Shown: positions 1-52,961 of the stretch, one piece after another
Layout of the letters: each line of letters opens with the position of its first letter
Position numbering within the stretch: the stretch's first letter is position 1
Assembly (NCBI GenBank): GCA_016795155.1
Contig: JAEUIE010000029.1
Location: 193,212 to 246,172 of the forward strand
Source: Planctomycetia bacterium
GTDB taxonomy: Bacteria > Planctomycetota > Planctomycetia > Gemmatales > HRBIN36
Direction of reading: 5' to 3'
DNA length: 52,961 nt
The notes under the pieces: model-generated
What the model was told of the DNA's origin: nothing
Seen by the model: only the letters and a program-made list of their open reading frames with translations
Database searches by the model: none
Program-made: the position numbers and the translations under genes

Positions 1-310
1 ATGTCACGCCCGACCACACAAACAGACTCGCACAGATGGTAAAACGTCGGCTGAATCGATCTGCCACATATCCACCCACCAGGCTGAAGACGGCATACAC
101 CCATTTGAACTGCCCGAGCATAATGCCCCAGAGTTCCTCCCGGTTGGCAGCTCCACCCAGGCTCGGAATGGAGGCCATCACTGAAGGCTGCATCGAGGCC
201 AGCATCTGCCGGTCGAGATAATTCAGCAGAGCCACCGGCATCAGCAACACTACCACCAACCAGGCGGTGCGGGAAACAGAAGTGGTGTTTGGTTGTGCAG
301 AACCCATCAT
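1..310 (-). CDS. MFS permease, probable sialic acid/acidic sugar transporter (N-terminal part, cut by window edge)
   Basis: The first 103 codons are open and run off the window. The product starts with a short polar leader, then a hydrophobic helix ending in the motif LNYLDRQ (residues 29-35), seen in many MFS anion:cation symporters and sialate or hexuronate permeases. A second helix is followed by GGYVADRFSRR, the cytoplasmic loop 2-3 signature GxxxDRxxRR of the major facilitator superfamily. The ATG at 310 overlaps the TGA of the upstream kelch gene as ATGA, so translation is probably coupled and the gene belongs to the AGE epimerase-kelch operon. That context suggests import of N-acetylneuraminate or a related sugar acid into the cytoplasm. 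The family is certain; the substrate is inferred from neighbours only. Confidence 0.85.
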   Translation of the reverse strand, partial: MMGSAQPNTTSVSRTAWLVVVLLMPVALLNYLDRQMLASMQPSVMASIPSLGGAANREELWGIMLGQFKWVYAVFSLVGGYVADRFSRRFTICASLFVWSGVT

Positions 311-1338
311 GGTTTCTTTCCAGGCGAATACATCCAGACTTCCGGCGAGCGAACCCCCGGTCGCACTTCACCGCTCGGCATCACCCATGCCTTGTTCCAG
401 TTGACGCAAGGCACGGTTACCCGTGGTGCAGGCAGCTTGCCTGTTGCACTCCACGTACCTGATTTCGCATCATAATGCAAGACAGTGCTGTTGAAACCAG
501 TATGCTTCTCTGGATTGATGCTGACCTGGCTGCCATCATCACCGCCGAGAATGGTGAAACCGTTTACATCAGTTGGGCAAGGCGAAGGCGCCGCCGCCAC
601 GGGATGAGGCAGGTCTGCGACGCGCGTCCACCCTTTGCTAGGATCATACCGGTAGGCATCTTTCAAATAGTGTCTCTCGATTTTGCCGTTCTTGTCTGTG
701 ACCAGATCGACACCGCCTATCAACCAGAATGCTCCATCGAAACTGGCTGCCACCGCCAGCATGCGCCCTGTTCCGGGAAATCCTTCAACCTCTTTCCAGT
801 TGGTAAAATCGGCTGTGAGGTCAAAGTTCCACACATTCTTCACTGTGCTGTTCGCATCTGGTTTCTCCTGTCCCCCGGCAACATAGAGCACTTCACCCAC
901 GATAGCTGCACAGGCATACGCCAGCGGCTTCGGTAATGCCGGCAGGCTGCTGATGATCACATGCTCAGCATGGCTTTCCAATCGAAAAGCGTCGGCATAA
1001 TGCCGCTGCCCATCGCTGCCACCAGCACAAATGATACCCGTTGCATGAGTTACACTGATGCCATAACCCAGAGAACGAGGTAGCTTCCCTGCATTCCGCC
1101 ACCTCCCATCGGGCTGATCCAGTATGAATATGCTGGCATACCAGCGCTTCTTGCCACCTGCCCAGGGTTTCGCTTCAGGGAAATTGGCACCACCAGCAAC
1201 CAGCAGTTTACCCTGACTGACCCCGGCAAAGGTCCCTGCAAAACCCTCCTTACCCGGCATCGTTGCCAGCTGCTTCCAGTCGTCTGCCAGTATGCAGGTA
1301 CTTGTCAGAAGCGTGAACAGAATCAGGAATGGTTTCAT
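307..1338 (-). CDS. nanM: Kelch-repeat N-acetylneuraminate mutarotase-like protein (NanM family)
   Basis: A 343-residue secreted kelch beta-propeller. An N-terminal signal peptide ends near ADD (residues 19-21). Repeated blades carry GG doublets followed by W or Y (VAGGAN, CAGGSDG, VAGGQE, LIGGVD, ILGGDDG), and the last blade contains GEVRPGVRSPEVW, typical of cyclically permuted NanM-type mutarotases. NanM speeds interconversion of the alpha and beta anomers of N-acetylneuraminate outside the cytoplasmic membrane, before uptake. The ATG at 1338 overlaps the stop of the upstream AGE epimerase gene, and its own TGA overlaps the start of the MFS gene, so the three are translationally chained. 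Length and blade number fit the family. Kelch proteins are diverse, so the substrate rests partly on context. Confidence 0.8.
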   Translation of the reverse strand: MKPFLILFTLLTSTCILADDWKQLATMPGKEGFAGTFAGVSQGKLLVAGGANFPEAKPWAGGKKRWYASIFILDQPDGRWRNAGKLPRSLGYGISVTHATGIICAGGSDGQRHYADAFRLESHAEHVIISSLPALPKPLAYACAAIVGEVLYVAGGQEKPDANSTVKNVWNFDLTADFTNWKEVEGFPGTGRMLAVAASFDGAFWLIGGVDLVTDKNGKIERHYLKDAYRYDPSKGWTRVADLPHPVAAAPSPCPTDVNGFTILGGDDGSQVSINPEKHTGFNSTVLHYDAKSGTWSATGKLPAPRVTVPCVNWNKAWVMPSGEVRPGVRSPEVWMYSPGKKP

Positions 1339-2549
1339 GGTTGTTGTCCCAGGTGCTTACTGTGATTTTCCAACAGCCTCCAACAGTACCACAACATCCG
1401 AGGCAGGTGAAAAGGTCCTTTCCACAGATTGCCTTTGAGTCGGGTTGACAGACGGCCATCACGATGAAGATAGCCAAACCACTCGCCGAACTCAGCATCG
1501 GGGAAATGCTGAAAGCTCCACGCATGCACCATGTTGTGCCAGCGGGCATATTTCTTATCACCAGTGAGTTGCCATGCCAGAAGCGTTGCGATGATGGCCT
1601 CACAATGTGGCCACCAGAATTTCATGTCATGCCAGTATTCCTGCACGGGCAGATGATGCAGGTCGCGAAAATAGAAGAGACCGCCAAGCTCTTCATCCCA
1701 GCCCCGCTTCCACATCCAGTCCAGCATGGTTAAGCCGAGTTGGATGAGACGCTGGTCGGTTCGGAGTCGCTCTTCGTGAAGAATGAACCATGCTGCTTCA
1801 ATAGCATGGCCGGGGTTCAGTTGCCTGCCGTCAAAATGGTTGAGGATTTCTCCCGCAGGCCCAACTATTTCCATCACTGCTTCATGTTCGTGCTTGAGAA
1901 AGTAACGCTCGATGCGGTCGATGGCCCAGTCAATCCATTCGGTACACGTGCGTTGCCTGACAACCACATCACCCAGGTTTTCGCGAAGTTCCTGCGCGGT
2001 GGCGATGCCGATCATCAGCGGGCCAATGCCCATCATCGGCCGGGTGGCAGGTTCCACCTTGGGCGGCATCACACCTGCATCGAACGAATGATGCAGATAC
2101 GTTTCAAAATATCTGACTGCCTCCTCAGCAGCCTGCGCCTCGCCGGTGGAACGTGCATAAGCGGCACTGGCAATGGCAGCGAATGATTCACTGTAAACAT
2201 ACCGACGCATCCGTAACGGCTTGCCTTCACGTGTAACAGTGAAGTAAAGCTTGTCCCCGCAGCTGCCATGACGACGAAGAAATTCCACGCCACTGCGGGT
2301 AGCTTCCAGCCATTCACTTTTTTTCTCAACCGTGTTGTAGAGCGTTGCAAACATCCACGCTCCTCGACCCTGAATCCAGATCGACTTGTCGGTATCGATC
2401 ACCGTGCCATCGCGGTCAAGTGCGGAGAGAAATCCACCGTGTTCACGGTCTATTCCATGCCTCAGCCAGAAGGGAATTACATCATCGAGCAGGGCATGAC
2501 GGTAAAACGAAGCGAGAGCTTGACAGCCCTCAGGTGTGGCTACATCCAA
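1335..2549 (-). CDS. AGE-family N-acylglucosamine 2-epimerase
   Basis: A 404-residue protein of the (alpha/alpha)6-barrel AGE/renin-binding-protein family, which interconverts N-acetylmannosamine and N-acetylglucosamine (some members act on free sugars such as cellobiose or mannose). Family signatures include QGRGAWMFATLYN near residue 80, NPGHAIEAAW with the expected catalytic histidine near residue 248, and WWPHCEAIIA further on. No signal peptide is present, so it should be cytoplasmic. The only in-frame start near the N-terminus is TTG at 2549, supported by a GGAG about ten bases upstream. It is the first gene of the operon with the NanM-like and MFS genes. The context makes N-acetylmannosamine from sialic acid the likely substrate, but this is inference. 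Confidence 0.85.
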   Translation of the reverse strand: MDVATPEGCQALASFYRHALLDDVIPFWLRHGIDREHGGFLSALDRDGTVIDTDKSIWIQGRGAWMFATLYNTVEKKSEWLEATRSGVEFLRRHGSCGDKLYFTVTREGKPLRMRRYVYSESFAAIASAAYARSTGEAQAAEEAVRYFETYLHHSFDAGVMPPKVEPATRPMMGIGPLMIGIATAQELRENLGDVVVRQRTCTEWIDWAIDRIERYFLKHEHEAVMEIVGPAGEILNHFDGRQLNPGHAIEAAWFILHEERLRTDQRLIQLGLTMLDWMWKRGWDEELGGLFYFRDLHHLPVQEYWHDMKFWWPHCEAIIATLLAWQLTGDKKYARWHNMVHAWSFQHFPDAEFGEWFGYLHRDGRLSTRLKGNLWKGPFHLPRMLWYCWRLLENHSKHLGQQP

Positions 2550-2648
2550 TGGTTTTTCACTCCGGTGTTACCGGTAAGGTATGCTGGCTGACACGAAAAT
2601 GAAATGAAAAAACGCCTGCACCTGTGAGACGCAAGCGTTACAACGAAG

Positions 2649-2732
2649 TGCCGGAGACAGGACTTGAACCTGCACTCGGTTGCCCGAACCAGCCCCTCAA
2701 GCTGGCGTGTCTGCCAATTCCACCACTCCGGC
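2649..2732 (-). tRNA. tRNA-Leu (anticodon GAG)
   Basis: On the minus strand a class II tRNA folds with acceptor stem GCCGGAG/CTCCGGC, the usual D-arm GGTGGAATTGGCAGAC, an anticodon stem CCAGC/GCTGG enclosing the seven-base loop TTGAGGG (anticodon GAG, decoding CUC), a variable arm, and a T-loop GGTTCAAGTCC. The discriminator base is A. The 3' CCA is not encoded (CTT follows). It lies just upstream of the AGE epimerase operon on the same strand. Confidence 0.95.
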
Positions 2733-2873
2733 GCGGAGTCTGCCCTTATGAATCAAGGACTGGAATACCATTCTAAATGACCACTATCATACGGCAAGGT
2801 TCGCTGTTCAATTTATGAACCTGCATTTCCCTATAATCAGCACGGATAAGCAGATCCCAGCGAGTGCAACAAT

Positions 2874-3002
2874 ATGCGATTACTCATGTTGGTATTTCTA
2901 ATGGCTGGTTGTGGCTCAGCAGCAGTCGTCACTCCCAGCAAACCCGCGCCGCCTCCTACCGATCCAGCGAAGTTCAGCAATTTTCCGCAAATCAAACAGT
3001 AA
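2874..3002 (+). CDS. Very small lipoprotein (42 aa)
   Basis: A 42-codon reading frame begins with a compact lipoprotein signal: basic start MRLL, hydrophobic core, then the lipobox LMAGC with the lipidated cysteine at residue 13. The mature part of about 30 residues is rich in Pro, Ala and Lys (SKPAPPP). It is tail-to-tail with the DUF1559 gene at 3030, ending 27 bases from that gene's stop. A similar mini-lipoprotein follows the other DUF1559 gene at 8867. The ribosome binding site is weak, so the gene is probable rather than certain. Function is unknown. Confidence 0.6.
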   Translation: MRLLMLVFLMAGCGSAAVVTPSKPAPPPTDPAKFSNFPQIKQ

Positions 3003-3029
3003 TAAGTGGTGGATTGCGATTGCAACGCG

Positions 3030-4070
3030 TTATTCCAGAATTGACGAAGTATCGTTGATGTAACCATCACGTCGGCCAGCCAGTTGCTGCAGCAGGGCCC
3101 AGTCATTTTTCACCGGGCCAAAGCCCAGCCAGGCTGTGTTGCCAAACCTCACGGTTCGCACTGAGGCATCGCCGAACGCAAACTGTACACCGGCGGTATG
3201 TCGGCTGGAGAACCGCCAGTAAGCAGCACCGCCTGCATCGACTCCACCTGTGTTACCTTTGCCCAGCCCCAGGCCAGTGCCCATGCCGCCTGCACCAAAC
3301 CAGGCGTAGGCTGAACCACGCTGGCCCACGCCGTTGCCCCCCAGGCCTTCGCCAAACATCAGCGTGTTACTGGTGCCATCCTGCACAGTCATCTGACCTA
3401 GTGTGACTTTCACCCGGTTAAGCATCACCCCTTCATAGCCACCAAAGGTTGGTGCCGGAGTCAGTCCCAGAGGATTAGGTGCCAGCACCGTAACATTGAA
3501 ACTGCCACCCAGGCCGGCTACACCCAGATAATTCGTGCGACCTACCAGTTCATCACCGGGAGCAAAACGGGCGAAGGCCGGGAAGTTTCCCTGATCTGCA
3601 TAAATCATCAGGATCAGAGAGAAAATGTCCGATGAAGCAACATCATCCGATGGGCAGTAAAACATTTTCAGTCGCGATTGTGCAACGCCATAACAGGCAG
3701 ACCGTGTCCACCAGAATGCATCGCCCTGATTCAATGCCAGGTTAACACCAGCTGATGGCACATTCGCAAACCGCTTGTAAAGATTATCCTTCTCCAGATA
3801 AGGAAGTAGGAAAGGCAGGGTACCTACATATTGAGCTTGTGCTGGGGTGATGTTGCCCGAGGGCCCTAGTATTCCCGGTGGCAGGCGTTCGTAATCATTG
3901 TGGAAATGGTGGATTGCAATAGCGATCTGCCGCAGATTGCTGGCACAGATCATCTTGTTCGCAGCTTCACGAACCCGCTGAATGGCGGGGAGCAGTAGAG
4001 CCATCAGCAATGCTATGATGGCAATTACCACCAGAAGTTCTATCAACGTAAATCCGTGGCGACGCTTCAT
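3030..4070 (-). CDS. DUF1559 prepilin-like exported protein
   Basis: A 346-residue planctomycete DUF1559 protein. The N-terminus is a type IV prepilin-like signal: MKRRHG followed by [23 protein letters not shown], with the expected prepilin peptidase cut after Gly6, Phe7 as new N-terminus and Glu11 as the conserved +5 glutamate. The next segment, [20 protein letters not shown], followed by LPPG, is the classic start of the DUF1559 domain. The C-terminal part has the usual [10 protein letters not shown] segment. These proteins occur in dozens of copies per planctomycete genome and are thought to be pseudopilin-like surface or secretion components; no precise function is known. The start is the ATG at 4070. 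Confidence 0.95.
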
Positions 4071-4266
4071 GGAATCTAACTCATTGCGTTGTGTTTCTTT
4101 CCAATTATTGTGACCGATGAACGTAGGGGTTCAAGAGGTAGAGGCCACAGTTCATCTATTACTCATAAGTATAAATTATGGTCGATGTTATCTTGCCTAT
4201 TTTTCGCACTTTATGTTGAATAAGTCAGATACTCTGTCCGTCTCGATATATCCATGGAGTGTATTC

Positions 4267-5040
4267 GTGAAGCGATTTGTATACCTGACAAGCCTCACCT
4301 TGTTGCTGATCCAAAGCAGCGCATCGGCTCAAGTCACCACTTTTTATGGTGATAGCAATGCCTTCCCCCGCGATTTGACCGTGCCCCTTTCCACTCAGGC
4401 TTCTTTCCTTAGTTTCATTGGAGCATCAGGTACCAACAACTTCGACAGTTATACACCATTTTTGCCGCCTCCCGGTGCGATGGGTTTCCCTGGTCTTCCG
4501 ACAACTGTTTCCACCGATGCCACGTTTGTTGGTATTGATACGCAGCAACAAGGTTCCTTCTCGGTTTCTGCTCCCCAGTTTCTTTCCAGCAGTCTGATTC
4601 TGGATATTAATGGACAGCCTATCGGGGCCAATCTGGTGACCAGTTTCGTCTTCAGCGATCGCATCAATGCCTTCGGTGCCTTCTTCGTGAACGTAGGCGA
4701 CTTGAGCAATTCGAACGTGCTCAGCATCACCTTGCAGGATGGAGTTGCAGGCACACCAAGAAACTTTCTGATCAACAGTGGCACTCCCTTCCAGGGACGA
4801 AACTTCGATGCCACCTTCTACTATGGCATCCACGATGCAGTGCCGTTCGACCGCGTCTTCATCAATGCCACCTCCAATCAGGAAGGTTACATCTTCGACA
4901 ATATCACCATCAATGCAGTGCCCGAACCTGCTACCTATGTCCTCATCGCCGGCATCGGCCTGGCTGGTTACGCCACCCACCGCTATCGCCGCAATCGCCT
5001 GAAGAAGATGGGCGAGTTGTCACTGAAAGCAGCAAAATAA
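4267..5040 (+). CDS. PEP-CTERM sorted exported protein
   Basis: The gene starts best at GTG 4267, which follows GGAG by seven bases and gives a clean signal peptide (VKRFVYLTSLTLLLIQSSASAQ-type, cut after SASA). Upstream in-frame codons lack a ribosome binding site. The product is 257 residues. The mature part is rich in Ser, Thr, Asn and aromatic residues with a beta-rich look and no recognised catalytic domain. The C-terminus is a PEP-CTERM tripartite signal: VPEPATY at residues 218-224, a hydrophobic helix, then a basic cluster HRYRRNRLKK. Such signals are handled by exosortase-type enzymes that attach or release proteins at the envelope. No exosortase is in this window. Confidence 0.85.
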   Translation: MKRFVYLTSLTLLLIQSSASAQVTTFYGDSNAFPRDLTVPLSTQASFLSFIGASGTNNFDSYTPFLPPPGAMGFPGLPTTVSTDATFVGIDTQQQGSFSVSAPQFLSSSLILDINGQPIGANLVTSFVFSDRINAFGAFFVNVGDLSNSNVLSITLQDGVAGTPRNFLINSGTPFQGRNFDATFYYGIHDAVPFDRVFINATSNQEGYIFDNITINAVPEPATYVLIAGIGLAGYATHRYRRNRLKKMGELSLKAAK

Positions 5041-5050
5041 GATAAAACAA

Positions 5051-5223
5051 TTAGCCCCCGGCTCTTCAAGCCGGGGGCGTGTGCGCGCGGACTTGAATCG
5101 TCCATTACGTTACCGGCTTGTGCTATGCACAAAGCAAACCGCAAGTTTCAATCGTCATTCCATCGCGAAATACGTAATACACAGCGCGAGAGCCCGCCCA
5201 CGGCTTAAAGAGCCGTGGGCTAA
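5051..5223. repeat. BIME-like inverted pair of TTAGCCC palindromes
   Basis: The left element (5051-5078) starts TTA and forms a perfect nine-base-pair hairpin with arms GCCCCCGGC and GCCGGGGGC around TCTTCAA. The right element (5196-5223) has a ten-base-pair stem, arms GCCCACGGCT and AGCCGTGGGC around TAAAG, and ends in TAA. Read on the opposite strand, the right element starts TTAGCCCACGGCTCTTTAAG, so the two are diverged inverted copies about 117 bases apart, the arrangement of REP pairs. The left element is repeated base for base at 22002-22029. The pair fills the gap between two convergent genes and may also act as a terminator. Confidence 0.75.
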
Positions 5224-5228
5224 ATGGG

Positions 5229-6344
5229 TTACTTTGCCCACGGCAACAAAGCTGATCGCTGCGCCAACCCCGCATCCTGTGCTTCAAACGCATCATTAAT
5301 CGCGCTCAGCGGATAACGATGTGAAATCAGCTTGTGGAACGGATATTTCTGTTGATGCTTGGCCAGGAACTCGAGTGAAAACAACAGGCTCGGTGCATCG
5401 TACCACATGATGCCCAGAACATTCTTGCCGGGCAGCACCAGGCTCGATGGATCAAACGAACAGACATCGCCACCACAGATGCAGCCTACCATGGCATAAG
5501 TGCCGCCGTTGCCGAGCATCTCGACACCTTCGGGAACTGCTGCTGCTTTACCCACCACTTCCAGAACAACATCTGCACCCCAACCATCGGTCAGTTGCTT
5601 GACACGTTGGATGCGTGATTGCGAACTGTTGTGCTGCTTCAGATCAATGAGATGATCGGCGCCAAACTCTTTCGCGAGTACCAATCGATCATCAATGCCA
5701 TCTATTACCGTAACGCTGGCAGCGCCACGTTCCTTGGCCACCGCAGCTGCAAGTACACCCAGCCCTCCAGCGCCTTGCACCACCACATGATCGCCTACTC
5801 CCACCTTTGCCAGATAGAAACTGTAGACCACCTGGGCCAGCGCGCAGTTGGCAGGTGCTGCCAGATCTTCAGGAACGCCTTCAGGTATCTTGAACACCAC
5901 CTGCCCGGGGCGCAGATAATAGTACTGTCCATACGCTGCATTGAAGTGAGGCCAGACATCGGGCGGATGACGAAACCGCATGCCATGCGGACAACGTGGC
6001 GTGAAACCACGCAGACAAGCCCGGCATCTGCCACATGCGACAAAGTAACGATATGCGATACGGTCACCCACCTTGAGTGGCTTGCCCGTTGAATCGGTCA
6101 TAACGCCTTCACCCAGCCTGGCCACTTCGCCACACATCTCGTGGCCAACACTGCGAAAGTTGCTGCGGCCTGTGTCGCTAGGAATGTACTCGCCTCGCCA
6201 GAGATGCAGATCGCTGCCACAGATGTTGGCCTGCGTAACCTTCACCAGTATCGCGCCAGGTTCCGGATCAGGAACAGGATACTCAACCAGTTGAAACGGT
6301 TGACGTACTCCTGTCATGGCTGCAACGAATCCGGTTTCTGGCAT
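5229..6344 (-). CDS. Zinc-dependent medium-chain alcohol dehydrogenase family protein
   Basis: A 371-residue GroES/Rossmann alcohol dehydrogenase. The catalytic zinc region NICGSDLHLWRGE and GHEMCGEV are near residues 40-75, the structural zinc loop CGRCRACLRGFTPRC follows near residue 110, and the nucleotide site GAGGLGVLAAAVA near residue 195 is followed by an acidic residue (VIDG) that favours NAD. It resembles threonine/sorbitol-dehydrogenase-like enzymes that oxidise a secondary alcohol to a ketone. The substrate cannot be read from sequence. It is a single cytoplasmic gene with no operon partner on its strand. Confidence 0.9.
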   Translation of the reverse strand: MPETGFVAAMTGVRQPFQLVEYPVPDPEPGAILVKVTQANICGSDLHLWRGEYIPSDTGRSNFRSVGHEMCGEVARLGEGVMTDSTGKPLKVGDRIAYRYFVACGRCRACLRGFTPRCPHGMRFRHPPDVWPHFNAAYGQYYYLRPGQVVFKIPEGVPEDLAAPANCALAQVVYSFYLAKVGVGDHVVVQGAGGLGVLAAAVAKERGAASVTVIDGIDDRLVLAKEFGADHLIDLKQHNSSQSRIQRVKQLTDGWGADVVLEVVGKAAAVPEGVEMLGNGGTYAMVGCICGGDVCSFDPSSLVLPGKNVLGIMWYDAPSLLFSLEFLAKHQQKYPFHKLISHRYPLSAINDAFEAQDAGLAQRSALLPWAK

Positions 6345-6664
6345 GATCTGAATTCCAGAGTGAGTTTTGATGTGGCCTGAATGAAATTGTACTCATCAGG
6401 TGAACCAAGTCCTCCAGTTCATCCTCTTTATCTGGAGCACTGTTACTTTCATCCATATTTCACGGCATTATCATCCGGTTCTCAGTGTCCTTAGCTAAAT
6501 AGAGCTAGGCAAATACCGAAGAGAGATTATCCTTTGCAGAGCAGTGGTGAGATCGAAATGAAAAGTGAAACCTGATCTACTTTGCCGGGGTTAATCAAAT
6601 AGGTTCGTCCAAACGAAACTTGAAGCACGTTCGTCTAGTAAGTGAAGAAGCGAGGTACTCGATC
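6345..6664. other. Gene-free 320-bp divergent intergenic region
   Basis: This stretch separates the minus-strand dehydrogenase from the plus-strand zinc-ribbon gene, so both promoters should lie here. The only structure seen is an imperfect palindrome near 6488-6508 (CCTTAGCT, spacer, AGCTAGG). No credible reading frame, tRNA or long repeat was found. Confidence 0.5.
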
Positions 6665-6901
6665 ATGATAGTCAAGCAACTTATCGACTGGTGGCGCGGC
6701 GAAAGCGAGCCGGTCAACATGCATGTACGCTGCCAGCATTGTCAGCAGAAGATTCGCTTCCGTCCGGAACGCGCCGGGACCATTTCGTCCTGCCCGCGCT
6801 GCCGACGTTCTCTGAAACTCCCGACGGATGATGTTCAGCTTAAACCAGTTTCCAGCGCCAAGGTCGGTCATCGTATCGCCCAGCGAACGACACGTAACTA
6901 A
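6665..6901 (+). CDS. Small zinc-ribbon protein
   Basis: A 78-residue protein starting at ATG 6665, preceded by GAGG at a reasonable distance; a TTG 45 bases upstream is in frame but less likely. Two CxxC knuckles, CQHC near residues 21-24 and CPRC near residues 41-44, spaced by about 16 residues with an FRP segment between, form a zinc ribbon like the MJ0042-type putative zinc fingers common in planctomycetes and myxobacteria. The N-terminus VKQLIDWWRGE is amphipathic rather than a true signal. The tail is basic. It probably binds zinc; no enzymatic role is visible. It ends seven bases before the stop of the convergent tadA. Confidence 0.65.
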   Translation: MIVKQLIDWWRGESEPVNMHVRCQHCQQKIRFRPERAGTISSCPRCRRSLKLPTDDVQLKPVSSAKVGHRIAQRTTRN

Positions 6902-6907
6902 ACTCAC

Positions 6908-7426
6908 TCAGTTCATCCGCAAGCGTTTCTTGCGGAAGAACTCTGATAGAATCCCGCCACATGCCCCCGCCTGCACGCCTGCCAGCACTTCCACTCGATG
7001 ATTCAGCCTCGCGTCATTGGTTAGCTCATACAGCGAATGACACGCTCCTGCTTTGGCATCTGTGGCTCCATACACCAGCATTGGCAAGCGCGCCTGCACC
7101 ACTGCACCGGCACACATCGGGCATGGTTCGAGTGTCACATACAAAATGCAGTTGAGAAGTCGCCAGTGTTGCAGCGCCTGCGCCGCCTGAGTGAGGGCAA
7201 TCATCTCCGCATGGGCCGTCGGGTCATGCAACTGTTCCCGCTGATTGTGCGCCCGGGCAATCACACCCCGATCCAGCGAGACGATGACAGCACCCACTGG
7301 TACTTCATCCTCTTCACGCGCCTGTTCTGCTTCTTCCAGCGCCATCTCCATGTGGAACAGGTGAAACGGATGCCGTGGATCACGCAGATCGCTTAATGGC
7401 ATGTCATGCAGGTCGTAATATTGCAT
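6908..7426 (-). CDS. tadA: tRNA(adenine34) deaminase TadA
   Basis: A nucleoside/tRNA deaminase with all zinc-site motifs: HAEMIAL (His ligand and catalytic Glu) and [10 protein letters not shown] (two Cys ligands), plus the N-terminal core EVPVGAVIV. These are the signatures of TadA, which converts adenosine 34 of tRNA-Arg(ACG) to inosine; the tail [13 protein letters not shown] also fits. The reading frame stays open to 7489. The ATG at 7426 is preferred because it starts close to the conserved core and has an AAGGA upstream, giving 172 residues. Guanine-deaminase-like relatives are an alternative, but spacing and the tail favour TadA. Confidence 0.88.
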
Positions 7427-7607
7427 GGGTGGTCGATATATCCTTGTGATGAAGCAAGCGCATTTCAAAGTTGTACGAAGTGCTTTCAAAAATCACTCAT
7501 CAAGAAATAATGTACCAGATTATTTACATCGCTTGCATCAAGACTTGGTTTCATCTATCATCAGAAATTGATGATAATCTGTTTTACCCATTTTGGGAGT
7601 ACTCTCT

Positions 7608-8765
7608 ATGTTGAAACGCACCCGTCAAGGGTTCACACTGATAGAATTGCTGGTGGTTATTGCCATTATCGCACTATTGATGGCTTTGTTACTGCCTGCC
7701 ATTCAAAAAGTCCGTGAAGCTGCTAATCGAATGTTGTGTGGAAGTAATCTGCGTCAGATCGCCATCGCATCACATAATTACCATGGCGACTTTTCCAGAC
7801 TGCCTCCAGGCTACCTCGGACCATACCCGGTGAATGAACAAGGTTTGCCAAACGTTTTCACTCCTCTGCCTAACAATTGTCAGCAAGTTGGCGTGTTGAC
7901 TATTCTTCTTCCCTACATGGAAGCAGACAACATAGCGAAGCTGGTTGTCGATCCCGTTGCTCCTTTTGGCTTGATGCAATTGGGTCTCCGTACCGTTGGT
8001 TTGCCATGGCACCTGCCCGTACCCAGCAATCCCAACTTTGCTGTCGCGCAAACCAAGATCAAAATGTTCCTCTGTCCGAGCGATACCCAGGGCGACGCCC
8101 AGGTAGCGATCGGCGTTTCGTCTCACTACTACAACACCAACTCAGGCAACGGCTACAGTATTGCAGCCCAGGCATATCCTTTGACAGCCAGCCCGGCTAT
8201 TCCGAATCTCGGACGTGCCAACTATGCTGGTGTCGCTGGTATGTCAGGTCGCGGTACCAACACTGCACATCCCTTTTTCAATCCTCCATTCCAGCCTGCA
8301 CCACTGGTTGGCTACAGCATTTCAAGATTCGAAGGCATTATGACCAATCGCAGCGAGCACACGCTGGGTCAGCTTGCTGTGCAGGATGGCACCTCCAACA
8401 CTCTGCTTTTTGGTGAATCGAATGTGGGCAATGAGCCACTGAATGCCCCCTTTGCTTCCCAGCCGGTCAATACTCGCCACTATGAAACCTGCTGGATGGG
8501 CGCCGGTTCTATCCCCACCATTGGTGGTCTAGTGCAGAACCGCATGACTCCCTGGTGGGGCTTTGGCAGCATGCATCCCACCTCGGTCATGTTTGCCTTT
8601 GCTGATGGTTCAACGCGTGGTGTTCGCAAGGGCACTTCAGCAGCCATCAACAATGCAGCACCTGCCGGGTTGGTGGTTCCACTGCCTGCCGATTGGTTGG
8701 TCTTCCAGCAATTGGGTGGTCGACGCGATGGCCTGCAGCTTGATACCTCTGGCTTGCTTGACTAG
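7608..8765 (+). CDS. DUF1559 prepilin-like exported protein
   Basis: Second DUF1559 protein, 385 residues from ATG 7608, which follows GGAG by nine bases. The prepilin-like N-terminus has Gly8, then [20 protein letters not shown] and the domain start [20 protein letters not shown] with LPPG. The N-terminal 60 residues are nearly identical to those of the protein at 3030-4070, while the rest diverges, as usual for this paralogue family. The C-terminus contains [14 protein letters not shown] and ends in [14 protein letters not shown]. It is followed by a hairpin and a mini-lipoprotein gene on the same strand. Role unknown; an envelope pseudopilin-like function is inferred from the signal. Confidence 0.95.
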
Positions 8766-8790
8766 TTGTCATTTGAATTCAAGTAGCTAT

Positions 8791-8824
8791 ACAGGGTCGT
8801 ATTTGTACAAAAGCTCGACCCTGT
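8791..8824 (+). promoter_or_regulatory. Intercistronic hairpin
   Basis: A perfect nine-base-pair stem, ACAGGGTCG and CGACCCTGT, encloses a sixteen-base loop between the DUF1559 stop and the mini-lipoprotein start. No T-run follows, so it is more likely an mRNA-stabilising or attenuating structure than a full terminator. Confidence 0.5.
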
Positions 8825-8866
8825 AGATACTACAGATACTTACACCATACCCCGATTGGAGTTTCG

Positions 8867-9013
8867 ATGTTACGCTGTTTCATGATGTTAGCATTGCTCA
8901 GTGCCCTGGCAGGTTGTTCCTCCAAGGAGAAACTGGAAGTTCCCAAGGACACCAAGCCTGCCCCGACAACCCCACCCATTAACATGGGAGGCGGAGCAGG
9001 GCCTGCTAAATAG
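8867..9013 (+). CDS. Very small lipoprotein (48 aa)
   Basis: ATG 8867 follows GGAG by about six bases and opens a 48-residue frame: MLRC, a hydrophobic core and the lipobox ALAGC, lipid attachment expected at Cys17, then a charged and Pro-rich tail ending in GGGAGPAK. It lies about 100 bases downstream of the DUF1559 gene on the same strand and ends at a strong terminator at 9038-9064, so the two are probably co-transcribed. The short free tail suggests an envelope-anchored accessory peptide rather than an enzyme. No family is recognised. Confidence 0.7.
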   Translation: MLRCFMMLALLSALAGCSSKEKLEVPKDTKPAPTTPPINMGGGAGPAK

Positions 9014-9037
9014 CACAAGCTGCGTCATTTCATATTT

Positions 9038-9064
9038 GGCGAGAGCAGTAGCTCTCGCCATTTT
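9038..9064 (+). terminator. Rho-independent terminator
   Basis: A perfect nine-base-pair stem GGCGAGAGC/GCTCTCGCC with loop AGTA, followed by ATTTT, sits 24 bases after the mini-lipoprotein stop. Confidence 0.8.
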
Positions 9065-9173
9065 CATTCCACGCCAAATTGCCCTTGCATCACTTCAGAT
9101 TCTCGCTATCGTCCCGCCTCGTCTGGGTGAAACCCTGCATAATCCAGGTTTTCACAGTACGGGGGAAATTGCG

Positions 9174-9869
9174 ATGCACATTCATCGAATCATTCGACAG
9201 ACCACGCTCTGTTGCCTTCTGTCAGCCATCGTGGTTGCAGGCCTGGTGGGGTGCAATCCGCTCGCCCTGATTCTCTTGCCCATGGATATGATGGGTGTCG
9301 GTGACAAAGCCAATATTCAATACACCTTCCCGAAGGATGCCAAGCGGGTTGCTATCGTCGTGCATTTGGGCAAGCATCATCAGATTGATGTCGGCCACTT
9401 TAATCGTGATGTCAACAGCTTGCTATCCATGAAGGTGGCAGGTTATCTCAGCAAGAAGCCTGATATTATTCTCGCTGGCAAAGTACATCAGTGGATGGAC
9501 GAACATCCCGACTGGAAAACGCCTTACGATATCGGTCGAGGTCTGGGTGCCGACCATGTGGTATTCATCGAACTGCGTCGCATCAGCTTCTATGAAAAGG
9601 AAGGCTGGACCCAGTTTTACAAGGGAAATTGCGAAGCAGCAGTTACCATACATCGTGTCGGCACCGAGCAGGATGAAGCCATTCCTATCTGGGGGCCACA
9701 AACCTATTCCATGCGGTTTCCTTCCGGCGTGAAGCCCATGACCGATGCAGATTTGAGCCTGTCACAATTCCGAGAACTATTTGTACGTCATACTGCTGAA
9801 CGGCTCTCGTGGATCTTTGTACCACATCCTTCCAGTGCCGAGTTTGGCGATGAAAAAGTAACGAATTGA
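9174..9869 (+). CDS. Exported lipoprotein of unknown function
   Basis: ATG 9174 starts a 231-residue lipoprotein: a basic start MHIHRIIRQ, a hydrophobic core and the lipobox GLVGC. Frame continues upstream but the signal peptide fixes this start. The mature domain alternates short beta strands (KRVAIVVHLGK, DHVVFIELRRIS) with helices and contains DIGRGLGADHVVFIE. It resembles small planctomycete lipoproteins that look like an ABC-type auxiliary or TolB-N-like fold, but no family is confidently recognised. It is monocistronic, between two terminators. Confidence 0.75.
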   Translation: MHIHRIIRQTTLCCLLSAIVVAGLVGCNPLALILLPMDMMGVGDKANIQYTFPKDAKRVAIVVHLGKHHQIDVGHFNRDVNSLLSMKVAGYLSKKPDIILAGKVHQWMDEHPDWKTPYDIGRGLGADHVVFIELRRISFYEKEGWTQFYKGNCEAAVTIHRVGTEQDEAIPIWGPQTYSMRFPSGVKPMTDADLSLSQFRELFVRHTAERLSWIFVPHPSSAEFGDEKVTN

Positions 9870-9902
9870 AGCAGACTCCTTTCGGGGAGTTAGGGTGGTG
9901 GT

Positions 9903-9938
9903 GGGCCAGGCCCGTGATGCAAATCATGGGTCTGGTCC
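9903..9938 (+). terminator. Long hairpin, probable terminator
   Basis: Fifteen consecutive pairs (three of them G-U) join GGGCCAGGCCCGTGA to TCATGGGTCTGGTCC over the loop TGCAAA, followed by GTTTT. It lies 34 bases after the lipoprotein stop. Confidence 0.6.
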
Positions 9939-10289
9939 GTTTTCGGGATGGGTTTCTTTGTGGCTAATGAATGTCGACCATACGCACTTACGCACTTATG
10001 CAATTGGCAGCCCGTGGCACAAACCAGGGAAGATGTGCAACGGCTCTAATTCATTGCAGATTGCCTATTTCGTTGGGCATTCTCGAGCGCAATTGTTTTC
10101 CGAATCCGAAAATGAATGCCATTTGATGTTGGTAATGCACTTATCCCAAAAATCATAATTCCGGGAATATTCAGCCGTCGTTGGTATCCAATTAGCTGGT
10201 ATACATGGAATGGCGTAAGCACTGGGAATCGACTCTTTCCCCTTTTCTTTCATCATTCATCATGTATGATAGAAATAACCCCCCATTAA

Positions 10290-10307
10290 TTGGTCATTTT
10301 TGACCAA
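10290..10307. promoter_or_regulatory. Palindrome upstream of DUF1501 operon, possible operator
   Basis: A perfect inverted repeat TTGGTCA-TTTT-TGACCAA lies about 75 bases before the first ATG of the five-gene operon. Position and symmetry suit a binding site for a dimeric regulator. No regulator is identified. Confidence 0.35.
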
Positions 10308-10381
10308 GCTGCTTGATTCCCACCTGCTAGATCACCTAATTTAAACTTAACCTGTTTTTCGCTCCATGAAGGAGTTTATCG

Positions 10382-11728
10382 ATGTCTGTTATTCAACCAG
10401 GTACCTGGTTTGCTGATCCTGCACATTTCAAGAAACCCAGCAGGCGATCATTCCTGCATGTGGGCTTTCTCGGTTGCCTGGGTTTAACACTCGAACAGTA
10501 TCTGCGACTGCAATCAACAGCACGAGCTGATGGCTATTACCAGCCTGTGAGCAAGGAAGGGAAAGCCAAGTCGGTTATCCAGATATTCATGCCTGGCGGC
10601 ATGGCACATCAGGAATCGTTTGATCCCAAGCCCAACGCCCCTATTGAATATCGTGGCGAAATGGGTTCGGTGCCCACCAAGTTGCCCGGCGTGTTCATCA
10701 ATTCCGCACTGTCGCGAACCGCCCAGATTGCTGACAAGATCACCATCATTCGTTCGATGACGCATGGCGAAGCTGCCCACGAACGGGGCACCCATAACAT
10801 GTTCACCGGCTATCGTCCCAGCCCGGCACTGGAATACCCCAGCTTCGGTTCGGTTGTCAGCCATGAGTTTGGCGTCCGCAACAACCTGCCTCCGTATGTC
10901 TGCATTCCCAGCTTGCCGACGAACTACGCAGGCACCGGTTACCTCAGTGCAGCCTACGCTCCCTTCAGCCTGGGTAGCGATCCTGCTAACGGCAACTTCA
11001 CCGTGCAGGATTTGAATCTGCCAGGTGGTGTCGATGAAAAACGGTTCGAGACCCGTCGTTCCGTGCTCGAAGCTGTCAATGCTCACTTCGCTGCCAAGGA
11101 AAAGTCAGACAACATTGCCGCGATGGATACCTTCTATCAGCGTGCTTACGGCTTGCTCTCTTCTCAGAAGGCTAAGGAAGCGTTCAATATCAATGCTGAA
11201 CCTGCCAAGCTGCGGGATGAGTATGGCCGCAACACTGCAGGCCAGCGCATGTTGCTCGCCCGCCGACTGGTGGAAGCTGGCGTGCGGTTTGTCTCCATGA
11301 CTTACGGCGGATGGGATTTGCACAACAACATCAAGGGTGGCACTGAAGGCCAGATGCCCGCGTTCGATCAGGCTTTTGCACGATTGATTACCGATCTCGA
11401 TCAGCGTGGTCTGCTCGATTCCACCCTGGTCATGATTACCACCGAGTTTGGCCGCACACCGAAGATCAATGGCAACGCCGGTCGCGATCACTGGCCAAAA
11501 GTCTTCAGCATTGTGATGGCTGGCGGTGGCGTCAAGCGAGGCAGCGTCTTTGGCTCCTCCGATTCCACTGCAGCCGAGCCTCAGGATGATCCCCTTAGCA
11601 TCGATGACTGGTCAACCACCATCTACTCGCTGCTAGGTGTTGATCCGAAGAAACAACTTCTCGCCCCTGGCAGTCGCCCCATCCGCGTCGTCGACGGCGG
11701 CGATGTGAAGAAGGAACTGCTGGCTTAA
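10382..11728 (+). CDS. DUF1501 protein (Tat-type signal)
   Basis: A 448-residue DUF1501 protein, sulfatase/alkaline-phosphatase-like fold. AAGGAG seven bases before ATG 10382 is a near-ideal ribosome binding site. A twin-arginine-like signal, SRRSFLHVGFLG followed by a hydrophobic stretch, lies at residues 20-40. Family motifs include FMPGGMAHQESFDPKP, RSMTHGEAAHERGTHNMFTGY and TTEFGRTPKING with GRDHWPKVF. In planctomycetes these genes nearly always sit with DUF1549/DUF1553 cytochrome-like genes, as here. The enzymatic reaction is not established. It heads an operon of five genes running to 19501. Confidence 0.95.
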   Translation: MSVIQPGTWFADPAHFKKPSRRSFLHVGFLGCLGLTLEQYLRLQSTARADGYYQPVSKEGKAKSVIQIFMPGGMAHQESFDPKPNAPIEYRGEMGSVPTKLPGVFINSALSRTAQIADKITIIRSMTHGEAAHERGTHNMFTGYRPSPALEYPSFGSVVSHEFGVRNNLPPYVCIPSLPTNYAGTGYLSAAYAPFSLGSDPANGNFTVQDLNLPGGVDEKRFETRRSVLEAVNAHFAAKEKSDNIAAMDTFYQRAYGLLSSQKAKEAFNINAEPAKLRDEYGRNTAGQRMLLARRLVEAGVRFVSMTYGGWDLHNNIKGGTEGQMPAFDQAFARLITDLDQRGLLDSTLVMITTEFGRTPKINGNAGRDHWPKVFSIVMAGGGVKRGSVFGSSDSTAAEPQDDPLSIDDWSTTIYSLLGVDPKKQLLAPGSRPIRVVDGGDVKKELLA

Positions 11729-11730
11729 AT

Positions 11731-11786
11731 CATCCGTAAGGGATGAAATATAGTGATCCGGTGGTGGAGCGAAGCGATACCACCGG
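11731..11786 (+). repeat. Two short intercistronic palindromes
   Basis: CATCC-GTAAG-GGATG (11731-11745) is followed by an eight-base-pair stem CCGGTGGT/ACCACCGG (11758-11786) with loop GGAGCGAAGCGAT. They look REP-like and sit in the gap between two operon genes. Confidence 0.5.
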
Positions 11787-11821
11787 TAGCTGTTCCGGGT
11801 TGGATTCACGAAGGTTTGATC

Positions 11822-14257
11822 ATGCGACATCTGACACTGCTTCTCACCTTGTTCGTACCCACGTTGTCCTGGGCTGCTTCGCCCTTTCTTGGCGTGATCA
11901 CGCCACGTGGCGGACAGCGTGGCACAGAAGTGGAATTTACTTTCCACGGAGCCCGACTGAAAGATGCACAGGAAATACTCTGGTATTCGCCCGGCTTCAC
12001 CGCAGGCAAAATCGAGGTCGTCAATGACAACGTCGTGAAAGCGAAAATCAAAATCGCTCCCGATGCACGATTGGGACAACACAGCGTTCGTTTGCGTACC
12101 GCCACCGGCATCAGTGATTTGAAAACCATCTTCGTCGGTGCACTGCCTGAAATCGTGGAGAAGGAACCCAACAGCGAGTTCAAAACCCCACAGAAAATTC
12201 CGCTCAATGTCACCGTTAACGGAACCATTGAAAACGAAGATGTCGATTATTTCTCCGTTGATTGCAAGAAGGGACAAAGACTATCGGTCGAAATCGAAGC
12301 CATGCGATTGGCAAATCAAACTGTTTTCGATCCCGCCATTGCCATCCTCAACAGTAAACGTTTTGAAATTGCTGCCTCTGATGACAGTGCCTATGGTGCT
12401 CAGGATGGTGTATGCAGCGTGATGATTCCCGAAGATGGAACCTACACCATCATGGTGCGTGAAACCAGTTATGGCGGTAACGGCGAATGCCGCTATCGAC
12501 TGCATGTAGGCAACTTTCCACGGCCCATCGCCTGCATTCCCGCGGGCGGTAAACTCGGCGAAGAGATTGAAGTCACTTTCATTGGCGATGCTGCCGGCCC
12601 CATCAAGCAGAAAGTGAAATTACCCACCAAGCCCGATCCTGAGTTCGGCCTGTTCGTGCAGGATGCCACCGGCATTACTCCATCACCACTGCCTTTCCGG
12701 TTAAGCACCCTCAGCAACGTTGTCGAAACCGGTCCCAGTGAATTCGGCAAAGCCAATGTGTTCGATCCCAATACCCAGGCCATCAATGGCATCATCAGTG
12801 CACCGGGCGAAAACGACTGGTACCGCTTCAAGGCGAAAAAAGGCCAGGTCTTCGATGTACACTGTTATGCACGACGCATACGTTCCGGCCTCGACCCGGT
12901 CATGCATATTCACAAAGGGGAAGGTGGCTACCTCCAGGGTGATGATGATGCCATCAAACCCGATTGCTACTTCCGCTTCACCGCACCCGAAGACAAGGAA
13001 TATGTACTGCAACTGCACGACCATCTGCAGAAAGGTGGCCCGGCATTCAGCTACCGCGTCGAATTTACTCCCGTGGTGCCCAGCCTGAGCCTTTTCTTTC
13101 CTAAAGCCGATGGAAACAATCTTCCAAATCAGGATAGACAGGCCGTCGCGGTTCCTCAGGGCAACCGCATGGCAGTGCTGACCTATGCCAGCCGGGCCAA
13201 TTTTGGTGGCCCGCTTCAGGTCTACGCCACTAACCTGCCCAAGGGTATGACGCTGGAAAGCGATGTGATGGCAGACAATGTCGATGCTGTACCCGTCGTT
13301 CTCAGTGCTGCTGCTGATGCTCCGGTGGCGGGCGGGCTGATCGACCTGCGGGCCAAGCATGTCGATCCCAAGGTTGCCATTGATGGCGGCATGAACCTTG
13401 CCGCTGATCTGGTCTATGTGCAGAACGTCGGCAGCTACATCCGCTTGTTCACCAACAAGGCAGCCATAGCGGTTACCCAAGCCGTGCCCTTCACCGTTTC
13501 TCTGGTGGAACCCAAGGCTCCCCTGGTTCAGAACGGCGCCATGAATCTGAAAGTGAAGGTGGAACGCCATAAGGATTTCAAACAACCCGTCAATGTCTAC
13601 ATGCTCTGGAACCCACCTGGAATCGGATCAGCCAGTGGCATCACCATTCCAGGTGACAAGCCCGAAGGCGATTATCCGATCAATGCCGCCCCCAATGCCC
13701 AGGTACGCAAATGGAAAATTTGCGTGATTGCTTTCGCCGAGACTGGTTTCGGCCCGGCCTGGGTTTCCTCGCAGCTCATCACGCTCGATGTCGCTGCACC
13801 CTACATGGCGATGAGCATGGATCGCCCAGCCGTAGAGCAGGGCAAGGAAACGGAACTGCTGTGCAAGCTGACTATCAGCAAGCCTTTTGAAGGGGTAGGC
13901 AAAGTTCATGTGGTGGGACTGCCTCACAATGTCAAAGCGCCAGTGATGGATATCAACAAAGACACCAAGGAAGTGGTGGTAAAACTGACCACTCAGAAGG
14001 ACAGCCCGCCCGGCCAGCATCAGGGCATCTTTGCCCAAGTCTATATTCCCGAAAAGGGAGAGCAGATGCTGCACCAGGTCGGTGGCACCGTGCTTCGCAT
14101 TGATGCACCACCTCCGCCCAAGCCCAATCAGCCTGCTGCAGTAGCCGCCGCGCCCCCACCTGCTGCACCAGCCAAAACTGAAAAGAAGTTGTCACGTTTG
14201 GAGAAACTCAGACTCGAACAGGCCGAAAAAGAAAAAGCCGCCGCAGGAGGGAAGTAA
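11822..14257 (+). CDS. PPC-domain exported protein of the DUF1501 operon
   Basis: An 811-residue exported protein starting at ATG 11822, with GAAGG eight bases upstream; earlier in-frame codons lack a signal. The signal peptide is MRHLTLLLTLFVPTLSWAA. It contains an IPT/TIG-like segment near residues 25-105 (TPRGGQRGTEVEFTFHGARL), then at least two bacterial pre-peptidase C-terminal (PPC) domains, recognisable by EDVDYFSVDCKKGQRLSVEI near residue 140 and ENDWYRFKAKKGQVFDVHC near residue 335. The C-terminus is a Pro/Ala-rich linker and a Lys/Glu-rich helix. PPC domains bind polysaccharide or aid secretion; here it is probably a surface partner of the cytochrome-like proteins encoded downstream. 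There is no protease domain. Confidence 0.85.
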   Translation: MRHLTLLLTLFVPTLSWAASPFLGVITPRGGQRGTEVEFTFHGARLKDAQEILWYSPGFTAGKIEVVNDNVVKAKIKIAPDARLGQHSVRLRTATGISDLKTIFVGALPEIVEKEPNSEFKTPQKIPLNVTVNGTIENEDVDYFSVDCKKGQRLSVEIEAMRLANQTVFDPAIAILNSKRFEIAASDDSAYGAQDGVCSVMIPEDGTYTIMVRETSYGGNGECRYRLHVGNFPRPIACIPAGGKLGEEIEVTFIGDAAGPIKQKVKLPTKPDPEFGLFVQDATGITPSPLPFRLSTLSNVVETGPSEFGKANVFDPNTQAINGIISAPGENDWYRFKAKKGQVFDVHCYARRIRSGLDPVMHIHKGEGGYLQGDDDAIKPDCYFRFTAPEDKEYVLQLHDHLQKGGPAFSYRVEFTPVVPSLSLFFPKADGNNLPNQDRQAVAVPQGNRMAVLTYASRANFGGPLQVYATNLPKGMTLESDVMADNVDAVPVVLSAAADAPVAGGLIDLRAKHVDPKVAIDGGMNLAADLVYVQNVGSYIRLFTNKAAIAVTQAVPFTVSLVEPKAPLVQNGAMNLKVKVERHKDFKQPVNVYMLWNPPGIGSASGITIPGDKPEGDYPINAAPNAQVRKWKICVIAFAETGFGPAWVSSQLITLDVAAPYMAMSMDRPAVEQGKETELLCKLTISKPFEGVGKVHVVGLPHNVKAPVMDINKDTKEVVVKLTTQKDSPPGQHQGIFAQVYIPEKGEQMLHQVGGTVLRIDAPPPPKPNQPAAVAAAPPPAAPAKTEKKLSRLEKLRLEQAEKEKAAAGGK

Positions 14258-14262
14258 TAGCC

Positions 14263-14853
14263 ATGTCAGCTGGGGCCATCAGTCTGGAAAGGATGGTGAA
14301 CGCCGTGGAAAAAGTTCGGCAAAAGCTGCTGCGCGCAACTTCTCAGTTGAATGCTGACCAGATTCCCTATGCTGTCGTAGGCGGAAATGCTGTGATGGCA
14401 TGGGTATCTACTGTTGATGCCGAGGCTGTCCGCTCAACGAAGGATGTTGATATTCTCCTGCGTCGTGACGATCTTCAGCACGCGATTGCTTCATTGGATA
14501 AGATCGGCTTCTATCACCGCTGTGTGGCAGGTGTGGATATGTTTCTTGAAGGGGAGAAAGACAGTCCAAGGTCAGCCATTCAAGTTGTCTTTGCCAATGA
14601 GAAAGTGAAAGCCCATGAAACCGTTCTCAACCCAGATGTAACTGAATCGAAGTTAACACCGGAAGGTTTTTACGTCCTGACACTGGAGAAGTTGGTGCAG
14701 ATCAAACTCACAGCTTTTCGAGACAAGGATCGTACACACCTGCGAGATTTCATTGATTTGGGTATGATCGATGCCTCTTGGCTGAGCAAGTATCCGCCTG
14801 AGTTGGCAAAGAACTTGCAGCATTTGCTGGATAACCCTCAGAGCGTCATCTGA
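14263..14853 (+). CDS. Nucleotidyltransferase-fold protein
   Basis: A 196-residue protein starting five bases after the PPC stop. VVGGNAVMAWV near residue 40 and STKDVDILLRRDD near residue 65 give the GG and DxD metal-binding signature of the nucleotidyltransferase superfamily (MNT/AbiEii-like, DUF6036-type). A C-terminal part, YVLTLEKLVQIKLTAFRDKDRTHLRDF, matches the helical region seen in proteins that manage KLK and RDK motifs. No signal peptide, so cytoplasmic, in contrast to its exported neighbours. It interrupts an otherwise standard exported-protein operon. No toxin/antitoxin partner is adjacent. The NMP-transfer role is inferred from fold only. Confidence 0.8.
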   Translation: MSAGAISLERMVNAVEKVRQKLLRATSQLNADQIPYAVVGGNAVMAWVSTVDAEAVRSTKDVDILLRRDDLQHAIASLDKIGFYHRCVAGVDMFLEGEKDSPRSAIQVVFANEKVKAHETVLNPDVTESKLTPEGFYVLTLEKLVQIKLTAFRDKDRTHLRDFIDLGMIDASWLSKYPPELAKNLQHLLDNPQSVI

Positions 14854-14884
14854 TCGTAACTTGTTTGTACACGACGTGAGATTC

Positions 14885-17329
14885 ATGATGAGAAGCGTTT
14901 TGACATACGGATGCCTGATTTTTCTGGCGACTTGCAGCAAGGCCGGCGAACCGGTCTCCGCACCGACGGCCCCCACGCTCACGCAGCTTGCCGTGTTCCC
15001 TGCTAACGTGCAGCTGAACACTGCTCGCGATCGTCAGTCATTCATCGTTCAGGCAACCTTCAGTGATGGCATTACCCGTGATGTCACCAGCGAAGTCAAA
15101 CCAGCCCTGAAAGATGGCTCGCTCGTCAAGCTCGATAAGAACACCCTCTACCCGGCCAAAGATGGCAGCACTGAGTTCTCCATCACCTACGGTGGCAAAT
15201 CAGTCGTCGTTCCGGTGAGCGTGAAAGACGCTGCTGCCGACCGGCCCATCAGCTTCAAGCTCGATGTGATGCCCGTCTTCATGAAAACCGGCTGCAACGT
15301 AGGCAGTTGTCACGGTGCGGCTCGTGGCAAGGATGGCTTTCGCCTGTCCCTCTTCGGCTTTGATGCCGATGGCGATCATCATCGCCTGACGCGCGAACTC
15401 AACGGCAGGCGTTTGAACCTGGCGGTGCCTCAGGAAAGCATGCTGCTCGAAAAAGCTACTGGAAAAGTTCCACACACCGGCGGCAAGAAAATGGAAGAGG
15501 GCAGCGAACTCTACAACGAAGTTGTACGTTGGCTCAATGCCGGCGCTCCTTCCGATCCTGCTACCGTGGCGGTGCCTACCAGCGTGGAACTATACCCCAA
15601 AACTGCCGTGCTCGATGGCAAAGGCGCTACCCAGAAACTGACAGTACGGGCCAAGTACTCCGATGGCACGGATCGCGACGTCACCCATCTGGCTTACTTC
15701 ATGTCGAATAATGATCGCTCTGCCGCTGTCTCGCAGGAAGGCATTGTCACCGCAGGCGAACGGGGCGAAGCATTCGTCTCCGCCCGGTTTGAAACCTTCA
15801 ACGTCGGGTCGCCCTTCATCGTGTTGCCCAAGGGCTTGCAGTTCACTTTCCCCAATGTGCCTGAAAACAACTACATCGACACGCTGGTCTTCAACAAACT
15901 GAAGAAACTTCGCATGTCGCCTTCAGGCCTCTGCGACGATCCAACTTTCCTGCGTCGCGTTTATCTCGATATCGTGGGTACCGTGCCTACTGCGGAAGAA
16001 ACCCGCAAATTCCTGGATGATCAGGACCCCAAAAAACGTGAAAAGCTCGTCGATGAACTGCTCACCCGCAAGGAGTTCGTCGAAATGTGGGTGATGAAAT
16101 GGGCCGAACTGCTCCAGATTCGTTCCAACATCAATGTCAGCTACAAATCGACGCTGCTCTATTTCAACTGGCTGCAGGATCGCATTTCCAACAACGTGCC
16201 TATGGATGAAATGGTGCGGGAACTCCTCTCCTCCAAGGGAGGCACCTTTGCCAACCCGGCTACTAACTTCTATCAGGTGGAAACCGATACGCTCAAGCTC
16301 ACCGAAAACGTGGCCCAGGTCTTCATGGGCATGCGTATCCAGTGTGCCCAGTGCCATAATCATCCGTTCGACCGCTGGACGATGGACGACTACTACAGCT
16401 TCGCCTCCTTCTTTACGCAGGTAGGCCGCAAAGGTGGAGAAGACCCCCGCGAACTGATCATCTTCAATGCCGGTGGTGGTGAACTGAATCACCCCACTAA
16501 GGGCAGACCGTTGCCTCCCAAATTCCTCGGCGGCGAAACACCCAATGCGCCCGGCAAAGATCGCCGTGAAGTGCTCGCCGGCTGGCTCGCTTCCGACAAG
16601 AATCCCTACTTCGCCACCAACCTCGCGAACATTGTCTGGACGCATTTCTTTGGCAAAGGCATTGTCGAACCTGTCGATGATGTGCGTGTCAGCAATCCTG
16701 CCGCCAACGATGAACTTCTCCAGGAACTGGCCAAACGGTTTAGTGCTAATAAGTACGATTTCCGCAAGCTGATCCGCGATATCTGCACCTCGCGAACCTA
16801 TCAGTTGGTAACCCAGCCGAATGAAACCAACGAACTGGATAGCCGTAATTTCGCCCGTGCCTCAGTTCGCCGGCTTCGTGCGGAAGTGCTGCTCGATGTG
16901 GTATCGCAAGTCACAGAAACCAAGAACAAGTTTCAAGGTCTGCCTCTAGGTGCCAGGGCCGTGCAGATTGCTGACGGCCAGGCCAGCACCTACTTCCTTA
17001 CTACTTTCGGCAGAGCCACCCGCGAAACCGTTTGCTCCTGCGAAGTGAAAATGGAGCCGAATCTCTCCCAGGCCCTGCACCTGCTCAATGGCGATACGGT
17101 CACCAGCCGTGTAGTATCAGGTGGTGTCATTACCAGGGCACTCGCTGTTAAGAAAACACCTTCGGAAATCATAGAGGATCTCTATCTTCGGTGTCTAAAC
17201 CGCAAGGCGACGCGTGAGGAGCTGAACGCCCTGTGTTCCATCGTCAACACCGCTGCTGACAAAACAAAAGCCCTCGAAGATGTCTTCTGGGGCATCCTCA
17301 ACAGCCGGGAGTTTTTGTTTAATCACTAG
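14885..17329 (+). CDS. DUF1549/DUF1553 protein with Ig-like and cytochrome-like domains
   Basis: An 814-residue exported protein. ATG 14885 begins a signal peptide (MMRSVLTYGCLIFLATCSKAG); a TTG 24 bases upstream is less likely. Order: BIG2/Ig-like domain (QLAVFPANVQLNTARDRQ), a planctomycete cytochrome-like segment with GCNVGSCHGAARGKDGF, a second Ig-like domain (SVELYPKTAVLDGKG), DUF1549 (DDPTFLRRVYLDIVGTVPT) with a classic CAQCH near residue 485, and DUF1553 (LAGWLASDKNPYFATNLANIVW). The family pairs with DUF1501 proteins and is thought to work at the outer envelope. The first haem-like motif is C-x4-CH instead of C-x2-CH. The stop TAG overlaps a heptamer repeat array. Confidence 0.9.
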   Translation: MMRSVLTYGCLIFLATCSKAGEPVSAPTAPTLTQLAVFPANVQLNTARDRQSFIVQATFSDGITRDVTSEVKPALKDGSLVKLDKNTLYPAKDGSTEFSITYGGKSVVVPVSVKDAAADRPISFKLDVMPVFMKTGCNVGSCHGAARGKDGFRLSLFGFDADGDHHRLTRELNGRRLNLAVPQESMLLEKATGKVPHTGGKKMEEGSELYNEVVRWLNAGAPSDPATVAVPTSVELYPKTAVLDGKGATQKLTVRAKYSDGTDRDVTHLAYFMSNNDRSAAVSQEGIVTAGERGEAFVSARFETFNVGSPFIVLPKGLQFTFPNVPENNYIDTLVFNKLKKLRMSPSGLCDDPTFLRRVYLDIVGTVPTAEETRKFLDDQDPKKREKLVDELLTRKEFVEMWVMKWAELLQIRSNINVSYKSTLLYFNWLQDRISNNVPMDEMVRELLSSKGGTFANPATNFYQVETDTLKLTENVAQVFMGMRIQCAQCHNHPFDRWTMDDYYSFASFFTQVGRKGGEDPRELIIFNAGGGELNHPTKGRPLPPKFLGGETPNAPGKDRREVLAGWLASDKNPYFATNLANIVWTHFFGKGIVEPVDDVRVSNPAANDELLQELAKRFSANKYDFRKLIRDICTSRTYQLVTQPNETNELDSRNFARASVRRLRAEVLLDVVSQVTETKNKFQGLPLGARAVQIADGQASTYFLTTFGRATRETVCSCEVKMEPNLSQALHLLNGDTVTSRVVSGGVITRALAVKKTPSEIIEDLYLRCLNRKATREELNALCSIVNTAADKTKALEDVFWGILNSREFLFNH

Positions 17330-17351
17330 CTTTCAGCTGTCAGCTATCAGC
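17328..17351 (+). repeat. AGCTNTC heptamer array
   Basis: Three tandem degenerate heptamers (AGCTTTC, AGCTGTC, AGCTATC) plus AGC begin inside the TAG stop codon of the preceding gene. Same family as arrays at 36481, 36577, 40357, 42228 and 42653. Confidence 0.85.
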
Positions 17352-17376
17352 AATTGCTCCAAAGGAGCAGGACAAC

Positions 17377-17401
17377 TTAGCCCAGGGCATAGCCCTGGGT
17401 A
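17377..17401. repeat. REP-like TTAGCCC palindrome
   Basis: TTAG head, then an eight-base-pair hairpin CCCAGGGC/GCCCTGGG with loop ATA. It lies between two operon genes and resembles, with another stem sequence, the TTAG palindromes at 5051 and 22002. Confidence 0.65.
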
Positions 17402-17437
17402 CAGAATTCAGAATAACAGTCGGTTCGGAGTCTGTGT

Positions 17438-19501
17438 ATGCGTCTGACAATCACCATCACGATGATGTTCACCCTGGCAGGGTTGGTCTTTGCGGATGAC
17501 AAGAAGAAGATCACCTACCAGGATGATATTCTCCCCCTCTTGCGGGAGAAATGTGCCAGTTGCCATAACCCCGATAAGAAGCAGGGTGGCCTGAATGTCG
17601 TGAACTACACCGCACTCATGGAAGGTAGTTCGCGTGGCAAAATCGTTGAGCCAGGCGATCCTGACCAGAGTTCGCTCTACCTCCTGATGGCACATCAGGA
17701 ACAGCCCTTCATGCCGCCGAAGTCGCCCAAGCTCCCCGATAAAGACTTGGTGCTGGTTTCCAACTGGATCAAGGGTGGAGCGCTCGAAAGCTCAGGCAGC
17801 ACAGCGAACATCAAAAAGCCCAAAGTCGATATGAGTCTGAAGACGGCGGCTCGTGGCAAGCCCGAAGGCCCGCCTCCCATGCCCGGCGAGACGCTGATGC
17901 TCGATCCCGCCATCAAAACCCCACGAGGTAATGCCATCACTGCACTGGCCACCAGCCCCTGGGCTCCGGTGGCAGCTGTCGCCAGCGCCAAGTCCATCGT
18001 CCTTTACCATACCGATTCGCAGGATGTCATCGGTATCCTGCCGTTCCCCGAAGGCCAGGTAAATGTCCTCAAGTTCAGTCGCAATGGCAGCATGCTCCTT
18101 GCTGCAGGCGGACGAGGAGGGCAGTTAGGCAAAGCCATCGTATTCGATGTCAAGACAGGCAACCGTGTCATCGAAGTGGGCGAAGAAACGGATGCCATTC
18201 TCGCTGCCGATATCAGCCCCGATCAATCGCAGATTGCTCTCGGCAACTCCTCCAAGATGGTACGCATCTATTCCACCAGGGAAGGAACCGTTCTTTACAC
18301 CCTGAAGAAGCACACCGATTGGGTGACTGCACTCGAATACAGCCCCGATGGCGTGTTGCTTGCCACGGGTGATCGCAACGGCGGGCTGGCAGTATGGGAA
18401 GCTGGATCCGGCCAAGAGTTCATCCAGATTCGTGGTCCACAACTGGCTGTCAGCGAAGTCAGTTGGCGGCCTGATGGCAACATGCTCGCCGTCAGCAGTG
18501 AAGATACCCAGATTCGTCTCTTTGAAATGGAAAATGGCAACCAGGTGAAAGCCTGGGGCGCACACGGTGGCGGCGCACTCAGCGTTCGCTACCATCACGA
18601 TGGACGCATCGTTAGCACCGGCCGCGATCGTGTCACCAAAATATGGGATGGCAACGGTGCTTTGCAGAAGCAGACCCCGGCGACACCCGATGTCGCTCTC
18701 AAAACTGCATGGGCACATGATGGCAGCAAAGTCCTGACCGGCGACTGGATTGGCCAGGTACATGCCTACACCGTAGCTGATGGCAAGGAAATAGGATTTG
18801 TCGTCAGCAACCCGCCTGGACTGGGACAACGATTAGCAGAAGCTGTCAAAAAGCTGGATGCGGTGAAAGTGAAACAGACTCAGACTGCTGCTCAACTGGC
18901 TGCTGCCACGGCAAACATGCAGAAAGCGACCGCGGAATTCACCACGCTTCAGAAGCAGGCAGCCGATACTGCAGCTGCAGTCAAGCAGTGGCAGGATACG
19001 GTCAACCAGGCTGCCACCGATCCGACCCTCTCCGCAGCCAAGTCTGCCCAGGATGCTGTCCCGAACAAGGAGCAGGCAGTGGCCAAACTGAACGAAGCCG
19101 CTGTGAAAGCCAAAGAAGCTGCTGATAAGATTGGCAACAGTGCCGAACTCTCGGCATTCGCCCTGCAGAGCCAGGCACTGGCCAGCAAGCACGCTACGGA
19201 ACTTATCGCAGCGAAGCAGTATGCCCAGCAGATGCTCGCCGCCGCCAAGCCCGCACAGGATCGCCTGGCTGCAGCTCATGCGGAACTGGGCAAGGCCCAA
19301 GTCGCCAATAACACGGTAGCCCAGCAACTGCCCGCCAAGCAGGCTGCCTTAAAAGCAGCACAAGATCAAATGCCTCCCGTGCAGGCTGCAGCCCAGGCTG
19401 CCACTGCTGAACTGCAACAGGTGCAAGCTTCAGTCGCCCGCATGCAGAAAGCCAGCGAAGCCCAGAAAGCAGCAGGCGCCAAAACTACTGCCAGCCGATA
19501 A
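17438..19501 (+). CDS. Cytochrome c-like, WD40 propeller and coiled-coil fusion protein
   Basis: A 687-residue exported protein, last gene of the DUF1501 operon. The signal peptide ends near VFADD (residue 20). A planctomycete-type cytochrome c domain (PSCyt1) follows, with CASCH at about residues 39-43 and a distal EQPFMPPKSPKL. Residues 150-470 form a WD40 beta-propeller (LKKHTDWVTALEYSPDGVLLATG and similar blades). From about 480 to the end there is a long Ala/Lys/Gln-rich coiled coil. Cytochrome-propeller fusions are a planctomycete speciality. Together with the DUF1549/1553 protein it may form an envelope electron-transfer or surface complex; this is inference from linkage. Confidence 0.9.
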   Translation: MRLTITITMMFTLAGLVFADDKKKITYQDDILPLLREKCASCHNPDKKQGGLNVVNYTALMEGSSRGKIVEPGDPDQSSLYLLMAHQEQPFMPPKSPKLPDKDLVLVSNWIKGGALESSGSTANIKKPKVDMSLKTAARGKPEGPPPMPGETLMLDPAIKTPRGNAITALATSPWAPVAAVASAKSIVLYHTDSQDVIGILPFPEGQVNVLKFSRNGSMLLAAGGRGGQLGKAIVFDVKTGNRVIEVGEETDAILAADISPDQSQIALGNSSKMVRIYSTREGTVLYTLKKHTDWVTALEYSPDGVLLATGDRNGGLAVWEAGSGQEFIQIRGPQLAVSEVSWRPDGNMLAVSSEDTQIRLFEMENGNQVKAWGAHGGGALSVRYHHDGRIVSTGRDRVTKIWDGNGALQKQTPATPDVALKTAWAHDGSKVLTGDWIGQVHAYTVADGKEIGFVVSNPPGLGQRLAEAVKKLDAVKVKQTQTAAQLAAATANMQKATAEFTTLQKQAADTAAAVKQWQDTVNQAATDPTLSAAKSAQDAVPNKEQAVAKLNEAAVKAKEAADKIGNSAELSAFALQSQALASKHATELIAAKQYAQQMLAAAKPAQDRLAAAHAELGKAQVANNTVAQQLPAKQAALKAAQDQMPPVQAAAQAATAELQQVQASVARMQKASEAQKAAGAKTTASR

Positions 19502-19502
19502 T

Positions 19503-19619
19503 GTAGACGCGGCATCCTGCCGCGTCATCAACCGTGAGAGTCCATGTTACAGCCCAGAAACTCTGGCTTAACAAGTCTAACCGCCAGCGATTGCAGAAGC
19601 GGCAAGATGCCGCTTCTAC
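19503..19619. repeat. BIME-like inverted pair with GTAG heads
   Basis: Left: GTA then stem GACGCGGCA/TGCCGCGTC around TCC (19503-19526). Right: stem GAAGCGGCA/TGCCGCTTC around AGA, then TAC (19596-19619). Read in opposite directions both start GTAGA and share the core GCGGCAT. GTAG followed by a palindrome is the REP signature, and the inverted pair arrangement matches BIMEs. It follows the last gene of the DUF1501 operon. Confidence 0.75.
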
Positions 19620-19686
19620 TTTGAGAGTGCTGTCATCCAGATACACCACCTGCCCCATTCGGTATTTTTCCGTCGTTAGACGTGAA

Positions 19687-19857
19687 TTATTTTTCCTGCA
19701 CAGCAGCTTTACGAGATGCGATCACCCATACACCTGCGCTCATGAGCCCGCCGCCCAGGATTCCGAATCCAATCATCCACGGCATATATCCGCCAGGCAG
19801 CCCAGCCATTTCCACGCGGTCGAGCCATTGTACTTCTTCGTGGATCAGTACTCCCAT
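19687..19857 (-). CDS. Small predicted membrane protein (56 aa)
   Basis: ATG 19857 opens a 56-codon frame with an acidic amphipathic start (MGVLIHEEVQWLDRVE), then one Gly-rich transmembrane helix (PWMIGFGILGGGLMSAGVWVIA) and a short basic tail. Its start lies inside the last codons of the upstream gene (stop at 19845), offset by one frame, an arrangement that allows coupled translation. No family recognised. It could instead be the second half of a frameshifted single gene. Confidence 0.45.
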   Translation of the reverse strand: MGVLIHEEVQWLDRVEMAGLPGGYMPWMIGFGILGGGLMSAGVWVIASRKAAVQEK

Positions 19858-20072
19858 GAGTTGGTAGCGATATCCCAGACACCATTCAAGAAGGCAGTAT
19901 GTCTGCCCCGTTCGTCGAACACGATTCTTTTGCCTGTTCCACGTTTATTCCAATGCTGGTAAGCCGACTGATGGAACAACATCATTCCAGTCAGGCTAAC
20001 TACGAGAAAGGCAAAGAATATTATCCCTGGCCGTTCGTCGCTGCCTCGCACATTAGTTTTCTGACTTGGCAA
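19845..20072 (-). CDS. Small predicted single-pass membrane protein (75 aa)
   Basis: A 75-codon frame from a TTG at 20072, with a GTG eight codons downstream as alternative start. After a polar, basic N-terminus comes one transmembrane helix (GIIFFAFLVVSLTGMMLFH), then a charged tail containing FDERGRHTAFLNGVWD. This looks like a genuine membrane peptide, and the plus strand here has no better frame. It overlaps the 56-residue gene downstream by 13 bases. Function unknown. Confidence 0.45.
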   Translation of the reverse strand: MPSQKTNVRGSDERPGIIFFAFLVVSLTGMMLFHQSAYQHWNKRGTGKRIVFDERGRHTAFLNGVWDIATNSWEY

Positions 20073-20113
20073 TTCCTTGGTTCGGGCTGTTCGCTCATTA
20101 ATCTGGCCTGATC

Positions 20114-20359
20114 TCAGGCAAACATCAATCGCCCCTTGGGTTCAGGTATGGGCCGTCCAAGTTCTTTGGCTGTTGCAATCCATTCTTCAATGATTACTTC
20201 AACATTCTTCAATGCCTCGTGGTAGGTTTTTCCGTCAGACATACAACCCGGTAATTCTGGCACCTCAGCAATAAATGCTTGATCTTCTTTGCTCCAGTAG
20301 AGAATGATCTCGTACTGAATTTTTCTGCTTGCGCGTGGTTTCCCATTCTTATTCTTCAT
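20114..20359 (-). CDS. hicB: HicB-like antitoxin
   Basis: An 81-residue HicB-type partial RNase H fold: YEIILYWSKEDQAFIAEVPELPGCMSDGKTYHEAL is the typical beta-hairpin core with the ELPGC turn, followed by the helix NVEVIIEEWIATAKELGRPIPEP. This version lacks a clear C-terminal DNA-binding helix, as in the short HicB class. HicB proteins sequester HicA mRNA interferase. The gene overlaps the end of hicA by eleven bases, so the toxin gene comes first in the operon. Confidence 0.88.
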   Translation of the reverse strand: MKNKNGKPRASRKIQYEIILYWSKEDQAFIAEVPELPGCMSDGKTYHEALKNVEVIIEEWIATAKELGRPIPEPKGRLMFA

Positions 20360-20621
20360 GATCGTTCTCTTGAACTAAACGATAGGTTGTAATGAGTTCT
20401 CTCACTTGCTTCACCTGATATGCTTTTGCTTTGCCCTTCTTTGGTTGAAGATTGATGATTTCAGGGATGCCTTCTATCGTGAATATGTGATGATCACCTC
20501 GCACACGAACTTCAAAACCAAGGTACTCCAGCATTTTACACAATTCTATGAATCGAATATTGTTATCAGCATTGCCACGGAGAACTGTCATTAATGTCTT
20601 GAGTACTTTCTTCACAGGCAA
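20349..20621 (-). CDS. hicA: HicA-like mRNA interferase toxin
   Basis: A 90-residue HicA-type double-stranded-RNA-binding-like toxin. The core RFIELCKMLEYLGFEVRVRGDHHIFTIEG carries the expected catalytic His in the RGDHHIF motif (usually RGSHH), followed by INLQPKKGKAKAYQVKQVRELI. HicA cleaves mRNA independently of ribosomes. Candidate starts are TTG 20621, GTG 20615 and ATG 20591. The homology reaches into the segment KKVLKTLMTVLRG, which favours one of the first two. It is paired with hicB downstream on the same strand. Confidence 0.88.
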   Translation of the reverse strand: MPVKKVLKTLMTVLRGNADNNIRFIELCKMLEYLGFEVRVRGDHHIFTIEGIPEIINLQPKKGKAKAYQVKQVRELITTYRLVQENDHEE

Positions 20622-20749
20622 TCTCGATCATACTTTATGAGCAATCCTATTCTTACAACATAACACGAAAATACAATCCCTCCTTGCTTCCCTGCCACTC
20701 TCCGGCGATACTAACCCTCTGCCCGTCTCTCTCACCGGAGTTGTGATCG

Positions 20750-21994
20750 ATGTACCGTTTCCTTGCCGTTGGACTCTTGCTCTCGTGTGCCGGGTACCTG
20801 ATCGCTCAGCCCCCCCAACCCGGTCCCATTAGTTGGAAGAAAACCGTCATCGACACCGCCTTTCGCTCCGAAGGCGTAACCTTCTTCGATGTCAACAAGG
20901 ACGGCAAGAAAGATATCCTCGTCGGCGAATTCTGGTACGAAGCTCCCGATTGGAAACGGCATGAATTGCAGACGCCAGGCAACTATGGCGACGGTCAGCG
21001 CAGCTACAGCAAGGTCTTCTGTTGTTGGGGTGAAGACCTCAATGGCGATGGATATACTGATCTCATCGTGGTTGATTTCCCTGGCGCCCCCTGCTACTGG
21101 CTCGAAAACCCCAAAGGGCAGTCAGGCCATTGGAAAAAGCATCCCATCTGGCACAGCGCCTGCAATGAAACACCTCAATATGTCGATCTGTTCGGCACCG
21201 GCAAGCGTGTACTCATCATGGGATTTCAACCCAGGGAAAAGCCTGGCGTCGATAACGAAGGGCGGATGGCCTACTTCACTCCCAATGGTGATCCGTATAA
21301 GGAATGGGACATGCACCCCATCTCCAGTGAAAGCGTTGCTCCCAAAATGAAGGATGGCAAGCCGGTGCCCGGCACCGGGCACATGATTCCCGGGACCCAG
21401 CGTTTCTCACATGGCCTGGGTGTTGGCGATATCAATGGCGATGGTCGGCTCGATGTCATCTGCACTGGTGGATGGTGGGAACAGCCTGAGAAGGCCGATG
21501 GCACTACCCCATGGAAGTTTCGTGCTGCCAACTTGGGCCCTGCCTGTGCCGACATGTTTGCCATCGACATCGACAATGACACGAAGGCGGACATTGTTTC
21601 CACTTCCGCTCATCAGTTCGGCATCTGGTGGCACAAACAGCGGGGCGATGGAGCATTCGAACGCCGCGACTTGTTCCCCCAGTACACTTCGGAAACTCAC
21701 GCTGCCCATTTTGTGGATATCGATGGTGATGGTCTGAAAGATCTGGTTACCGGCAAACGCTGGTGGTCGCATGGCCGCAGCGAACCAGGCTCAGACTGGC
21801 CCGCCATGCTCTACTGGTTCAAGGCGAAAAAAAGCAAGGATGGCATGATCGACTTCACGCCTTATATCATCGATACCGATTCCGGCGTAGGCACCCAGTT
21901 TGCGGTAGGCGATGTCAATGGCGATGGCTTGCTCGATATCGTCATCTCCAACAAGAAGGGTGTCTCCCTCCACGAACAAGTTCGTAAAAAATAA
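20750..21994 (+). CDS. FG-GAP/VCBS-repeat exported protein
   Basis: A 414-residue exported protein (signal peptide MYRFLAVGLLLSCAGYLIAQ) starting at ATG 20750 with GGAG nine bases upstream. It holds at least five FG-GAP/VCBS blades, each with a calcium-loop-like DxNxDGxxD element (DVNKDGKKDILVG, DLNGDGYTDLIVV, DINGDGRLDVICT, DIDGDGLKDLVTG, DVNGDGLLDIVIS). Such seven-bladed propellers are common, highly multiplied surface proteins in planctomycetes. No enzymatic domain is seen. The gene ends at a TTAG palindrome. Confidence 0.9.
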   Translation: MYRFLAVGLLLSCAGYLIAQPPQPGPISWKKTVIDTAFRSEGVTFFDVNKDGKKDILVGEFWYEAPDWKRHELQTPGNYGDGQRSYSKVFCCWGEDLNGDGYTDLIVVDFPGAPCYWLENPKGQSGHWKKHPIWHSACNETPQYVDLFGTGKRVLIMGFQPREKPGVDNEGRMAYFTPNGDPYKEWDMHPISSESVAPKMKDGKPVPGTGHMIPGTQRFSHGLGVGDINGDGRLDVICTGGWWEQPEKADGTTPWKFRAANLGPACADMFAIDIDNDTKADIVSTSAHQFGIWWHKQRGDGAFERRDLFPQYTSETHAAHFVDIDGDGLKDLVTGKRWWSHGRSEPGSDWPAMLYWFKAKKSKDGMIDFTPYIIDTDSGVGTQFAVGDVNGDGLLDIVISNKKGVSLHEQVRKK

Positions 21995-22001
21995 ACCCTA
22001 T

Positions 22002-22029
22002 TTAGCCCCCGGCTCTTCAAGCCGGGGGC
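22002..22029. repeat. TTAGCCC palindrome, identical to 5051-5078
   Basis: Stem GCCCCCGGC/GCCGGGGGC with loop TCTTCAA, all 28 bases identical to the left element at 5051. It lies seven bases after the FG-GAP stop, so it may terminate that transcript. No inverted partner is visible here. Confidence 0.75.
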
Positions 22030-22070
22030 GGGTTCACGCGATAACTCCACATCAACTACGAAATTCCACC

Positions 22071-22289
22071 ATGATCGATCAGCAACTCCTCGACATCCTT
22101 GTCTGCCCGCTAGGCAAAGCCCCTCTCAAAGTGGAAGATAATCACCTGATCTGCACTCGCTGCGGTGCAGTCTTTTCTTTCACCAGGGAAGGCTATCCTA
22201 ATCTGGTCATCGAAGATGCACAGCTTCCCGAAGGAATCAAACGAATTGAAGACTTAGCTTGTGCACAGGTTGAGAAAGAAGAACCCTGA
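22071..22289 (+). CDS. Trm112-family zinc-ribbon protein
   Basis: A 72-residue Trm112-like protein (UPF0434 family). The N-terminus LLDILVCPLGKAPLKVEDNHLICTRCGAVF includes one Cys (CPLGK) where classical members have CPxC, and a second knuckle CTRC. The segment FTREGYPNLVIEDAQ matches the conserved YPIxdgiPvLL region. Trm112 proteins activate methyltransferases in eukaryotes; bacterial ones are mostly uncharacterised. The stop is followed by a gap before a PEP-CTERM-like gene. Confidence 0.85.
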   Translation: MIDQQLLDILVCPLGKAPLKVEDNHLICTRCGAVFSFTREGYPNLVIEDAQLPEGIKRIEDLACAQVEKEEP

Positions 22290-22394
22290 TCTCGGACAGG
22301 AATTATGCTGCGAATGTAATTTATTGGTTGACATAGCATTACACCTTACGTAACTTAACTTTCATACATCTTGATTGGCATCGAGAGGATTTGC

Positions 22395-23261
22395 ATGATG
22401 CGAATACTATTCGCTTTGTTTACAGTGATATGCATTCACTCAACTGTCTGGGCTCAACCGGTCAGTGTATTTATTATAGATACCTTCAATAACACGATCA
22501 ATTCACCCAGTGATGCGGTAAATGACAGTACTATCAATGGTACTGCTGCCTGGTTGGGGTTTGGCCCATTAACAGGAGTTTTGGGCAGTAACCGTGTGAT
22601 GGGCAACTACCTTACTGAAGTTGATCCTGGCAGTTCGCCACCATACCTCAATAATGCTACCCGAGTGGGTTCTGGCGTGTTCAGCATCGATAATCCCTTC
22701 GACACCCGTTCTGGAGGGCAGATTATCTGGCAAGGTAATACCACCACACCGGGCACTAACCCAATTACATCACACCCTGCCAGCTTCGGATTGGGGAATC
22801 TGGATTTCAACACCATCCTGACCGACCCAAACTTTTACTTCCAATGGTCAGTTATCAATGCTGATAATCGCGATTGGACCTACACCGTTCGTGCCTATAC
22901 CAATAACGCCAGCAATTACTTCGAGGGCTCAGTAACTTCTAATCAGTCAGGCGTATTACTCGATATTGCCCGCATCAATTTCCTGGTGGGTGCTGGTGCA
23001 CCCAATTGGGCTGATATCGACGCTATCAGCTTCTCCGCCAGCTACTCAGGTGGATTACTCGGAGGCGATCTGGCTATCAACTTCCTGCAGTTGGCTGTTC
23101 CCGAAATGAGCACTTATATGATGATTGGCCTCATGCTTCTCCTCGGAGGAGCGGTCTACACTTACCGTAAGAGCAGCAAAGAACAGAAGAAAACTGAGAT
23201 AGCTTCCGAAACAGTTGCATCAAACGATGCAACACCTGTTGTGCCAACTTTAACTGTATGA
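22395..23261 (+). CDS. PEP-CTERM-like exported protein (variant sorting signal)
   Basis: A 288-residue exported protein. ATG 22395 follows AGAGG and starts a signal peptide ending near VWAQ. The mature domain is Asn/Ser/Thr-rich with no recognised enzyme motif. The C-terminus shows VPEMSTY at residues 235-241, a hydrophobic stretch (MMIGLMLLLGGAVYTY) and RKSS, then an extra 30-residue tail rich in Ser, Glu and Thr. The normal PEP-CTERM triad is present in position, but the Pro after PE is a Met and the tail after the helix is unusually long. Role unknown. Confidence 0.7.
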   Translation: MMRILFALFTVICIHSTVWAQPVSVFIIDTFNNTINSPSDAVNDSTINGTAAWLGFGPLTGVLGSNRVMGNYLTEVDPGSSPPYLNNATRVGSGVFSIDNPFDTRSGGQIIWQGNTTTPGTNPITSHPASFGLGNLDFNTILTDPNFYFQWSVINADNRDWTYTVRAYTNNASNYFEGSVTSNQSGVLLDIARINFLVGAGAPNWADIDAISFSASYSGGLLGGDLAINFLQLAVPEMSTYMMIGLMLLLGGAVYTYRKSSKEQKKTEIASETVASNDATPVVPTLTV

Positions 23262-23283
23262 AAAAGACTTTGCTGACATTTCC

Positions 23284-23317
23284 AACTCACGGCTTCTGCT
23301 GAGTCGTGAGTTTTTTT
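23284..23317 (+). terminator. Rho-independent terminator
   Basis: Stem AACTCACG/CGTGAGTT, loop of 13 bases, followed by a run of seven T on the plus strand. It terminates the PEP-CTERM-like gene and nearly touches the stop of the convergent DUF3299-type gene at 23316. Confidence 0.8.
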
Positions 23318-24635
23318 ATTGAGGCGTACTGACGCTCGCATCCTGAATCGTAAACAGAAACTCGTTCGGATCGCTTGCATTTAACTTGAGTGATCCAGTC
23401 ACAGTAATGACATTCCTGGTAAACCGGGCCGTGCTGCCTGGCTTCATGCTGACAAAGACGATGCCAGTGAGATCAGGTGCAGTGCAGTACCAGCAGCCTA
23501 TCGGGTTTTCCACCAATACGAAACTGGTGCAATCGAGGTCATCGGTCAGTGGATGCAGAAAGCCGGTAAGCGTAACAGGTTTGTTTTCCAGCTTTTTGAG
23601 ATATGGATGAAACGTCAGCTTGAACTCCCGTGCATCGCGGGCGGTCTCCGCCAGCACCGGCCAGGCTAACAGCCCTGCATCGCCTGCCTGGCTGGCCAGT
23701 TTGTTGATATCAAACGGTTCCTGAATCAGTGGCCTGCGCGATTTGAATTCCAGCTTCATGCCCGCAGCATGGTTTATATGCTTTTCCTGCCTTTCAATGG
23801 GAACAATACCACCACGATTTTCGCTGGCTGCAAGGTATGTCGCTCGTGATTGTCTCAGAGCAGCATTTGATAAGGCATATTCCCCCACGCAGAGTTCGAG
23901 CAGTTGAGCAGCCGTGGCAGCATCGCCATACACTCCAGCCAGTTCTCCCAATTGCCAAAGTAGCCGAGCATCGTGAGGCAGGGATAATGCCAGCCGTTGT
24001 GTCAGGGCAATGCTGTTGCCGGGCAGTTGCTGGCGTTCCTCGGCAGTAAACTGTCCCCGTCGTGATTGCCCATCGGCAGTCGTCAGTTTCAGTGGAAAGA
24101 GTTCATCCAGCCCGTTGTTCCTCCGCATGCGTGACTGCACCAGCTTCAAATGCAGAGCTTCCACTGGCTTGTTCTCAGGTGAGGCTAGTGCGACAGCAAC
24201 CTGCAAGTGTTCTGCTGCTTGAGTTAAGTCACCTGCCAGTTGCCAGGCACTTCCCAGGTTGGCATGCACAGCAAAATGTTTCGGGAACTTCCGGGCTGCA
24301 GGCCCCAGTGAACTGATGGCCTGGTCAATCTGTCCCAGACGAAGATACAGTGCACCAAGGTCAGAAGCTTCATCGGCTGATAGATTGGCTCGTCGCGATT
24401 CCAACCCTTTGACTGCAGACTGGTACTCCTGTCTTTTCAGTGATGGCGGAGTCTGCGGCGAAGGTGGCTGGGCAATCATCCTGAGCATGCGATGGTCCGC
24501 CAGGAATCCATTCCATGTGGCGGGCAGGGGAGCATATCGCTCACCTGAATAATGTATCGTGGCATGGGCTGTCAAGTTGCCGAACGATAGTCCTAGCACA
24601 AGGGCTGCCAAGCCACGCAATCGCTTGATCACCAT
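23316..24635 (-). CDS. TPR protein with C-terminal DUF3299-like domain
   Basis: A 439-residue exported protein. The signal peptide ends near AHA (residue 25). Residues 60-280 hold TPR-like helices (LGALYLRLGQIDQAISSLGPAA; HANLGSAWQLAGDLTQAAEHLQVA). The last 100 residues, VTLTGFLHPLTDDLDCTSFVLVENPIGCWYCTAPDLTGIVFV, match DUF3299, a small extracytoplasmic beta domain with a conserved Cys pair (here C-W-Y-C). It starts 14 bases after the stop of the giant DUF1549/1553 protein, with GAGG four bases before its ATG, so the two are co-transcribed. A scaffolding or maturation role in the envelope is inferred. Confidence 0.8.
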   Translation of the reverse strand: MVIKRLRGLAALVLGLSFGNLTAHATIHYSGERYAPLPATWNGFLADHRMLRMIAQPPSPQTPPSLKRQEYQSAVKGLESRRANLSADEASDLGALYLRLGQIDQAISSLGPAARKFPKHFAVHANLGSAWQLAGDLTQAAEHLQVAVALASPENKPVEALHLKLVQSRMRRNNGLDELFPLKLTTADGQSRRGQFTAEERQQLPGNSIALTQRLALSLPHDARLLWQLGELAGVYGDAATAAQLLELCVGEYALSNAALRQSRATYLAASENRGGIVPIERQEKHINHAAGMKLEFKSRRPLIQEPFDINKLASQAGDAGLLAWPVLAETARDAREFKLTFHPYLKKLENKPVTLTGFLHPLTDDLDCTSFVLVENPIGCWYCTAPDLTGIVFVSMKPGSTARFTRNVITVTGSLKLNASDPNEFLFTIQDASVSTPQ

Positions 24636-24649
24636 GGTTCCTCAATAAA

Positions 24650-27600
24650 CTACTTCATCAACACGCCATCCAGATTCAGCAGCACGTTAGCCACCACCGT
24701 CCAGGCGGCAAGTTCTGCCATCTGTTCCGTTGATACCGAACCAGCAGGTGGCCCCAGTGGCTCCGTTGCCAGTTTCACTGCTGCATCTTTCTGTTGCAGG
24801 TAACGAGCACGTTCCCTCTCAAACAGATTTCGTAGTGGAGCCAGTTGTGCTTCATCTGCAGGTCGGGCTAGCGTCAGCTTCAACGCAAACTTCAATCGAT
24901 CGTCCAGGCTGCTACCCCCTTCCTTGACAATGCGACGAGCCAGCCCCTGGGCGGCTTCCACATACACCGGATCATTCAGCGTCACAAAGGCCTGTACCGG
25001 GGTGTTGCTGCGAACCCGTTTGACCTGACATAATTCACGGCTGGGTGCATCGAAAGCTGCCATCGAAGGGTAAGGGATCGTTCGCCGCCAGAAGGTGTAC
25101 AACCCTCGCCGGTATCGATCCTGCCCCCGGCTCGTCGTCCAGGTGCGTTCACCATTGAATGCTGCCTGCCACAATCCATCAGGCTGCCTGGGGAAAACCG
25201 AAGGGCCACCAATCTTCGGATAAAGCAAACCGCTCAGAGCCAGCGCCTGGTCACGCACCATTTCCGCCTCCAGGCGATAACGCGGCCCACGACTGATCAG
25301 CCGGTTTCGCGGGTCTTTCTGCAATAACTCTGGAGTCACCTTGCTCGACTGCTGATAACTCGCCGACATCACGATGGATTTGATCAATGCCTTGGTATTC
25401 CACTTCAGCTCATGTTGAAAATGAGTAGCAAGGTAATCGAGCAAGGCAGGGTGGCTGGGCAACTCTCCCTGCGTGCCAAAATCTTCTTCGCTTTCGACCA
25501 GGCCGGTGCCAAAGAGCTGTGCCCAGATGCGGTTGACTGCTACGCGAGCCGTAAGTGGGTTATCGGAATGCACCAGCCAGCGAGCCAGATCGAGCCGATT
25601 GACAGGCTTGGCCGATGAAACTTCCGCCTTGAACAGTGCAGGCAAACCTGGTTGCACCGCATCGCCGGGAGCCAGGAAGTTGCCTTTGTGCATGATGTGC
25701 GTTGCCCGTCTCATTTTCTCAGGCAACTCCTCCATCACTGGCAACTGCGAGATAGTAGGCTTCGATTTTTCCAATCGGGCGATTTCATCCCGCCAGGGTT
25801 TCAGCGACGGCGCGATGCTGCGATAATAACTGCTCAGAGAATGCATGTCGATTTCGTTGCGTTCGCCGGTCTTGTCAATCAGGGCTAGAATCTTGGCAGG
25901 TACGATGGCCCGTTGTCCCAGTCGCGGATCATTCGTCGTGCTCAGTCGGAAACTGCCCAGCACCATATCAGGATGATGAAACCGGTGTTCCAGTTGGATG
26001 ACGAGTTCATCATCCGCTTCCAGCTTGACAGGTTCCTTGAAAATCAATTGTGCCTGGTGTGGCTCAGCGATCCGAGGACCCACCGCCCAACCCTTGCGGG
26101 TGAGATCCTTGTTCCGAATCAGGTTTTCCACATCAAATTCAGGCTGGCTGTAATCAGCAACTGCTTGCGCAAAGTCGAGCCGTTTTCCTGTCGTTTCAAT
26201 CTCTGCCACCGGCAACGGCACTTCAGGCAACTTCTGTTCCCAGATAACCTGATGGTTCATATCCAGCAGTTGTACCATCACCCCCTGCAGGCGATTCTCG
26301 ACACCCAGCGTCCGGTTCCAGATGACAATGCGATCTATGGATGATTCTGCAGGTAACTTCACTTCCCACCACGGATCGCTTTCCTGCCGGGTGTGAGTCA
26401 CTGAATTGCTCTTGAAGAAGTCACCATCGGTGTTGCCATCTACCGCTCGTGCTGCATTGCCGAGAAAATCCGTGGAGGATTGCGAGACATCGCTTCCCAA
26501 GGCAATATTTTGTTTGCCGGAATACACCTGCACTTCCGCCAGCGACAGGATACGATCGCCGCCAGGCAACTGAATTCGGACAAACCTCGCTACCGGCGGC
26601 TTGGCATCTTTCTTGCGAATGTTGGCTGTCACCCGGCTCAGGACGAAATCGCCATCCTTGTTCAGGCCAGCGCCTTTACCTACGCGAATTTTGCCTGGCA
26701 CGGTTTCCAGTCGCAGTCCAGTCACCACACCAGGCGTACGATTGCCTGTAACGGTGATCGTCGCATTGGTCATGTTCTTGAAATAGGGTTGTACCTGAAT
26801 GGTTGCATCCGCATGCTCCTTGACTTGAGCAAACTTATCGATGGTGGCCATGGAAGGTTTGAACGGAACCCATGTCGTGTTGCCTCGCAGGCGATGTTCC
26901 CAGACCGCTTGCTGATAAACCAGATTAAGCGAAGGCAACTCCATCCATTGCTGAATGCCTGCGATGCGTTTATCCAACTGCATCGTTCGCTGCTTCTGTT
27001 CCTCGGTCGGAGCCGGCATCGTCGGCACTTCGTTAGGCTGATCGTTATCCGCTGTCTGGTTGAAGATGGCATACGCCTGGTAATACTCAGCATGCGAAAT
27101 GGGATCATACTTGTGGCTATGGCAACTGGCACAGCCCATTGTAAGTCCCATCCACACCTGCATCGTCGTATTGATGCGATCCTTCACCGCTGCCACGCGG
27201 AACTCTTCATCATCGGTGCCACCTTCGGTATTGGTCATGGTGTTGCGATGAAACGCCGTCGCCATCCGCTGTTCCATAGTCGCACCAGGCAACAGGTCAC
27301 CAGCGAGTTGCTCCATGGTGAATTGATCATAAGGCATGTTCTTGTTGAACGCATCAATGACCCAGTCACGGTAACGCCACATATTGGGGCGGAGAGGATC
27401 AGAGCCATATCCTGCTGAGTCAGCATAACGGGCCAGATCTAGCCAGACCCGTGCCCAGCGTTCGCCATAAGCCGGGTCAGCCAGGAATGCATCAACCAAT
27501 TGTTCATATGCCTGTGGCGAAGTGTTCTTTTCCCACGCGTTAATTTCTTCCATGCTCGGCGGCAACCCGCGCAGATCGAGACTGAGCCTTCGCAGTAGCG

Positions 27601-28150
27601 CATAGCGATCTGCCTGCAGAGAGGGAGACAACCCCGCTTGCTCTAGGCCTGCAAGTATGAAATGATCGAGCGGTTGTCTGGGCCAGGCTGTTTGTTTGAC
27701 AACTGGCAGCGAAGCAGCAGCAGGCTTGACAAACGCCCAATGCTGCTGATAGTTCGCCCCCTCCTTGACCCATTGCTTGAGCAACTGAATTTGAGATGGA
27801 GTGAGATGATTACCGGTCTCTTCGGGTGGCATCCGTTCGCTTGCATCCTCAGTGGTAATGCGGGCAATTAGCGTACTTTCATCCACTTTCCCCGGCACAA
27901 TGGCTGCTGGCCGTTTCTTGCCAGGCGTAATGGCAGAATCACGCTGATCCAGCCTGAGCCCGGCACTTCGCTTTCCTTCATCGCTGCCATGACAACTGAA
28001 ACAGTTCTTCGCCAGGATCGGCCTGATGTCGCGGTTGTATTCAACCTTGCTTGAGGCAGGTGTATCACCATGCCAACCCTGCATCGCTGCCACCACGCAG
28101 AACATCATCAACAGGCTGCAAAGTAAACGAAGTGGAACCATGCGACACAT
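24650..28150 (-). CDS. Large cytochrome-DUF1549-DUF1553 protein with discoidin-like domain
   Basis: An exported protein of about 1166 residues. After a signal peptide comes a PSCyt1 cytochrome domain (RPILAKNCFSCHGSDEGKRS, CFSCH near residue 52), then DUF1549 with CASCHSHKYDPI near residue 340, a discoidin-like F5/8 type C segment around residues 520-650 (NIALGSDVSQSSTDFLGNAARAVDGN; DPWWEVKLPAE), and DUF1553 at the C-terminus (LDLARWLVHSDNPLTARVAVNRIWAQLFGTGLV). The last residues ANVLLNLDGVL are typical of the family. The ATG at 28141 is an alternative start. It forms an operon with the TPR/DUF3299 gene and differs from the DUF1549 gene at 14885 by having its own cytochrome and carbohydrate-binding-like parts. 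Confidence 0.92.
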   Translation of the reverse strand: MCRMVPLRLLCSLLMMFCVVAAMQGWHGDTPASSKVEYNRDIRPILAKNCFSCHGSDEGKRSAGLRLDQRDSAITPGKKRPAAIVPGKVDESTLIARITTEDASERMPPEETGNHLTPSQIQLLKQWVKEGANYQQHWAFVKPAAASLPVVKQTAWPRQPLDHFILAGLEQAGLSPSLQADRYALLRRLSLDLRGLPPSMEEINAWEKNTSPQAYEQLVDAFLADPAYGERWARVWLDLARYADSAGYGSDPLRPNMWRYRDWVIDAFNKNMPYDQFTMEQLAGDLLPGATMEQRMATAFHRNTMTNTEGGTDDEEFRVAAVKDRINTTMQVWMGLTMGCASCHSHKYDPISHAEYYQAYAIFNQTADNDQPNEVPTMPAPTEEQKQRTMQLDKRIAGIQQWMELPSLNLVYQQAVWEHRLRGNTTWVPFKPSMATIDKFAQVKEHADATIQVQPYFKNMTNATITVTGNRTPGVVTGLRLETVPGKIRVGKGAGLNKDGDFVLSRVTANIRKKDAKPPVARFVRIQLPGGDRILSLAEVQVYSGKQNIALGSDVSQSSTDFLGNAARAVDGNTDGDFFKSNSVTHTRQESDPWWEVKLPAESSIDRIVIWNRTLGVENRLQGVMVQLLDMNHQVIWEQKLPEVPLPVAEIETTGKRLDFAQAVADYSQPEFDVENLIRNKDLTRKGWAVGPRIAEPHQAQLIFKEPVKLEADDELVIQLEHRFHHPDMVLGSFRLSTTNDPRLGQRAIVPAKILALIDKTGERNEIDMHSLSSYYRSIAPSLKPWRDEIARLEKSKPTISQLPVMEELPEKMRRATHIMHKGNFLAPGDAVQPGLPALFKAEVSSAKPVNRLDLARWLVHSDNPLTARVAVNRIWAQLFGTGLVESEEDFGTQGELPSHPALLDYLATHFQHELKWNTKALIKSIVMSASYQQSSKVTPELLQKDPRNRLISRGPRYRLEAEMVRDQALALSGLLYPKIGGPSVFPRQPDGLWQAAFNGERTWTTSRGQDRYRRGLYTFWRRTIPYPSMAAFDAPSRELCQVKRVRSNTPVQAFVTLNDPVYVEAAQGLARRIVKEGGSSLDDRLKFALKLTLARPADEAQLAPLRNLFERERARYLQQKDAAVKLATEPLGPPAGSVSTEQMAELAAWTVVANVLLNLDGVLMK

Positions 28151-28251
28151 CACCCAGGCAGGAAGGCTTCTTGAGGGAATTATACTCTACCGCGATCCAT
28201 TGGCTGTGTCAGGAGGGAAAAAGTGGACTTCTCATATGCTGCACTCTGCGG

Positions 28252-29169
28252 TTAATCCTTCGGTTCTGATTTACGCCTTAACAACATTCCCAGTGCCTCC
28301 TCAATCTTCACCCGTACCTTCCAGCCTGTCAGCGTTTGCAGTTTGCTCACATCCACTTTCAGCCGCTTGGCTTCTCTTCGCAAGGGATCAGGCGTGCTTT
28401 CCACCTTTACCTGCATGCCGGAGAGTGCGATCAATCGATCAAGATACCATCGCATCGGCTGACTCGTTCCTGATGCTACGTTGTAGGCTTCGCCGGGCTG
28501 GCCATGCTCCATCAGCAGCATCATGCCTTCCACCATGTCGGCAACATCCAGAAAATCCCGTTCAGCATCAAGGCTGCCGGTTTTTAATACAGGCAAAGGG
28601 CCACTGACGGTGTGTTGCTTCAACTCTCGTAATTGCCTGGCAAACCGGCTGAGTGCCGTCGAATCATCCTGATCGGCTGCCAAATAATTGAAGAGCCGGG
28701 CTCGAACAGTTGGTAAACCAAAACTGGCATAGTAGTGAAATACCACCAAGTCTGCTGCAGCTTTGCTCGCTGCATAACTATTCAAAGGCTGCAGTGGTGT
28801 CGTTTCCGTAATCAGCTTGCCTGCCGTTTCGCCATAGATGGCGCCTGTGCTGGCAAACAACACGCGAGGCTTTTCCGAAAGTGTCAGACAGGTATCGAGT
28901 AGATTAAGCGTGCCTGTGAGATTATCCTCCCAGGCATCACGATGGCTGCTATTGCTCCCCCGACCTGCATGAATGTTGCCCGCCAGGTGATAGATTTGCT
29001 GAGGCTGAAACTGTTGTACAACACGCTGCGTTTGCTCAGGATCGCGCAGATTGAGAATGCTTCGCGATGCTGCCCGTAACTCGCACGTAGACCGCTGCTG
29101 TAAAGCCTGGCATAAATGCCTACCCAGGCAGCCCCTAGCACCAGTTACCAGAATTCGTACAGGCTGCAC
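28252..29169 (-). CDS. NAD-dependent nucleotide-sugar epimerase/dehydratase
   Basis: A short-chain extended SDR of about 305 residues. RILVTGARGCLGRHL at the N-terminus is the Rossmann GxxGxxG motif, and the active site YAASKAAADLVVFHYY has Tyr and Lys of the YxxxK triad, with a catalytic-type Ser/Thr in FASTGAIYGE. The family includes UDP-glucose 4-epimerases and GDP-4-keto-6-deoxymannose reductases; the specificity cannot be told, though AARLFNY-type residues (VRARLFNYLAADQDD) suggest GDP-sugar reductase relatives. The frame extends to 29223, but GTG 29169 has GAGG upstream and leaves room for divergent promoters. Confidence 0.85.
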   Translation of the reverse strand: MQPVRILVTGARGCLGRHLCQALQQRSTCELRAASRSILNLRDPEQTQRVVQQFQPQQIYHLAGNIHAGRGSNSSHRDAWEDNLTGTLNLLDTCLTLSEKPRVLFASTGAIYGETAGKLITETTPLQPLNSYAASKAAADLVVFHYYASFGLPTVRARLFNYLAADQDDSTALSRFARQLRELKQHTVSGPLPVLKTGSLDAERDFLDVADMVEGMMLLMEHGQPGEAYNVASGTSQPMRWYLDRLIALSGMQVKVESTPDPLRREAKRLKVDVSKLQTLTGWKVRVKIEEALGMLLRRKSEPKD

Positions 29170-29225
29170 AGCCTTCCTCACTATATTGGGTATGTCGTTC
29201 CTGAAGGCAGCACTGTACACCAATC

Positions 29226-29981
29226 ATGCAATCGGTTCTACCCCCATCCACACTGGGCAATTCGGTCTGGCACCGGATGGACGCTCGCTGGAAACTGGTG
29301 GCAGTTCTGATGGCATTGCTTGTCATCCCGTGGCTCACTACCTGGCACAGTGCATGGTTGGCAAATGTTCTCAGTTTTGCGTTGCTGCTCAGTGCCCGGC
29401 TGCCTTTCACCTGGTGGCGTGATCGCCTGCTCACCGTGGCGGTGTTCCTGCTGCTCTTTGTTATCGTGCTACCCTTGACGATGAGTGAGCCATACTGGAA
29501 TGTCTGGGGCGTCTCCATTTCGCAAAAAGGAACCACGCTGGCAGTTACCATGGTGCTCAAGGCATTGGCCGCTGTCTGCCTGACATTGTTTCTGACTGGC
29601 ACTACCAGCATGGAAGTATTACTTCACGCCGCTACCAGACTGGGATTGCCTCAACCTGTCTTGAGGGTGATGGTCGTCGCCTGGCGCTATGTCCGCGTGA
29701 TGTATGAAACTATTGATCACTTTCGAATTGCATTGCGTCTTCGAGGCTTTCGCAACCGCGTGCATTGGCAAACCTACCGTACCATTGCTAACGTAGTAGG
29801 CACCCTTTTCGTGCTTGGCTTCGATCATACCGAGCACGTCATCCATGCCATGCGGGCACGAGGCTACCATGGAAAAATTGAGACTCTACAGCATTTTCAA
29901 ACCACCGGTAAGGACATCTTCTATTTTTCTTTCATACTGATGGGAATTGCACTCCTTATCGTGGTGAATATCATTGGATGA
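29226..29981 (+). CDS. ECF transporter T component, CbiQ family
   Basis: A 251-residue polytopic protein with about five to six transmembrane segments and the two cytoplasmic coupling-helix motifs of ECF transporters: ALRLRGF and AMRARGY (A-x-R-x-R/A-G). CbiQ couples two ATPases to a substrate-binding S component for uptake of cobalt, nickel or vitamins. No CbiM/CbiN or CbiO is in this window, so this T component must serve partners elsewhere, as in group II ECF systems. It is divergent from the epimerase gene. ATG 29226 is the likely start. Confidence 0.88.
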   Translation: MQSVLPPSTLGNSVWHRMDARWKLVAVLMALLVIPWLTTWHSAWLANVLSFALLLSARLPFTWWRDRLLTVAVFLLLFVIVLPLTMSEPYWNVWGVSISQKGTTLAVTMVLKALAAVCLTLFLTGTTSMEVLLHAATRLGLPQPVLRVMVVAWRYVRVMYETIDHFRIALRLRGFRNRVHWQTYRTIANVVGTLFVLGFDHTEHVIHAMRARGYHGKIETLQHFQTTGKDIFYFSFILMGIALLIVVNIIG

Positions 29982-30075
29982 TATCGACGTGTAGATGCGT
30001 AAAAAATGATTTGCTGGCTAAATGCCATGAATCATGGTACGAATAAATGCAGTATCTGAGCCAAGGGCCTATGCA

Positions 30076-30309
30076 ATGGAAACTCTCATCGAACGGTTGT
30101 GTCATCCAGCCATTCTGACGACCTTCTTCATCTTCGGCCTGCCTGTTCTCATGTGGGGCATTAAATCGTCCATCGGTGCCTCGGCAAAGTACCGCATGTT
30201 GGAAGCGGAGATGAATTTGCGTCGAGAGCTCGTAGCTCAAGGCCGTTCGGCCGAAGAAATCGAACGCATCATGGGCACCCGCCATCGCCCAAAGGATATG
30301 GATTGTTAG
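30076..30309 (+). CDS. Small single-pass membrane protein with charged tail
   Basis: A 77-residue protein from ATG 30076 (AAGGG eight bases upstream); an in-frame ATG at 30034 is possible but has no signal-like need. One transmembrane helix (AILTTFFIFGLPVLMWGI) is followed by a cytoplasmic helical tail, AEMNLRRELVAQGRSAEEIERIM, that resembles PspB/C-type phage-shock membrane adaptors. Function unknown. It stands alone between CbiQ and the DUF2130 gene. Confidence 0.65.
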   Translation: METLIERLCHPAILTTFFIFGLPVLMWGIKSSIGASAKYRMLEAEMNLRRELVAQGRSAEEIERIMGTRHRPKDMDC

Positions 30310-30398
30310 TCAAAAAGAAGTGTCAGCAGCCAACTCCATCTCGCCCATTCAAGCTACAATAGGTCAAACAGTTTAGCTTCCTTCACCACGAGCTGCTG

Positions 30399-31883
30399 AT
30401 GACCGATCCTATTATTCCCTGCCCGCAATGTCGTCATCCCATCAAACTGACTGAATCGCTTGCTGCGCCGTTGCTGGAATCGGCCCGTAAGCAATTCGAC
30501 CAGAGACTGGCTGATAAGGAAACCGAGTTCAATAGCCGCGAGCAGAAACTGCAGCAACAGCAGACCGAACTAGCTGCAGCAAAGGAAGGCATTCAGCGCC
30601 AGGTCGATGAACTGGTCAAGCGTGAAAAAACCGCCATCGCAGCCGCTGAAGAAAAACGACTGAAGGAACTCTTCAAAAACGAAATCGAACAACAGCAGAA
30701 AAAACTGACCGATCTGCAGGAACTGATTCAAGATCGTGACGCCAGGCTTGAAAAGGCATCCCAGGCCGAAGCAAACTTGCTTAAACTCAAGCGGGAAATG
30801 GAAGATGCACGTCGGGAAATGGAATTGACCATTGAAAAGCGGGTGACTGATTCTGCAAAAGAAATTCGCGAGCAGGCTCGCAGGCAGGTTGAGCAGGAAC
30901 TGAGCCTGCAGGTAAAAGACCGGGATGCAAAACTGGAAGAATTGCAGAAACTGATTCTCGAACGCGATCACAAACTCGAAGAAGCCAACAAGGCCCAGGC
31001 GGAACTGGAGCGGATGAAGCGCAGCCTGGAGGATGCCAGGCGTGAGATGGAATTGACCATCGAGAAACGTGTTACAGAATCCTCCCAGCAGATTCATGAA
31101 AAAGCTAAACGGCAGGCGGAAGATGAACTGAACTTGAAAATCAAGGAACGAGAACTGACCATTGCCGACATGCAGAACAAAATCGAGGAACTGAAGCGCA
31201 AGGCGGAACAAGGCTCGCAGCAGTTGCAGGGTGAAGTGCAGGAACTCGATCTCGAAGAGCACTTGCGGAAACGTTTCCCCCACGATAGCATCGAGCCTGT
31301 TGCCAAGGGGGAACATGGCGGCGACACCCTGCAACGGGTATTCAACGGCTTCGGAAAACCCTGTGGCAGCATTCTCTGGGAATCCAAACGCACCAAAACC
31401 TGGAGCGATGGCTGGCTTGCCAAGCTCAGAGAAGATCAACGTATCGCCAAAAGTGATATAGCAGTCATCGTTTCGCAGACTCTTCCCAAAGGCATCGATA
31501 CCTTTGATCTGGTGGAAGGCGTCTGGGTCACCAGCCGGAAAACATTTCTGCCTGTCTGCCTTGCACTCAGACAGTCTCTGCTCGATCTGCACGAAGTTCG
31601 CCAGTCGAACGAAGGCTTGCAGACCAAGATGGGTATGGTCTATCAATACCTGATGGGCACGCAGTTCAAGCAGAAAATGCAGGCGATTGTGGAAGCATTC
31701 AACGACATGCAGGACGATCTGCTGAAAGAAAAAAAAGCCATCACTAAACAATGGTCCAAGCGCGAGAAACAGTTGGAACAGGTTCTCTTTGCAACTACCG
31801 GCCTCAGCGGCGATCTGCAGGCTATCGCAGGGACTAATATTCTGGAAGCCGATGGTATCGAAAAACTGGCGCTGGAGGAGTAG
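30399..31883 (+). CDS. DUF2130 coiled-coil protein with internal tandem duplication
   Basis: A 494-residue DUF2130 protein. The N-terminus (ITCPQCRH-like IPCPQCRHPIKLTESLAAP) has a zinc-ribbon CPQC. A long coiled coil spans about residues 25-285. The C-terminus carries the DUF2130 core: FPHDSIEPVAKGEHGGD, CGSILWESKRTKTWSDGWL and TKMGMVYQYLMGTQFKQKMQAIVEAFNDM. The function of DUF2130 is unknown; nuclease-fold relatives and RmuC-like proteins have been proposed. Within the coiled coil a block of 76 residues is directly repeated (first copy from 30714, second from 30942), sharing EDARREMELTIEKRVT. It is upstream of and codirectional with the MoxR gene. Confidence 0.92.
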   Translation: MTDPIIPCPQCRHPIKLTESLAAPLLESARKQFDQRLADKETEFNSREQKLQQQQTELAAAKEGIQRQVDELVKREKTAIAAAEEKRLKELFKNEIEQQQKKLTDLQELIQDRDARLEKASQAEANLLKLKREMEDARREMELTIEKRVTDSAKEIREQARRQVEQELSLQVKDRDAKLEELQKLILERDHKLEEANKAQAELERMKRSLEDARREMELTIEKRVTESSQQIHEKAKRQAEDELNLKIKERELTIADMQNKIEELKRKAEQGSQQLQGEVQELDLEEHLRKRFPHDSIEPVAKGEHGGDTLQRVFNGFGKPCGSILWESKRTKTWSDGWLAKLREDQRIAKSDIAVIVSQTLPKGIDTFDLVEGVWVTSRKTFLPVCLALRQSLLDLHEVRQSNEGLQTKMGMVYQYLMGTQFKQKMQAIVEAFNDMQDDLLKEKKAITKQWSKREKQLEQVLFATTGLSGDLQAIAGTNILEADGIEKLALEE

Positions 31884-31950
31884 CTGAACCTTCCCGTCTG
31901 CTCTTCTACAATGTCTCTCGCATTTGATGAAACTACACCGAGAGAGCTAC

Positions 31951-33057
31951 ATGTCGAAAGCTCAGGACAAATCTTTGAATCAAGTACTGCGGCAGCAGGC
32001 AGAACAGCAGTTTGCCGAAGAACTGGTTGAACTCGCCAAAACGGATGACAGACAAAAACCACCCAACTGGAAGCTCTCCCCTTGGGCTGTCAAAACTTAC
32101 CTGCTCGGTGGCACTCTTCCCAACGGGTTTGTCATTACGCCAAAGTACATTGGCCAGGCCAGGCTGATTGAAATGGCAGTGGCCACGCTGGCAACCGACC
32201 GGGCTTTGCTGCTATACGGCTTGCCCGGCACCGCCAAGAGTTGGGTGAGCGAACATCTCTCTGCTGCCATTTCAGGCACCTCGACGCTGCTCATTCAGGG
32301 TACCGCAGGCACCGATGATGGCGCGATACGCTACGGCTGGAACTACGCCCGGCTGCTGGCGGAAGGCCCTTCGCGTAATGCCCTCGTTCCCAGCCCCATC
32401 ATGGTAGCGATGGAATCTGGCCGTATTACACGAGTCGAAGAACTCACCCGTATTCCGAGCGAAGTGCAGGATGCCCTCATCACCATTCTCTCTGAAAAAC
32501 TGTTGCCCATTCCTGAACTCGGTTCCCAGGTGCAGGCAAACAAAGGGTTCAATGTCATCGCAACCGCCAACAACCGCGATAAAGGTGTCAACGAACTCAG
32601 CAGCGCGTTGATGCGACGGTTCAACACCGTGGTGCTACCCGTGCCTGATCGTTTGGAGGATGAACTCACGATTGTGGAACAGCGCTCGGCACAGCTAGGC
32701 AAAGCGCTGGAACTGCCTGCTGAGAAACCGGCACTCGAAGAAATCCGTCGTATTGTCACCATCTTCCGCGAACTGCGCAGCGGTGTTACCGAGGATGGCA
32801 AAACCAGAATCAAGACGCCCAGCGGCACGCTTTCCACCGCTGAGGCTATTTCGGTGGTCAATGGCGGCATGGCACTCGCTGCCTACTATGGCGATGGCGT
32901 GCTGCGGGCGGGCGATATGGTCAGTGGCCTGATTGGTGCCGTCATCAAAGACCCCGTGCAGGATCGCATCGTCTGGAATGAATATCTGCAAACCGTGGTG
33001 AAGGAACGCGAAGGCTGGAAAGACCTGTACCGCGCGAGCCGCGAGGTGTCTGAATGA
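31951..33057 (+). CDS. MoxR-type AAA+ ATPase
   Basis: A 368-residue AAA+ ATPase of the MoxR superfamily (YehL-like). Walker A GLPGTAKS near residue 85, a distinctive VAMESGRITRVEELTRIPSEVQDALI segment with Walker B-like acidic residues, NVIATANNRDKGV as sensor 1 and SSALMRRFNTVVLP as the arginine finger region. A ribosome binding site (GAGAG) precedes ATG 31951; ATG 31927 is also in frame. MoxR ATPases act with VWA-domain partners as chaperones in metal loading, stress or conflict systems. The ATGA overlap with the next gene shows a tight pair. Confidence 0.92.
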   Translation: MSKAQDKSLNQVLRQQAEQQFAEELVELAKTDDRQKPPNWKLSPWAVKTYLLGGTLPNGFVITPKYIGQARLIEMAVATLATDRALLLYGLPGTAKSWVSEHLSAAISGTSTLLIQGTAGTDDGAIRYGWNYARLLAEGPSRNALVPSPIMVAMESGRITRVEELTRIPSEVQDALITILSEKLLPIPELGSQVQANKGFNVIATANNRDKGVNELSSALMRRFNTVVLPVPDRLEDELTIVEQRSAQLGKALELPAEKPALEEIRRIVTIFRELRSGVTEDGKTRIKTPSGTLSTAEAISVVNGGMALAAYYGDGVLRAGDMVSGLIGAVIKDPVQDRIVWNEYLQTVVKEREGWKDLYRASREVSE

Positions 33058-35261
33058 TCTGGTCTGTCCTGGGTATCCGTCATCATGGTCCCGGTTGTGC
33101 CCGAAGCCTGGTGACTGCCCTGGACGAATTGCAGCCTGATCTCATTGTGATGGAAGGGCCGGCTGATGCGGAAGGCATCCTCAGCCAGGCGGCACATACC
33201 GAACTGAAACCACCCGTCGCCATGCTGCTCTATCCACCCGATGAACCTCGTCGGGGCGTCTATTATCCGCTGGCTGAGTTCTCTCCCGAATGGCAAGCCA
33301 TGCAATGGGCACATCGGCATCAAGTCAAAATCCGCCTGATGGATTTGCCCCAGTCGCATCAGCTTGCAGAACAAGAAAAGAAAGAAACTGAAGACGAGGC
33401 ATCACCCGCCTGGCGAACCGATCCTATTGCCGTGCTCGCCCAGGCTGCCGGATTTGCTGACCACGAACTCTGGTGGGAAGAGCAGATTGAACGCAGACAG
33501 AATGCCGTTGGCCTGTTTCAAGGCATTCTCGAAGCGATGTCAGCCGTTCGGGAAGAATATCCTGAGACTTCTGCACGTGATCAACTACGGGAAGCCTGGA
33601 TGAGGCAGACACTCCGGCAGATCAGAAAGCTGTTTCCCGAACGAGCCGCCATCATCTGCGGTGCCTACCATGCACCGGTGCTTACGGAAGCGGCATTGAA
33701 ACAGTTTCCCATGAAAGAAGATGCAGCCCGGCTCAAGGGGTTGCCCAAAACCAAAGTGGTAGCAAGCTGGATTCCCTGGTCGTACTCGCGGCTCAGCTAC
33801 CGCAGTGGCTACGGTGCAGGCATGCATTCGCCCGGCTGGTATGCCACCGTCTGGAAAACGCCAGATGCAACCGCCAAGCATTGGATCACGCAGGCGGCCA
33901 GGCTGATGCGACAAAAAGACCTGGAGGCTTCTGCGGCCAGCACGGTGGAAACGCTGCGTCTGGCTGAAACGCTGGCTGCCATGCGTGAACTTCGTTCGCC
34001 TGGCCTGGTTGAACTGAACGATGCGATTGAGACGGTGCTTTGCCAGGGACATGCCGCTCCGCTGAAGCTGATACGCGAACAGTTGGAAGTGGGCGATGTC
34101 GTTGGCGAGGTGCCTGATGAACTGGCCGATGTGCCTTTGTCACGCGACCTGGAACAGCAGACACGCACCTTGCGACTGAAGCGTTCCAGCGAAAAGAAAA
34201 CGTATGATCTCGATCTTCGCAAGCCGAACGACCAGGCTCGCAGTGCCCTGTTTCATAGGCTCGATCTGCTCCGCATCGAATGGGCCTGCCTACTCGACGG
34301 AATGAACAACATTTCGACGTTTCATGAACCCTGGCAACTGGTCTGGAAACCCGAACTGGCGGTGCAGGTCATTGAAGCCAGCCTGTGGGGCAACACGGTG
34401 GAGCAGGCTGCCTGCATATTTGCTATCGATCAGGCAAGTAAAAGCAGCGACATCAAGTTGCTGTCCCAACTTTTGAACAACGTATTGCTGGCACGTTTGC
34501 CGGAAGCCGTTGATCCCATTCTGCATTTGCTGCAGAACCAGGCTGCCCTGGCTACCGATGTGCAACAACTGATGAAGTCCTTGCCCACGCTCGCCAGCAT
34601 GGCACGCTACAGCGACGTCAGGCAAACCCAGGCTGCTGCTGTCATCCCCATCCTCGAAGGAATGTTTGAACGCATCGTCGTTGGCGTCATCCCTGCCTGC
34701 CACGCTCTGGATGATGAGGCTGCCCAGGTCATGCTGGATGCTTTGGAGAAAGTGGAACCGGCACTACATCTTTTGCAGCGAACCGATCTGCAGGAAGAAT
34801 GGCATGCATTGCTGGGTAAAATGATGCAGAGCGAAATGCACGGCCTGCTGCGAGGCTGGGCGACCAGGCAACTGCTCGACAAAAACAAACTGAGTGAAGA
34901 AGATTTTCACCGCACCGCCAGCCTGTCACTGTCGCGTGCCGTGGAGCCGGTGAAAGTTGCCCACTGGCTGACAGGCCTGTTACGCGGCTCAGCCATGTTA
35001 TTGCTACATCAGGATGAACTCTGGCATATTCTTGATCGTTGGCTGATGGGTTTGAATGATGCAACTTTTCAGGAACAATTGCCGTTACTGCGTCGAGCTT
35101 TTGCCGACTTCACCGGCCCGGAACGCCGCTCGATGGGGGAGAAGGTCAGGCATCTTGGAAGTGAACCAACCGCACCTGCCCCGCAAACATCAGCTCAACA
35201 ACTCGACCTCGAAAGGGCGAGATTGGTGTTGCCGATTTTGAAGAAGATATTGCAAGGGTGA
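33054..35261 (+). CDS. DUF5682 family protein
   Basis: A 735-residue DUF5682 protein. The N-terminus SVLGIRHHGPGCARSLVTALDELQPDLIVMEGPADAE is the family signature and looks like a TraB/PrgY-type hydrolase core with conserved His residues. Residues 130-230 contain DPIAVLAQAAGFADHELWWEE and AAIICGAYHAPVL. The C-terminal half is helical, HEAT-like and ends with a Gln/Glu-rich segment. ATG overlaps the MoxR stop as ATGA. DUF5682 genes usually sit with MoxR, DUF5691, SWIM and VWA genes; here only the MoxR partner is present. No VWA gene follows, because the next 176 bases are REP palindromes. Confidence 0.88.
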   Translation: MIWSVLGIRHHGPGCARSLVTALDELQPDLIVMEGPADAEGILSQAAHTELKPPVAMLLYPPDEPRRGVYYPLAEFSPEWQAMQWAHRHQVKIRLMDLPQSHQLAEQEKKETEDEASPAWRTDPIAVLAQAAGFADHELWWEEQIERRQNAVGLFQGILEAMSAVREEYPETSARDQLREAWMRQTLRQIRKLFPERAAIICGAYHAPVLTEAALKQFPMKEDAARLKGLPKTKVVASWIPWSYSRLSYRSGYGAGMHSPGWYATVWKTPDATAKHWITQAARLMRQKDLEASAASTVETLRLAETLAAMRELRSPGLVELNDAIETVLCQGHAAPLKLIREQLEVGDVVGEVPDELADVPLSRDLEQQTRTLRLKRSSEKKTYDLDLRKPNDQARSALFHRLDLLRIEWACLLDGMNNISTFHEPWQLVWKPELAVQVIEASLWGNTVEQAACIFAIDQASKSSDIKLLSQLLNNVLLARLPEAVDPILHLLQNQAALATDVQQLMKSLPTLASMARYSDVRQTQAAAVIPILEGMFERIVVGVIPACHALDDEAAQVMLDALEKVEPALHLLQRTDLQEEWHALLGKMMQSEMHGLLRGWATRQLLDKNKLSEEDFHRTASLSLSRAVEPVKVAHWLTGLLRGSAMLLLHQDELWHILDRWLMGLNDATFQEQLPLLRRAFADFTGPERRSMGEKVRHLGSEPTAPAPQTSAQQLDLERARLVLPILKKILQG

Positions 35262-35269
35262 GGTTTTTC

Positions 35270-35380
35270 GTGGGTCACGATTGTATCGTGACAGCGTCGA
35301 GCAGAGATGGCGTATTGTCACCGCGAACAGGTTTGGAAGCCTATTCCACACAATCCGTGGGTCACGATTGTATCGTGACA
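35270..35380. repeat. GTGGG palindrome cluster (two direct copies and one inverted)
   Basis: Copies at 35270-35294 and 35357-35380 each begin GTGGG and fold TCACGAT-TGT-ATCGTGA. Between them, 35326-35349 reads as GTGG plus an imperfect ACAGGTT/AACCTGT-like palindrome on the minus strand, giving an inverted pair. The set lies just after the DUF5682 stop. A GTGG head and palindrome are the defining parts of REP elements. The same types recur at 41510-41653. Confidence 0.75.
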
Positions 35381-35437
35381 ACGCCATGCGGTACTTCAGC
35401 GCATAATGTCCAATGAAAAGATGAAATCGTGTTCCAC

Positions 35438-36463
35438 CTACACCAACCCCAGCGTCTCATCAAAATCATACATCCGATTGAAGTTCTGAACTGCGACCCC
35501 CGATGCACCGCGGACCAGGTTGTCTTCGCAGGCTAGCACGACGATGCGATTCTTGACGATGCGAACCGTGATATCCAGGAAGTTCGTATCCACCGTATCC
35601 TTGCTGGCAGGCAGCCGATCTACCACGCGGATGAATGGCGCCTTCGCATAATACTTGCGATACAGTTCGAGCAATTCCGCCTGGGTGTGCGATTTCGTCG
35701 GCGTAGCATAGATTGTCGAAAAAATGCCACGATCCATGGGAATCAAGTGAGGCGTGAAGATCACTTCTACTGGCTCACCTGCCAGGTGGGCGAGCGTCTG
35801 TTCAATCTCCGGCGTATGCCGATGCGTTCCCACGCCGTAGGCTGATACGCTCTCGTTGCATTCTGGGAAATGGAATGTCAGCGAAGGTGACCGGCCACCA
35901 CCGGAAACGCCACTCTTGCTGTCGATGATGATATCCTTCAGATGAATAAGTTTATTCGCGACCAGCGGAGCCAGCCCCAGAATGCCCGTTTGCGGATAGC
36001 ATCCCGGATTGGCAATCAGCCTGGCGCCTTTCAACTGTTCGCCGTACACTTCAGGCAAACCGTACACCGCCTGAGCCAGGTTGCCTGTATCGGTGTGCGG
36101 GTGGCCATACCACTTGGCATACACTTGCGGATCACGCAGACGATAGTCAGCAGAAAGATCGATTACGCGGATACCCGCAGCCACCAGTTGCGGGATGGTT
36201 TCCATGCTCACGCCATGAGGCAAGCAGCCGAAGGCACATTCCACTTTCTGCGATTTCAATTGCTCGATGGCGAAAGGCTGACAACGCAGATCAATGCATT
36301 TAGCAAGGCGTGGATGCAACTCTGCCACCGTGGGCGTAGCGTCTTTATCACCTTGGCGGGATGTCACCGCGACAATCTTCGCGTGCGGATGGCGCAGCAG
36401 CAGGTGAATGCACTCCGCAGCGGTGTACCCGGAACCACCCAGAATCGCGACGTTGATTTTCAT
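35438..36463 (-). CDS. argC: N-acetyl-gamma-glutamyl-phosphate reductase
   Basis: A 341-residue ArgC, third step of arginine synthesis: NADPH-dependent reduction of N-acetylglutamyl-5-phosphate to the semialdehyde. The N-terminal NVAILGGSGYTAAECIHLL is the dinucleotide-binding GxSGYTG-type motif, the catalytic cysteine is in ANPGCYPQTGILG, and the substrate-binding segment SGVSGGGRS and the HRHTPEIEQTL motif are in place. The full length fits ArgC type 1. GGAA upstream of ATG 36463 serves as ribosome binding site; a heptamer repeat array begins 18 bases further upstream. No other arg gene is adjacent. Confidence 0.96.
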   Translation of the reverse strand: MKINVAILGGSGYTAAECIHLLLRHPHAKIVAVTSRQGDKDATPTVAELHPRLAKCIDLRCQPFAIEQLKSQKVECAFGCLPHGVSMETIPQLVAAGIRVIDLSADYRLRDPQVYAKWYGHPHTDTGNLAQAVYGLPEVYGEQLKGARLIANPGCYPQTGILGLAPLVANKLIHLKDIIIDSKSGVSGGGRSPSLTFHFPECNESVSAYGVGTHRHTPEIEQTLAHLAGEPVEVIFTPHLIPMDRGIFSTIYATPTKSHTQAELLELYRKYYAKAPFIRVVDRLPASKDTVDTNFLDITVRIVKNRIVVLACEDNLVRGASGVAVQNFNRMYDFDETLGLV

Positions 36464-36480
36464 GGAAACTTCCGAGAGAA

Positions 36481-36503
36481 GCTATCAGCTTTCAGCTGTC
36501 AGC
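36481..36503 (+). repeat. AGCTNTC heptamer array upstream of argC
   Basis: Three tandem heptamers (GCTATCA, GCTTTCA, GCTGTCA in the register written here). It forms an inverted pair with the array at 36577-36600 across 73 AT-rich bases. Confidence 0.8.
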
Positions 36504-36576
36504 GGAAAGACGATATACACCATAAATAATATGGATACCACATTTACAACAACTGCTTCAACTCAAAGTATTCTTG

Positions 36577-36600
36577 TTGAAAGCTGACAGCTAATAGCTT
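36577..36600 (-). repeat. AGCTNTC heptamer array, inverted
   Basis: On the minus strand it reads AGCTATT-AGCTGTC-AGCTTTC. Its edge is only two bases from the stop codon of the methyltransferase gene (36603-36605). Confidence 0.8.
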
Positions 36601-36602
36601 TT

Positions 36603-37418
36603 TCACGCCACCATGCTCAGTTCATTTGCCATCGCCTTGCGGGCACGAATGACATAGGCCTGCCCGGCGTACGACATCTTCGATTCCCACGAAACAAACC
36701 CGGCATCGCGAAGTCGCTTTTCAATCTCGGTCAGCTTCATGAAATGAAACCGGCCTCGGGCTGCTTCACGCTTGAGCCACGCACCATGCTTCTGCATGTT
36801 CAACACATTTTTGATCGTGCGGAACGGCTTTCCCAGTTTCAAACCACGCCCCATCGATTTCCAGACGATCTTCCAGAAATCGGGGTTCGGCACATTCACC
36901 GAAAAGACCAGTTTGCCACCCGGCTTCAGCACGCGGTGCATTTCGTGATACAGGCGGTTGTACGCTGCATCGGTGAACCGTTTGGTCTGCTCATCAAACG
37001 ATTCTGCATAAGAAATGGCCAGTCCGGAAACAATACCATCGGCACAGGCATCCTGGAATTGCGGCAAACCGTGACTGAAATCGACTGTGCCAAAAACCAT
37101 CTGATCGGGGCGAGGCATGGGCTGCATTCGCTGACGCAGTTTCTCAATGGCTTGGGCGTTGGCAGCGGCACAATCGGTGGAATGGATGCGATGAAGTTGC
37201 CCCTGGCTGGAGTGCCAAAGGCCTGCAGTCAAATGTCCGCCGCCACAACCAAGGTCGAGCCAGGTTTCTCCCGCTGCCGGTTTGCACCAGCTGATGGTAT
37301 CGTTCAGCAGTTCACGGTAGGGCAACGCACGATACTGATCCCAGAACGCCTGGGCGGTTTCATCCCGAAACCAGAGATTCGTGGCATCGGTCTGTTGCTG
37401 CGTGTTCGCTGGATTCAT
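36603..37418 (-). CDS. SAM-dependent class I methyltransferase
   Basis: A 271-residue class I methyltransferase. Motif I is WLDLGCGGGHLTAGL near residues 53-67, with an acidic residue after the second strand (STDCAAAN) and motif post I/IV around ADGIVSGLAISYA. The helix YHEMHRVLKPGGKLVFSVNV is the typical Methyltransf_11 segment. Substrate unknown. The ATG at 37418 overlaps the end of the upstream acyltransferase gene by 59 bases; a TTG 42 bases inside is a shorter alternative. Its stop codon sits two bases from a heptamer repeat array. Confidence 0.88.
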   Translation of the reverse strand: MNPANTQQQTDATNLWFRDETAQAFWDQYRALPYRELLNDTISWCKPAAGETWLDLGCGGGHLTAGLWHSSQGQLHRIHSTDCAAANAQAIEKLRQRMQPMPRPDQMVFGTVDFSHGLPQFQDACADGIVSGLAISYAESFDEQTKRFTDAAYNRLYHEMHRVLKPGGKLVFSVNVPNPDFWKIVWKSMGRGLKLGKPFRTIKNVLNMQKHGAWLKREAARGRFHFMKLTEIEKRLRDAGFVSWESKMSYAGQAYVIRARKAMANELSMVA

Positions 37419-38187
37419 GGCTGGTGCTTCCTTGCGTTGGCCGTGAAAGTGTTATTAATTCGGACTGAATGGCACCGGTCAAAATGGCTTCCATCGTTGC
37501 CAGGGCACGGGCAATGACCGCCCCATCAACAATGCGATGATCGTAAATGAACCGGACGGTGATTCGCCCCTGCTCATCCATCACGCCGTAGTTCAGAAGG
37601 TACGATAACGGCGAAAGCGGATGAACCGAACTGGCGCCCAGGCTGGCATAGACGCTGAGTCCAAACGTGCCCAGCCGCTTGGCCCGCTTGTTACCTGACC
37701 AGTACAGGCTGATCCACCAGGCAAACCGGCGAACCAGTTTAGGCAGCCGGGCAAAACGAATCACCCGTCGGAAGTAGCCAAAGGATTCCACCGGTTCATT
37801 GCGGAAAGTTTTCAGTTCGCGGTCGATGGATTGCAGCCCATGTTTTTCCGGAGCCTGTACCTGGGCGAAGAAGACTGCCGGCTCGCCCTTATACTGTCGC
37901 TCGATGGCAACTGAAGCAACCGAATGGGGATGCTCATACCCGCGTTGCCAGGGATATTCAATCAGCGATTGTCGCAATTCAGGATGCCGCTGTGCGGTCA
38001 GTCCGAATGCTTTCAGAAAGATAGAAGGCCACGATATACCCGCCCGATCACGATGGGTCTGCAGTTCACGCAGTTCCATGACCCGTTCCACCGGCACCGA
38101 TGGAATTTTATTGGCGAAATAAAGCAAATCGCCAATCCACCGCCGTGGCAAACTCAACCGGAAATATCGTGATGTAGCTGGTTTCAT
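37360..38187 (-). CDS. E2-like 2-oxoacid dehydrogenase acyltransferase (catalytic domain only)
   Basis: A 275-residue protein resembling the catalytic domain of lipoyl-dependent E2 acyltransferases. The hallmark HxxxDG is present in YDHRIVDGAVIARAL near residue 220. The N-terminal lipoyl and peripheral-subunit-binding domains of a normal E2 are absent, and no E1/E3 genes are nearby. Residues 135-165 hold an unusual basic, hydrophobic stretch (RFARLPKLVRRFAWWISLYWSG) that may bind membrane. Stand-alone E2-like acyltransferases probably use acyl-CoA donors. It overlaps the methyltransferase gene in another frame by 59 bases. Confidence 0.8.
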   Translation of the reverse strand: MKPATSRYFRLSLPRRWIGDLLYFANKIPSVPVERVMELRELQTHRDRAGISWPSIFLKAFGLTAQRHPELRQSLIEYPWQRGYEHPHSVASVAIERQYKGEPAVFFAQVQAPEKHGLQSIDRELKTFRNEPVESFGYFRRVIRFARLPKLVRRFAWWISLYWSGNKRAKRLGTFGLSVYASLGASSVHPLSPLSYLLNYGVMDEQGRITVRFIYDHRIVDGAVIARALATMEAILTGAIQSELITLSRPTQGSTSHESSEHAATDRCHESLVSG

Positions 38188-38536
38188 GTATCTTCAAACA
38201 ATAATGGGTGCCATCGTTTGACCGTACTCGGCCTAACGATGCATTCGTGCACATCTTGCCCGAAGTCCCATTTTTCTGCAACGGGAGTTTGGCGGTGGAA
38301 GCTGAAGATTGACGCGCAACACAACTGGCAGCCCGCAGCGCTAGCAAGGGGAGATTTGCAATGACATTGCTCTGTTGTCGAGAACAGCTTTTTTCCCCAC
38401 GTGATCCAACCCTGCTGACGCCACGGGCTGCTACGGATGTTGTACTGTCATTCCTGAAAGTCATTTCAGGCGAGATAGAAGCGCGTGCCGTTCTAAATAC
38501 AATTTCATTGTTTCTACCCCTTCCCAGGAGCATCTC
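38188..38536. other. Gene-free 349-bp divergent intergenic region
   Basis: Between the minus-strand acyltransferase and plus-strand ispF. Frames that cross it run into the start of ispF or lack ribosome sites. No strong hairpin or repeat was seen. Confidence 0.5.
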
Positions 38537-39034
38537 GTGCGTGTTGGTTTAGGGCATGATACCCATCGGCTGGTTGTTGATCGTCCACTGATTCTCGCGG
38601 GGCTTCGCATTGATTACGAAAAGGGGCTGGCAGGACACAGCGATGCAGATGTTGTCCTGCATGCCGTCACCGATGCTCTGCTCGGCGCTGCCGGGCTCGG
38701 CGATATTGGCGATGCTTTCCCGGATGACGATCCCCGGTATCTGAACGCTGATTCCATTTTGTTTCTGGAAGCGACCCTAGCCCGGCTCTACGTCAAAGGC
38801 TACAAACTGGTGAATGTGGATGTCATCATTCATGCTCAAGAACCAAAACTGGGGCCACTCAAATCGCTGCTGCGGGAGAATCTCGCCAAGCTGCTCGGCC
38901 TGACGGTGGATCGAGTCAATGTAAAAGCCAAGACCGGGGAAAAAGTGGGGCACATCGGCCGAGGTGAAGCGATTGCCTGCCATGCCATCGTGCTGCTGGA
39001 TGACACCGACCATACCACCAGCGAAACTTTGTAA
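38537..39034 (+). CDS. ispF: 2-C-methyl-D-erythritol 2,4-cyclodiphosphate synthase
   Basis: A 165-residue IspF, which cyclises CDP-methylerythritol 2-phosphate in the MEP isoprenoid pathway. Zinc ligands Asp8 and His10 are in GHDTHRL, and the motif GHSDADVVLHAVTDALLGAAGLGDIG, with the third metal ligand, is exact. The GTG start at 38537 follows AGGAG by seven bases. The protein is the expected length plus a short tail. It starts the plus-strand run of housekeeping genes; the YkgJ-type gene follows ten bases after. Confidence 0.97.
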   Translation: MRVGLGHDTHRLVVDRPLILAGLRIDYEKGLAGHSDADVVLHAVTDALLGAAGLGDIGDAFPDDDPRYLNADSILFLEATLARLYVKGYKLVNVDVIIHAQEPKLGPLKSLLRENLAKLLGLTVDRVNVKAKTGEKVGHIGRGEAIACHAIVLLDDTDHTTSETL

Positions 39035-39043
39035 AACAACACT

Positions 39044-40357
39044 ATGGCATCACCGCGTCCACTCAGAGCTCTGCCCGTCATCCAGAACTGGGATTGTCAT
39101 CAGTGTGGGAACTGCTGCACCGATTATGTCGTCCCTGTTTCAGATGCCGAGAAGAAACGGATCGAAGGACAGGGTTGGGAACAGTTTCCAGAGTATGCCG
39201 GCAAGCCACTCTTCGTCCGCCATTCGCCGTGGTGGAAATTCTGGAAGAAGAAATATCGGCTGCGGACCATCGACGATCATTGCCTGTTTCTCGATGAGAA
39301 AGGTCTGTGCCGGATTCATGGCAAATTTGGCCTGGACGCCAAGCCCTTTGCCTGTCGGCTCTATCCCTTCATTTTGGTGCCTACCGGAGACAGTTGGCGG
39401 GTCAGCATGCGTTATGCGTGCCCGTCAGCAACCGATAATTTGGGCCGGAGTCTGACCCAGCAGAAGCAGGATATTTTCAAATACACCCAGGAAATGGAAC
39501 ACTGGGATGAGCCGGAGATCGAGGCAGCCACCACGGCGACCGGCCGGGCTGTGGAAGAATCACGTCGCAAAAGACTGCCGGTTCTGCAAGGGCGAACCAC
39601 TGTTTCCTGGGATGATCTGGATCATTTTCTGAAAGCGATGCTCGGCATCATCCGCGATGCCAGCGATACGTTCCCCCGCCGTATGTTGCGGTTGCTGGAA
39701 CTGGTGCGACTGTGTCAACAGGCCAAGTTCGACAAGCTCACCGGCAAGCGGCTCAAGGAATTTCTGGAATTGGTGGGCGCGGGCGTGAGTGCCGAGGTGC
39801 CTCGCGATTTGTCGAAACTCCCAGCTCCGAATTGGGTAGGCCGCACGCTGTTCCGCACCTCGCTCGCGGTCTTCCTTCGCAAGGATTCAGGGCTGCGGCG
39901 TGGCGTGGCTGCACGAAGCAGGTTTGCACTCGTTGCCGCTATGATGCGGATGGTATCTGGCAAAGGGCCGTTGCCGCAGTTGCAGAAGGGGCTGCCTGAA
40001 ATACAGTTGCAGGATTTCGAACAGCCGTTGGGCGAACTCGAAAAAGAATCTCTGGAAAAGCTGGAACGTTATTACTCGGTGAAAATCGAATCGTGCCAGT
40101 TCTTCGGCCCAACGTGTTATGACATGTCGCTGTGGGAAGGGTTGCCGTTTCTGGCATTGACGTTGCCCTGCATCATGTGGTTGGCACGGGGCTACCGAAT
40201 CCTGGGCCAACCTGCCGCCATCAGCAAAGCCATCACGGTTATTGATGAGAACTATGGCTACAACCCGCTCCTGGGACATTTCCGCCAGCGGTTTTCCAAC
40301 CGCATTCTGTTCGGCCAGAAGGAACTGGATCGCCTGATTGCGTGGTATGGAAAATAA
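39044..40357 (+). CDS. YkgJ-type cysteine-cluster protein
   Basis: A 437-residue protein with an N-terminal YkgJ/CxxCxxCC zinc or iron-sulfur cluster domain: Cys18, Cys21, Cys24 and Cys25, followed by CLFLDEKGLCRIHGKFGLDAKPFACRLYPF with further Cys ligands and CPS. The C-terminal half (from about residue 170) is helical, with SCQFFGPTCYDMSLWEGL near residue 345. Roles of YkgJ proteins are unknown. It starts ten bases after ispF. Its TAA stop runs directly into a heptamer repeat array. Confidence 0.85.
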   Translation: MASPRPLRALPVIQNWDCHQCGNCCTDYVVPVSDAEKKRIEGQGWEQFPEYAGKPLFVRHSPWWKFWKKKYRLRTIDDHCLFLDEKGLCRIHGKFGLDAKPFACRLYPFILVPTGDSWRVSMRYACPSATDNLGRSLTQQKQDIFKYTQEMEHWDEPEIEAATTATGRAVEESRRKRLPVLQGRTTVSWDDLDHFLKAMLGIIRDASDTFPRRMLRLLELVRLCQQAKFDKLTGKRLKEFLELVGAGVSAEVPRDLSKLPAPNWVGRTLFRTSLAVFLRKDSGLRRGVAARSRFALVAAMMRMVSGKGPLPQLQKGLPEIQLQDFEQPLGELEKESLEKLERYYSVKIESCQFFGPTCYDMSLWEGLPFLALTLPCIMWLARGYRILGQPAAISKAITVIDENYGYNPLLGHFRQRFSNRILFGQKELDRLIAWYGK

Positions 40358-40430
40358 GCTATTAGCTGTCAGCTATCAGCTATCAGCTTTCAACTGACCC
40401 CTCACCCCTGTCCCTCAACCCTCACCCCTC
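40357..40430 (+). repeat. AGCTNTC heptamer array plus CTCACCCC repeats
   Basis: Five heptamer-like units (40357-40395) begin inside the TAA of the YkgJ gene and are followed by C-rich repeats of the ACCCCTC/CTCACCC type (40398-40430) that end two bases before the nnrE ATG. There is no Shine-Dalgarno sequence left between repeat and start. Confidence 0.85.
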
Positions 40431-40432
40431 AA

Positions 40433-41089
40433 ATGCTTACTCGCCAACAAGTCCGTGAACTCGATCAGCGTGCTATCACAGAGTTTGGCATACCTGGCAT
40501 CGTATTGATGGAAAACGCTGGCCGAGGTGTGGTTGATGTGATGCTCCAACTGAACATTGCTGGGCCGGTGCATATTGTCTGTGGCAAAGGCAACAATGGT
40601 GGCGATGGATTCGTCATCGCCCGGCATCTCGATGTGCATGGTATCGAATCGATTATTCACCGCTGCTGTGCCGTTGAGGAATTGACCGGTGATGCAGCGA
40701 TCAATTACCGCATTGTCGAGAAATCAGGCTTCAACATAGTGCCGTTTACCGACACCGGTGCTTTGGCTGGACAGTTTTCATCGGCGAGTTGGATTGTCGA
40801 CGCTCTACTGGGCACGGGGTTGACAGGTGAAGTACGGGAGCCCTTCCGCAGCATCATTTACACCATGAACGAGAGTGGCAAACCGATCCTGGCGGTTGAT
40901 CTGCCTTCGGGCCTGGATGCAGATACGGGTGGGCCGCTGGGTATCGCGGTGAAAGCACAGCACACTGTTACTTTTGTGGCAACGAAGAAGGGTTTTCAGA
41001 ACCCGCGATCAACTCAATACGCTGGCGAGGTACATGTGGCACATATTGGTGTGCCGCAAGTCTTGCTCAAACAGTATGGCCTCAACTGA
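40433..41089 (+). CDS. nnrE: NAD(P)H-hydrate epimerase
   Basis: A 218-residue YjeF-N domain protein. RELDQRAITEFGIPGIVLMENAG, GKGNNGGDGFVIARHL and VDALLGTGLTGEV are the conserved binding-site motifs of NAD(P)HX epimerase, which converts the R form of damaged, hydrated NAD(P)H to the S form. The dehydratase half (NnrD) is absent, so the epimerase is a single-domain protein. The stop is 23 bases from acpS. The start ATG abuts the repeat array. Confidence 0.93.
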   Translation: MLTRQQVRELDQRAITEFGIPGIVLMENAGRGVVDVMLQLNIAGPVHIVCGKGNNGGDGFVIARHLDVHGIESIIHRCCAVEELTGDAAINYRIVEKSGFNIVPFTDTGALAGQFSSASWIVDALLGTGLTGEVREPFRSIIYTMNESGKPILAVDLPSGLDADTGGPLGIAVKAQHTVTFVATKKGFQNPRSTQYAGEVHVAHIGVPQVLLKQYGLN

Positions 41090-41112
41090 ACCCGCTTTGT
41101 TACAATCACTCC

Positions 41113-41499
41113 ATGAACATCTTCGGCCTGGGTACTGATATCATTGAATGTTCCCGCATCGGCAAAGTTATTGCCCGGCATGGCGATCATTTCCTGCAGC
41201 GCATCTTCACTCAACATGAAATCGACTACTGCCACGGCAAGGCACGGGCGACGGAGCACTTTGCCGGCCGGTGGGCTGCCAAGGAAGCTATCTTTAAATC
41301 GCTCGGCACCGGCTGGCGAGGCGACCTGCAATGGACCGACTTCGAAATCCGCCGCGATGACCTAGGTAAACCAGTTGTTCATGTAGCAGGCACCAGTAAA
41401 GATTTTCTGATGGAACACAGGATCAGTAACATTCTGATCAGCCTGTCGCATTGTCGGGAGTATGCGACCGCGACCGCGATCGCGTTAACTGCGGAATGA
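41113..41499 (+). CDS. acpS: Holo-[acyl-carrier-protein] synthase
   Basis: A 128-residue AcpS that transfers 4'-phosphopantetheine from CoA to the serine of acyl carrier protein. The Mg-binding GLGTDIIECSRI and RWAAKEAIFKSLGTG motifs are intact. Length is normal. The gene ends shortly before two inverted pairs of GTGGG palindromes. Confidence 0.96.
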   Translation: MNIFGLGTDIIECSRIGKVIARHGDHFLQRIFTQHEIDYCHGKARATEHFAGRWAAKEAIFKSLGTGWRGDLQWTDFEIRRDDLGKPVVHVAGTSKDFLMEHRISNILISLSHCREYATATAIALTAE

Positions 41500-41509
41500 T
41501 CTCATTTCT

Positions 41510-41653
41510 ATGGGTCACGATTGTATCGTGACAGAGCCGAGCGGTTGCTTTGCTTACTGTTACGAAAGACACGTTACAAACGTGTCCCACGAATTTGTGG
41601 GTCAAGATTCCAATCTTGACAGGGCAGCGGACAGGTATGGAAACCTGTCCCAC
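41510..41653. repeat. Two tandem inverted pairs of GTGGG palindromes
   Basis: Pair 1: 41510-41534 (plus; same TCACGAT-TGT-ATCGTGA hairpin as 35270, but head A/TGGG) and 41568-41590 (minus; GTGGG then GACACGTT hairpin). Pair 2: 41597-41621 (plus; GTGGG then TCAAGATT-CC-AATCTTGA) and 41631-41653 (minus; GTGGG then ACAGGTT hairpin). Four hairpins in one 144-base gap, between acpS and the TIGR03067-like gene. Confidence 0.75.
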
Positions 41654-41732
41654 ATGACAGCTTCCTGTTGACTATCATTCACCTCTCCGTTACATGTGGA
41701 GCTATCACACGCTGCACGTTATGGAGAACGGT

Positions 41733-42158
41733 ATGTGCTTTCTGGTTTTGCTTCAACTGGTATGTCTGGTTCCGGTGGAACCACCCGTGCAGGAGGCAGA
41801 ACTGGTAGGCAAATGGAGCATTGTCCGGTTTTCGCGAGGCAGCACCGATTATCCTGAGACAACTCTCTCACAGATGTGTGCCTACTTCACCCGCAAGCAT
41901 CTGCTCATTCGTGCCATCGATACCATTGGCGAAAGTGCCTACACCCTCAAGAAAACCAATGGCATCACCGAACTGGACCTGACGGCTCACGATGGCTCCA
42001 AAAAAGGGACCACCACCAAAGGACTGATCACTCTGAACAAGGAAAAGAATAAGATAATCATCTATCTGGGTCTGGAAGGTATGGAACGGCCAACGGCTAT
42101 TCCCGACAAAGCTGAAGAAGGGCACGAATTGATTGTGATGAAGTTGATTGAGCGGTAA
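41733..42158 (+). CDS. TIGR03067-like exported protein
   Basis: A 141-residue exported protein starting at ATG 41733, which follows GGAG by six bases; longer starts upstream have no ribosome site. The signal is MCFLVLLQLVCLVPVEP. The mature part, ELVGKWSIVRFSRGSTDYPE and LDLTAHDGSKKGTTTKGLITL, has the lipocalin-like beta pattern of the planctomycete-specific TIGR03067 domain (usual start LqGtW). The function of that domain is unknown. Single gene between repeat clusters. Confidence 0.7.
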   Translation: MCFLVLLQLVCLVPVEPPVQEAELVGKWSIVRFSRGSTDYPETTLSQMCAYFTRKHLLIRAIDTIGESAYTLKKTNGITELDLTAHDGSKKGTTTKGLITLNKEKNKIIIYLGLEGMERPTAIPDKAEEGHELIVMKLIER

Positions 42159-42227
42159 TGCACGAAATACATGCTCAATCGTCAACATAATGCAGTTGTC
42201 CCATAAAATAACGAAGTCACTCATTAC

Positions 42228-42256
42228 TGATAGCTGAAAGCAGATAGCTGACAGCT
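42228..42256 (-). repeat. AGCTNTC heptamer array before mnmG
   Basis: Inverted orientation: minus-strand units AGCTGTC, AGCTATC, TGCTTTC, AGCTATC. It ends seven bases before the mnmG ATG and occupies the place where a ribosome binding site should be. Confidence 0.8.
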
Positions 42257-42263
42257 CAATCCC

Positions 42264-44135
42264 ATGCTCACCTACGAATACGACATCATTGTGGTTGGTG
42301 CAGGCCATGCTGGTTGTGAAGCGGCACTCGCGGCGGCACGCATGGGGTGCAAGACGGCGCTGCTCACCATGAACTGCGACATGGTAGGCGCCATGAGTTG
42401 CAACCCTGCCATCGGCGGCGTGGGCAAAGGCCAACTGGTGCGCGAGATCGATGCCCTCGGCGGCGAGATGGGAAAAATTACTGACCGGGCTGGCATTCAA
42501 TTTCGCGTCCTCAATCGTTCCAAAGGCCCAGCCATGCATGGCCCGCGGGCACAGTGCGACAAGAAACTCTACCAGTTCACCATGAAGGAAGTGATTGAGA
42601 ATCAACCTAACTTGACGCTAAGGCAGGAAATCGTTGAACGTATTTTAACAGAAGCTGTCAGCTTTCAGCCGTCAGCTATCAGCCCAGATGCCTCAGGACT
42701 CAGCACTCAGCACTCAGGACTTGGTATCACAGGCATTCTCTGCAAAGGCGATACTCTCTACCGGGCGAAAGCGGTGATTCTCACCACTGGCACTTTTCTG
42801 CAAGCCATCATGCATACGGGTGAAGCGAAAGTGGTGGGTGGCCGGGCTGGTGATGGGGCGGCTTTGGGGCTTAGCGAAAGTCTGCTGTCTGGCGGTTTTG
42901 AACTGGCCCGCTTCAAGACCGGTACGCCTTGCCGACTGAATGGCCGGACCATTGATTTTTCCGGGTTGGATGTGCAGCCTGGCGACGATCATCCTGTACC
43001 ATTCAGTTTCAGCACGGATAAGATCAGTCAGCCGCAACTGGCTTGCCACATCACCTATACGAATCAGAAAGTGCATGATCTTATCCGGGCTAACCTGCAC
43101 CGGGCACCAATGTACAGCGGGCAGATCAACAGCCGAGGGCCTCGGTATTGTCCTTCCATCGAAGACAAGGTCGTTCGCTTTGCCGATAAAGACAGGCATC
43201 AGCTTTACCTGGAGCCTGAAGGCTACCATACCCGCGAATATTATGTGAATGGCATCAGCACCAGTCTGCCAAAAGATGTACAGCAGGAGATGCTCCGCCA
43301 CATCCCCGGCCTGGAACACGCTGAGATCATGCGGTTTGGCTACGCGGTCGAATACGATTATGCTCCGCCTCACCAGTTGCAGGCGACGCTCGAAACGAAG
43401 AAGGTATCGGGCCTGTATTTCGCTGGGCAGATCAATGGCACCACAGGTTACGAAGAAGCAGCCGGACAAGGCTTGCTCGCCGGCATGAACGCTGCACTGA
43501 AACTGCAAAGGAAACCTGCTTTGGTGCTCGATCGCAATCAGGCTTATCTTGGCGTGTTGATTGACGACCTGGTGACACGGAGCGTGGATGAACCTTACCG
43601 CATGTTTACGTCGCGGGCTGAATACCGCCTAGCATTGCGACACGACAATGCTGACCGGCGGCTGACCCGGCTAGGCCGTGAAGCGGGACTTGTTTCCGAT
43701 CAGGATTGGAAACGCTTCTGCCGCAAGGAAGATACGATTGCCGACATTCTGAAGGATGTGCAACTCTATCGGCATGAAGGCATCAGCCTGGCACAATGGA
43801 TCAAGCGGCCTGGCACCACGTGGGAAATGCTGTGCGAATGGAAGCCCGACCTGCGACGCTGGAACGAATATCCCGCTGCGGTGGAACAGGTAATGGTGGA
43901 AGGCTTTTACGCAGGCTACATCCACAAGCAGGAAGAGACGGTGGAGAGACAGAACCGCCTGGAAACCAAACGCATTCCCGAAGCATTCGATTTCAGCCGA
44001 CTGACACATCTGCGTGCGGAAGCAAGGGAGAAATGGCTGCGGATCAGGCCGCGAACCGTGGGGCAGGCGAGCCGAGTTACCGGTATCACGCCTGCTGATG
44101 TTGCCTTGCTGGTGATGGGCTTGGAAGGGAAATAG
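42264..44135 (+). CDS. mnmG: tRNA uridine-5-carboxymethylaminomethyl modification enzyme MnmG
   Basis: A 623-residue MnmG (GidA), the FAD-dependent partner of MnmE in wobble uridine modification. FAD motif [17 protein letters not shown] (residues 11-27), [22 protein letters not shown], the second dinucleotide part [23 protein letters not shown]-like [15 protein letters not shown] and the C-terminal [10 protein letters not shown] are all present. About 21 extra residues lie between residues 131 and 153, encoded by a heptamer/CTCAGCA repeat array (42653-42720) inserted in frame. E. coli-type enzymes have only a short loop here. The rest of the frame is intact, so the gene should be functional. 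Confidence 0.95.
42653..42720 (+). repeat. Heptamer repeats inserted in frame inside mnmG
   Basis: AGCTGTC, AGCTTTC, AGCCGTC, AGCTATC units are followed by ACTCAGC/ACTCAGG units. These are the same repeats that sit outside genes at 17328, 36481, 40357 and 42228. Here they are translated as part of MnmG, about 22 residues rich in Ser, and no stop is created. Confidence 0.85.
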
Positions 44136-44214
44136 CGGGGCACTTTCAAACAGTAACACTTCTCGAAAGCAATCCGCATCGCCAGACTTTCTCTTGCGGA
44201 GCAATTGGAATTAG

Positions 44215-44234
44215 CCAGGCTCGGAAGAGCCTGG
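44215..44234. terminator. Perfect hairpin after mnmG
   Basis: CCAGGCTC-GGAA-GAGCCTGG: eight base pairs with a GGAA tetraloop, TTAG just upstream, followed by a T-rich stretch. It lies between convergent mnmG and the PEP-CTERM gene, so it may terminate both; the TTAG head also makes it REP-like. Confidence 0.6.
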
Positions 44235-44246
44235 TGAGATTTGTTA

Positions 44247-44921
44247 TTATTCAATCAATGAATCCTGTATAGCAAGTTTTCTGTGGTAATGCCGCCAGGC
44301 GCAAACTGCCGCTCCCAGTCCGCTGATGCCCAAGAGCATCCACGTGGTGGGTTCAGGGACTGAGGCGGCAAAGTTCGCCATTGCATCTTCATACCAGATG
44401 AAACCGGAAAAGAACTCGGTGTCGTTTCCTTCGATCACCATTCTGCTGACCGGCGTGTTGCCGAACGACCAGCCATTCCAGGTCCAGGTCTGGGCGCTCT
44501 TGGGGATATTCATCGCCAGAGAGCCGAGCAATTGATTGTTCACATCGTAAAACGTGGCCACGCCATGATCAAACCGGCTGTTGTTTTCCCAATAGGCGCC
44601 GAAATGCGACACAGGCTGGGTAAACGTCCACTGAGAAATACCGATCTGCCCGCCAAACGTCGGGAAGGAACGAGGCAACACGGTGTCGCCACCCCGCGTG
44701 GAAGAAAATTCATACTTGAGAGCACCACTGGGATGAATGTTCTGCACCAAACCTTGACCACCAAAGATCTGATACTGCTGGTACGAAGGCAGAAAATTGG
44801 AAACATTGAAATTTTCAAATACCGAACCGGTGAACGGGCCGATCGGCGTAATCTGTCCCCAGGCAGCGCTGCTGCTGCAGCAGAGCATCAGTAGTGTCAA
44901 TTGACTACAACGTGCATGCAT
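44247..44921 (-). CDS. PEP-CTERM sorted exported protein
   Basis: A 224-residue exported protein starting at ATG 44921, preceded by AGGAGG eight bases away. The signal peptide ends near AWGQ. The mature part (ENFNVSNFLPSYQQYQ; FGAYWENNSRFDHGVATFYDV) is beta-rich and resembles Lectin-like or cohesin-type PEP-CTERM proteins. The C-terminus VPEPTTWMLLGISGLGAAVCAWRHYHRK (from residue 188) is a full PEP-CTERM triad. Role unknown; envelope or EPS-associated location inferred. Confidence 0.85.
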   Translation of the reverse strand: MHARCSQLTLLMLCCSSSAAWGQITPIGPFTGSVFENFNVSNFLPSYQQYQIFGGQGLVQNIHPSGALKYEFSSTRGGDTVLPRSFPTFGGQIGISQWTFTQPVSHFGAYWENNSRFDHGVATFYDVNNQLLGSLAMNIPKSAQTWTWNGWSFGNTPVSRMVIEGNDTEFFSGFIWYEDAMANFAASVPEPTTWMLLGISGLGAAVCAWRHYHRKLAIQDSLIE

Positions 44922-44985
44922 GGACGTAACCTCCTCGGGCTCGCTGAGGGCGAGTATAAAAAAATGGTTATCAGTGGGTGCGTAA

Positions 44986-46656
44986 TTACCCAGCTGGTGG
45001 CACTTGCCGTCTTTTCATCGCTGGTGGATTGTTTGACGGGCCGGGTGTTACCGAATTCACCTGCAGCGTACTGTCGTTCTGCGTGTCGATGGTGATGGAA
45101 AAATAATGCGGATCGGTCATCTTGTTGCCTCGGGTAAACGTCCAGCGCGTGGGGATGCCATCCCGGCCGGGTATGTACCCCAACAGATGGTGTGCCGAGA
45201 ATGCAGGTTGCTGCGGATAAAGTTCTTGCATGGATGACTGCAACAACCTGGCAATATGTTCCACTCGGGCCCGACCACCCGCCTGTAGGATGATCATCTG
45301 GTTCCGCAGCCGATGATAGATAGCAGAAAGCTGCTGCACTTCCGGCTCCTGATGGAACCAGACTTCCGTCGAGCCGAGTTGAAACCAGGTAAAGCTGTGC
45401 TGCTGTTCTGCAGTGGTCAGTTCCATTTCAGTGATGGTACGATCTTTCGGGTTACGCTGGTTGCCATCAAACTGGTACTCCTGCTTTAATCGACCCCATA
45501 GCGCACCAGCGTCTTTGCTGAAAAACTGTTGCTCAAAGACCAGGAACTGCATCAGGTTCTGAAGTGCGTCTTCGCTTAGTTGATCATGCAATGTCGAAAA
45601 TGGATCATCATTCCAGTGAGCCTCCACTATGCCACTGGCTCGGATCAGCATTTCCACCAGGAGGTCATCTGTTTCGGAATCAAGTTGCCTGAACTTGACG
45701 ACGATCGCATCAGGATTTTCAGGCAGCTTCACCGTTCGCGGTTCAATAAAGCGATTCATTGACAGCGCACGCAAAGTTACCGGCTGCATGTTGCTTTCTC
45801 GTAGCGTCATCCAACCCAGTCCTATGAACGACATCATCAGTACCAATGCAGCGAGTGGAGTGAACAGGTTCCAGCTGTGTGCCCCTGTGATATCCCGCAA
45901 AGTGTGCTGCACCGTGTTCGAGACGATGGTGCCAAGGCCGGCACCCGCCAATCCTGCTGAGTTAAAAACCTGCTGCAGGGTTCCCTGGATCAGCGATTCA
46001 GGAACAGTAATCGCCAGGACTTCGCGTGTCAGCAGGGTCGCTAACAGGGCAGGGGGTACCACCAGTCCCCGTTTGTTCAGGCGTTGTCGCAGCATTTCCC
46101 TGCCTCGGGAAAGTCGCCCTGCGACGGTTCCTATTGGCCAGTGCAACTCTTCCGCAGCCTGCTGATGCGTCATCCCGTGCAGACAGCAGAGCATGACCGG
46201 CAACTGATACTTGGTGGGAAGCCGCGCCAGTTCTTCATCCACTACAGGGCGAATATCATTCAAGGATGCCGGACGGAGATCGGGCAGTTCCATGGTATCG
46301 TCTCTGGGTATTTCGCGACGTGCACGTCGACTTCTGACTTTTCGGACATTCAGCGACGCATGCCGGGCCACGCCAAAAAGCCAGGCAGCCAGGTGTTGTG
46401 GGGAGCTCATCCCGTTGGCCTTGCGAGCCAGAACCAGCCACACTGCCTGGAAAGCATCTTCCGAATCCTGTCGATGCGACAACATGCGCTGACAGACTCC
46501 CCAGACCAACGGACCGTGCCGCCGAATCAGTTCTTCAAATGCTGCTTCGCTCCGCTGGCGGGCGAACTGCTGAAGCAACTCCCGATCCGAAGTCTGAGCC
46601 AGCTTCGACAACTGTGCACTTTTCAAAACGTGTCCCAGCCAGGTGGCTACTGACAT
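44986..46656 (-). CDS. ECF-type sigma factor with membrane-spanning C-terminal extension
   Basis: An ECF sigma factor of about 556 residues from ATG 46656 (a GTG at 46701 would add 15). Sigma region 2 is EAAFEELIRRHGPLVWGVCQRML with DSEDAFQAVWLVL (residues about 35-80), region 4 is LPTKYQLPVMLCCLHGMTHQQAAEELHWPIGTVAGRLSRGREMLRQRL (about 140-190). Region 4 is followed by a helical linker, a transmembrane segment (LAALVLMMSFIGLGWMTL, about 270-290) and a 250-residue C-terminal domain, probably extracytoplasmic, of unknown type. Such anchored sigma factors occur in planctomycetes and may sense envelope signals without a separate anti-sigma factor. Confidence 0.9.
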   Translation of the reverse strand: MSVATWLGHVLKSAQLSKLAQTSDRELLQQFARQRSEAAFEELIRRHGPLVWGVCQRMLSHRQDSEDAFQAVWLVLARKANGMSSPQHLAAWLFGVARHASLNVRKVRSRRARREIPRDDTMELPDLRPASLNDIRPVVDEELARLPTKYQLPVMLCCLHGMTHQQAAEELHWPIGTVAGRLSRGREMLRQRLNKRGLVVPPALLATLLTREVLAITVPESLIQGTLQQVFNSAGLAGAGLGTIVSNTVQHTLRDITGAHSWNLFTPLAALVLMMSFIGLGWMTLRESNMQPVTLRALSMNRFIEPRTVKLPENPDAIVVKFRQLDSETDDLLVEMLIRASGIVEAHWNDDPFSTLHDQLSEDALQNLMQFLVFEQQFFSKDAGALWGRLKQEYQFDGNQRNPKDRTITEMELTTAEQQHSFTWFQLGSTEVWFHQEPEVQQLSAIYHRLRNQMIILQAGGRARVEHIARLLQSSMQELYPQQPAFSAHHLLGYIPGRDGIPTRWTFTRGNKMTDPHYFSITIDTQNDSTLQVNSVTPGPSNNPPAMKRRQVPPAG

Positions 46657-46846
46657 GTTCGGTACATTCCAGAGAAGGAACTGATACTCTTTAGCGTACA
46701 CGAACCGCCTTGTGCATACACTATTTCCCGAAAATACCGGCGGATTTTTTCGTAATCGAAAAGATGTCTGGTAACTTTGATGAAACTCTGGTGAATCACC
46801 CCTTCTCTGACTATGCTATCCTCTAGCCCGTACTCTTGAGGATACC

Positions 46847-47848
46847 ATGACCACCGTGGATACACCCCGTACAGCCGGCCACAGTCAGGCTTCTATCCAC
46901 ACCATGCAGAAATTCACCTGGATTCGCAAACATCTGCTCACCCTCGAAGAACTCGAACCCGTCGAGATCGATCTGATTCTTGATACCGCTGCGGGCTTTG
47001 TCGAAATTAACCAACGCAAACGGAAGATCGTTCCTGTCCTTAAAGGCAAAGCGGTCGTCAACCTCTTTTTTGAACCAAGCACCCGTACTAAAACCAGCTT
47101 CAGCCTGGCTGCCAAGCGGTTGTCGGCTGATACCGTTGATTTCACGACTACATCATCCAGCTTGAGCAAGGGTGAAACGTTCATCGATACTGCCAAGAAT
47201 ATTGAAGCGATGGGCATGGATATCATGGTCATCCGCCACTCGACTAGTGGCACCCCTTTGCTCCTGAGCCAGCATGTCAAATGTGGAGTGATCAACGCAG
47301 GCGATGGGGCACATGAACACCCGACGCAAGGTTTACTCGATGCCTTCACGATTCGGCAACGTAAAGGGAGTATCAAAGGTTTGACAGTAGGTCTGGTGGG
47401 CGACATCGCTCACAGTCGGGTGGCTCGAAGCAATATCCATGCCCTGACCAAGCTTGGTGCGAACGTGATTGTCTGTGGTCCACCCACGCTGATTCCCCAC
47501 GACATCCGCAAGATGGGTGTTGAAGTGGAATACAACCTGGATCGCCTGCTGCCCCGATTGGATGTGGTCAACCTTCTCCGCATCCAGTTTGAACGACAGC
47601 GTCACGGCTTATTCCCCTCCATTGGCGAATATGCAGCCCTCTACGGCATGAATGGCAAACGGATGAAACTCTGCAAGGAAGACGCACTCATCCTTGCCCC
47701 CGGCCCGATCAACCGCGGCATCGAAATGACTCCCGAAGTAGCCGATGGGCCTAACTCCGCCATTCTCGACCAGGTCACCAACGGCGTAGCAGTCCGCATG
47801 GCTGTCCTCTATCTACTCTGTGGCGGGCAGATGAGTGAAGTGGAATAG
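46847..47848 (+). CDS. pyrB: Aspartate carbamoyltransferase catalytic chain
   Basis: A 333-residue PyrB: carbamoyl phosphate plus aspartate to N-carbamoylaspartate in pyrimidine synthesis. The carbamoyl-phosphate motif [12 protein letters not shown] starts at residue 74, and the [14 protein letters not shown] and RIQFERQ regions are intact. GAGG five bases before ATG 46847. It has about 25 extra N-terminal residues before KHLLTLEEL. It would be expected to form an operon with pyrC, but a repeat-flanked DUF559 gene lies between them. Confidence 0.97.
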
Positions 47849-47856
47849 GAATACTG

Positions 47857-47948
47857 TCTGGTTCTCCCCCTTACCAAGGGGGAGTTAGAGGGGGTTGAGG
47901 TTACCGAAATCTTTACTCCACCCAGCCTCCCCGTGGAAAGGGGAGGAG
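47857..47948. repeat. Left 92-bp direct repeat flanking the DUF559 gene
   Basis: Contains two palindromes, CTCCCCCTTACCAAGGGGGAG-type and CCTCCCC/GGGGAGG around a short loop. It is about 89% identical (about ten mismatches, no gaps by eye) to 48321-48412. It begins nine bases after the pyrB stop. Confidence 0.85.
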
Positions 47949-47969
47949 AATTCCAATTGGTATCACCCC

Positions 47970-48362
47970 ATGACACGTTACTTCAATCGAGAAGGAGAGA
48001 AAGAAAAACGACGTGTTCTACGGAGTACGATGCCGCCTGCAGAAGTCATTCTTTGGCAGCGAATTCGGGGGCAACAACTCGGATACAAGTTTCGGCGACA
48101 ATTCAGTGTGGGTTCCTATGTCATTGACTTTTATTGTGCACATGAAAAACTTGCCATCGAGCTGGATGGCGAGAGCCATTTCATCGAGGGAGCTTCGGAA
48201 CGTGACAAGAATAGACAAGAATTCATTGAGAATTTTGGCATCCGCTTTCTTAGATTCACCAATGTCGATATTTATGACAACATTGATAGCGTATTGCAGA
48301 TAATCTTGAAAACATTAACTTCTGGCTCTCCCTCTTACCAAGGGGGAGCTAGAGGGGGTTAA
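47970..48362 (+). CDS. DUF559 endonuclease-like protein
   Basis: A protein of 130 residues from ATG 47970; 25 upstream in-frame codons belong to the left repeat and are unlikely to be translated. The core RSTMPPAEVILWQRIRGQQLGYKFRRQFSVG, then VIDFYCAHEKLAIELDGESH, fits the DUF559/Vsr-like PD-(D/E)xK fold, with Asp in IDFYC and the Glu-x-Asp-Gly of IELDGE as metal residues. The last dozen codons, ending SYQGGARGG, are read from the right repeat, so the stop codon also lies in it. DUF559 proteins are suspected nucleases and often sit between such repeats. Function is not established. Confidence 0.88.
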   Translation: MTRYFNREGEKEKRRVLRSTMPPAEVILWQRIRGQQLGYKFRRQFSVGSYVIDFYCAHEKLAIELDGESHFIEGASERDKNRQEFIENFGIRFLRFTNVDIYDNIDSVLQIILKTLTSGSPSYQGGARGG

Positions 48363-48412
48363 GGTCTCGGAAATCTCTACCCCACCCAGCCTCCCCTTGG
48401 AAAGGGGAGGAG
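48321..48412. repeat. Right 92-bp direct repeat flanking the DUF559 gene
   Basis: Same order and length as the left copy at 47857-47948. It overlaps the end of the DUF559 gene (its stop at 48360-48362) and ends 26 bases before pyrC. Confidence 0.85.
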
Positions 48413-48438
48413 TAAGACCCACTAAGGACTTTAAATAA

Positions 48439-49725
48439 ATGCACGTCACCACGACTCTCATCACCGGCGGACGCGTTATTGACCCGAGCCAGCATCTGGA
48501 TGCTGTCACCGATGTCTGGCTGCATGGCGACAAGGTACTGCACATTGGCTCGCGACCAGACTTAAAGGCGAATCACACCATCAATGCTCACGGCAAAATT
48601 GTCACGCCGGGGTTGATTGATATTCACGTGCACCTGCGTGAACCCGGTCGTGAAGAAGATGAAACCATTGCCACCGGGGCGGCGGCAGCATTGGCAGGTG
48701 GTGTCACCTCCGTTGCCTGCATGCCCAATACCGAACCAGCCATCGATAGTCAGGCTGCTGCGGAGTTCGTGGTGCTTCAGGCCAAACGGGCTCGACAGGC
48801 ACATGTCTTTCCTATCGGTGCTGTCACCAAAGGCCGCAAGGGCGAAGAACTGGCGGAGATGGGTGGCCTCGTCGCCGGTGGTGCGGTCGCTTTTACCGAT
48901 GATGGTGCACCGGTCAAGAGTGCAGAGATTATGCGACGAGCGCTCGAATACTGCCAGATGTTCGACAAGCCGGTGCTCAATCACTGTGAAGATCTCGATC
49001 TCTGCAAAGACGGCGTGATGAACGAAGGGGTCATGTCGATGAAGCTGGGTCTGAAGGGCTACCCGGCTGCTGCGGAAGATATCATGGTTGCCCGTGATAT
49101 CATCCTGGCTGAACTCACCGGTGGCGATCTGCATGTGCTACATGTTTCTTCAGCAGGTTCGGTTGATCTCATTCGCCGGGGCAAAGACAAGCAGGTGAAA
49201 GTGAGTGGTGAAGCGTGCCCGCATCATTTCCTGCTGACCGATGAATGCCTGAGTAGTTACGACAGCAACTATAAGATGTCACCACCACTGCGAACGAAGA
49301 AGGATGTAGCAGCGATCATTGCTGGCCTGAAGGATAACACCCTGGAAGTGCTGTGTACCGATCATGCTCCACACGCACCGGAGAAGAAACTTCGTGAACT
49401 CGATCAGGCCCCCAATGGCATCGTTGGCGTGGAAACGTTTCTTCCTCTCTGCATCAAGGGGCTGATTGAACCGGGGCATCTCACCTGGAACGATATGATT
49501 GCGAAGATGACGTGCAACCCGGCACGCATTCTCCGCTTGCCGGGTAAAGGCTCGCTCAAGCCGGGCATGGATGCGGATGTGACGATCATCGATCCGAATC
49601 TGCGTTGGGTGATTAAGCCCGATCAGTTCAAGTCGAAGAGCCGGAACACGCCGTTTGGCAACTGGGAAGTGACTGGCCGGGCTGCTGCTGCCATCGTGCA
49701 TGGCGAGGTGCGGTATCAGTTATAA
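48439..49725 (+). CDS. pyrC: Dihydroorotase
   Basis: A 428-residue class I dihydroorotase, which closes the pyrimidine ring from carbamoylaspartate. The binuclear zinc site is complete: DIHVHLREPG (His63, His65), AFTDDGAPV, VLNHCEDLD, HVLHVSSAGS and CTDHAPHAP. All metal ligands appear intact, so this is not the inactive PyrX-type partner often found with pyrB. AAGGA about ten bases upstream of ATG 48439 serves as ribosome binding site. Separated from pyrB by the DUF559 unit but on the same strand. Confidence 0.96.
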   Translation: MHVTTTLITGGRVIDPSQHLDAVTDVWLHGDKVLHIGSRPDLKANHTINAHGKIVTPGLIDIHVHLREPGREEDETIATGAAAALAGGVTSVACMPNTEPAIDSQAAAEFVVLQAKRARQAHVFPIGAVTKGRKGEELAEMGGLVAGGAVAFTDDGAPVKSAEIMRRALEYCQMFDKPVLNHCEDLDLCKDGVMNEGVMSMKLGLKGYPAAAEDIMVARDIILAELTGGDLHVLHVSSAGSVDLIRRGKDKQVKVSGEACPHHFLLTDECLSSYDSNYKMSPPLRTKKDVAAIIAGLKDNTLEVLCTDHAPHAPEKKLRELDQAPNGIVGVETFLPLCIKGLIEPGHLTWNDMIAKMTCNPARILRLPGKGSLKPGMDADVTIIDPNLRWVIKPDQFKSKSRNTPFGNWEVTGRAAAAIVHGEVRYQL

Positions 49726-49737
49726 TCCCGATACACA

Positions 49738-50067
49738 TTAAACCTCAATTTGAATAGTCTGTCCCTCGGCGATGCTTAAAATTGCATTCAATACTCGTGG
49801 GATCGCTGGCTTTAAATCTTCCGTTTTGTTAGATGGCGCCTTTATGGTGATGATTGATATTTTTGCGTCTGTCAGGTTTTGCTGATACACCAGATTCTGG
49901 TCAACTGTTACGAGAACATCAAATCCATGTTGGATCATCATAGTCAGTAATTCGCCATTCTGAACGCCATCCCATCCCAATTCATGAACCGATTGAACAT
50001 CCAGTCCGGATTGTTTGAAATATTGATGGAGTGGACGGGGAATACATTCATCAAGCAGCGCTCGCAT
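49738..50067 (-). CDS. DUF5615 PIN-like toxin
   Basis: A 109-residue DUF5615 protein (PIN-like). MRALLDECIPRPLHQYF, VHELGWDGVQNGELL and VLVTVDQNLVYQQN hold the acidic residues expected for a PIN-type nuclease (Asp6, Glu7, a later Asp after VTV). It overlaps the DUF433 gene by 17 bases. These pairs behave as VapBC-like toxin-antitoxin modules; the ribonuclease activity is inferred. Confidence 0.85.
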   Translation of the reverse strand: MRALLDECIPRPLHQYFKQSGLDVQSVHELGWDGVQNGELLTMMIQHGFDVLVTVDQNLVYQQNLTDAKISIITIKAPSNKTEDLKPAIPRVLNAILSIAEGQTIQIEV

Positions 50068-50275
50068 GATCTGTGATACCCTTAAAAAGTTCTTTCAAAA
50101 CTGCCGTGACTTTTTCACGATTCACTGAAGGAAAATCGTTCAAGAAAGTATCAATAGTCTCTCCAGTGGAAAGGTAATCCGAAAGAGCCTTCACAGGCAC
50201 ACGAGTTCCCTTGAAAACAGGGGTGCCACCCATGATTTCGGGGTTAATCGTAATGTTGCTGTCAGTATGATCCAT
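50051..50275 (-). CDS. DUF433 antitoxin-like protein
   Basis: A 74-residue DUF433 protein. ITINPEIMGGTPVFKGTRVPVKALSDYL is the canonical domain start, followed by FLNDFPSVNREKVTAVLKEL, the helix-turn-helix-like part. The protein probably acts as antitoxin and autorepressor for the DUF5615 toxin downstream. The module stands between pyrC and the glycosyltransferase gene. Confidence 0.88.
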   Translation of the reverse strand: MDHTDSNITINPEIMGGTPVFKGTRVPVKALSDYLSTGETIDTFLNDFPSVNREKVTAVLKELFKGITDHASAA

Positions 50276-50336
50276 GTAACTATTCTAACGCTTGACTTGA
50301 GTGCAAGGCAACAATAATCGGCAGACTGGCGCACCA

Positions 50337-51959
50337 TCACGGAGCAACCGCCCCGGCGTTTAGGATCTTACTGCGGATGATGATGGCCTGAACCCGTCCT
50401 TTGTCGATGGTTTGCTCCACTTCCACCGTCTCAGGCAATGCATCGGTAAATGCATCGATGCGGTTTTTGTAATCCCGCATCCAGACCATGCAGCGTGGAT
50501 GCCGCTGCAGCCAATCGATAAACGCTGGCCATTCCTTGGATGAAAACACTTCGAGTTCTTCGCCATTCTGATCAAAGCTCACGGCATCCCAGCTATTGCG
50601 ATGTGCCACGCAAGGGATTTGCTCCAACCGGGCTAATTGTTTTAACTCTTCACAATCTTCCACAATCGATGCCTGCCTTGCATACATCGGCACAGCCCGA
50701 TGGTTCACCAGGCCGTTGACCATCAGGCAAGCGAATCCAAGTGCCACCCAGCGGAAGGAGTTCTGCATTTTCGATTGGATTTGCCAGCCGATACACCCTG
50801 CCCACACAACCAGCATGGTCAGGCTGAACTCATCGACCTGGAGAGTGCCTTCCTTCAGGTAGTAATACATGCCCACGGGAAGCATCGTGAGGATGAAGAG
50901 CATCATGATCAATGCAATCCCCAGCGTCCAGGCCCACGCATGAGCAAGCGTGGGTTTACTTATCAGGATTTGCAGTTGCGTTCCGATCAACACGGCCAGC
51001 ATGGGTAATATCGGCAACAGATAGGTGGGCAGCTTGGCCCCGGCGGCACTAAAAAAGAGAAAGCAAAACAGACAAAAGAACACGACAAACCGCTCGGTGC
51101 CTGTCCACACACGCCAGCGACGAATCACAAAGTATAGAAGCAGTGGCCAGGGCAACAGTTCTATCAGCAGTGTGGGAATGTAGTACCAGATGGGCCGTTC
51201 ATGATGTGCAGGATCAAGAAACCGCTGCAGATGATGCCGCAGAAAATGTTCACTGCCAAAGTGCTCGTTGGTACCAAGCATGACGAGGTACCACGGGCCT
51301 GCAAGCAACAGTGCAACGATTCCATAGATGGCTGTATCTTGCAGACGCAATGGCGTGGTGTTGCGATCAAGCCAGCGTAACGCGAACAGGCAGGGTGTCA
51401 CCAATACCAAGGCTACCGGTCCCTTGGCGAGAACACCCAGTCCACACAGGAATGCCGAGAGCAGCCACCAGGCAGGGTGTCTGCCTTGTGCCAGGGCATG
51501 ATGTCCGCTCAGCAATGCTCCCAGTACCAGAAATGTCAACACCCCATCGAGCAGCAGCATCCTCATCATGGCGGCGTAACCCAGCATGGAAAGCATCACG
51601 ACCACGGTGCAGCCTGCAGCGGTGCGGTTGAAATATCGCCGTGTCCAGAAGTAGACCAGGCCCAATGTGAGGAACCCGGCCACTGCGGGAACAAGCCGGG
51701 CCGATGTGATGCTGATGCCGAATAATTGATAGCTGAAGGCAATGAGCCAATAGACCAGAGGTGGCTTGTCATTGTAGGGTTTGCCTTGCAGTTTGGGGGT
51801 GATCCAATCGCCGGTGCGGAGCATCAAACGGGGAATTTCTGCATAGCGTGATTCATCAGGTTCCAGCAGCGGGCCGTCGAGATGGTTGAACAGCAGCCAG
51901 GCTGCAAAAACCGCCAGAAGTATTACTTCCCACCAGGTATGCAACCACCTCTGCATCAT
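50337..51959 (-). CDS. ArnT/PMT-like membrane glycosyltransferase
   Basis: A polytopic protein of about 540 residues, start ATG 51959 or ATG 51956; the frame stays open to 52013. After the first helix comes LEPDESRYAEIPRLMLRTGDWITPKLQGKPYNDKPPLVYWLIA, the periplasmic loop of ArnT-like (GT83/GT39) enzymes with the catalytic acidic DES pair, and at least ten further transmembrane segments. The C-terminal domain of about 120 residues is soluble. These enzymes move a sugar from a polyprenyl phosphate carrier to lipid A or another acceptor. The substrate is unknown. Confidence 0.88.
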   Translation of the reverse strand: MMQRWLHTWWEVILLAVFAAWLLFNHLDGPLLEPDESRYAEIPRLMLRTGDWITPKLQGKPYNDKPPLVYWLIAFSYQLFGISITSARLVPAVAGFLTLGLVYFWTRRYFNRTAAGCTVVVMLSMLGYAAMMRMLLLDGVLTFLVLGALLSGHHALAQGRHPAWWLLSAFLCGLGVLAKGPVALVLVTPCLFALRWLDRNTTPLRLQDTAIYGIVALLLAGPWYLVMLGTNEHFGSEHFLRHHLQRFLDPAHHERPIWYYIPTLLIELLPWPLLLYFVIRRWRVWTGTERFVVFFCLFCFLFFSAAGAKLPTYLLPILPMLAVLIGTQLQILISKPTLAHAWAWTLGIALIMMLFILTMLPVGMYYYLKEGTLQVDEFSLTMLVVWAGCIGWQIQSKMQNSFRWVALGFACLMVNGLVNHRAVPMYARQASIVEDCEELKQLARLEQIPCVAHRNSWDAVSFDQNGEELEVFSSKEWPAFIDWLQRHPRCMVWMRDYKNRIDAFTDALPETVEVEQTIDKGRVQAIIIRSKILNAGAVAP

Positions 51960-52098
51960 CACCTGTCTCTTTTCTTGCGAGGGTATCCTGTTTTTCCCCC
52001 ATACCAGTCCCAAAAACTCCGCAAATCGTCAATGGCTTCTTCCCCTGTCCCCCGCTAAAATTGCAGGGAATCAAACAATCACTCTTGACGAGGACACC

Positions 52099-52797
52099 AT
52101 GTTGCGTCGCACCCTTTTACTCGCCATGCTTTTCTGGACCAGCATCGCAATCGCAGATGATGCAGGCAACAACACGCTCAGCAAGGAAGAAGCCCGCGAA
52201 GGATTCACCCTGTTGTTCGATGGCAAAACCATGGATCACTGGCGAGGATACCAGGCCAAGACCGTGCCCTCAGGCTGGAAAGTCATCAATGGCTGCATCG
52301 TTCGCGTCGGTGGCGGTGGCGACATCATCTCCAAAAAGGAATTTGGCAACTTTGAACTACGGCTTGACTGGAAGGTAGCTCCCAAGGGCAATTCTGGCAT
52401 CATGTACCATGTGCTCGAAAAGGATGGCCTGACTTCCTACATGACCGGCCCTGAATATCAGGTACTCGATAACAAAGGCCACGCTGATGGCCGCAACAAA
52501 CTCACCAGCGCCGGTTCATGCTATGGCCTTTACGCTCCGATGAAGGAAGTCTGCAATCCCGCTGGCGAGTGGAACCATGCCCGCATCGTCATCAAGGATG
52601 GCCACGTGGAACACTGGCTCAATGGCACCAAAGTGGTGGAGTATGTTAAGGGTGGCGACGAGTGGAACAAGAAACTCGCCAACAGCAAATTCAAGCAGTG
52701 GCCTGAATTCGGCAAGCCAACACATGGCCACCTGTGCCTGCAGGATCATGGCGACAAGGTGGAGTATCGCAATATCCGGATTCGCGAGTTGAAATAA
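52099..52797 (+). CDS. DUF1080 (3-keto-disaccharide hydrolase-like) exported protein
   Basis: A 232-residue exported DUF1080 protein. ATG 52099 follows GAGG by six bases; the signal peptide ends near AIADD. The domain runs from GFTLLFDGKTMDHWRGY to the end (VEYRNIRIREL). FGNFELRLDWKVAPKGNSGIMYHV and GPEYQVLDNKGH are classic. DUF1080 is a concanavalin-like lectin/hydrolase fold and planctomycete genomes hold many. Substrate unknown. Confidence 0.93.
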   Translation: MLRRTLLLAMLFWTSIAIADDAGNNTLSKEEAREGFTLLFDGKTMDHWRGYQAKTVPSGWKVINGCIVRVGGGGDIISKKEFGNFELRLDWKVAPKGNSGIMYHVLEKDGLTSYMTGPEYQVLDNKGHADGRNKLTSAGSCYGLYAPMKEVCNPAGEWNHARIVIKDGHVEHWLNGTKVVEYVKGGDEWNKKLANSKFKQWPEFGKPTHGHLCLQDHGDKVEYRNIRIRELK

Positions 52798-52823
52798 TGG
52801 TTTCTGGTTACCTTCTCCCCCTA

Positions 52824-52961
52824 GAGCATTTTCAAAAACCATCTTGCGCATTCAGGTAATACATGAAATACTGTGACGTGTCCATGTCATGGAGTCACAG
52901 ATGAAAGCGTACTCGGTTGATTTACGTGAGCGGGTGTTGGCAGACTTTCAGGGAGGCATGA
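52824..52961 (+). mobile_element. IS630-family element, left end (cut by window edge)
   Basis: A likely terminal inverted repeat begins GAGCATTTTCAAAAACC immediately after a TA dinucleotide (52822-52823), the usual IS630 target site. A transposase start follows at 52901. The right end is outside the window, so completeness cannot be judged. Confidence 0.65.
52901..52961 (+). CDS. IS630-family transposase, N-terminus (partial)
   Basis: The frame from ATG 52901 reads MKAYSVDLRERVLADFQGGM and continues past the edge. The pattern MKxYSxDLRERV is the start of the helix-turn-helix domain of IS630 transposases. Confidence 0.8.
   Translation, partial: MKAYSVDLRERVLADFQGGM

Follow-up and report, generated by a model that had tools for sequence, protein, structure and literature searches.

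Two tandem arrays of 7-base units lie in frame within the mnmG gene of the 52,961-nucleotide stretch of planctomycete DNA analysed here (the window), where they are absent from the relatives examined, are built of units dispersed through the same genome, and occupy a fast-changing loop of the protein. The same loop in other Planctomycetia holds different heptamer arrays or strong hairpins. The reading that we favor, with a probability of about three in four, is a near-neutral, recurrent capture of dispersed heptamer arrays that is filtered by reading frame and stop codons. Two arrays from two dispersed families occupy the two edges of the MnmG hairpin tip loop and are translated; under this reading, copies would arrive by a dispersal process that reaches many sites, most arrivals within genes would be lost, and the survivors would combine a tolerant loop, a frame-keeping length and stop-free units, with captured residues that are near-neutral and that decay or are replaced. 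One loop of a housekeeping enzyme that is repeatedly filled within one class amounts to a set of replicate natural experiments on the passage of non-coding DNA into protein and on the filters that would act on it, namely frame, stop codons, and loop tolerance.

Two heptamer arrays translated within mnmG

The mnmG gene (42264..44135, + strand) is an open frame of 623 amino acids, insert included, and its product shows full-length membership of the MnmG family TIGR00136 (819.7 bits against a cut-off of 524.85, residues 6-620) as well as a PF01134 match of 548.8 bits. Residues ~130-153 are the translation of period-7 arrays at 42653-42721, an insert of ~70 bp built from 7-base units, so that the in-frame, stop-free insert that an earlier note on this DNA placed at 42653-42720 is borne out. 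The note took the insert for a heptamer plus ACTCAGC repeats, and arrays are indeed found there, but rather than one repeat they represent two different heptamer families. The left array belongs to family A (TCAGCNN units, 42653..42683, + strand, ~4.4 copies; located by TRF and by own-genome pattern matches at C29:235869-235894), and the right array to family B (ACTCAGC/ACTCAGG units, 42692..42721, + strand, ~4.3 copies; TRF and own-genome pattern matches), with an 8-base spacer (42684..42691, + strand) read between the two TRF ranges.

The window loop has a lag-7 score of 17, a value reached by 0 of 300 dinucleotide shuffles, and no score above 3 at lags 4-6 or 8-12. By TRF and by these shuffles the tandem 7-base units are above chance, as for dispersed heptamer tandem repeats, and the units are imperfect copies with 79-91% matches (TRF). 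Two conserved anchors are 79 residues apart in the window MnmG, against 58 where the loop is minimal and 61 in G002, the closest relative; the "about 21 extra residues" of the earlier note thus holds against a minimal loop and becomes 18 against the closest relative. The fold of the window insert was no better than that of its shuffles (z +0.6), and a hairpin in this copy was rejected. A known RNA element was considered and rejected, as the single Rfam match in 41900-44300 is sub-threshold and outside the insert. Just 3' of mnmG, at 44204-44234 on the minus strand, there is a weak match to the Acido-Lenti-1 sRNA (23.7 bits, gathering score 37, E 0.014).

Heptamer families A and B across the genome

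The units of the insert recur at many sites, as expected of dispersed heptamer repeats. The family A pattern TCAGCNNTCAGCNNTCAGC has 46 matches in the 5.28 Mb genome and 0 in its reversed control, which merge into 24 arrays, and the family B pattern CTCAGNACTCAGNACTCAG has 12 matches, again with 0 in the reversed control. Four of the 24 family A arrays lie in frame in ORFs counted as coding (mnmG, Maf, a PVC-type protein, and the unnamed ORF of L006). Of the other 20, as judged on mechanical ORFs, 17 are <=30 nt from an ORF end with TCAGC reading outward (two of them resting on possibly spurious ORFs of 112 and 153 aa), one is at 41 nt, and two are near none, while 0/20 show the opposite polarity within 30 nt of an ORF end. 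Family A is thus a repeat found mostly outside genes, near ORF ends, and with a fixed polarity; its arrays at L017 and L218 also fall inside stop-to-stop frames (301 and 149 codons) not counted as genes. Nine family B arrays were examined, of which three are in frame (mnmG, KdtA, and L360) and six outside genes, the latter all with coding sequence to their right. The intervening distance is <=11 nt in L349, L353 and L003 and 38 nt in L351, and the array-to-start distance is ~12 nt in L357 and ~50 nt in L355, where the script reported no start and the starts were read by eye.

These units are dispersed and mostly intergenic in their own genome, in keeping with the description in the earlier note of repeats that sit between genes elsewhere and are translated in mnmG; the "mobile-type" nature given to them there is at most suggested by their dispersal. 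A further family A array, in the opposite orientation (42227..42256, - strand; TRF and sequence), ends 7 nt upstream of the mnmG ATG. The gene had been called "doubly invaded" on this account, and the array is present as described, but it occupies an ordinary site for family A and is nothing special.

The order in mnmG is coding sequence, family A array, spacer, family B array, coding sequence, with each array keeping its intergenic side. A 75-bp intergenic gap at 40358-40432 is similar in plan, with the stop codon of the preceding ORF, a family A array directly after it (40357..40392, + strand; TRF and sequence), 4 nt, and a C-rich array (40397..40432, + strand; TRF period 7 with 75% matches, also scored at period 13, and sequence) that is immediately followed by the ATG of another ORF.

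Dispersal of units bears on an unlikely alternative, an origin of the insert in place by slippage, without spread from other sites. Among long simple repeats, heptamers are reported as the most frequent class in most genomes, with slippage as a proposed source (PMC4679880). Against this, the same units, variants included, make up 24 family A and at least seven family B arrays in the same genome, and slippage would not by itself be expected to yield one consensus at many sites. Growth in unit number after the arrival of an array is possible. Elsewhere in the genome (L028/L030, C28 ~53164-53245) there is a nearly perfect TAGCTGA run of family A, far longer than the other arrays, which is the best place to seek variation in unit number between strains.

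Age of the insert and recurrence in the same loop

MnmG was sought in six other genomes of the family, and five have a near full-length protein, 68-73% identical to that of the window, with no match found in the sixth (G003). Their loops are 8 residues (G002), 15 residues (G001), and 31-32 residues long (G004, G005, and G006), the last three of a sequence unrelated to the window loop and without heptamers. Outside planctomycetes, 70 of the 72 loci with no planctomycete in their title were readable, and in 70/70 the anchor distance is 58-60 residues, with a top lag-7 score of 9; the minimal loop in every one read is in line with the few residues that the earlier note gave for E. coli-type enzymes. 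Aligning MnmG from relatives was the check that the note had proposed, and the residues of the insert are conserved in none of those examined, being absent from the five family members and the 70 readable loci. A conserved structural loop is ruled out by these comparisons, given that the family loops are shorter or unrelated and that the non-planctomycete loops are minimal. The searched genomes included no other member of the same genus, so the age of the insert is bounded only by the split from other genera.

In the order, the loop profile was matched in 91 of 102 genomes and yielded 87 readable loops, leaving out G020 and G035, cut by a contig end (in G020 inside the loop), and G024 and G027, where the frame is not open across the loop. 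With a heptamer array defined by a lag-7 score >= 10 and p <= 0.01, and a hairpin by z <= -3, heptamer arrays are found in 10/87 loops, corresponding to 10/27 loops of >=16 residues and 0/60 shorter ones (8 of these 60 being too short to score). The remaining 17 long loops fail the heptamer rule, which speaks against the favored reading; six have a hairpin only and 11 have neither. In the class, 377 of 397 genomes were matched, and the 20 longest loops outside the order were taken among the matches listed, a sample that was picked by loop length and carries no frequency information. One member duplicates another locus (L235 and L051), and of the other 19, 14 have heptamer arrays and five have neither feature. 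Among eight named planctomycete loci, L048 and L051 meet the heptamer rule.

Period-7 runs are concentrated in this loop. In 115 MnmG rows, the 6,453 bp of loop are overlapped by 44 runs, and the other 165,348 bp of open frame contain one; this lone run (L231) is ~140 codons before the loop and probably at or before the start codon. At seven other lags there are 0-1 runs inside the loop and 0-3 outside. The case had been presented as rare, a description that fails, as heptamer arrays are present in 26 of 114 MnmG rows (19 of the 114 picked for length) and in-frame arrays also occur in other genes of the same genome. Rarity is rejected, and a recurrent hotspot is more interesting than a single oddity.

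GC-rich palindromic elements are also seen in the same MnmG loop, at ~1180-1330 on the minus strand of L213 (G024), ~1010-1210 of L215 (G027), and ~1755-1845 of L212 (G020). In G024 and G027 the mnmG halves lie in different frames around the loop, through a true break or an assembly error, and the G020 contig ends within its element.

One potential consequence of a 7-base unit is that its gain or loss would shift the mnmG frame, creating a reversible switch and phase-variable tRNA modification. A unit length not divisible by three would have this effect on slippage, and the displaced halves of mnmG in G024 and G027 could be read in this way. A switch is nevertheless very unlikely. Imperfect copies such as those of the window disfavor slippage, 26/26 heptamer rows are open through the loop (though only open loops were counted), and the G024 and G027 loops are palindromes rather than heptamers, in fragmented assemblies of which one contains Ns. 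That the inserts themselves are assembly errors is highly improbable. Many of the genomes are fragmented, and one contig ends inside such a loop (G020), but in-frame arrays are also found in contigs of 4.9 to 9.8 Mb in other genomes (L191 in G029, L201 in G033, L221 in G204, L219 in G210, and L231 in G177).

Turnover and predicted structure of the loop

The heptamer units differ among species, and include AGCGAAG, GGCGGAA, CAGTGGG, ATTGCAG, GGGTATG, AGTGCGG, GAGAGTC, and others. On a quick MnmG tree built with the loop left out and scored for array presence or absence only, the 26 of 114 rows with arrays (19 rows having been selected for long loops) need at least 17 state changes. Genus g11 has heptamer arrays in 4 of 15 tabulated genomes, and G021, among the 11 without, has a strong hairpin. 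The loop sequence changes fast by these comparisons, even within a genus and between flanks that are 90-97% identical. For instance, one same-genus pair (L188/L146) has flanks 94% and 94% identical and a loop 18% identical, and another (L170/L173) has flanks 97% and 90% identical and a loop 38% identical. An insert can outlive a species split, since the same-genus species L192 and L195 have one array in common, with a loop 86% identical and flanks 98-99% identical.

AlphaFold2 modelling of the window MnmG from a 47-row alignment gave a mean pLDDT of 87.3 and a pTM of 0.90, with residues 135-149 at pLDDT <50 and joining strand 124-131 to strand 153-160. This places the insert at the low-confidence tip of a predicted beta-hairpin in an otherwise well-modelled MnmG. 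Among solved structures, the nearest are MnmG/GidA from Aquifex, Chlorobium, and E. coli, with the MnmE-MnmG complex 9hip among them.

Repeated use of this loop and the persistence of one array in two species of a genus (L192/L195) are what a co-opted insert would show, with a function in contacts to MnmE or tRNA, for example, or through the mRNA. We consider co-option improbable, given that different species have unrelated loops and the loop turns over inside genera, that the model has the insert as a low-confidence disordered tip, and that in-frame arrays are found in other genes of the same genome too.

Array order and a probable stop-codon filter

Near-neutral capture with filtering, the reading favored here, bears on which units are found in the loop and how they are oriented. 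Counted over MnmG rows as they stand, with kinship ignored, 17 of 18 loops with two scored arrays have a G-rich array first and a C-rich array last, the exception (L219) having two G-rich arrays, and where a single array was scored it is G-rich on the left or C-rich on the right, as expected, in seven of eight loops, the array of L224 filling its loop. The right array of the window is C-rich and on the right. Because its left array, which is under the score threshold, is C-rich too, the window copy follows the sides of its own families rather than the G-rich-first order of other two-array loops, which, like the lack of a hairpin in it, speaks against the favored reading. In Xanthomonas and Nostoc, intergenic heptamers are described as G-rich after and C-rich before coding sequence (PMC4692102), a polarity that the G-rich-first, C-rich-last MnmG loops share.

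Because 7 is not divisible by 3, an array of three or more units is read in all three frames, and only stop-free units or orientations can persist in an ORF. The units are stop-free at any phase in 41 of 44 MnmG-loop runs, a count uncorrected for base composition and relatedness; for the other three the consensus array predicts one in-frame stop, and the real sequence is without it. All in-frame arrays of the window's own genome (7/7; four of family A and three of family B) are read in their stop-free direction.

That arrays keep their intergenic order in the loop provides a handle on how heptamer arrays spread. A tentative and rather doubtful extension is that an active process in Planctomycetia lays polarised arrays at the borders of constrained sequence, gene ends and the edges of tolerant loops alike. 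The loop would then be a miniature intergenic spacer, and non-coding repeats would continually become new protein. If true, this border deposition would make the MnmG hairpin loop a natural recorder of the array-laying process.

Relation to known dispersed repeats

The best-described case of dispersed repeats captured in frame is that of Rickettsia, where palindromic elements (RPE) of ~150 bp encode a conserved peptide and lie in frame inside unrelated conserved genes (PMC10969869). The present case is similar in that dispersed repeats are in frame in unrelated genes of one genome, namely mnmG, Maf (PF02545, L216), KdtA (PF04413, L005), a PVC-type CxxCH protein (TIGR02604, L015), and two unnamed ORFs (L006 and L360). 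Unlike RPE, as described there, which form one conserved family, the insert here is ~70 bp and made of 7-base units that vary among species, and one loop of one enzyme is filled repeatedly.

Intergenic heptamers have been reported as GGGAATC in Xanthomonas, GGGGA(C/T)T in Nostoc, and TAACTGA in Beggiatoaceae (PMC4692102, PMC4679880), and the cyanobacterial STRR are likewise described as dispersed tandem 7-base units. The planctomycete arrays resemble the former as dispersed tandem units near ORF ends, with a fixed polarity and with some within ORFs (PMC4692102, PMC4679880), and differ in their repeated, class-wide capture in the same loop of one enzyme, which is absent from the excerpts of those descriptions. 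Elements of the REPIN/MITE type are short, dispersed, often inverted, and sometimes in ORFs (PMC10969869; REPIN PMC3116915). A shared body between terminal inverted repeats would be expected of such elements; the spacers of six arm pairs in the window's own genome look unrelated by eye.

The closest precedent for in-frame capture is RPE (PMC10969869), and that for heptamers is TAACTGA within ORFs (PMC4679880); with these precedents, the kind of event is already known. For the repeated filling of one enzyme loop by unrelated heptamers, no precedent was found in the titles and opening abstract lines listed for planctomycete heptamers, for MnmG/gidA with palindromic or repetitive elements, and for heptanucleotide repeats with intragenic loop insertion, nor in the excerpts of the papers cited here, and this recurrent filling is the new part.

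In-frame arrays in other genes

Comparatively less is established for other genes with in-frame arrays, and what was surveyed in Maf and KdtA carries less weight than the MnmG survey. Maf was considered as a second hotspot and rejected, with period-7 runs in just 2 of 30 loci read (30 of 87 matching genomes), one from the window's own genome (L269) and one (L293) unplaced relative to the Maf domain. Motif-based reading of the Maf loop succeeded in 2/30 loci, and G002 (L270) has a short Maf loop. In KdtA, the loci of 30 of 95 matching genomes were read, and runs were found in three, two of them in one loop (L299, the own genome, and L313) and one elsewhere (L316). Another 20 KdtA loci, mostly chosen for a split match, had no period-7 run of real bases, one match being a run of N. 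Palindrome-type translations such as TPPTPLPEGKGE fill, as judged by eye, a loop near query residue 199 in L329-L341 (genus g11 and others), and by eye several of the 20 further loci have them at two sites. The KdtA loop near residue 199 is possibly a second hotspot of captured repeats.

The unnamed ORF of L006 has no match in Pfam or NCBIfam. In G177 and G243, which belong to another family, GAGAGTY arrays lie within long ORFs that include PVC-type, FabA-like, and UvrA-like proteins. The pattern used, GAGAGTYGAGAGTYGAGAG, matched 45 times against 36 in the reversed control in G177, and 8 times against 3 in G243, and because this pattern is nearly its own mirror image the reversed control is uninformative for it. 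In one instance (L250, G177), the two domains of a Cas4-Cas1 fusion are separated by an in-frame GAGAGTY array.

Follow-up and report, generated by a model that had tools for sequence, protein, structure and literature searches.

The DUF559 gene that lies between pyrB and pyrC in the DNA analyzed here (52,961 nucleotides, hereafter the window) probably belongs to a REP-type repeat system of which the DUF559 protein is the cognate nuclease. We prefer this reading to classical homing because tailed repeats are dispersed as single copies genome-wide. The window lies on contig C29 of a planctomycete-like genome of 5.28 Mb, and related units were compared in many other bacteria.

A repeat-bracketed DUF559 gene separates pyrB from pyrC

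The left neighbour of the unit, pyrB (aspartate carbamoyltransferase, named by sequence and synteny), is an ORF at 46847..47848 (+), and the right neighbour, pyrC (dihydroorotase), is an ORF at 48439..49725 (+). The gap of 590 nt between them holds two 92-nt direct repeats with a spacing of 464, at 47857..47948 (+) and 48321..48412 (+), the right copy being 89% identical to the left one. Both are REPIN-like, with a hairpin and its tail, a random spacer, and an inverted tail and hairpin. Using repeat analysis and folding, we located hairpin A (CTCCCCCTTACCAAGGGGGAG) at 47864..47884 and hairpin B (CCTCCCCGTGGAAAGGGGAGG) at 47926..47946 in the left repeat, and the corresponding hairpins at 48328..48348 and 48390..48410 in the right repeat. 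Between the repeats, the DUF559 gene (47970..48362, +) encodes a predicted EDxHD/Vsr-like nuclease of 130 aa, assigned from its ORF, its PF04480 match and its fold; no other ORF of the unit matched a family. It starts with the ATG at 47970, and its final codons and its stop (48360-48362) lie within the right repeat. An earlier note on this DNA had described the gene as enclosed by two direct repeats of about 89% identity with two hairpins each and as ending in the right one, and both the coordinates and the folding agree. The gap of about 126 bases that it gave for a locus without the unit corresponds to the 126 nt left if one repeat remains, removal of the whole unit leaving 34 nt. As it had also reported, neither a transposase gene in the unit nor a target-site duplication flanking it was seen. 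In addition, inspection of both 92-nt repeats revealed no GTAG or CGTC tag.

Just 3' of pyrC, a DUF5615 (PIN-like) gene (window 49738-50067, -) overlaps a gene at 50051-50275 (-), which we take to be DUF433-like. These two genes are a probable toxin-antitoxin pair.

The repeats form a REPIN-type family in the host genome

By sequence search, we counted 9 further full-length copies of the repeat and 2 half copies elsewhere in the host genome, i.e. 11 full copies in total, for a single DUF559 gene, the one between pyrB and pyrC. Every aligned copy follows one plan: hairpin A CTCCCCCTTACCAAGGGGGAG, the tail TTAGAGGGGGTT, a spacer of 7-18 nt, and an inverted second arm (AACCCCACCCAGC and hairpin B). 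The arms are 85-88% identical between copies, and spacer identity is 49% compared to 44% for shuffled spacers. Since the arms are conserved and the spacer is near-random, the architecture of the host repeats is of the REPIN type (a free spacer between two REPs in inverted orientation). With respect to copy number, for which the REPIN criterion is about 100 or more, we obtained 11 full copies in the host, 67 exact tail motifs in one Xanthomonas genome (G061) and a maximum of 101 in another gammaproteobacterium. Separately, the host planctomycete (G000) possesses seven RAYT-like genes (loci L090-L096), most with distinct flanking repeats of their own; the host genome carries several parallel REP families.

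The unit was gained in the host lineage

Orthologues of pyrC were found in 37 of the 41 genomes searched, host included, and the pyrB-pyrC junction was compared in the three same-family relatives where pyrB was found beside pyrC (G001, G002 and G005). In these relatives the pyrB homologues next to pyrC are 71-76% identical, and pyrB practically abuts pyrC: homology to pyrC begins 2-11 nt after the pyrB stop, and neither a hairpin nor a gene lies in between. As pyrB and pyrC are adjacent in the relatives, the repeats and the DUF559 gene were gained in the host lineage. A unit-free locus, which the earlier note had proposed to look for in related strains, is present in these genomes; they are of other genera, and the empty site of a single event is not readable from them.

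The DUF559 protein has a nuclease fold and intact catalytic residues

The protein matched PF04480 with 101.7 bits, and its family matches were limited to PF04480, MTES_1575 and DUF2726. An AlphaFold2 model (pLDDT 83.5) matched the structure of NGO0050, itself a DUF559 protein (3hrl), the catalytic domain of I-Bth0305I (3r3p, TM 0.79 by target length) and then Vsr (Foldseek rank 7-8), and the fold is also related to the modification-dependent PvuRts1I. Residues E25, D53, H70 and D79 are invariant in 31 aligned sequences and intact in the host protein. We equate them with the EDxHD signature. From the domain search and the model, this single-domain protein of 130 aa contains no NUMOD or other DNA-binding domain. 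Within the family, YcjD was already noted as a Vsr-like PD-(D/E)XK protein (PMC1189080).

DUF559 genes and cognate repeats are associated across bacteria

A scan of species genomes provided 80 DUF559 loci from Planctomycetota, Proteobacteria, Cyanobacteria, Chloroflexota, Bacteroidota and others, 70 of which had flanks long enough for analysis. With bracketing defined as a repeat score of at least 16 around the DUF559 domain, within 300 nt, the domain was bracketed in 55 of these 70 loci, compared to 4 of 420 random placements and 5 of 357 other genes on the same contigs (about 1% of controls). The best bracket was inverted in 37 loci and direct in 18. In a second sample, made of gammaproteobacteria drawn evenly and one Neisseria locus, 40 of 50 loci were bracketed versus 3 of 150 controls. 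The theme was constant and its letters varied: a G-rich tail, for example TTGGGGTGAGGG, comes after a C-rich/G-rich hairpin, and in inverted brackets this tail is directed at the gene. The earlier note had stated that such units recur in unrelated genomes, and these counts, spread over many phyla, bear it out.

We then searched the pattern GGGAGAGGGN{1,4}GGGTGAGGG in 274 gammaproteobacterial genomes. It was present in 42 of the 60 genomes with a strong standalone DUF559, compared to 28 of the 214 others, with an odds ratio of 15.5 (Fisher p 4e-17, the relatedness of the genomes being ignored). The reversed pattern, used as a control, gave one match in all 274 genomes. The exact motif was missing from 18 of the 60 genomes with DUF559, and the 28 genomes that had it without standalone DUF559 carried up to 47 copies. 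Four gammaproteobacteria (G160, G162, G208 and G278) combine 19-47 copies of the tail motif with no strong standalone DUF559; these may be orphan repeat families after gene loss or the product of incomplete assembly. When one genome contains divergent DUF559 paralogues, these mostly have different repeats (G330, G206, G246), as expected for cognate nuclease-repeat pairs.

The pairing is seen in part in E. coli as well. In E. coli K-12, ycjD adjoins C-rich hairpins of this kind, with an asymmetrical bracketing, and its final codons extend into one of them; NGO0050 (3hrl) of N. gonorrhoeae also adjoins C-rich hairpin repeats. In several loci (L002, L003, L008, L016, L055), DUF559 ORF ends such as PSPAEGEG, PPTPSPKKGGG and RRSPSP are translated flanking repeats, and the annotated starts and stops of the family are often repeat-derived. 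No paper linking DUF559 to repeats was found in the open-access literature, subscription literature being outside the search. Carriage by plasmids or phages was rejected as an explanation, as DUF559 is rare in both: it was detected in 38 of 72,556 plasmid records, several of these chromosome-sized, and in 11 phage records, 2 of them spanning most of the query.

Filled and empty sites alternate in Xanthomonas

A DUF559 match was found in 33 of 35 Xanthomonas species, the strongest matches being at two conserved sites. At site A, the occupied allele reads AAG-[CCCCTCTCCC n GGGAGAGGGG]-TTGGGGTGAGGGTACGG-gene-CCGTACCCTCACCCCAA-[CCCCTCTCCC n GGGAGAGGGG]-CTT. The empty allele of six species reads AAG-[one hairpin]-CTT; G105, the seventh empty species, has no hairpin. 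The filled or empty state changed 7 times on the tree of the flanks, 6 of these changes being forced by well-supported branches; this count is undirected (gain or loss) and may include changes due to recombination between species. Selection on the gene is purifying (median dN/dS 0.15), and broken copies exist.

Outside these sites, each Xanthomonas genome contains dozens of dispersed tail-bearing copies. They are found as singlets without the gene, whereas the host repeats are inverted doublets. The tail was present on 15 of the 16 hairpins found in 1.6 Mb of two Xanthomonas genomes, and tail-less solo hairpins are rare. The tail-less solo hairpin of site A has the appearance of a remnant of loss between two hairpins, or else of a target. 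In G092 and G114 the pairing of its outer arms is perfect and terminator-like, which keeps the target reading alive. Between G061 and G102, which are about 95% identical at site A, most single repeats are common to both genomes, and no clean empty site was found among their genome-wide repeat gains and losses. As single repeats are mostly shared by these two close species, their spread in Xanthomonas is slow.

In E. coli, ycjD was present in 3365 of 5426 complete genomes. Its presence or absence was rejected as an empty-site test, since strains free of ycjD carry the eefRABC efflux operon there. The fabI-sapF site (L055, L086, L087) thus has ycjD or the eefRABC operon as alternative occupants, an alternative occupancy of one intergenic site that has been described (PMC12817139).

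A REP-type model compared with homing into hairpins

In the model that we propose, the repeat on either side of the gene is its cognate, a C-rich hairpin whose G-rich tail points toward the gene. The nuclease would recognise the hairpin and its tail and nick or cut beside them, and repair or replication would then place new copies of the repeats in intergenic sites, and on rare occasions copies of the entire unit. Alternatively, the unit could be deleted and leave one hairpin behind. The DUF559 nuclease would thereby be the driver of repeat spread.

Homing into hairpins would reverse the roles: DUF559 would cut pre-existing sites, terminators for example, the unit would be copied in and the hairpin duplicated, and the repeats would be targets rather than offspring. 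We regard this as rather unlikely. The homing endonuclease I-Bth0305I is the nearest functionally studied relative by fold, but the DUF559 protein is devoid of NUMOD or any other DNA-binding domain. Empty alleles of Xanthomonas site A do retain one hairpin, with the terminator-like pairing of G092 and G114; however, solo palindromes are nearly absent among the dispersed repeats of the two Xanthomonas genomes, and the tail that 15 of 16 of these bear is the end of the unit, so the dispersed copies look derived from it. The relatives of the host, furthermore, lack any hairpin at the pyrB-pyrC junction. The nuclease-driven mobile or homing-like element put forward in the earlier note is upheld in part: gain in the lineage, dispersed repeats, the recurrence of the DUF559-repeat link in many phyla, the absence of a transposase and a fold related to homing endonucleases are in its favour, whereas classical homing fits less well.

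A probable MITE that captured the unit in one genome

The sole multi-copy, clean-ended spread that we found was in G147, where three DUF559 units whose proteins are 96-98% identical occupy three loci (L367, L390, L391) with sharp ends. These units have terminal inverted repeats CAAAGGTATCTACAC and 9-bp target duplications, and the same ends (CAAAGGTATCTACAC...) also bound unrelated elements of that genome. The triplicate was therefore rejected as proof of autonomous DUF559 mobility, and the preferred reading of G147 is that a MITE captured a DUF559 unit, which hitchhikes. That the unit is generally moved by ordinary insertion sequences or MITEs, the nuclease doing something else, is quite improbable: the G147 copies are what this reading would predict, but comparable ends are absent from the window and from Xanthomonas sites A and B, and both the tail-bearing dispersed repeats and the bracketing across phyla would be left unexplained. 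The G147 elements that captured the unit belong to a MITE/IS superfamily with CAAAGGTATCTACACAA ends, which inserts into another dispersed palindrome (GGTTTGTAACC...) with 9-bp duplications.

The repeats are independent of RAYTs, and a defence role is doubtful

The architecture of the DUF559-associated repeats is REP/REPIN-like, and GGGGWSAS is contained in the TIRs of some Y1 transposases (PMC3733652); the repeats might be REPs that a RAYT (Y1 transposase) mobilises, with DUF559 as a passenger. This reading is highly improbable and already largely refuted. The host genome has seven Y1_Tnp genes whose flanking repeats, where seen, differ, and none has the DUF559 repeat. Among 22 further DUF559 genomes, 8 gave no Y1_Tnp hit (some assemblies being incomplete), and the 30 RAYT loci of the other 14 bear other repeats, none of them shared with the DUF559 flanks found in the same genome (highest score 13, the noise level). 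With distinct repeats at RAYTs and RAYT-free genomes, the RAYT was rejected as mobiliser. For the CGTC REPs, no dedicated transposase is known (PMC3733652).

A Vsr-like defence or repair nuclease keeping the flanking hairpins as terminators or insulators has very little chance of being the answer: the Vsr- and PvuRts1I-related fold and the purifying selection would suit it, but PADLOC and NCBIfam gave just weak partial hits to large unrelated proteins, the neighbours are pyrB and pyrC with no defence-family match or defence neighbourhood, and terminators are not expected to be dispersed with an identical tail nor to co-occur with the gene.

Relation to known systems and significance

The REP-type reading with DUF559 as cognate nuclease places the system close to RAYT/TnpA-REP and REPINs. 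Shared features are an endonuclease gene in one or few copies bracketed by hairpin repeats, solo or doublet copies dispersed in intergenic DNA, cognate pairing and a mostly chromosomal location, and the inverted doublets with a variable spacer recall REPINs. In contrast, the enzyme is EDxHD/Vsr-like and not HUH/Y1, and the repeats are C-rich hairpins with a G-rich tail that lack the GTAG tag. By analogy, the DUF559 system would work as RAYT-REPIN systems do and yet be no member of that class, because it has no HUH transposase and no GTAG tag. With the I-Bth0305I/EDxHD homing family it has in common the catalytic fold and the conserved E, D, H and D, but it is tied to dispersed hairpins and has no extra DNA-binding domain or intron. 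Vsr (very short patch repair) endonuclease has a related fold, but DUF559 is repeat-bracketed, and no link to a cytosine methylase was seen here. YcjD and NGO0050 belong to the same Pfam family and have C-rich hairpin repeats alongside, although their standing annotations do not mention the repeats and the ycjD bracketing is asymmetrical.

Few non-coding repeats of bacteria are as common as REP-like hairpins, of which RAYTs account for only a part. We give an even chance to the broader proposal that a second, phylum-wide REP class independent of RAYTs (C-rich hairpin and GGGGTGAGGG-like tail) has standalone DUF559 proteins, YcjD included, as its dedicated nucleases, each spreading its own repeat. 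The specific biochemical prediction is that YcjD or NGO0050 nicks DNA in a manner specific to structure and tail. If true, this would give a function to a DUF found in E. coli K-12 and in about one quarter of the sampled gammaproteobacterial species, and REP-type replicators would have arisen at least twice with unrelated enzymes.
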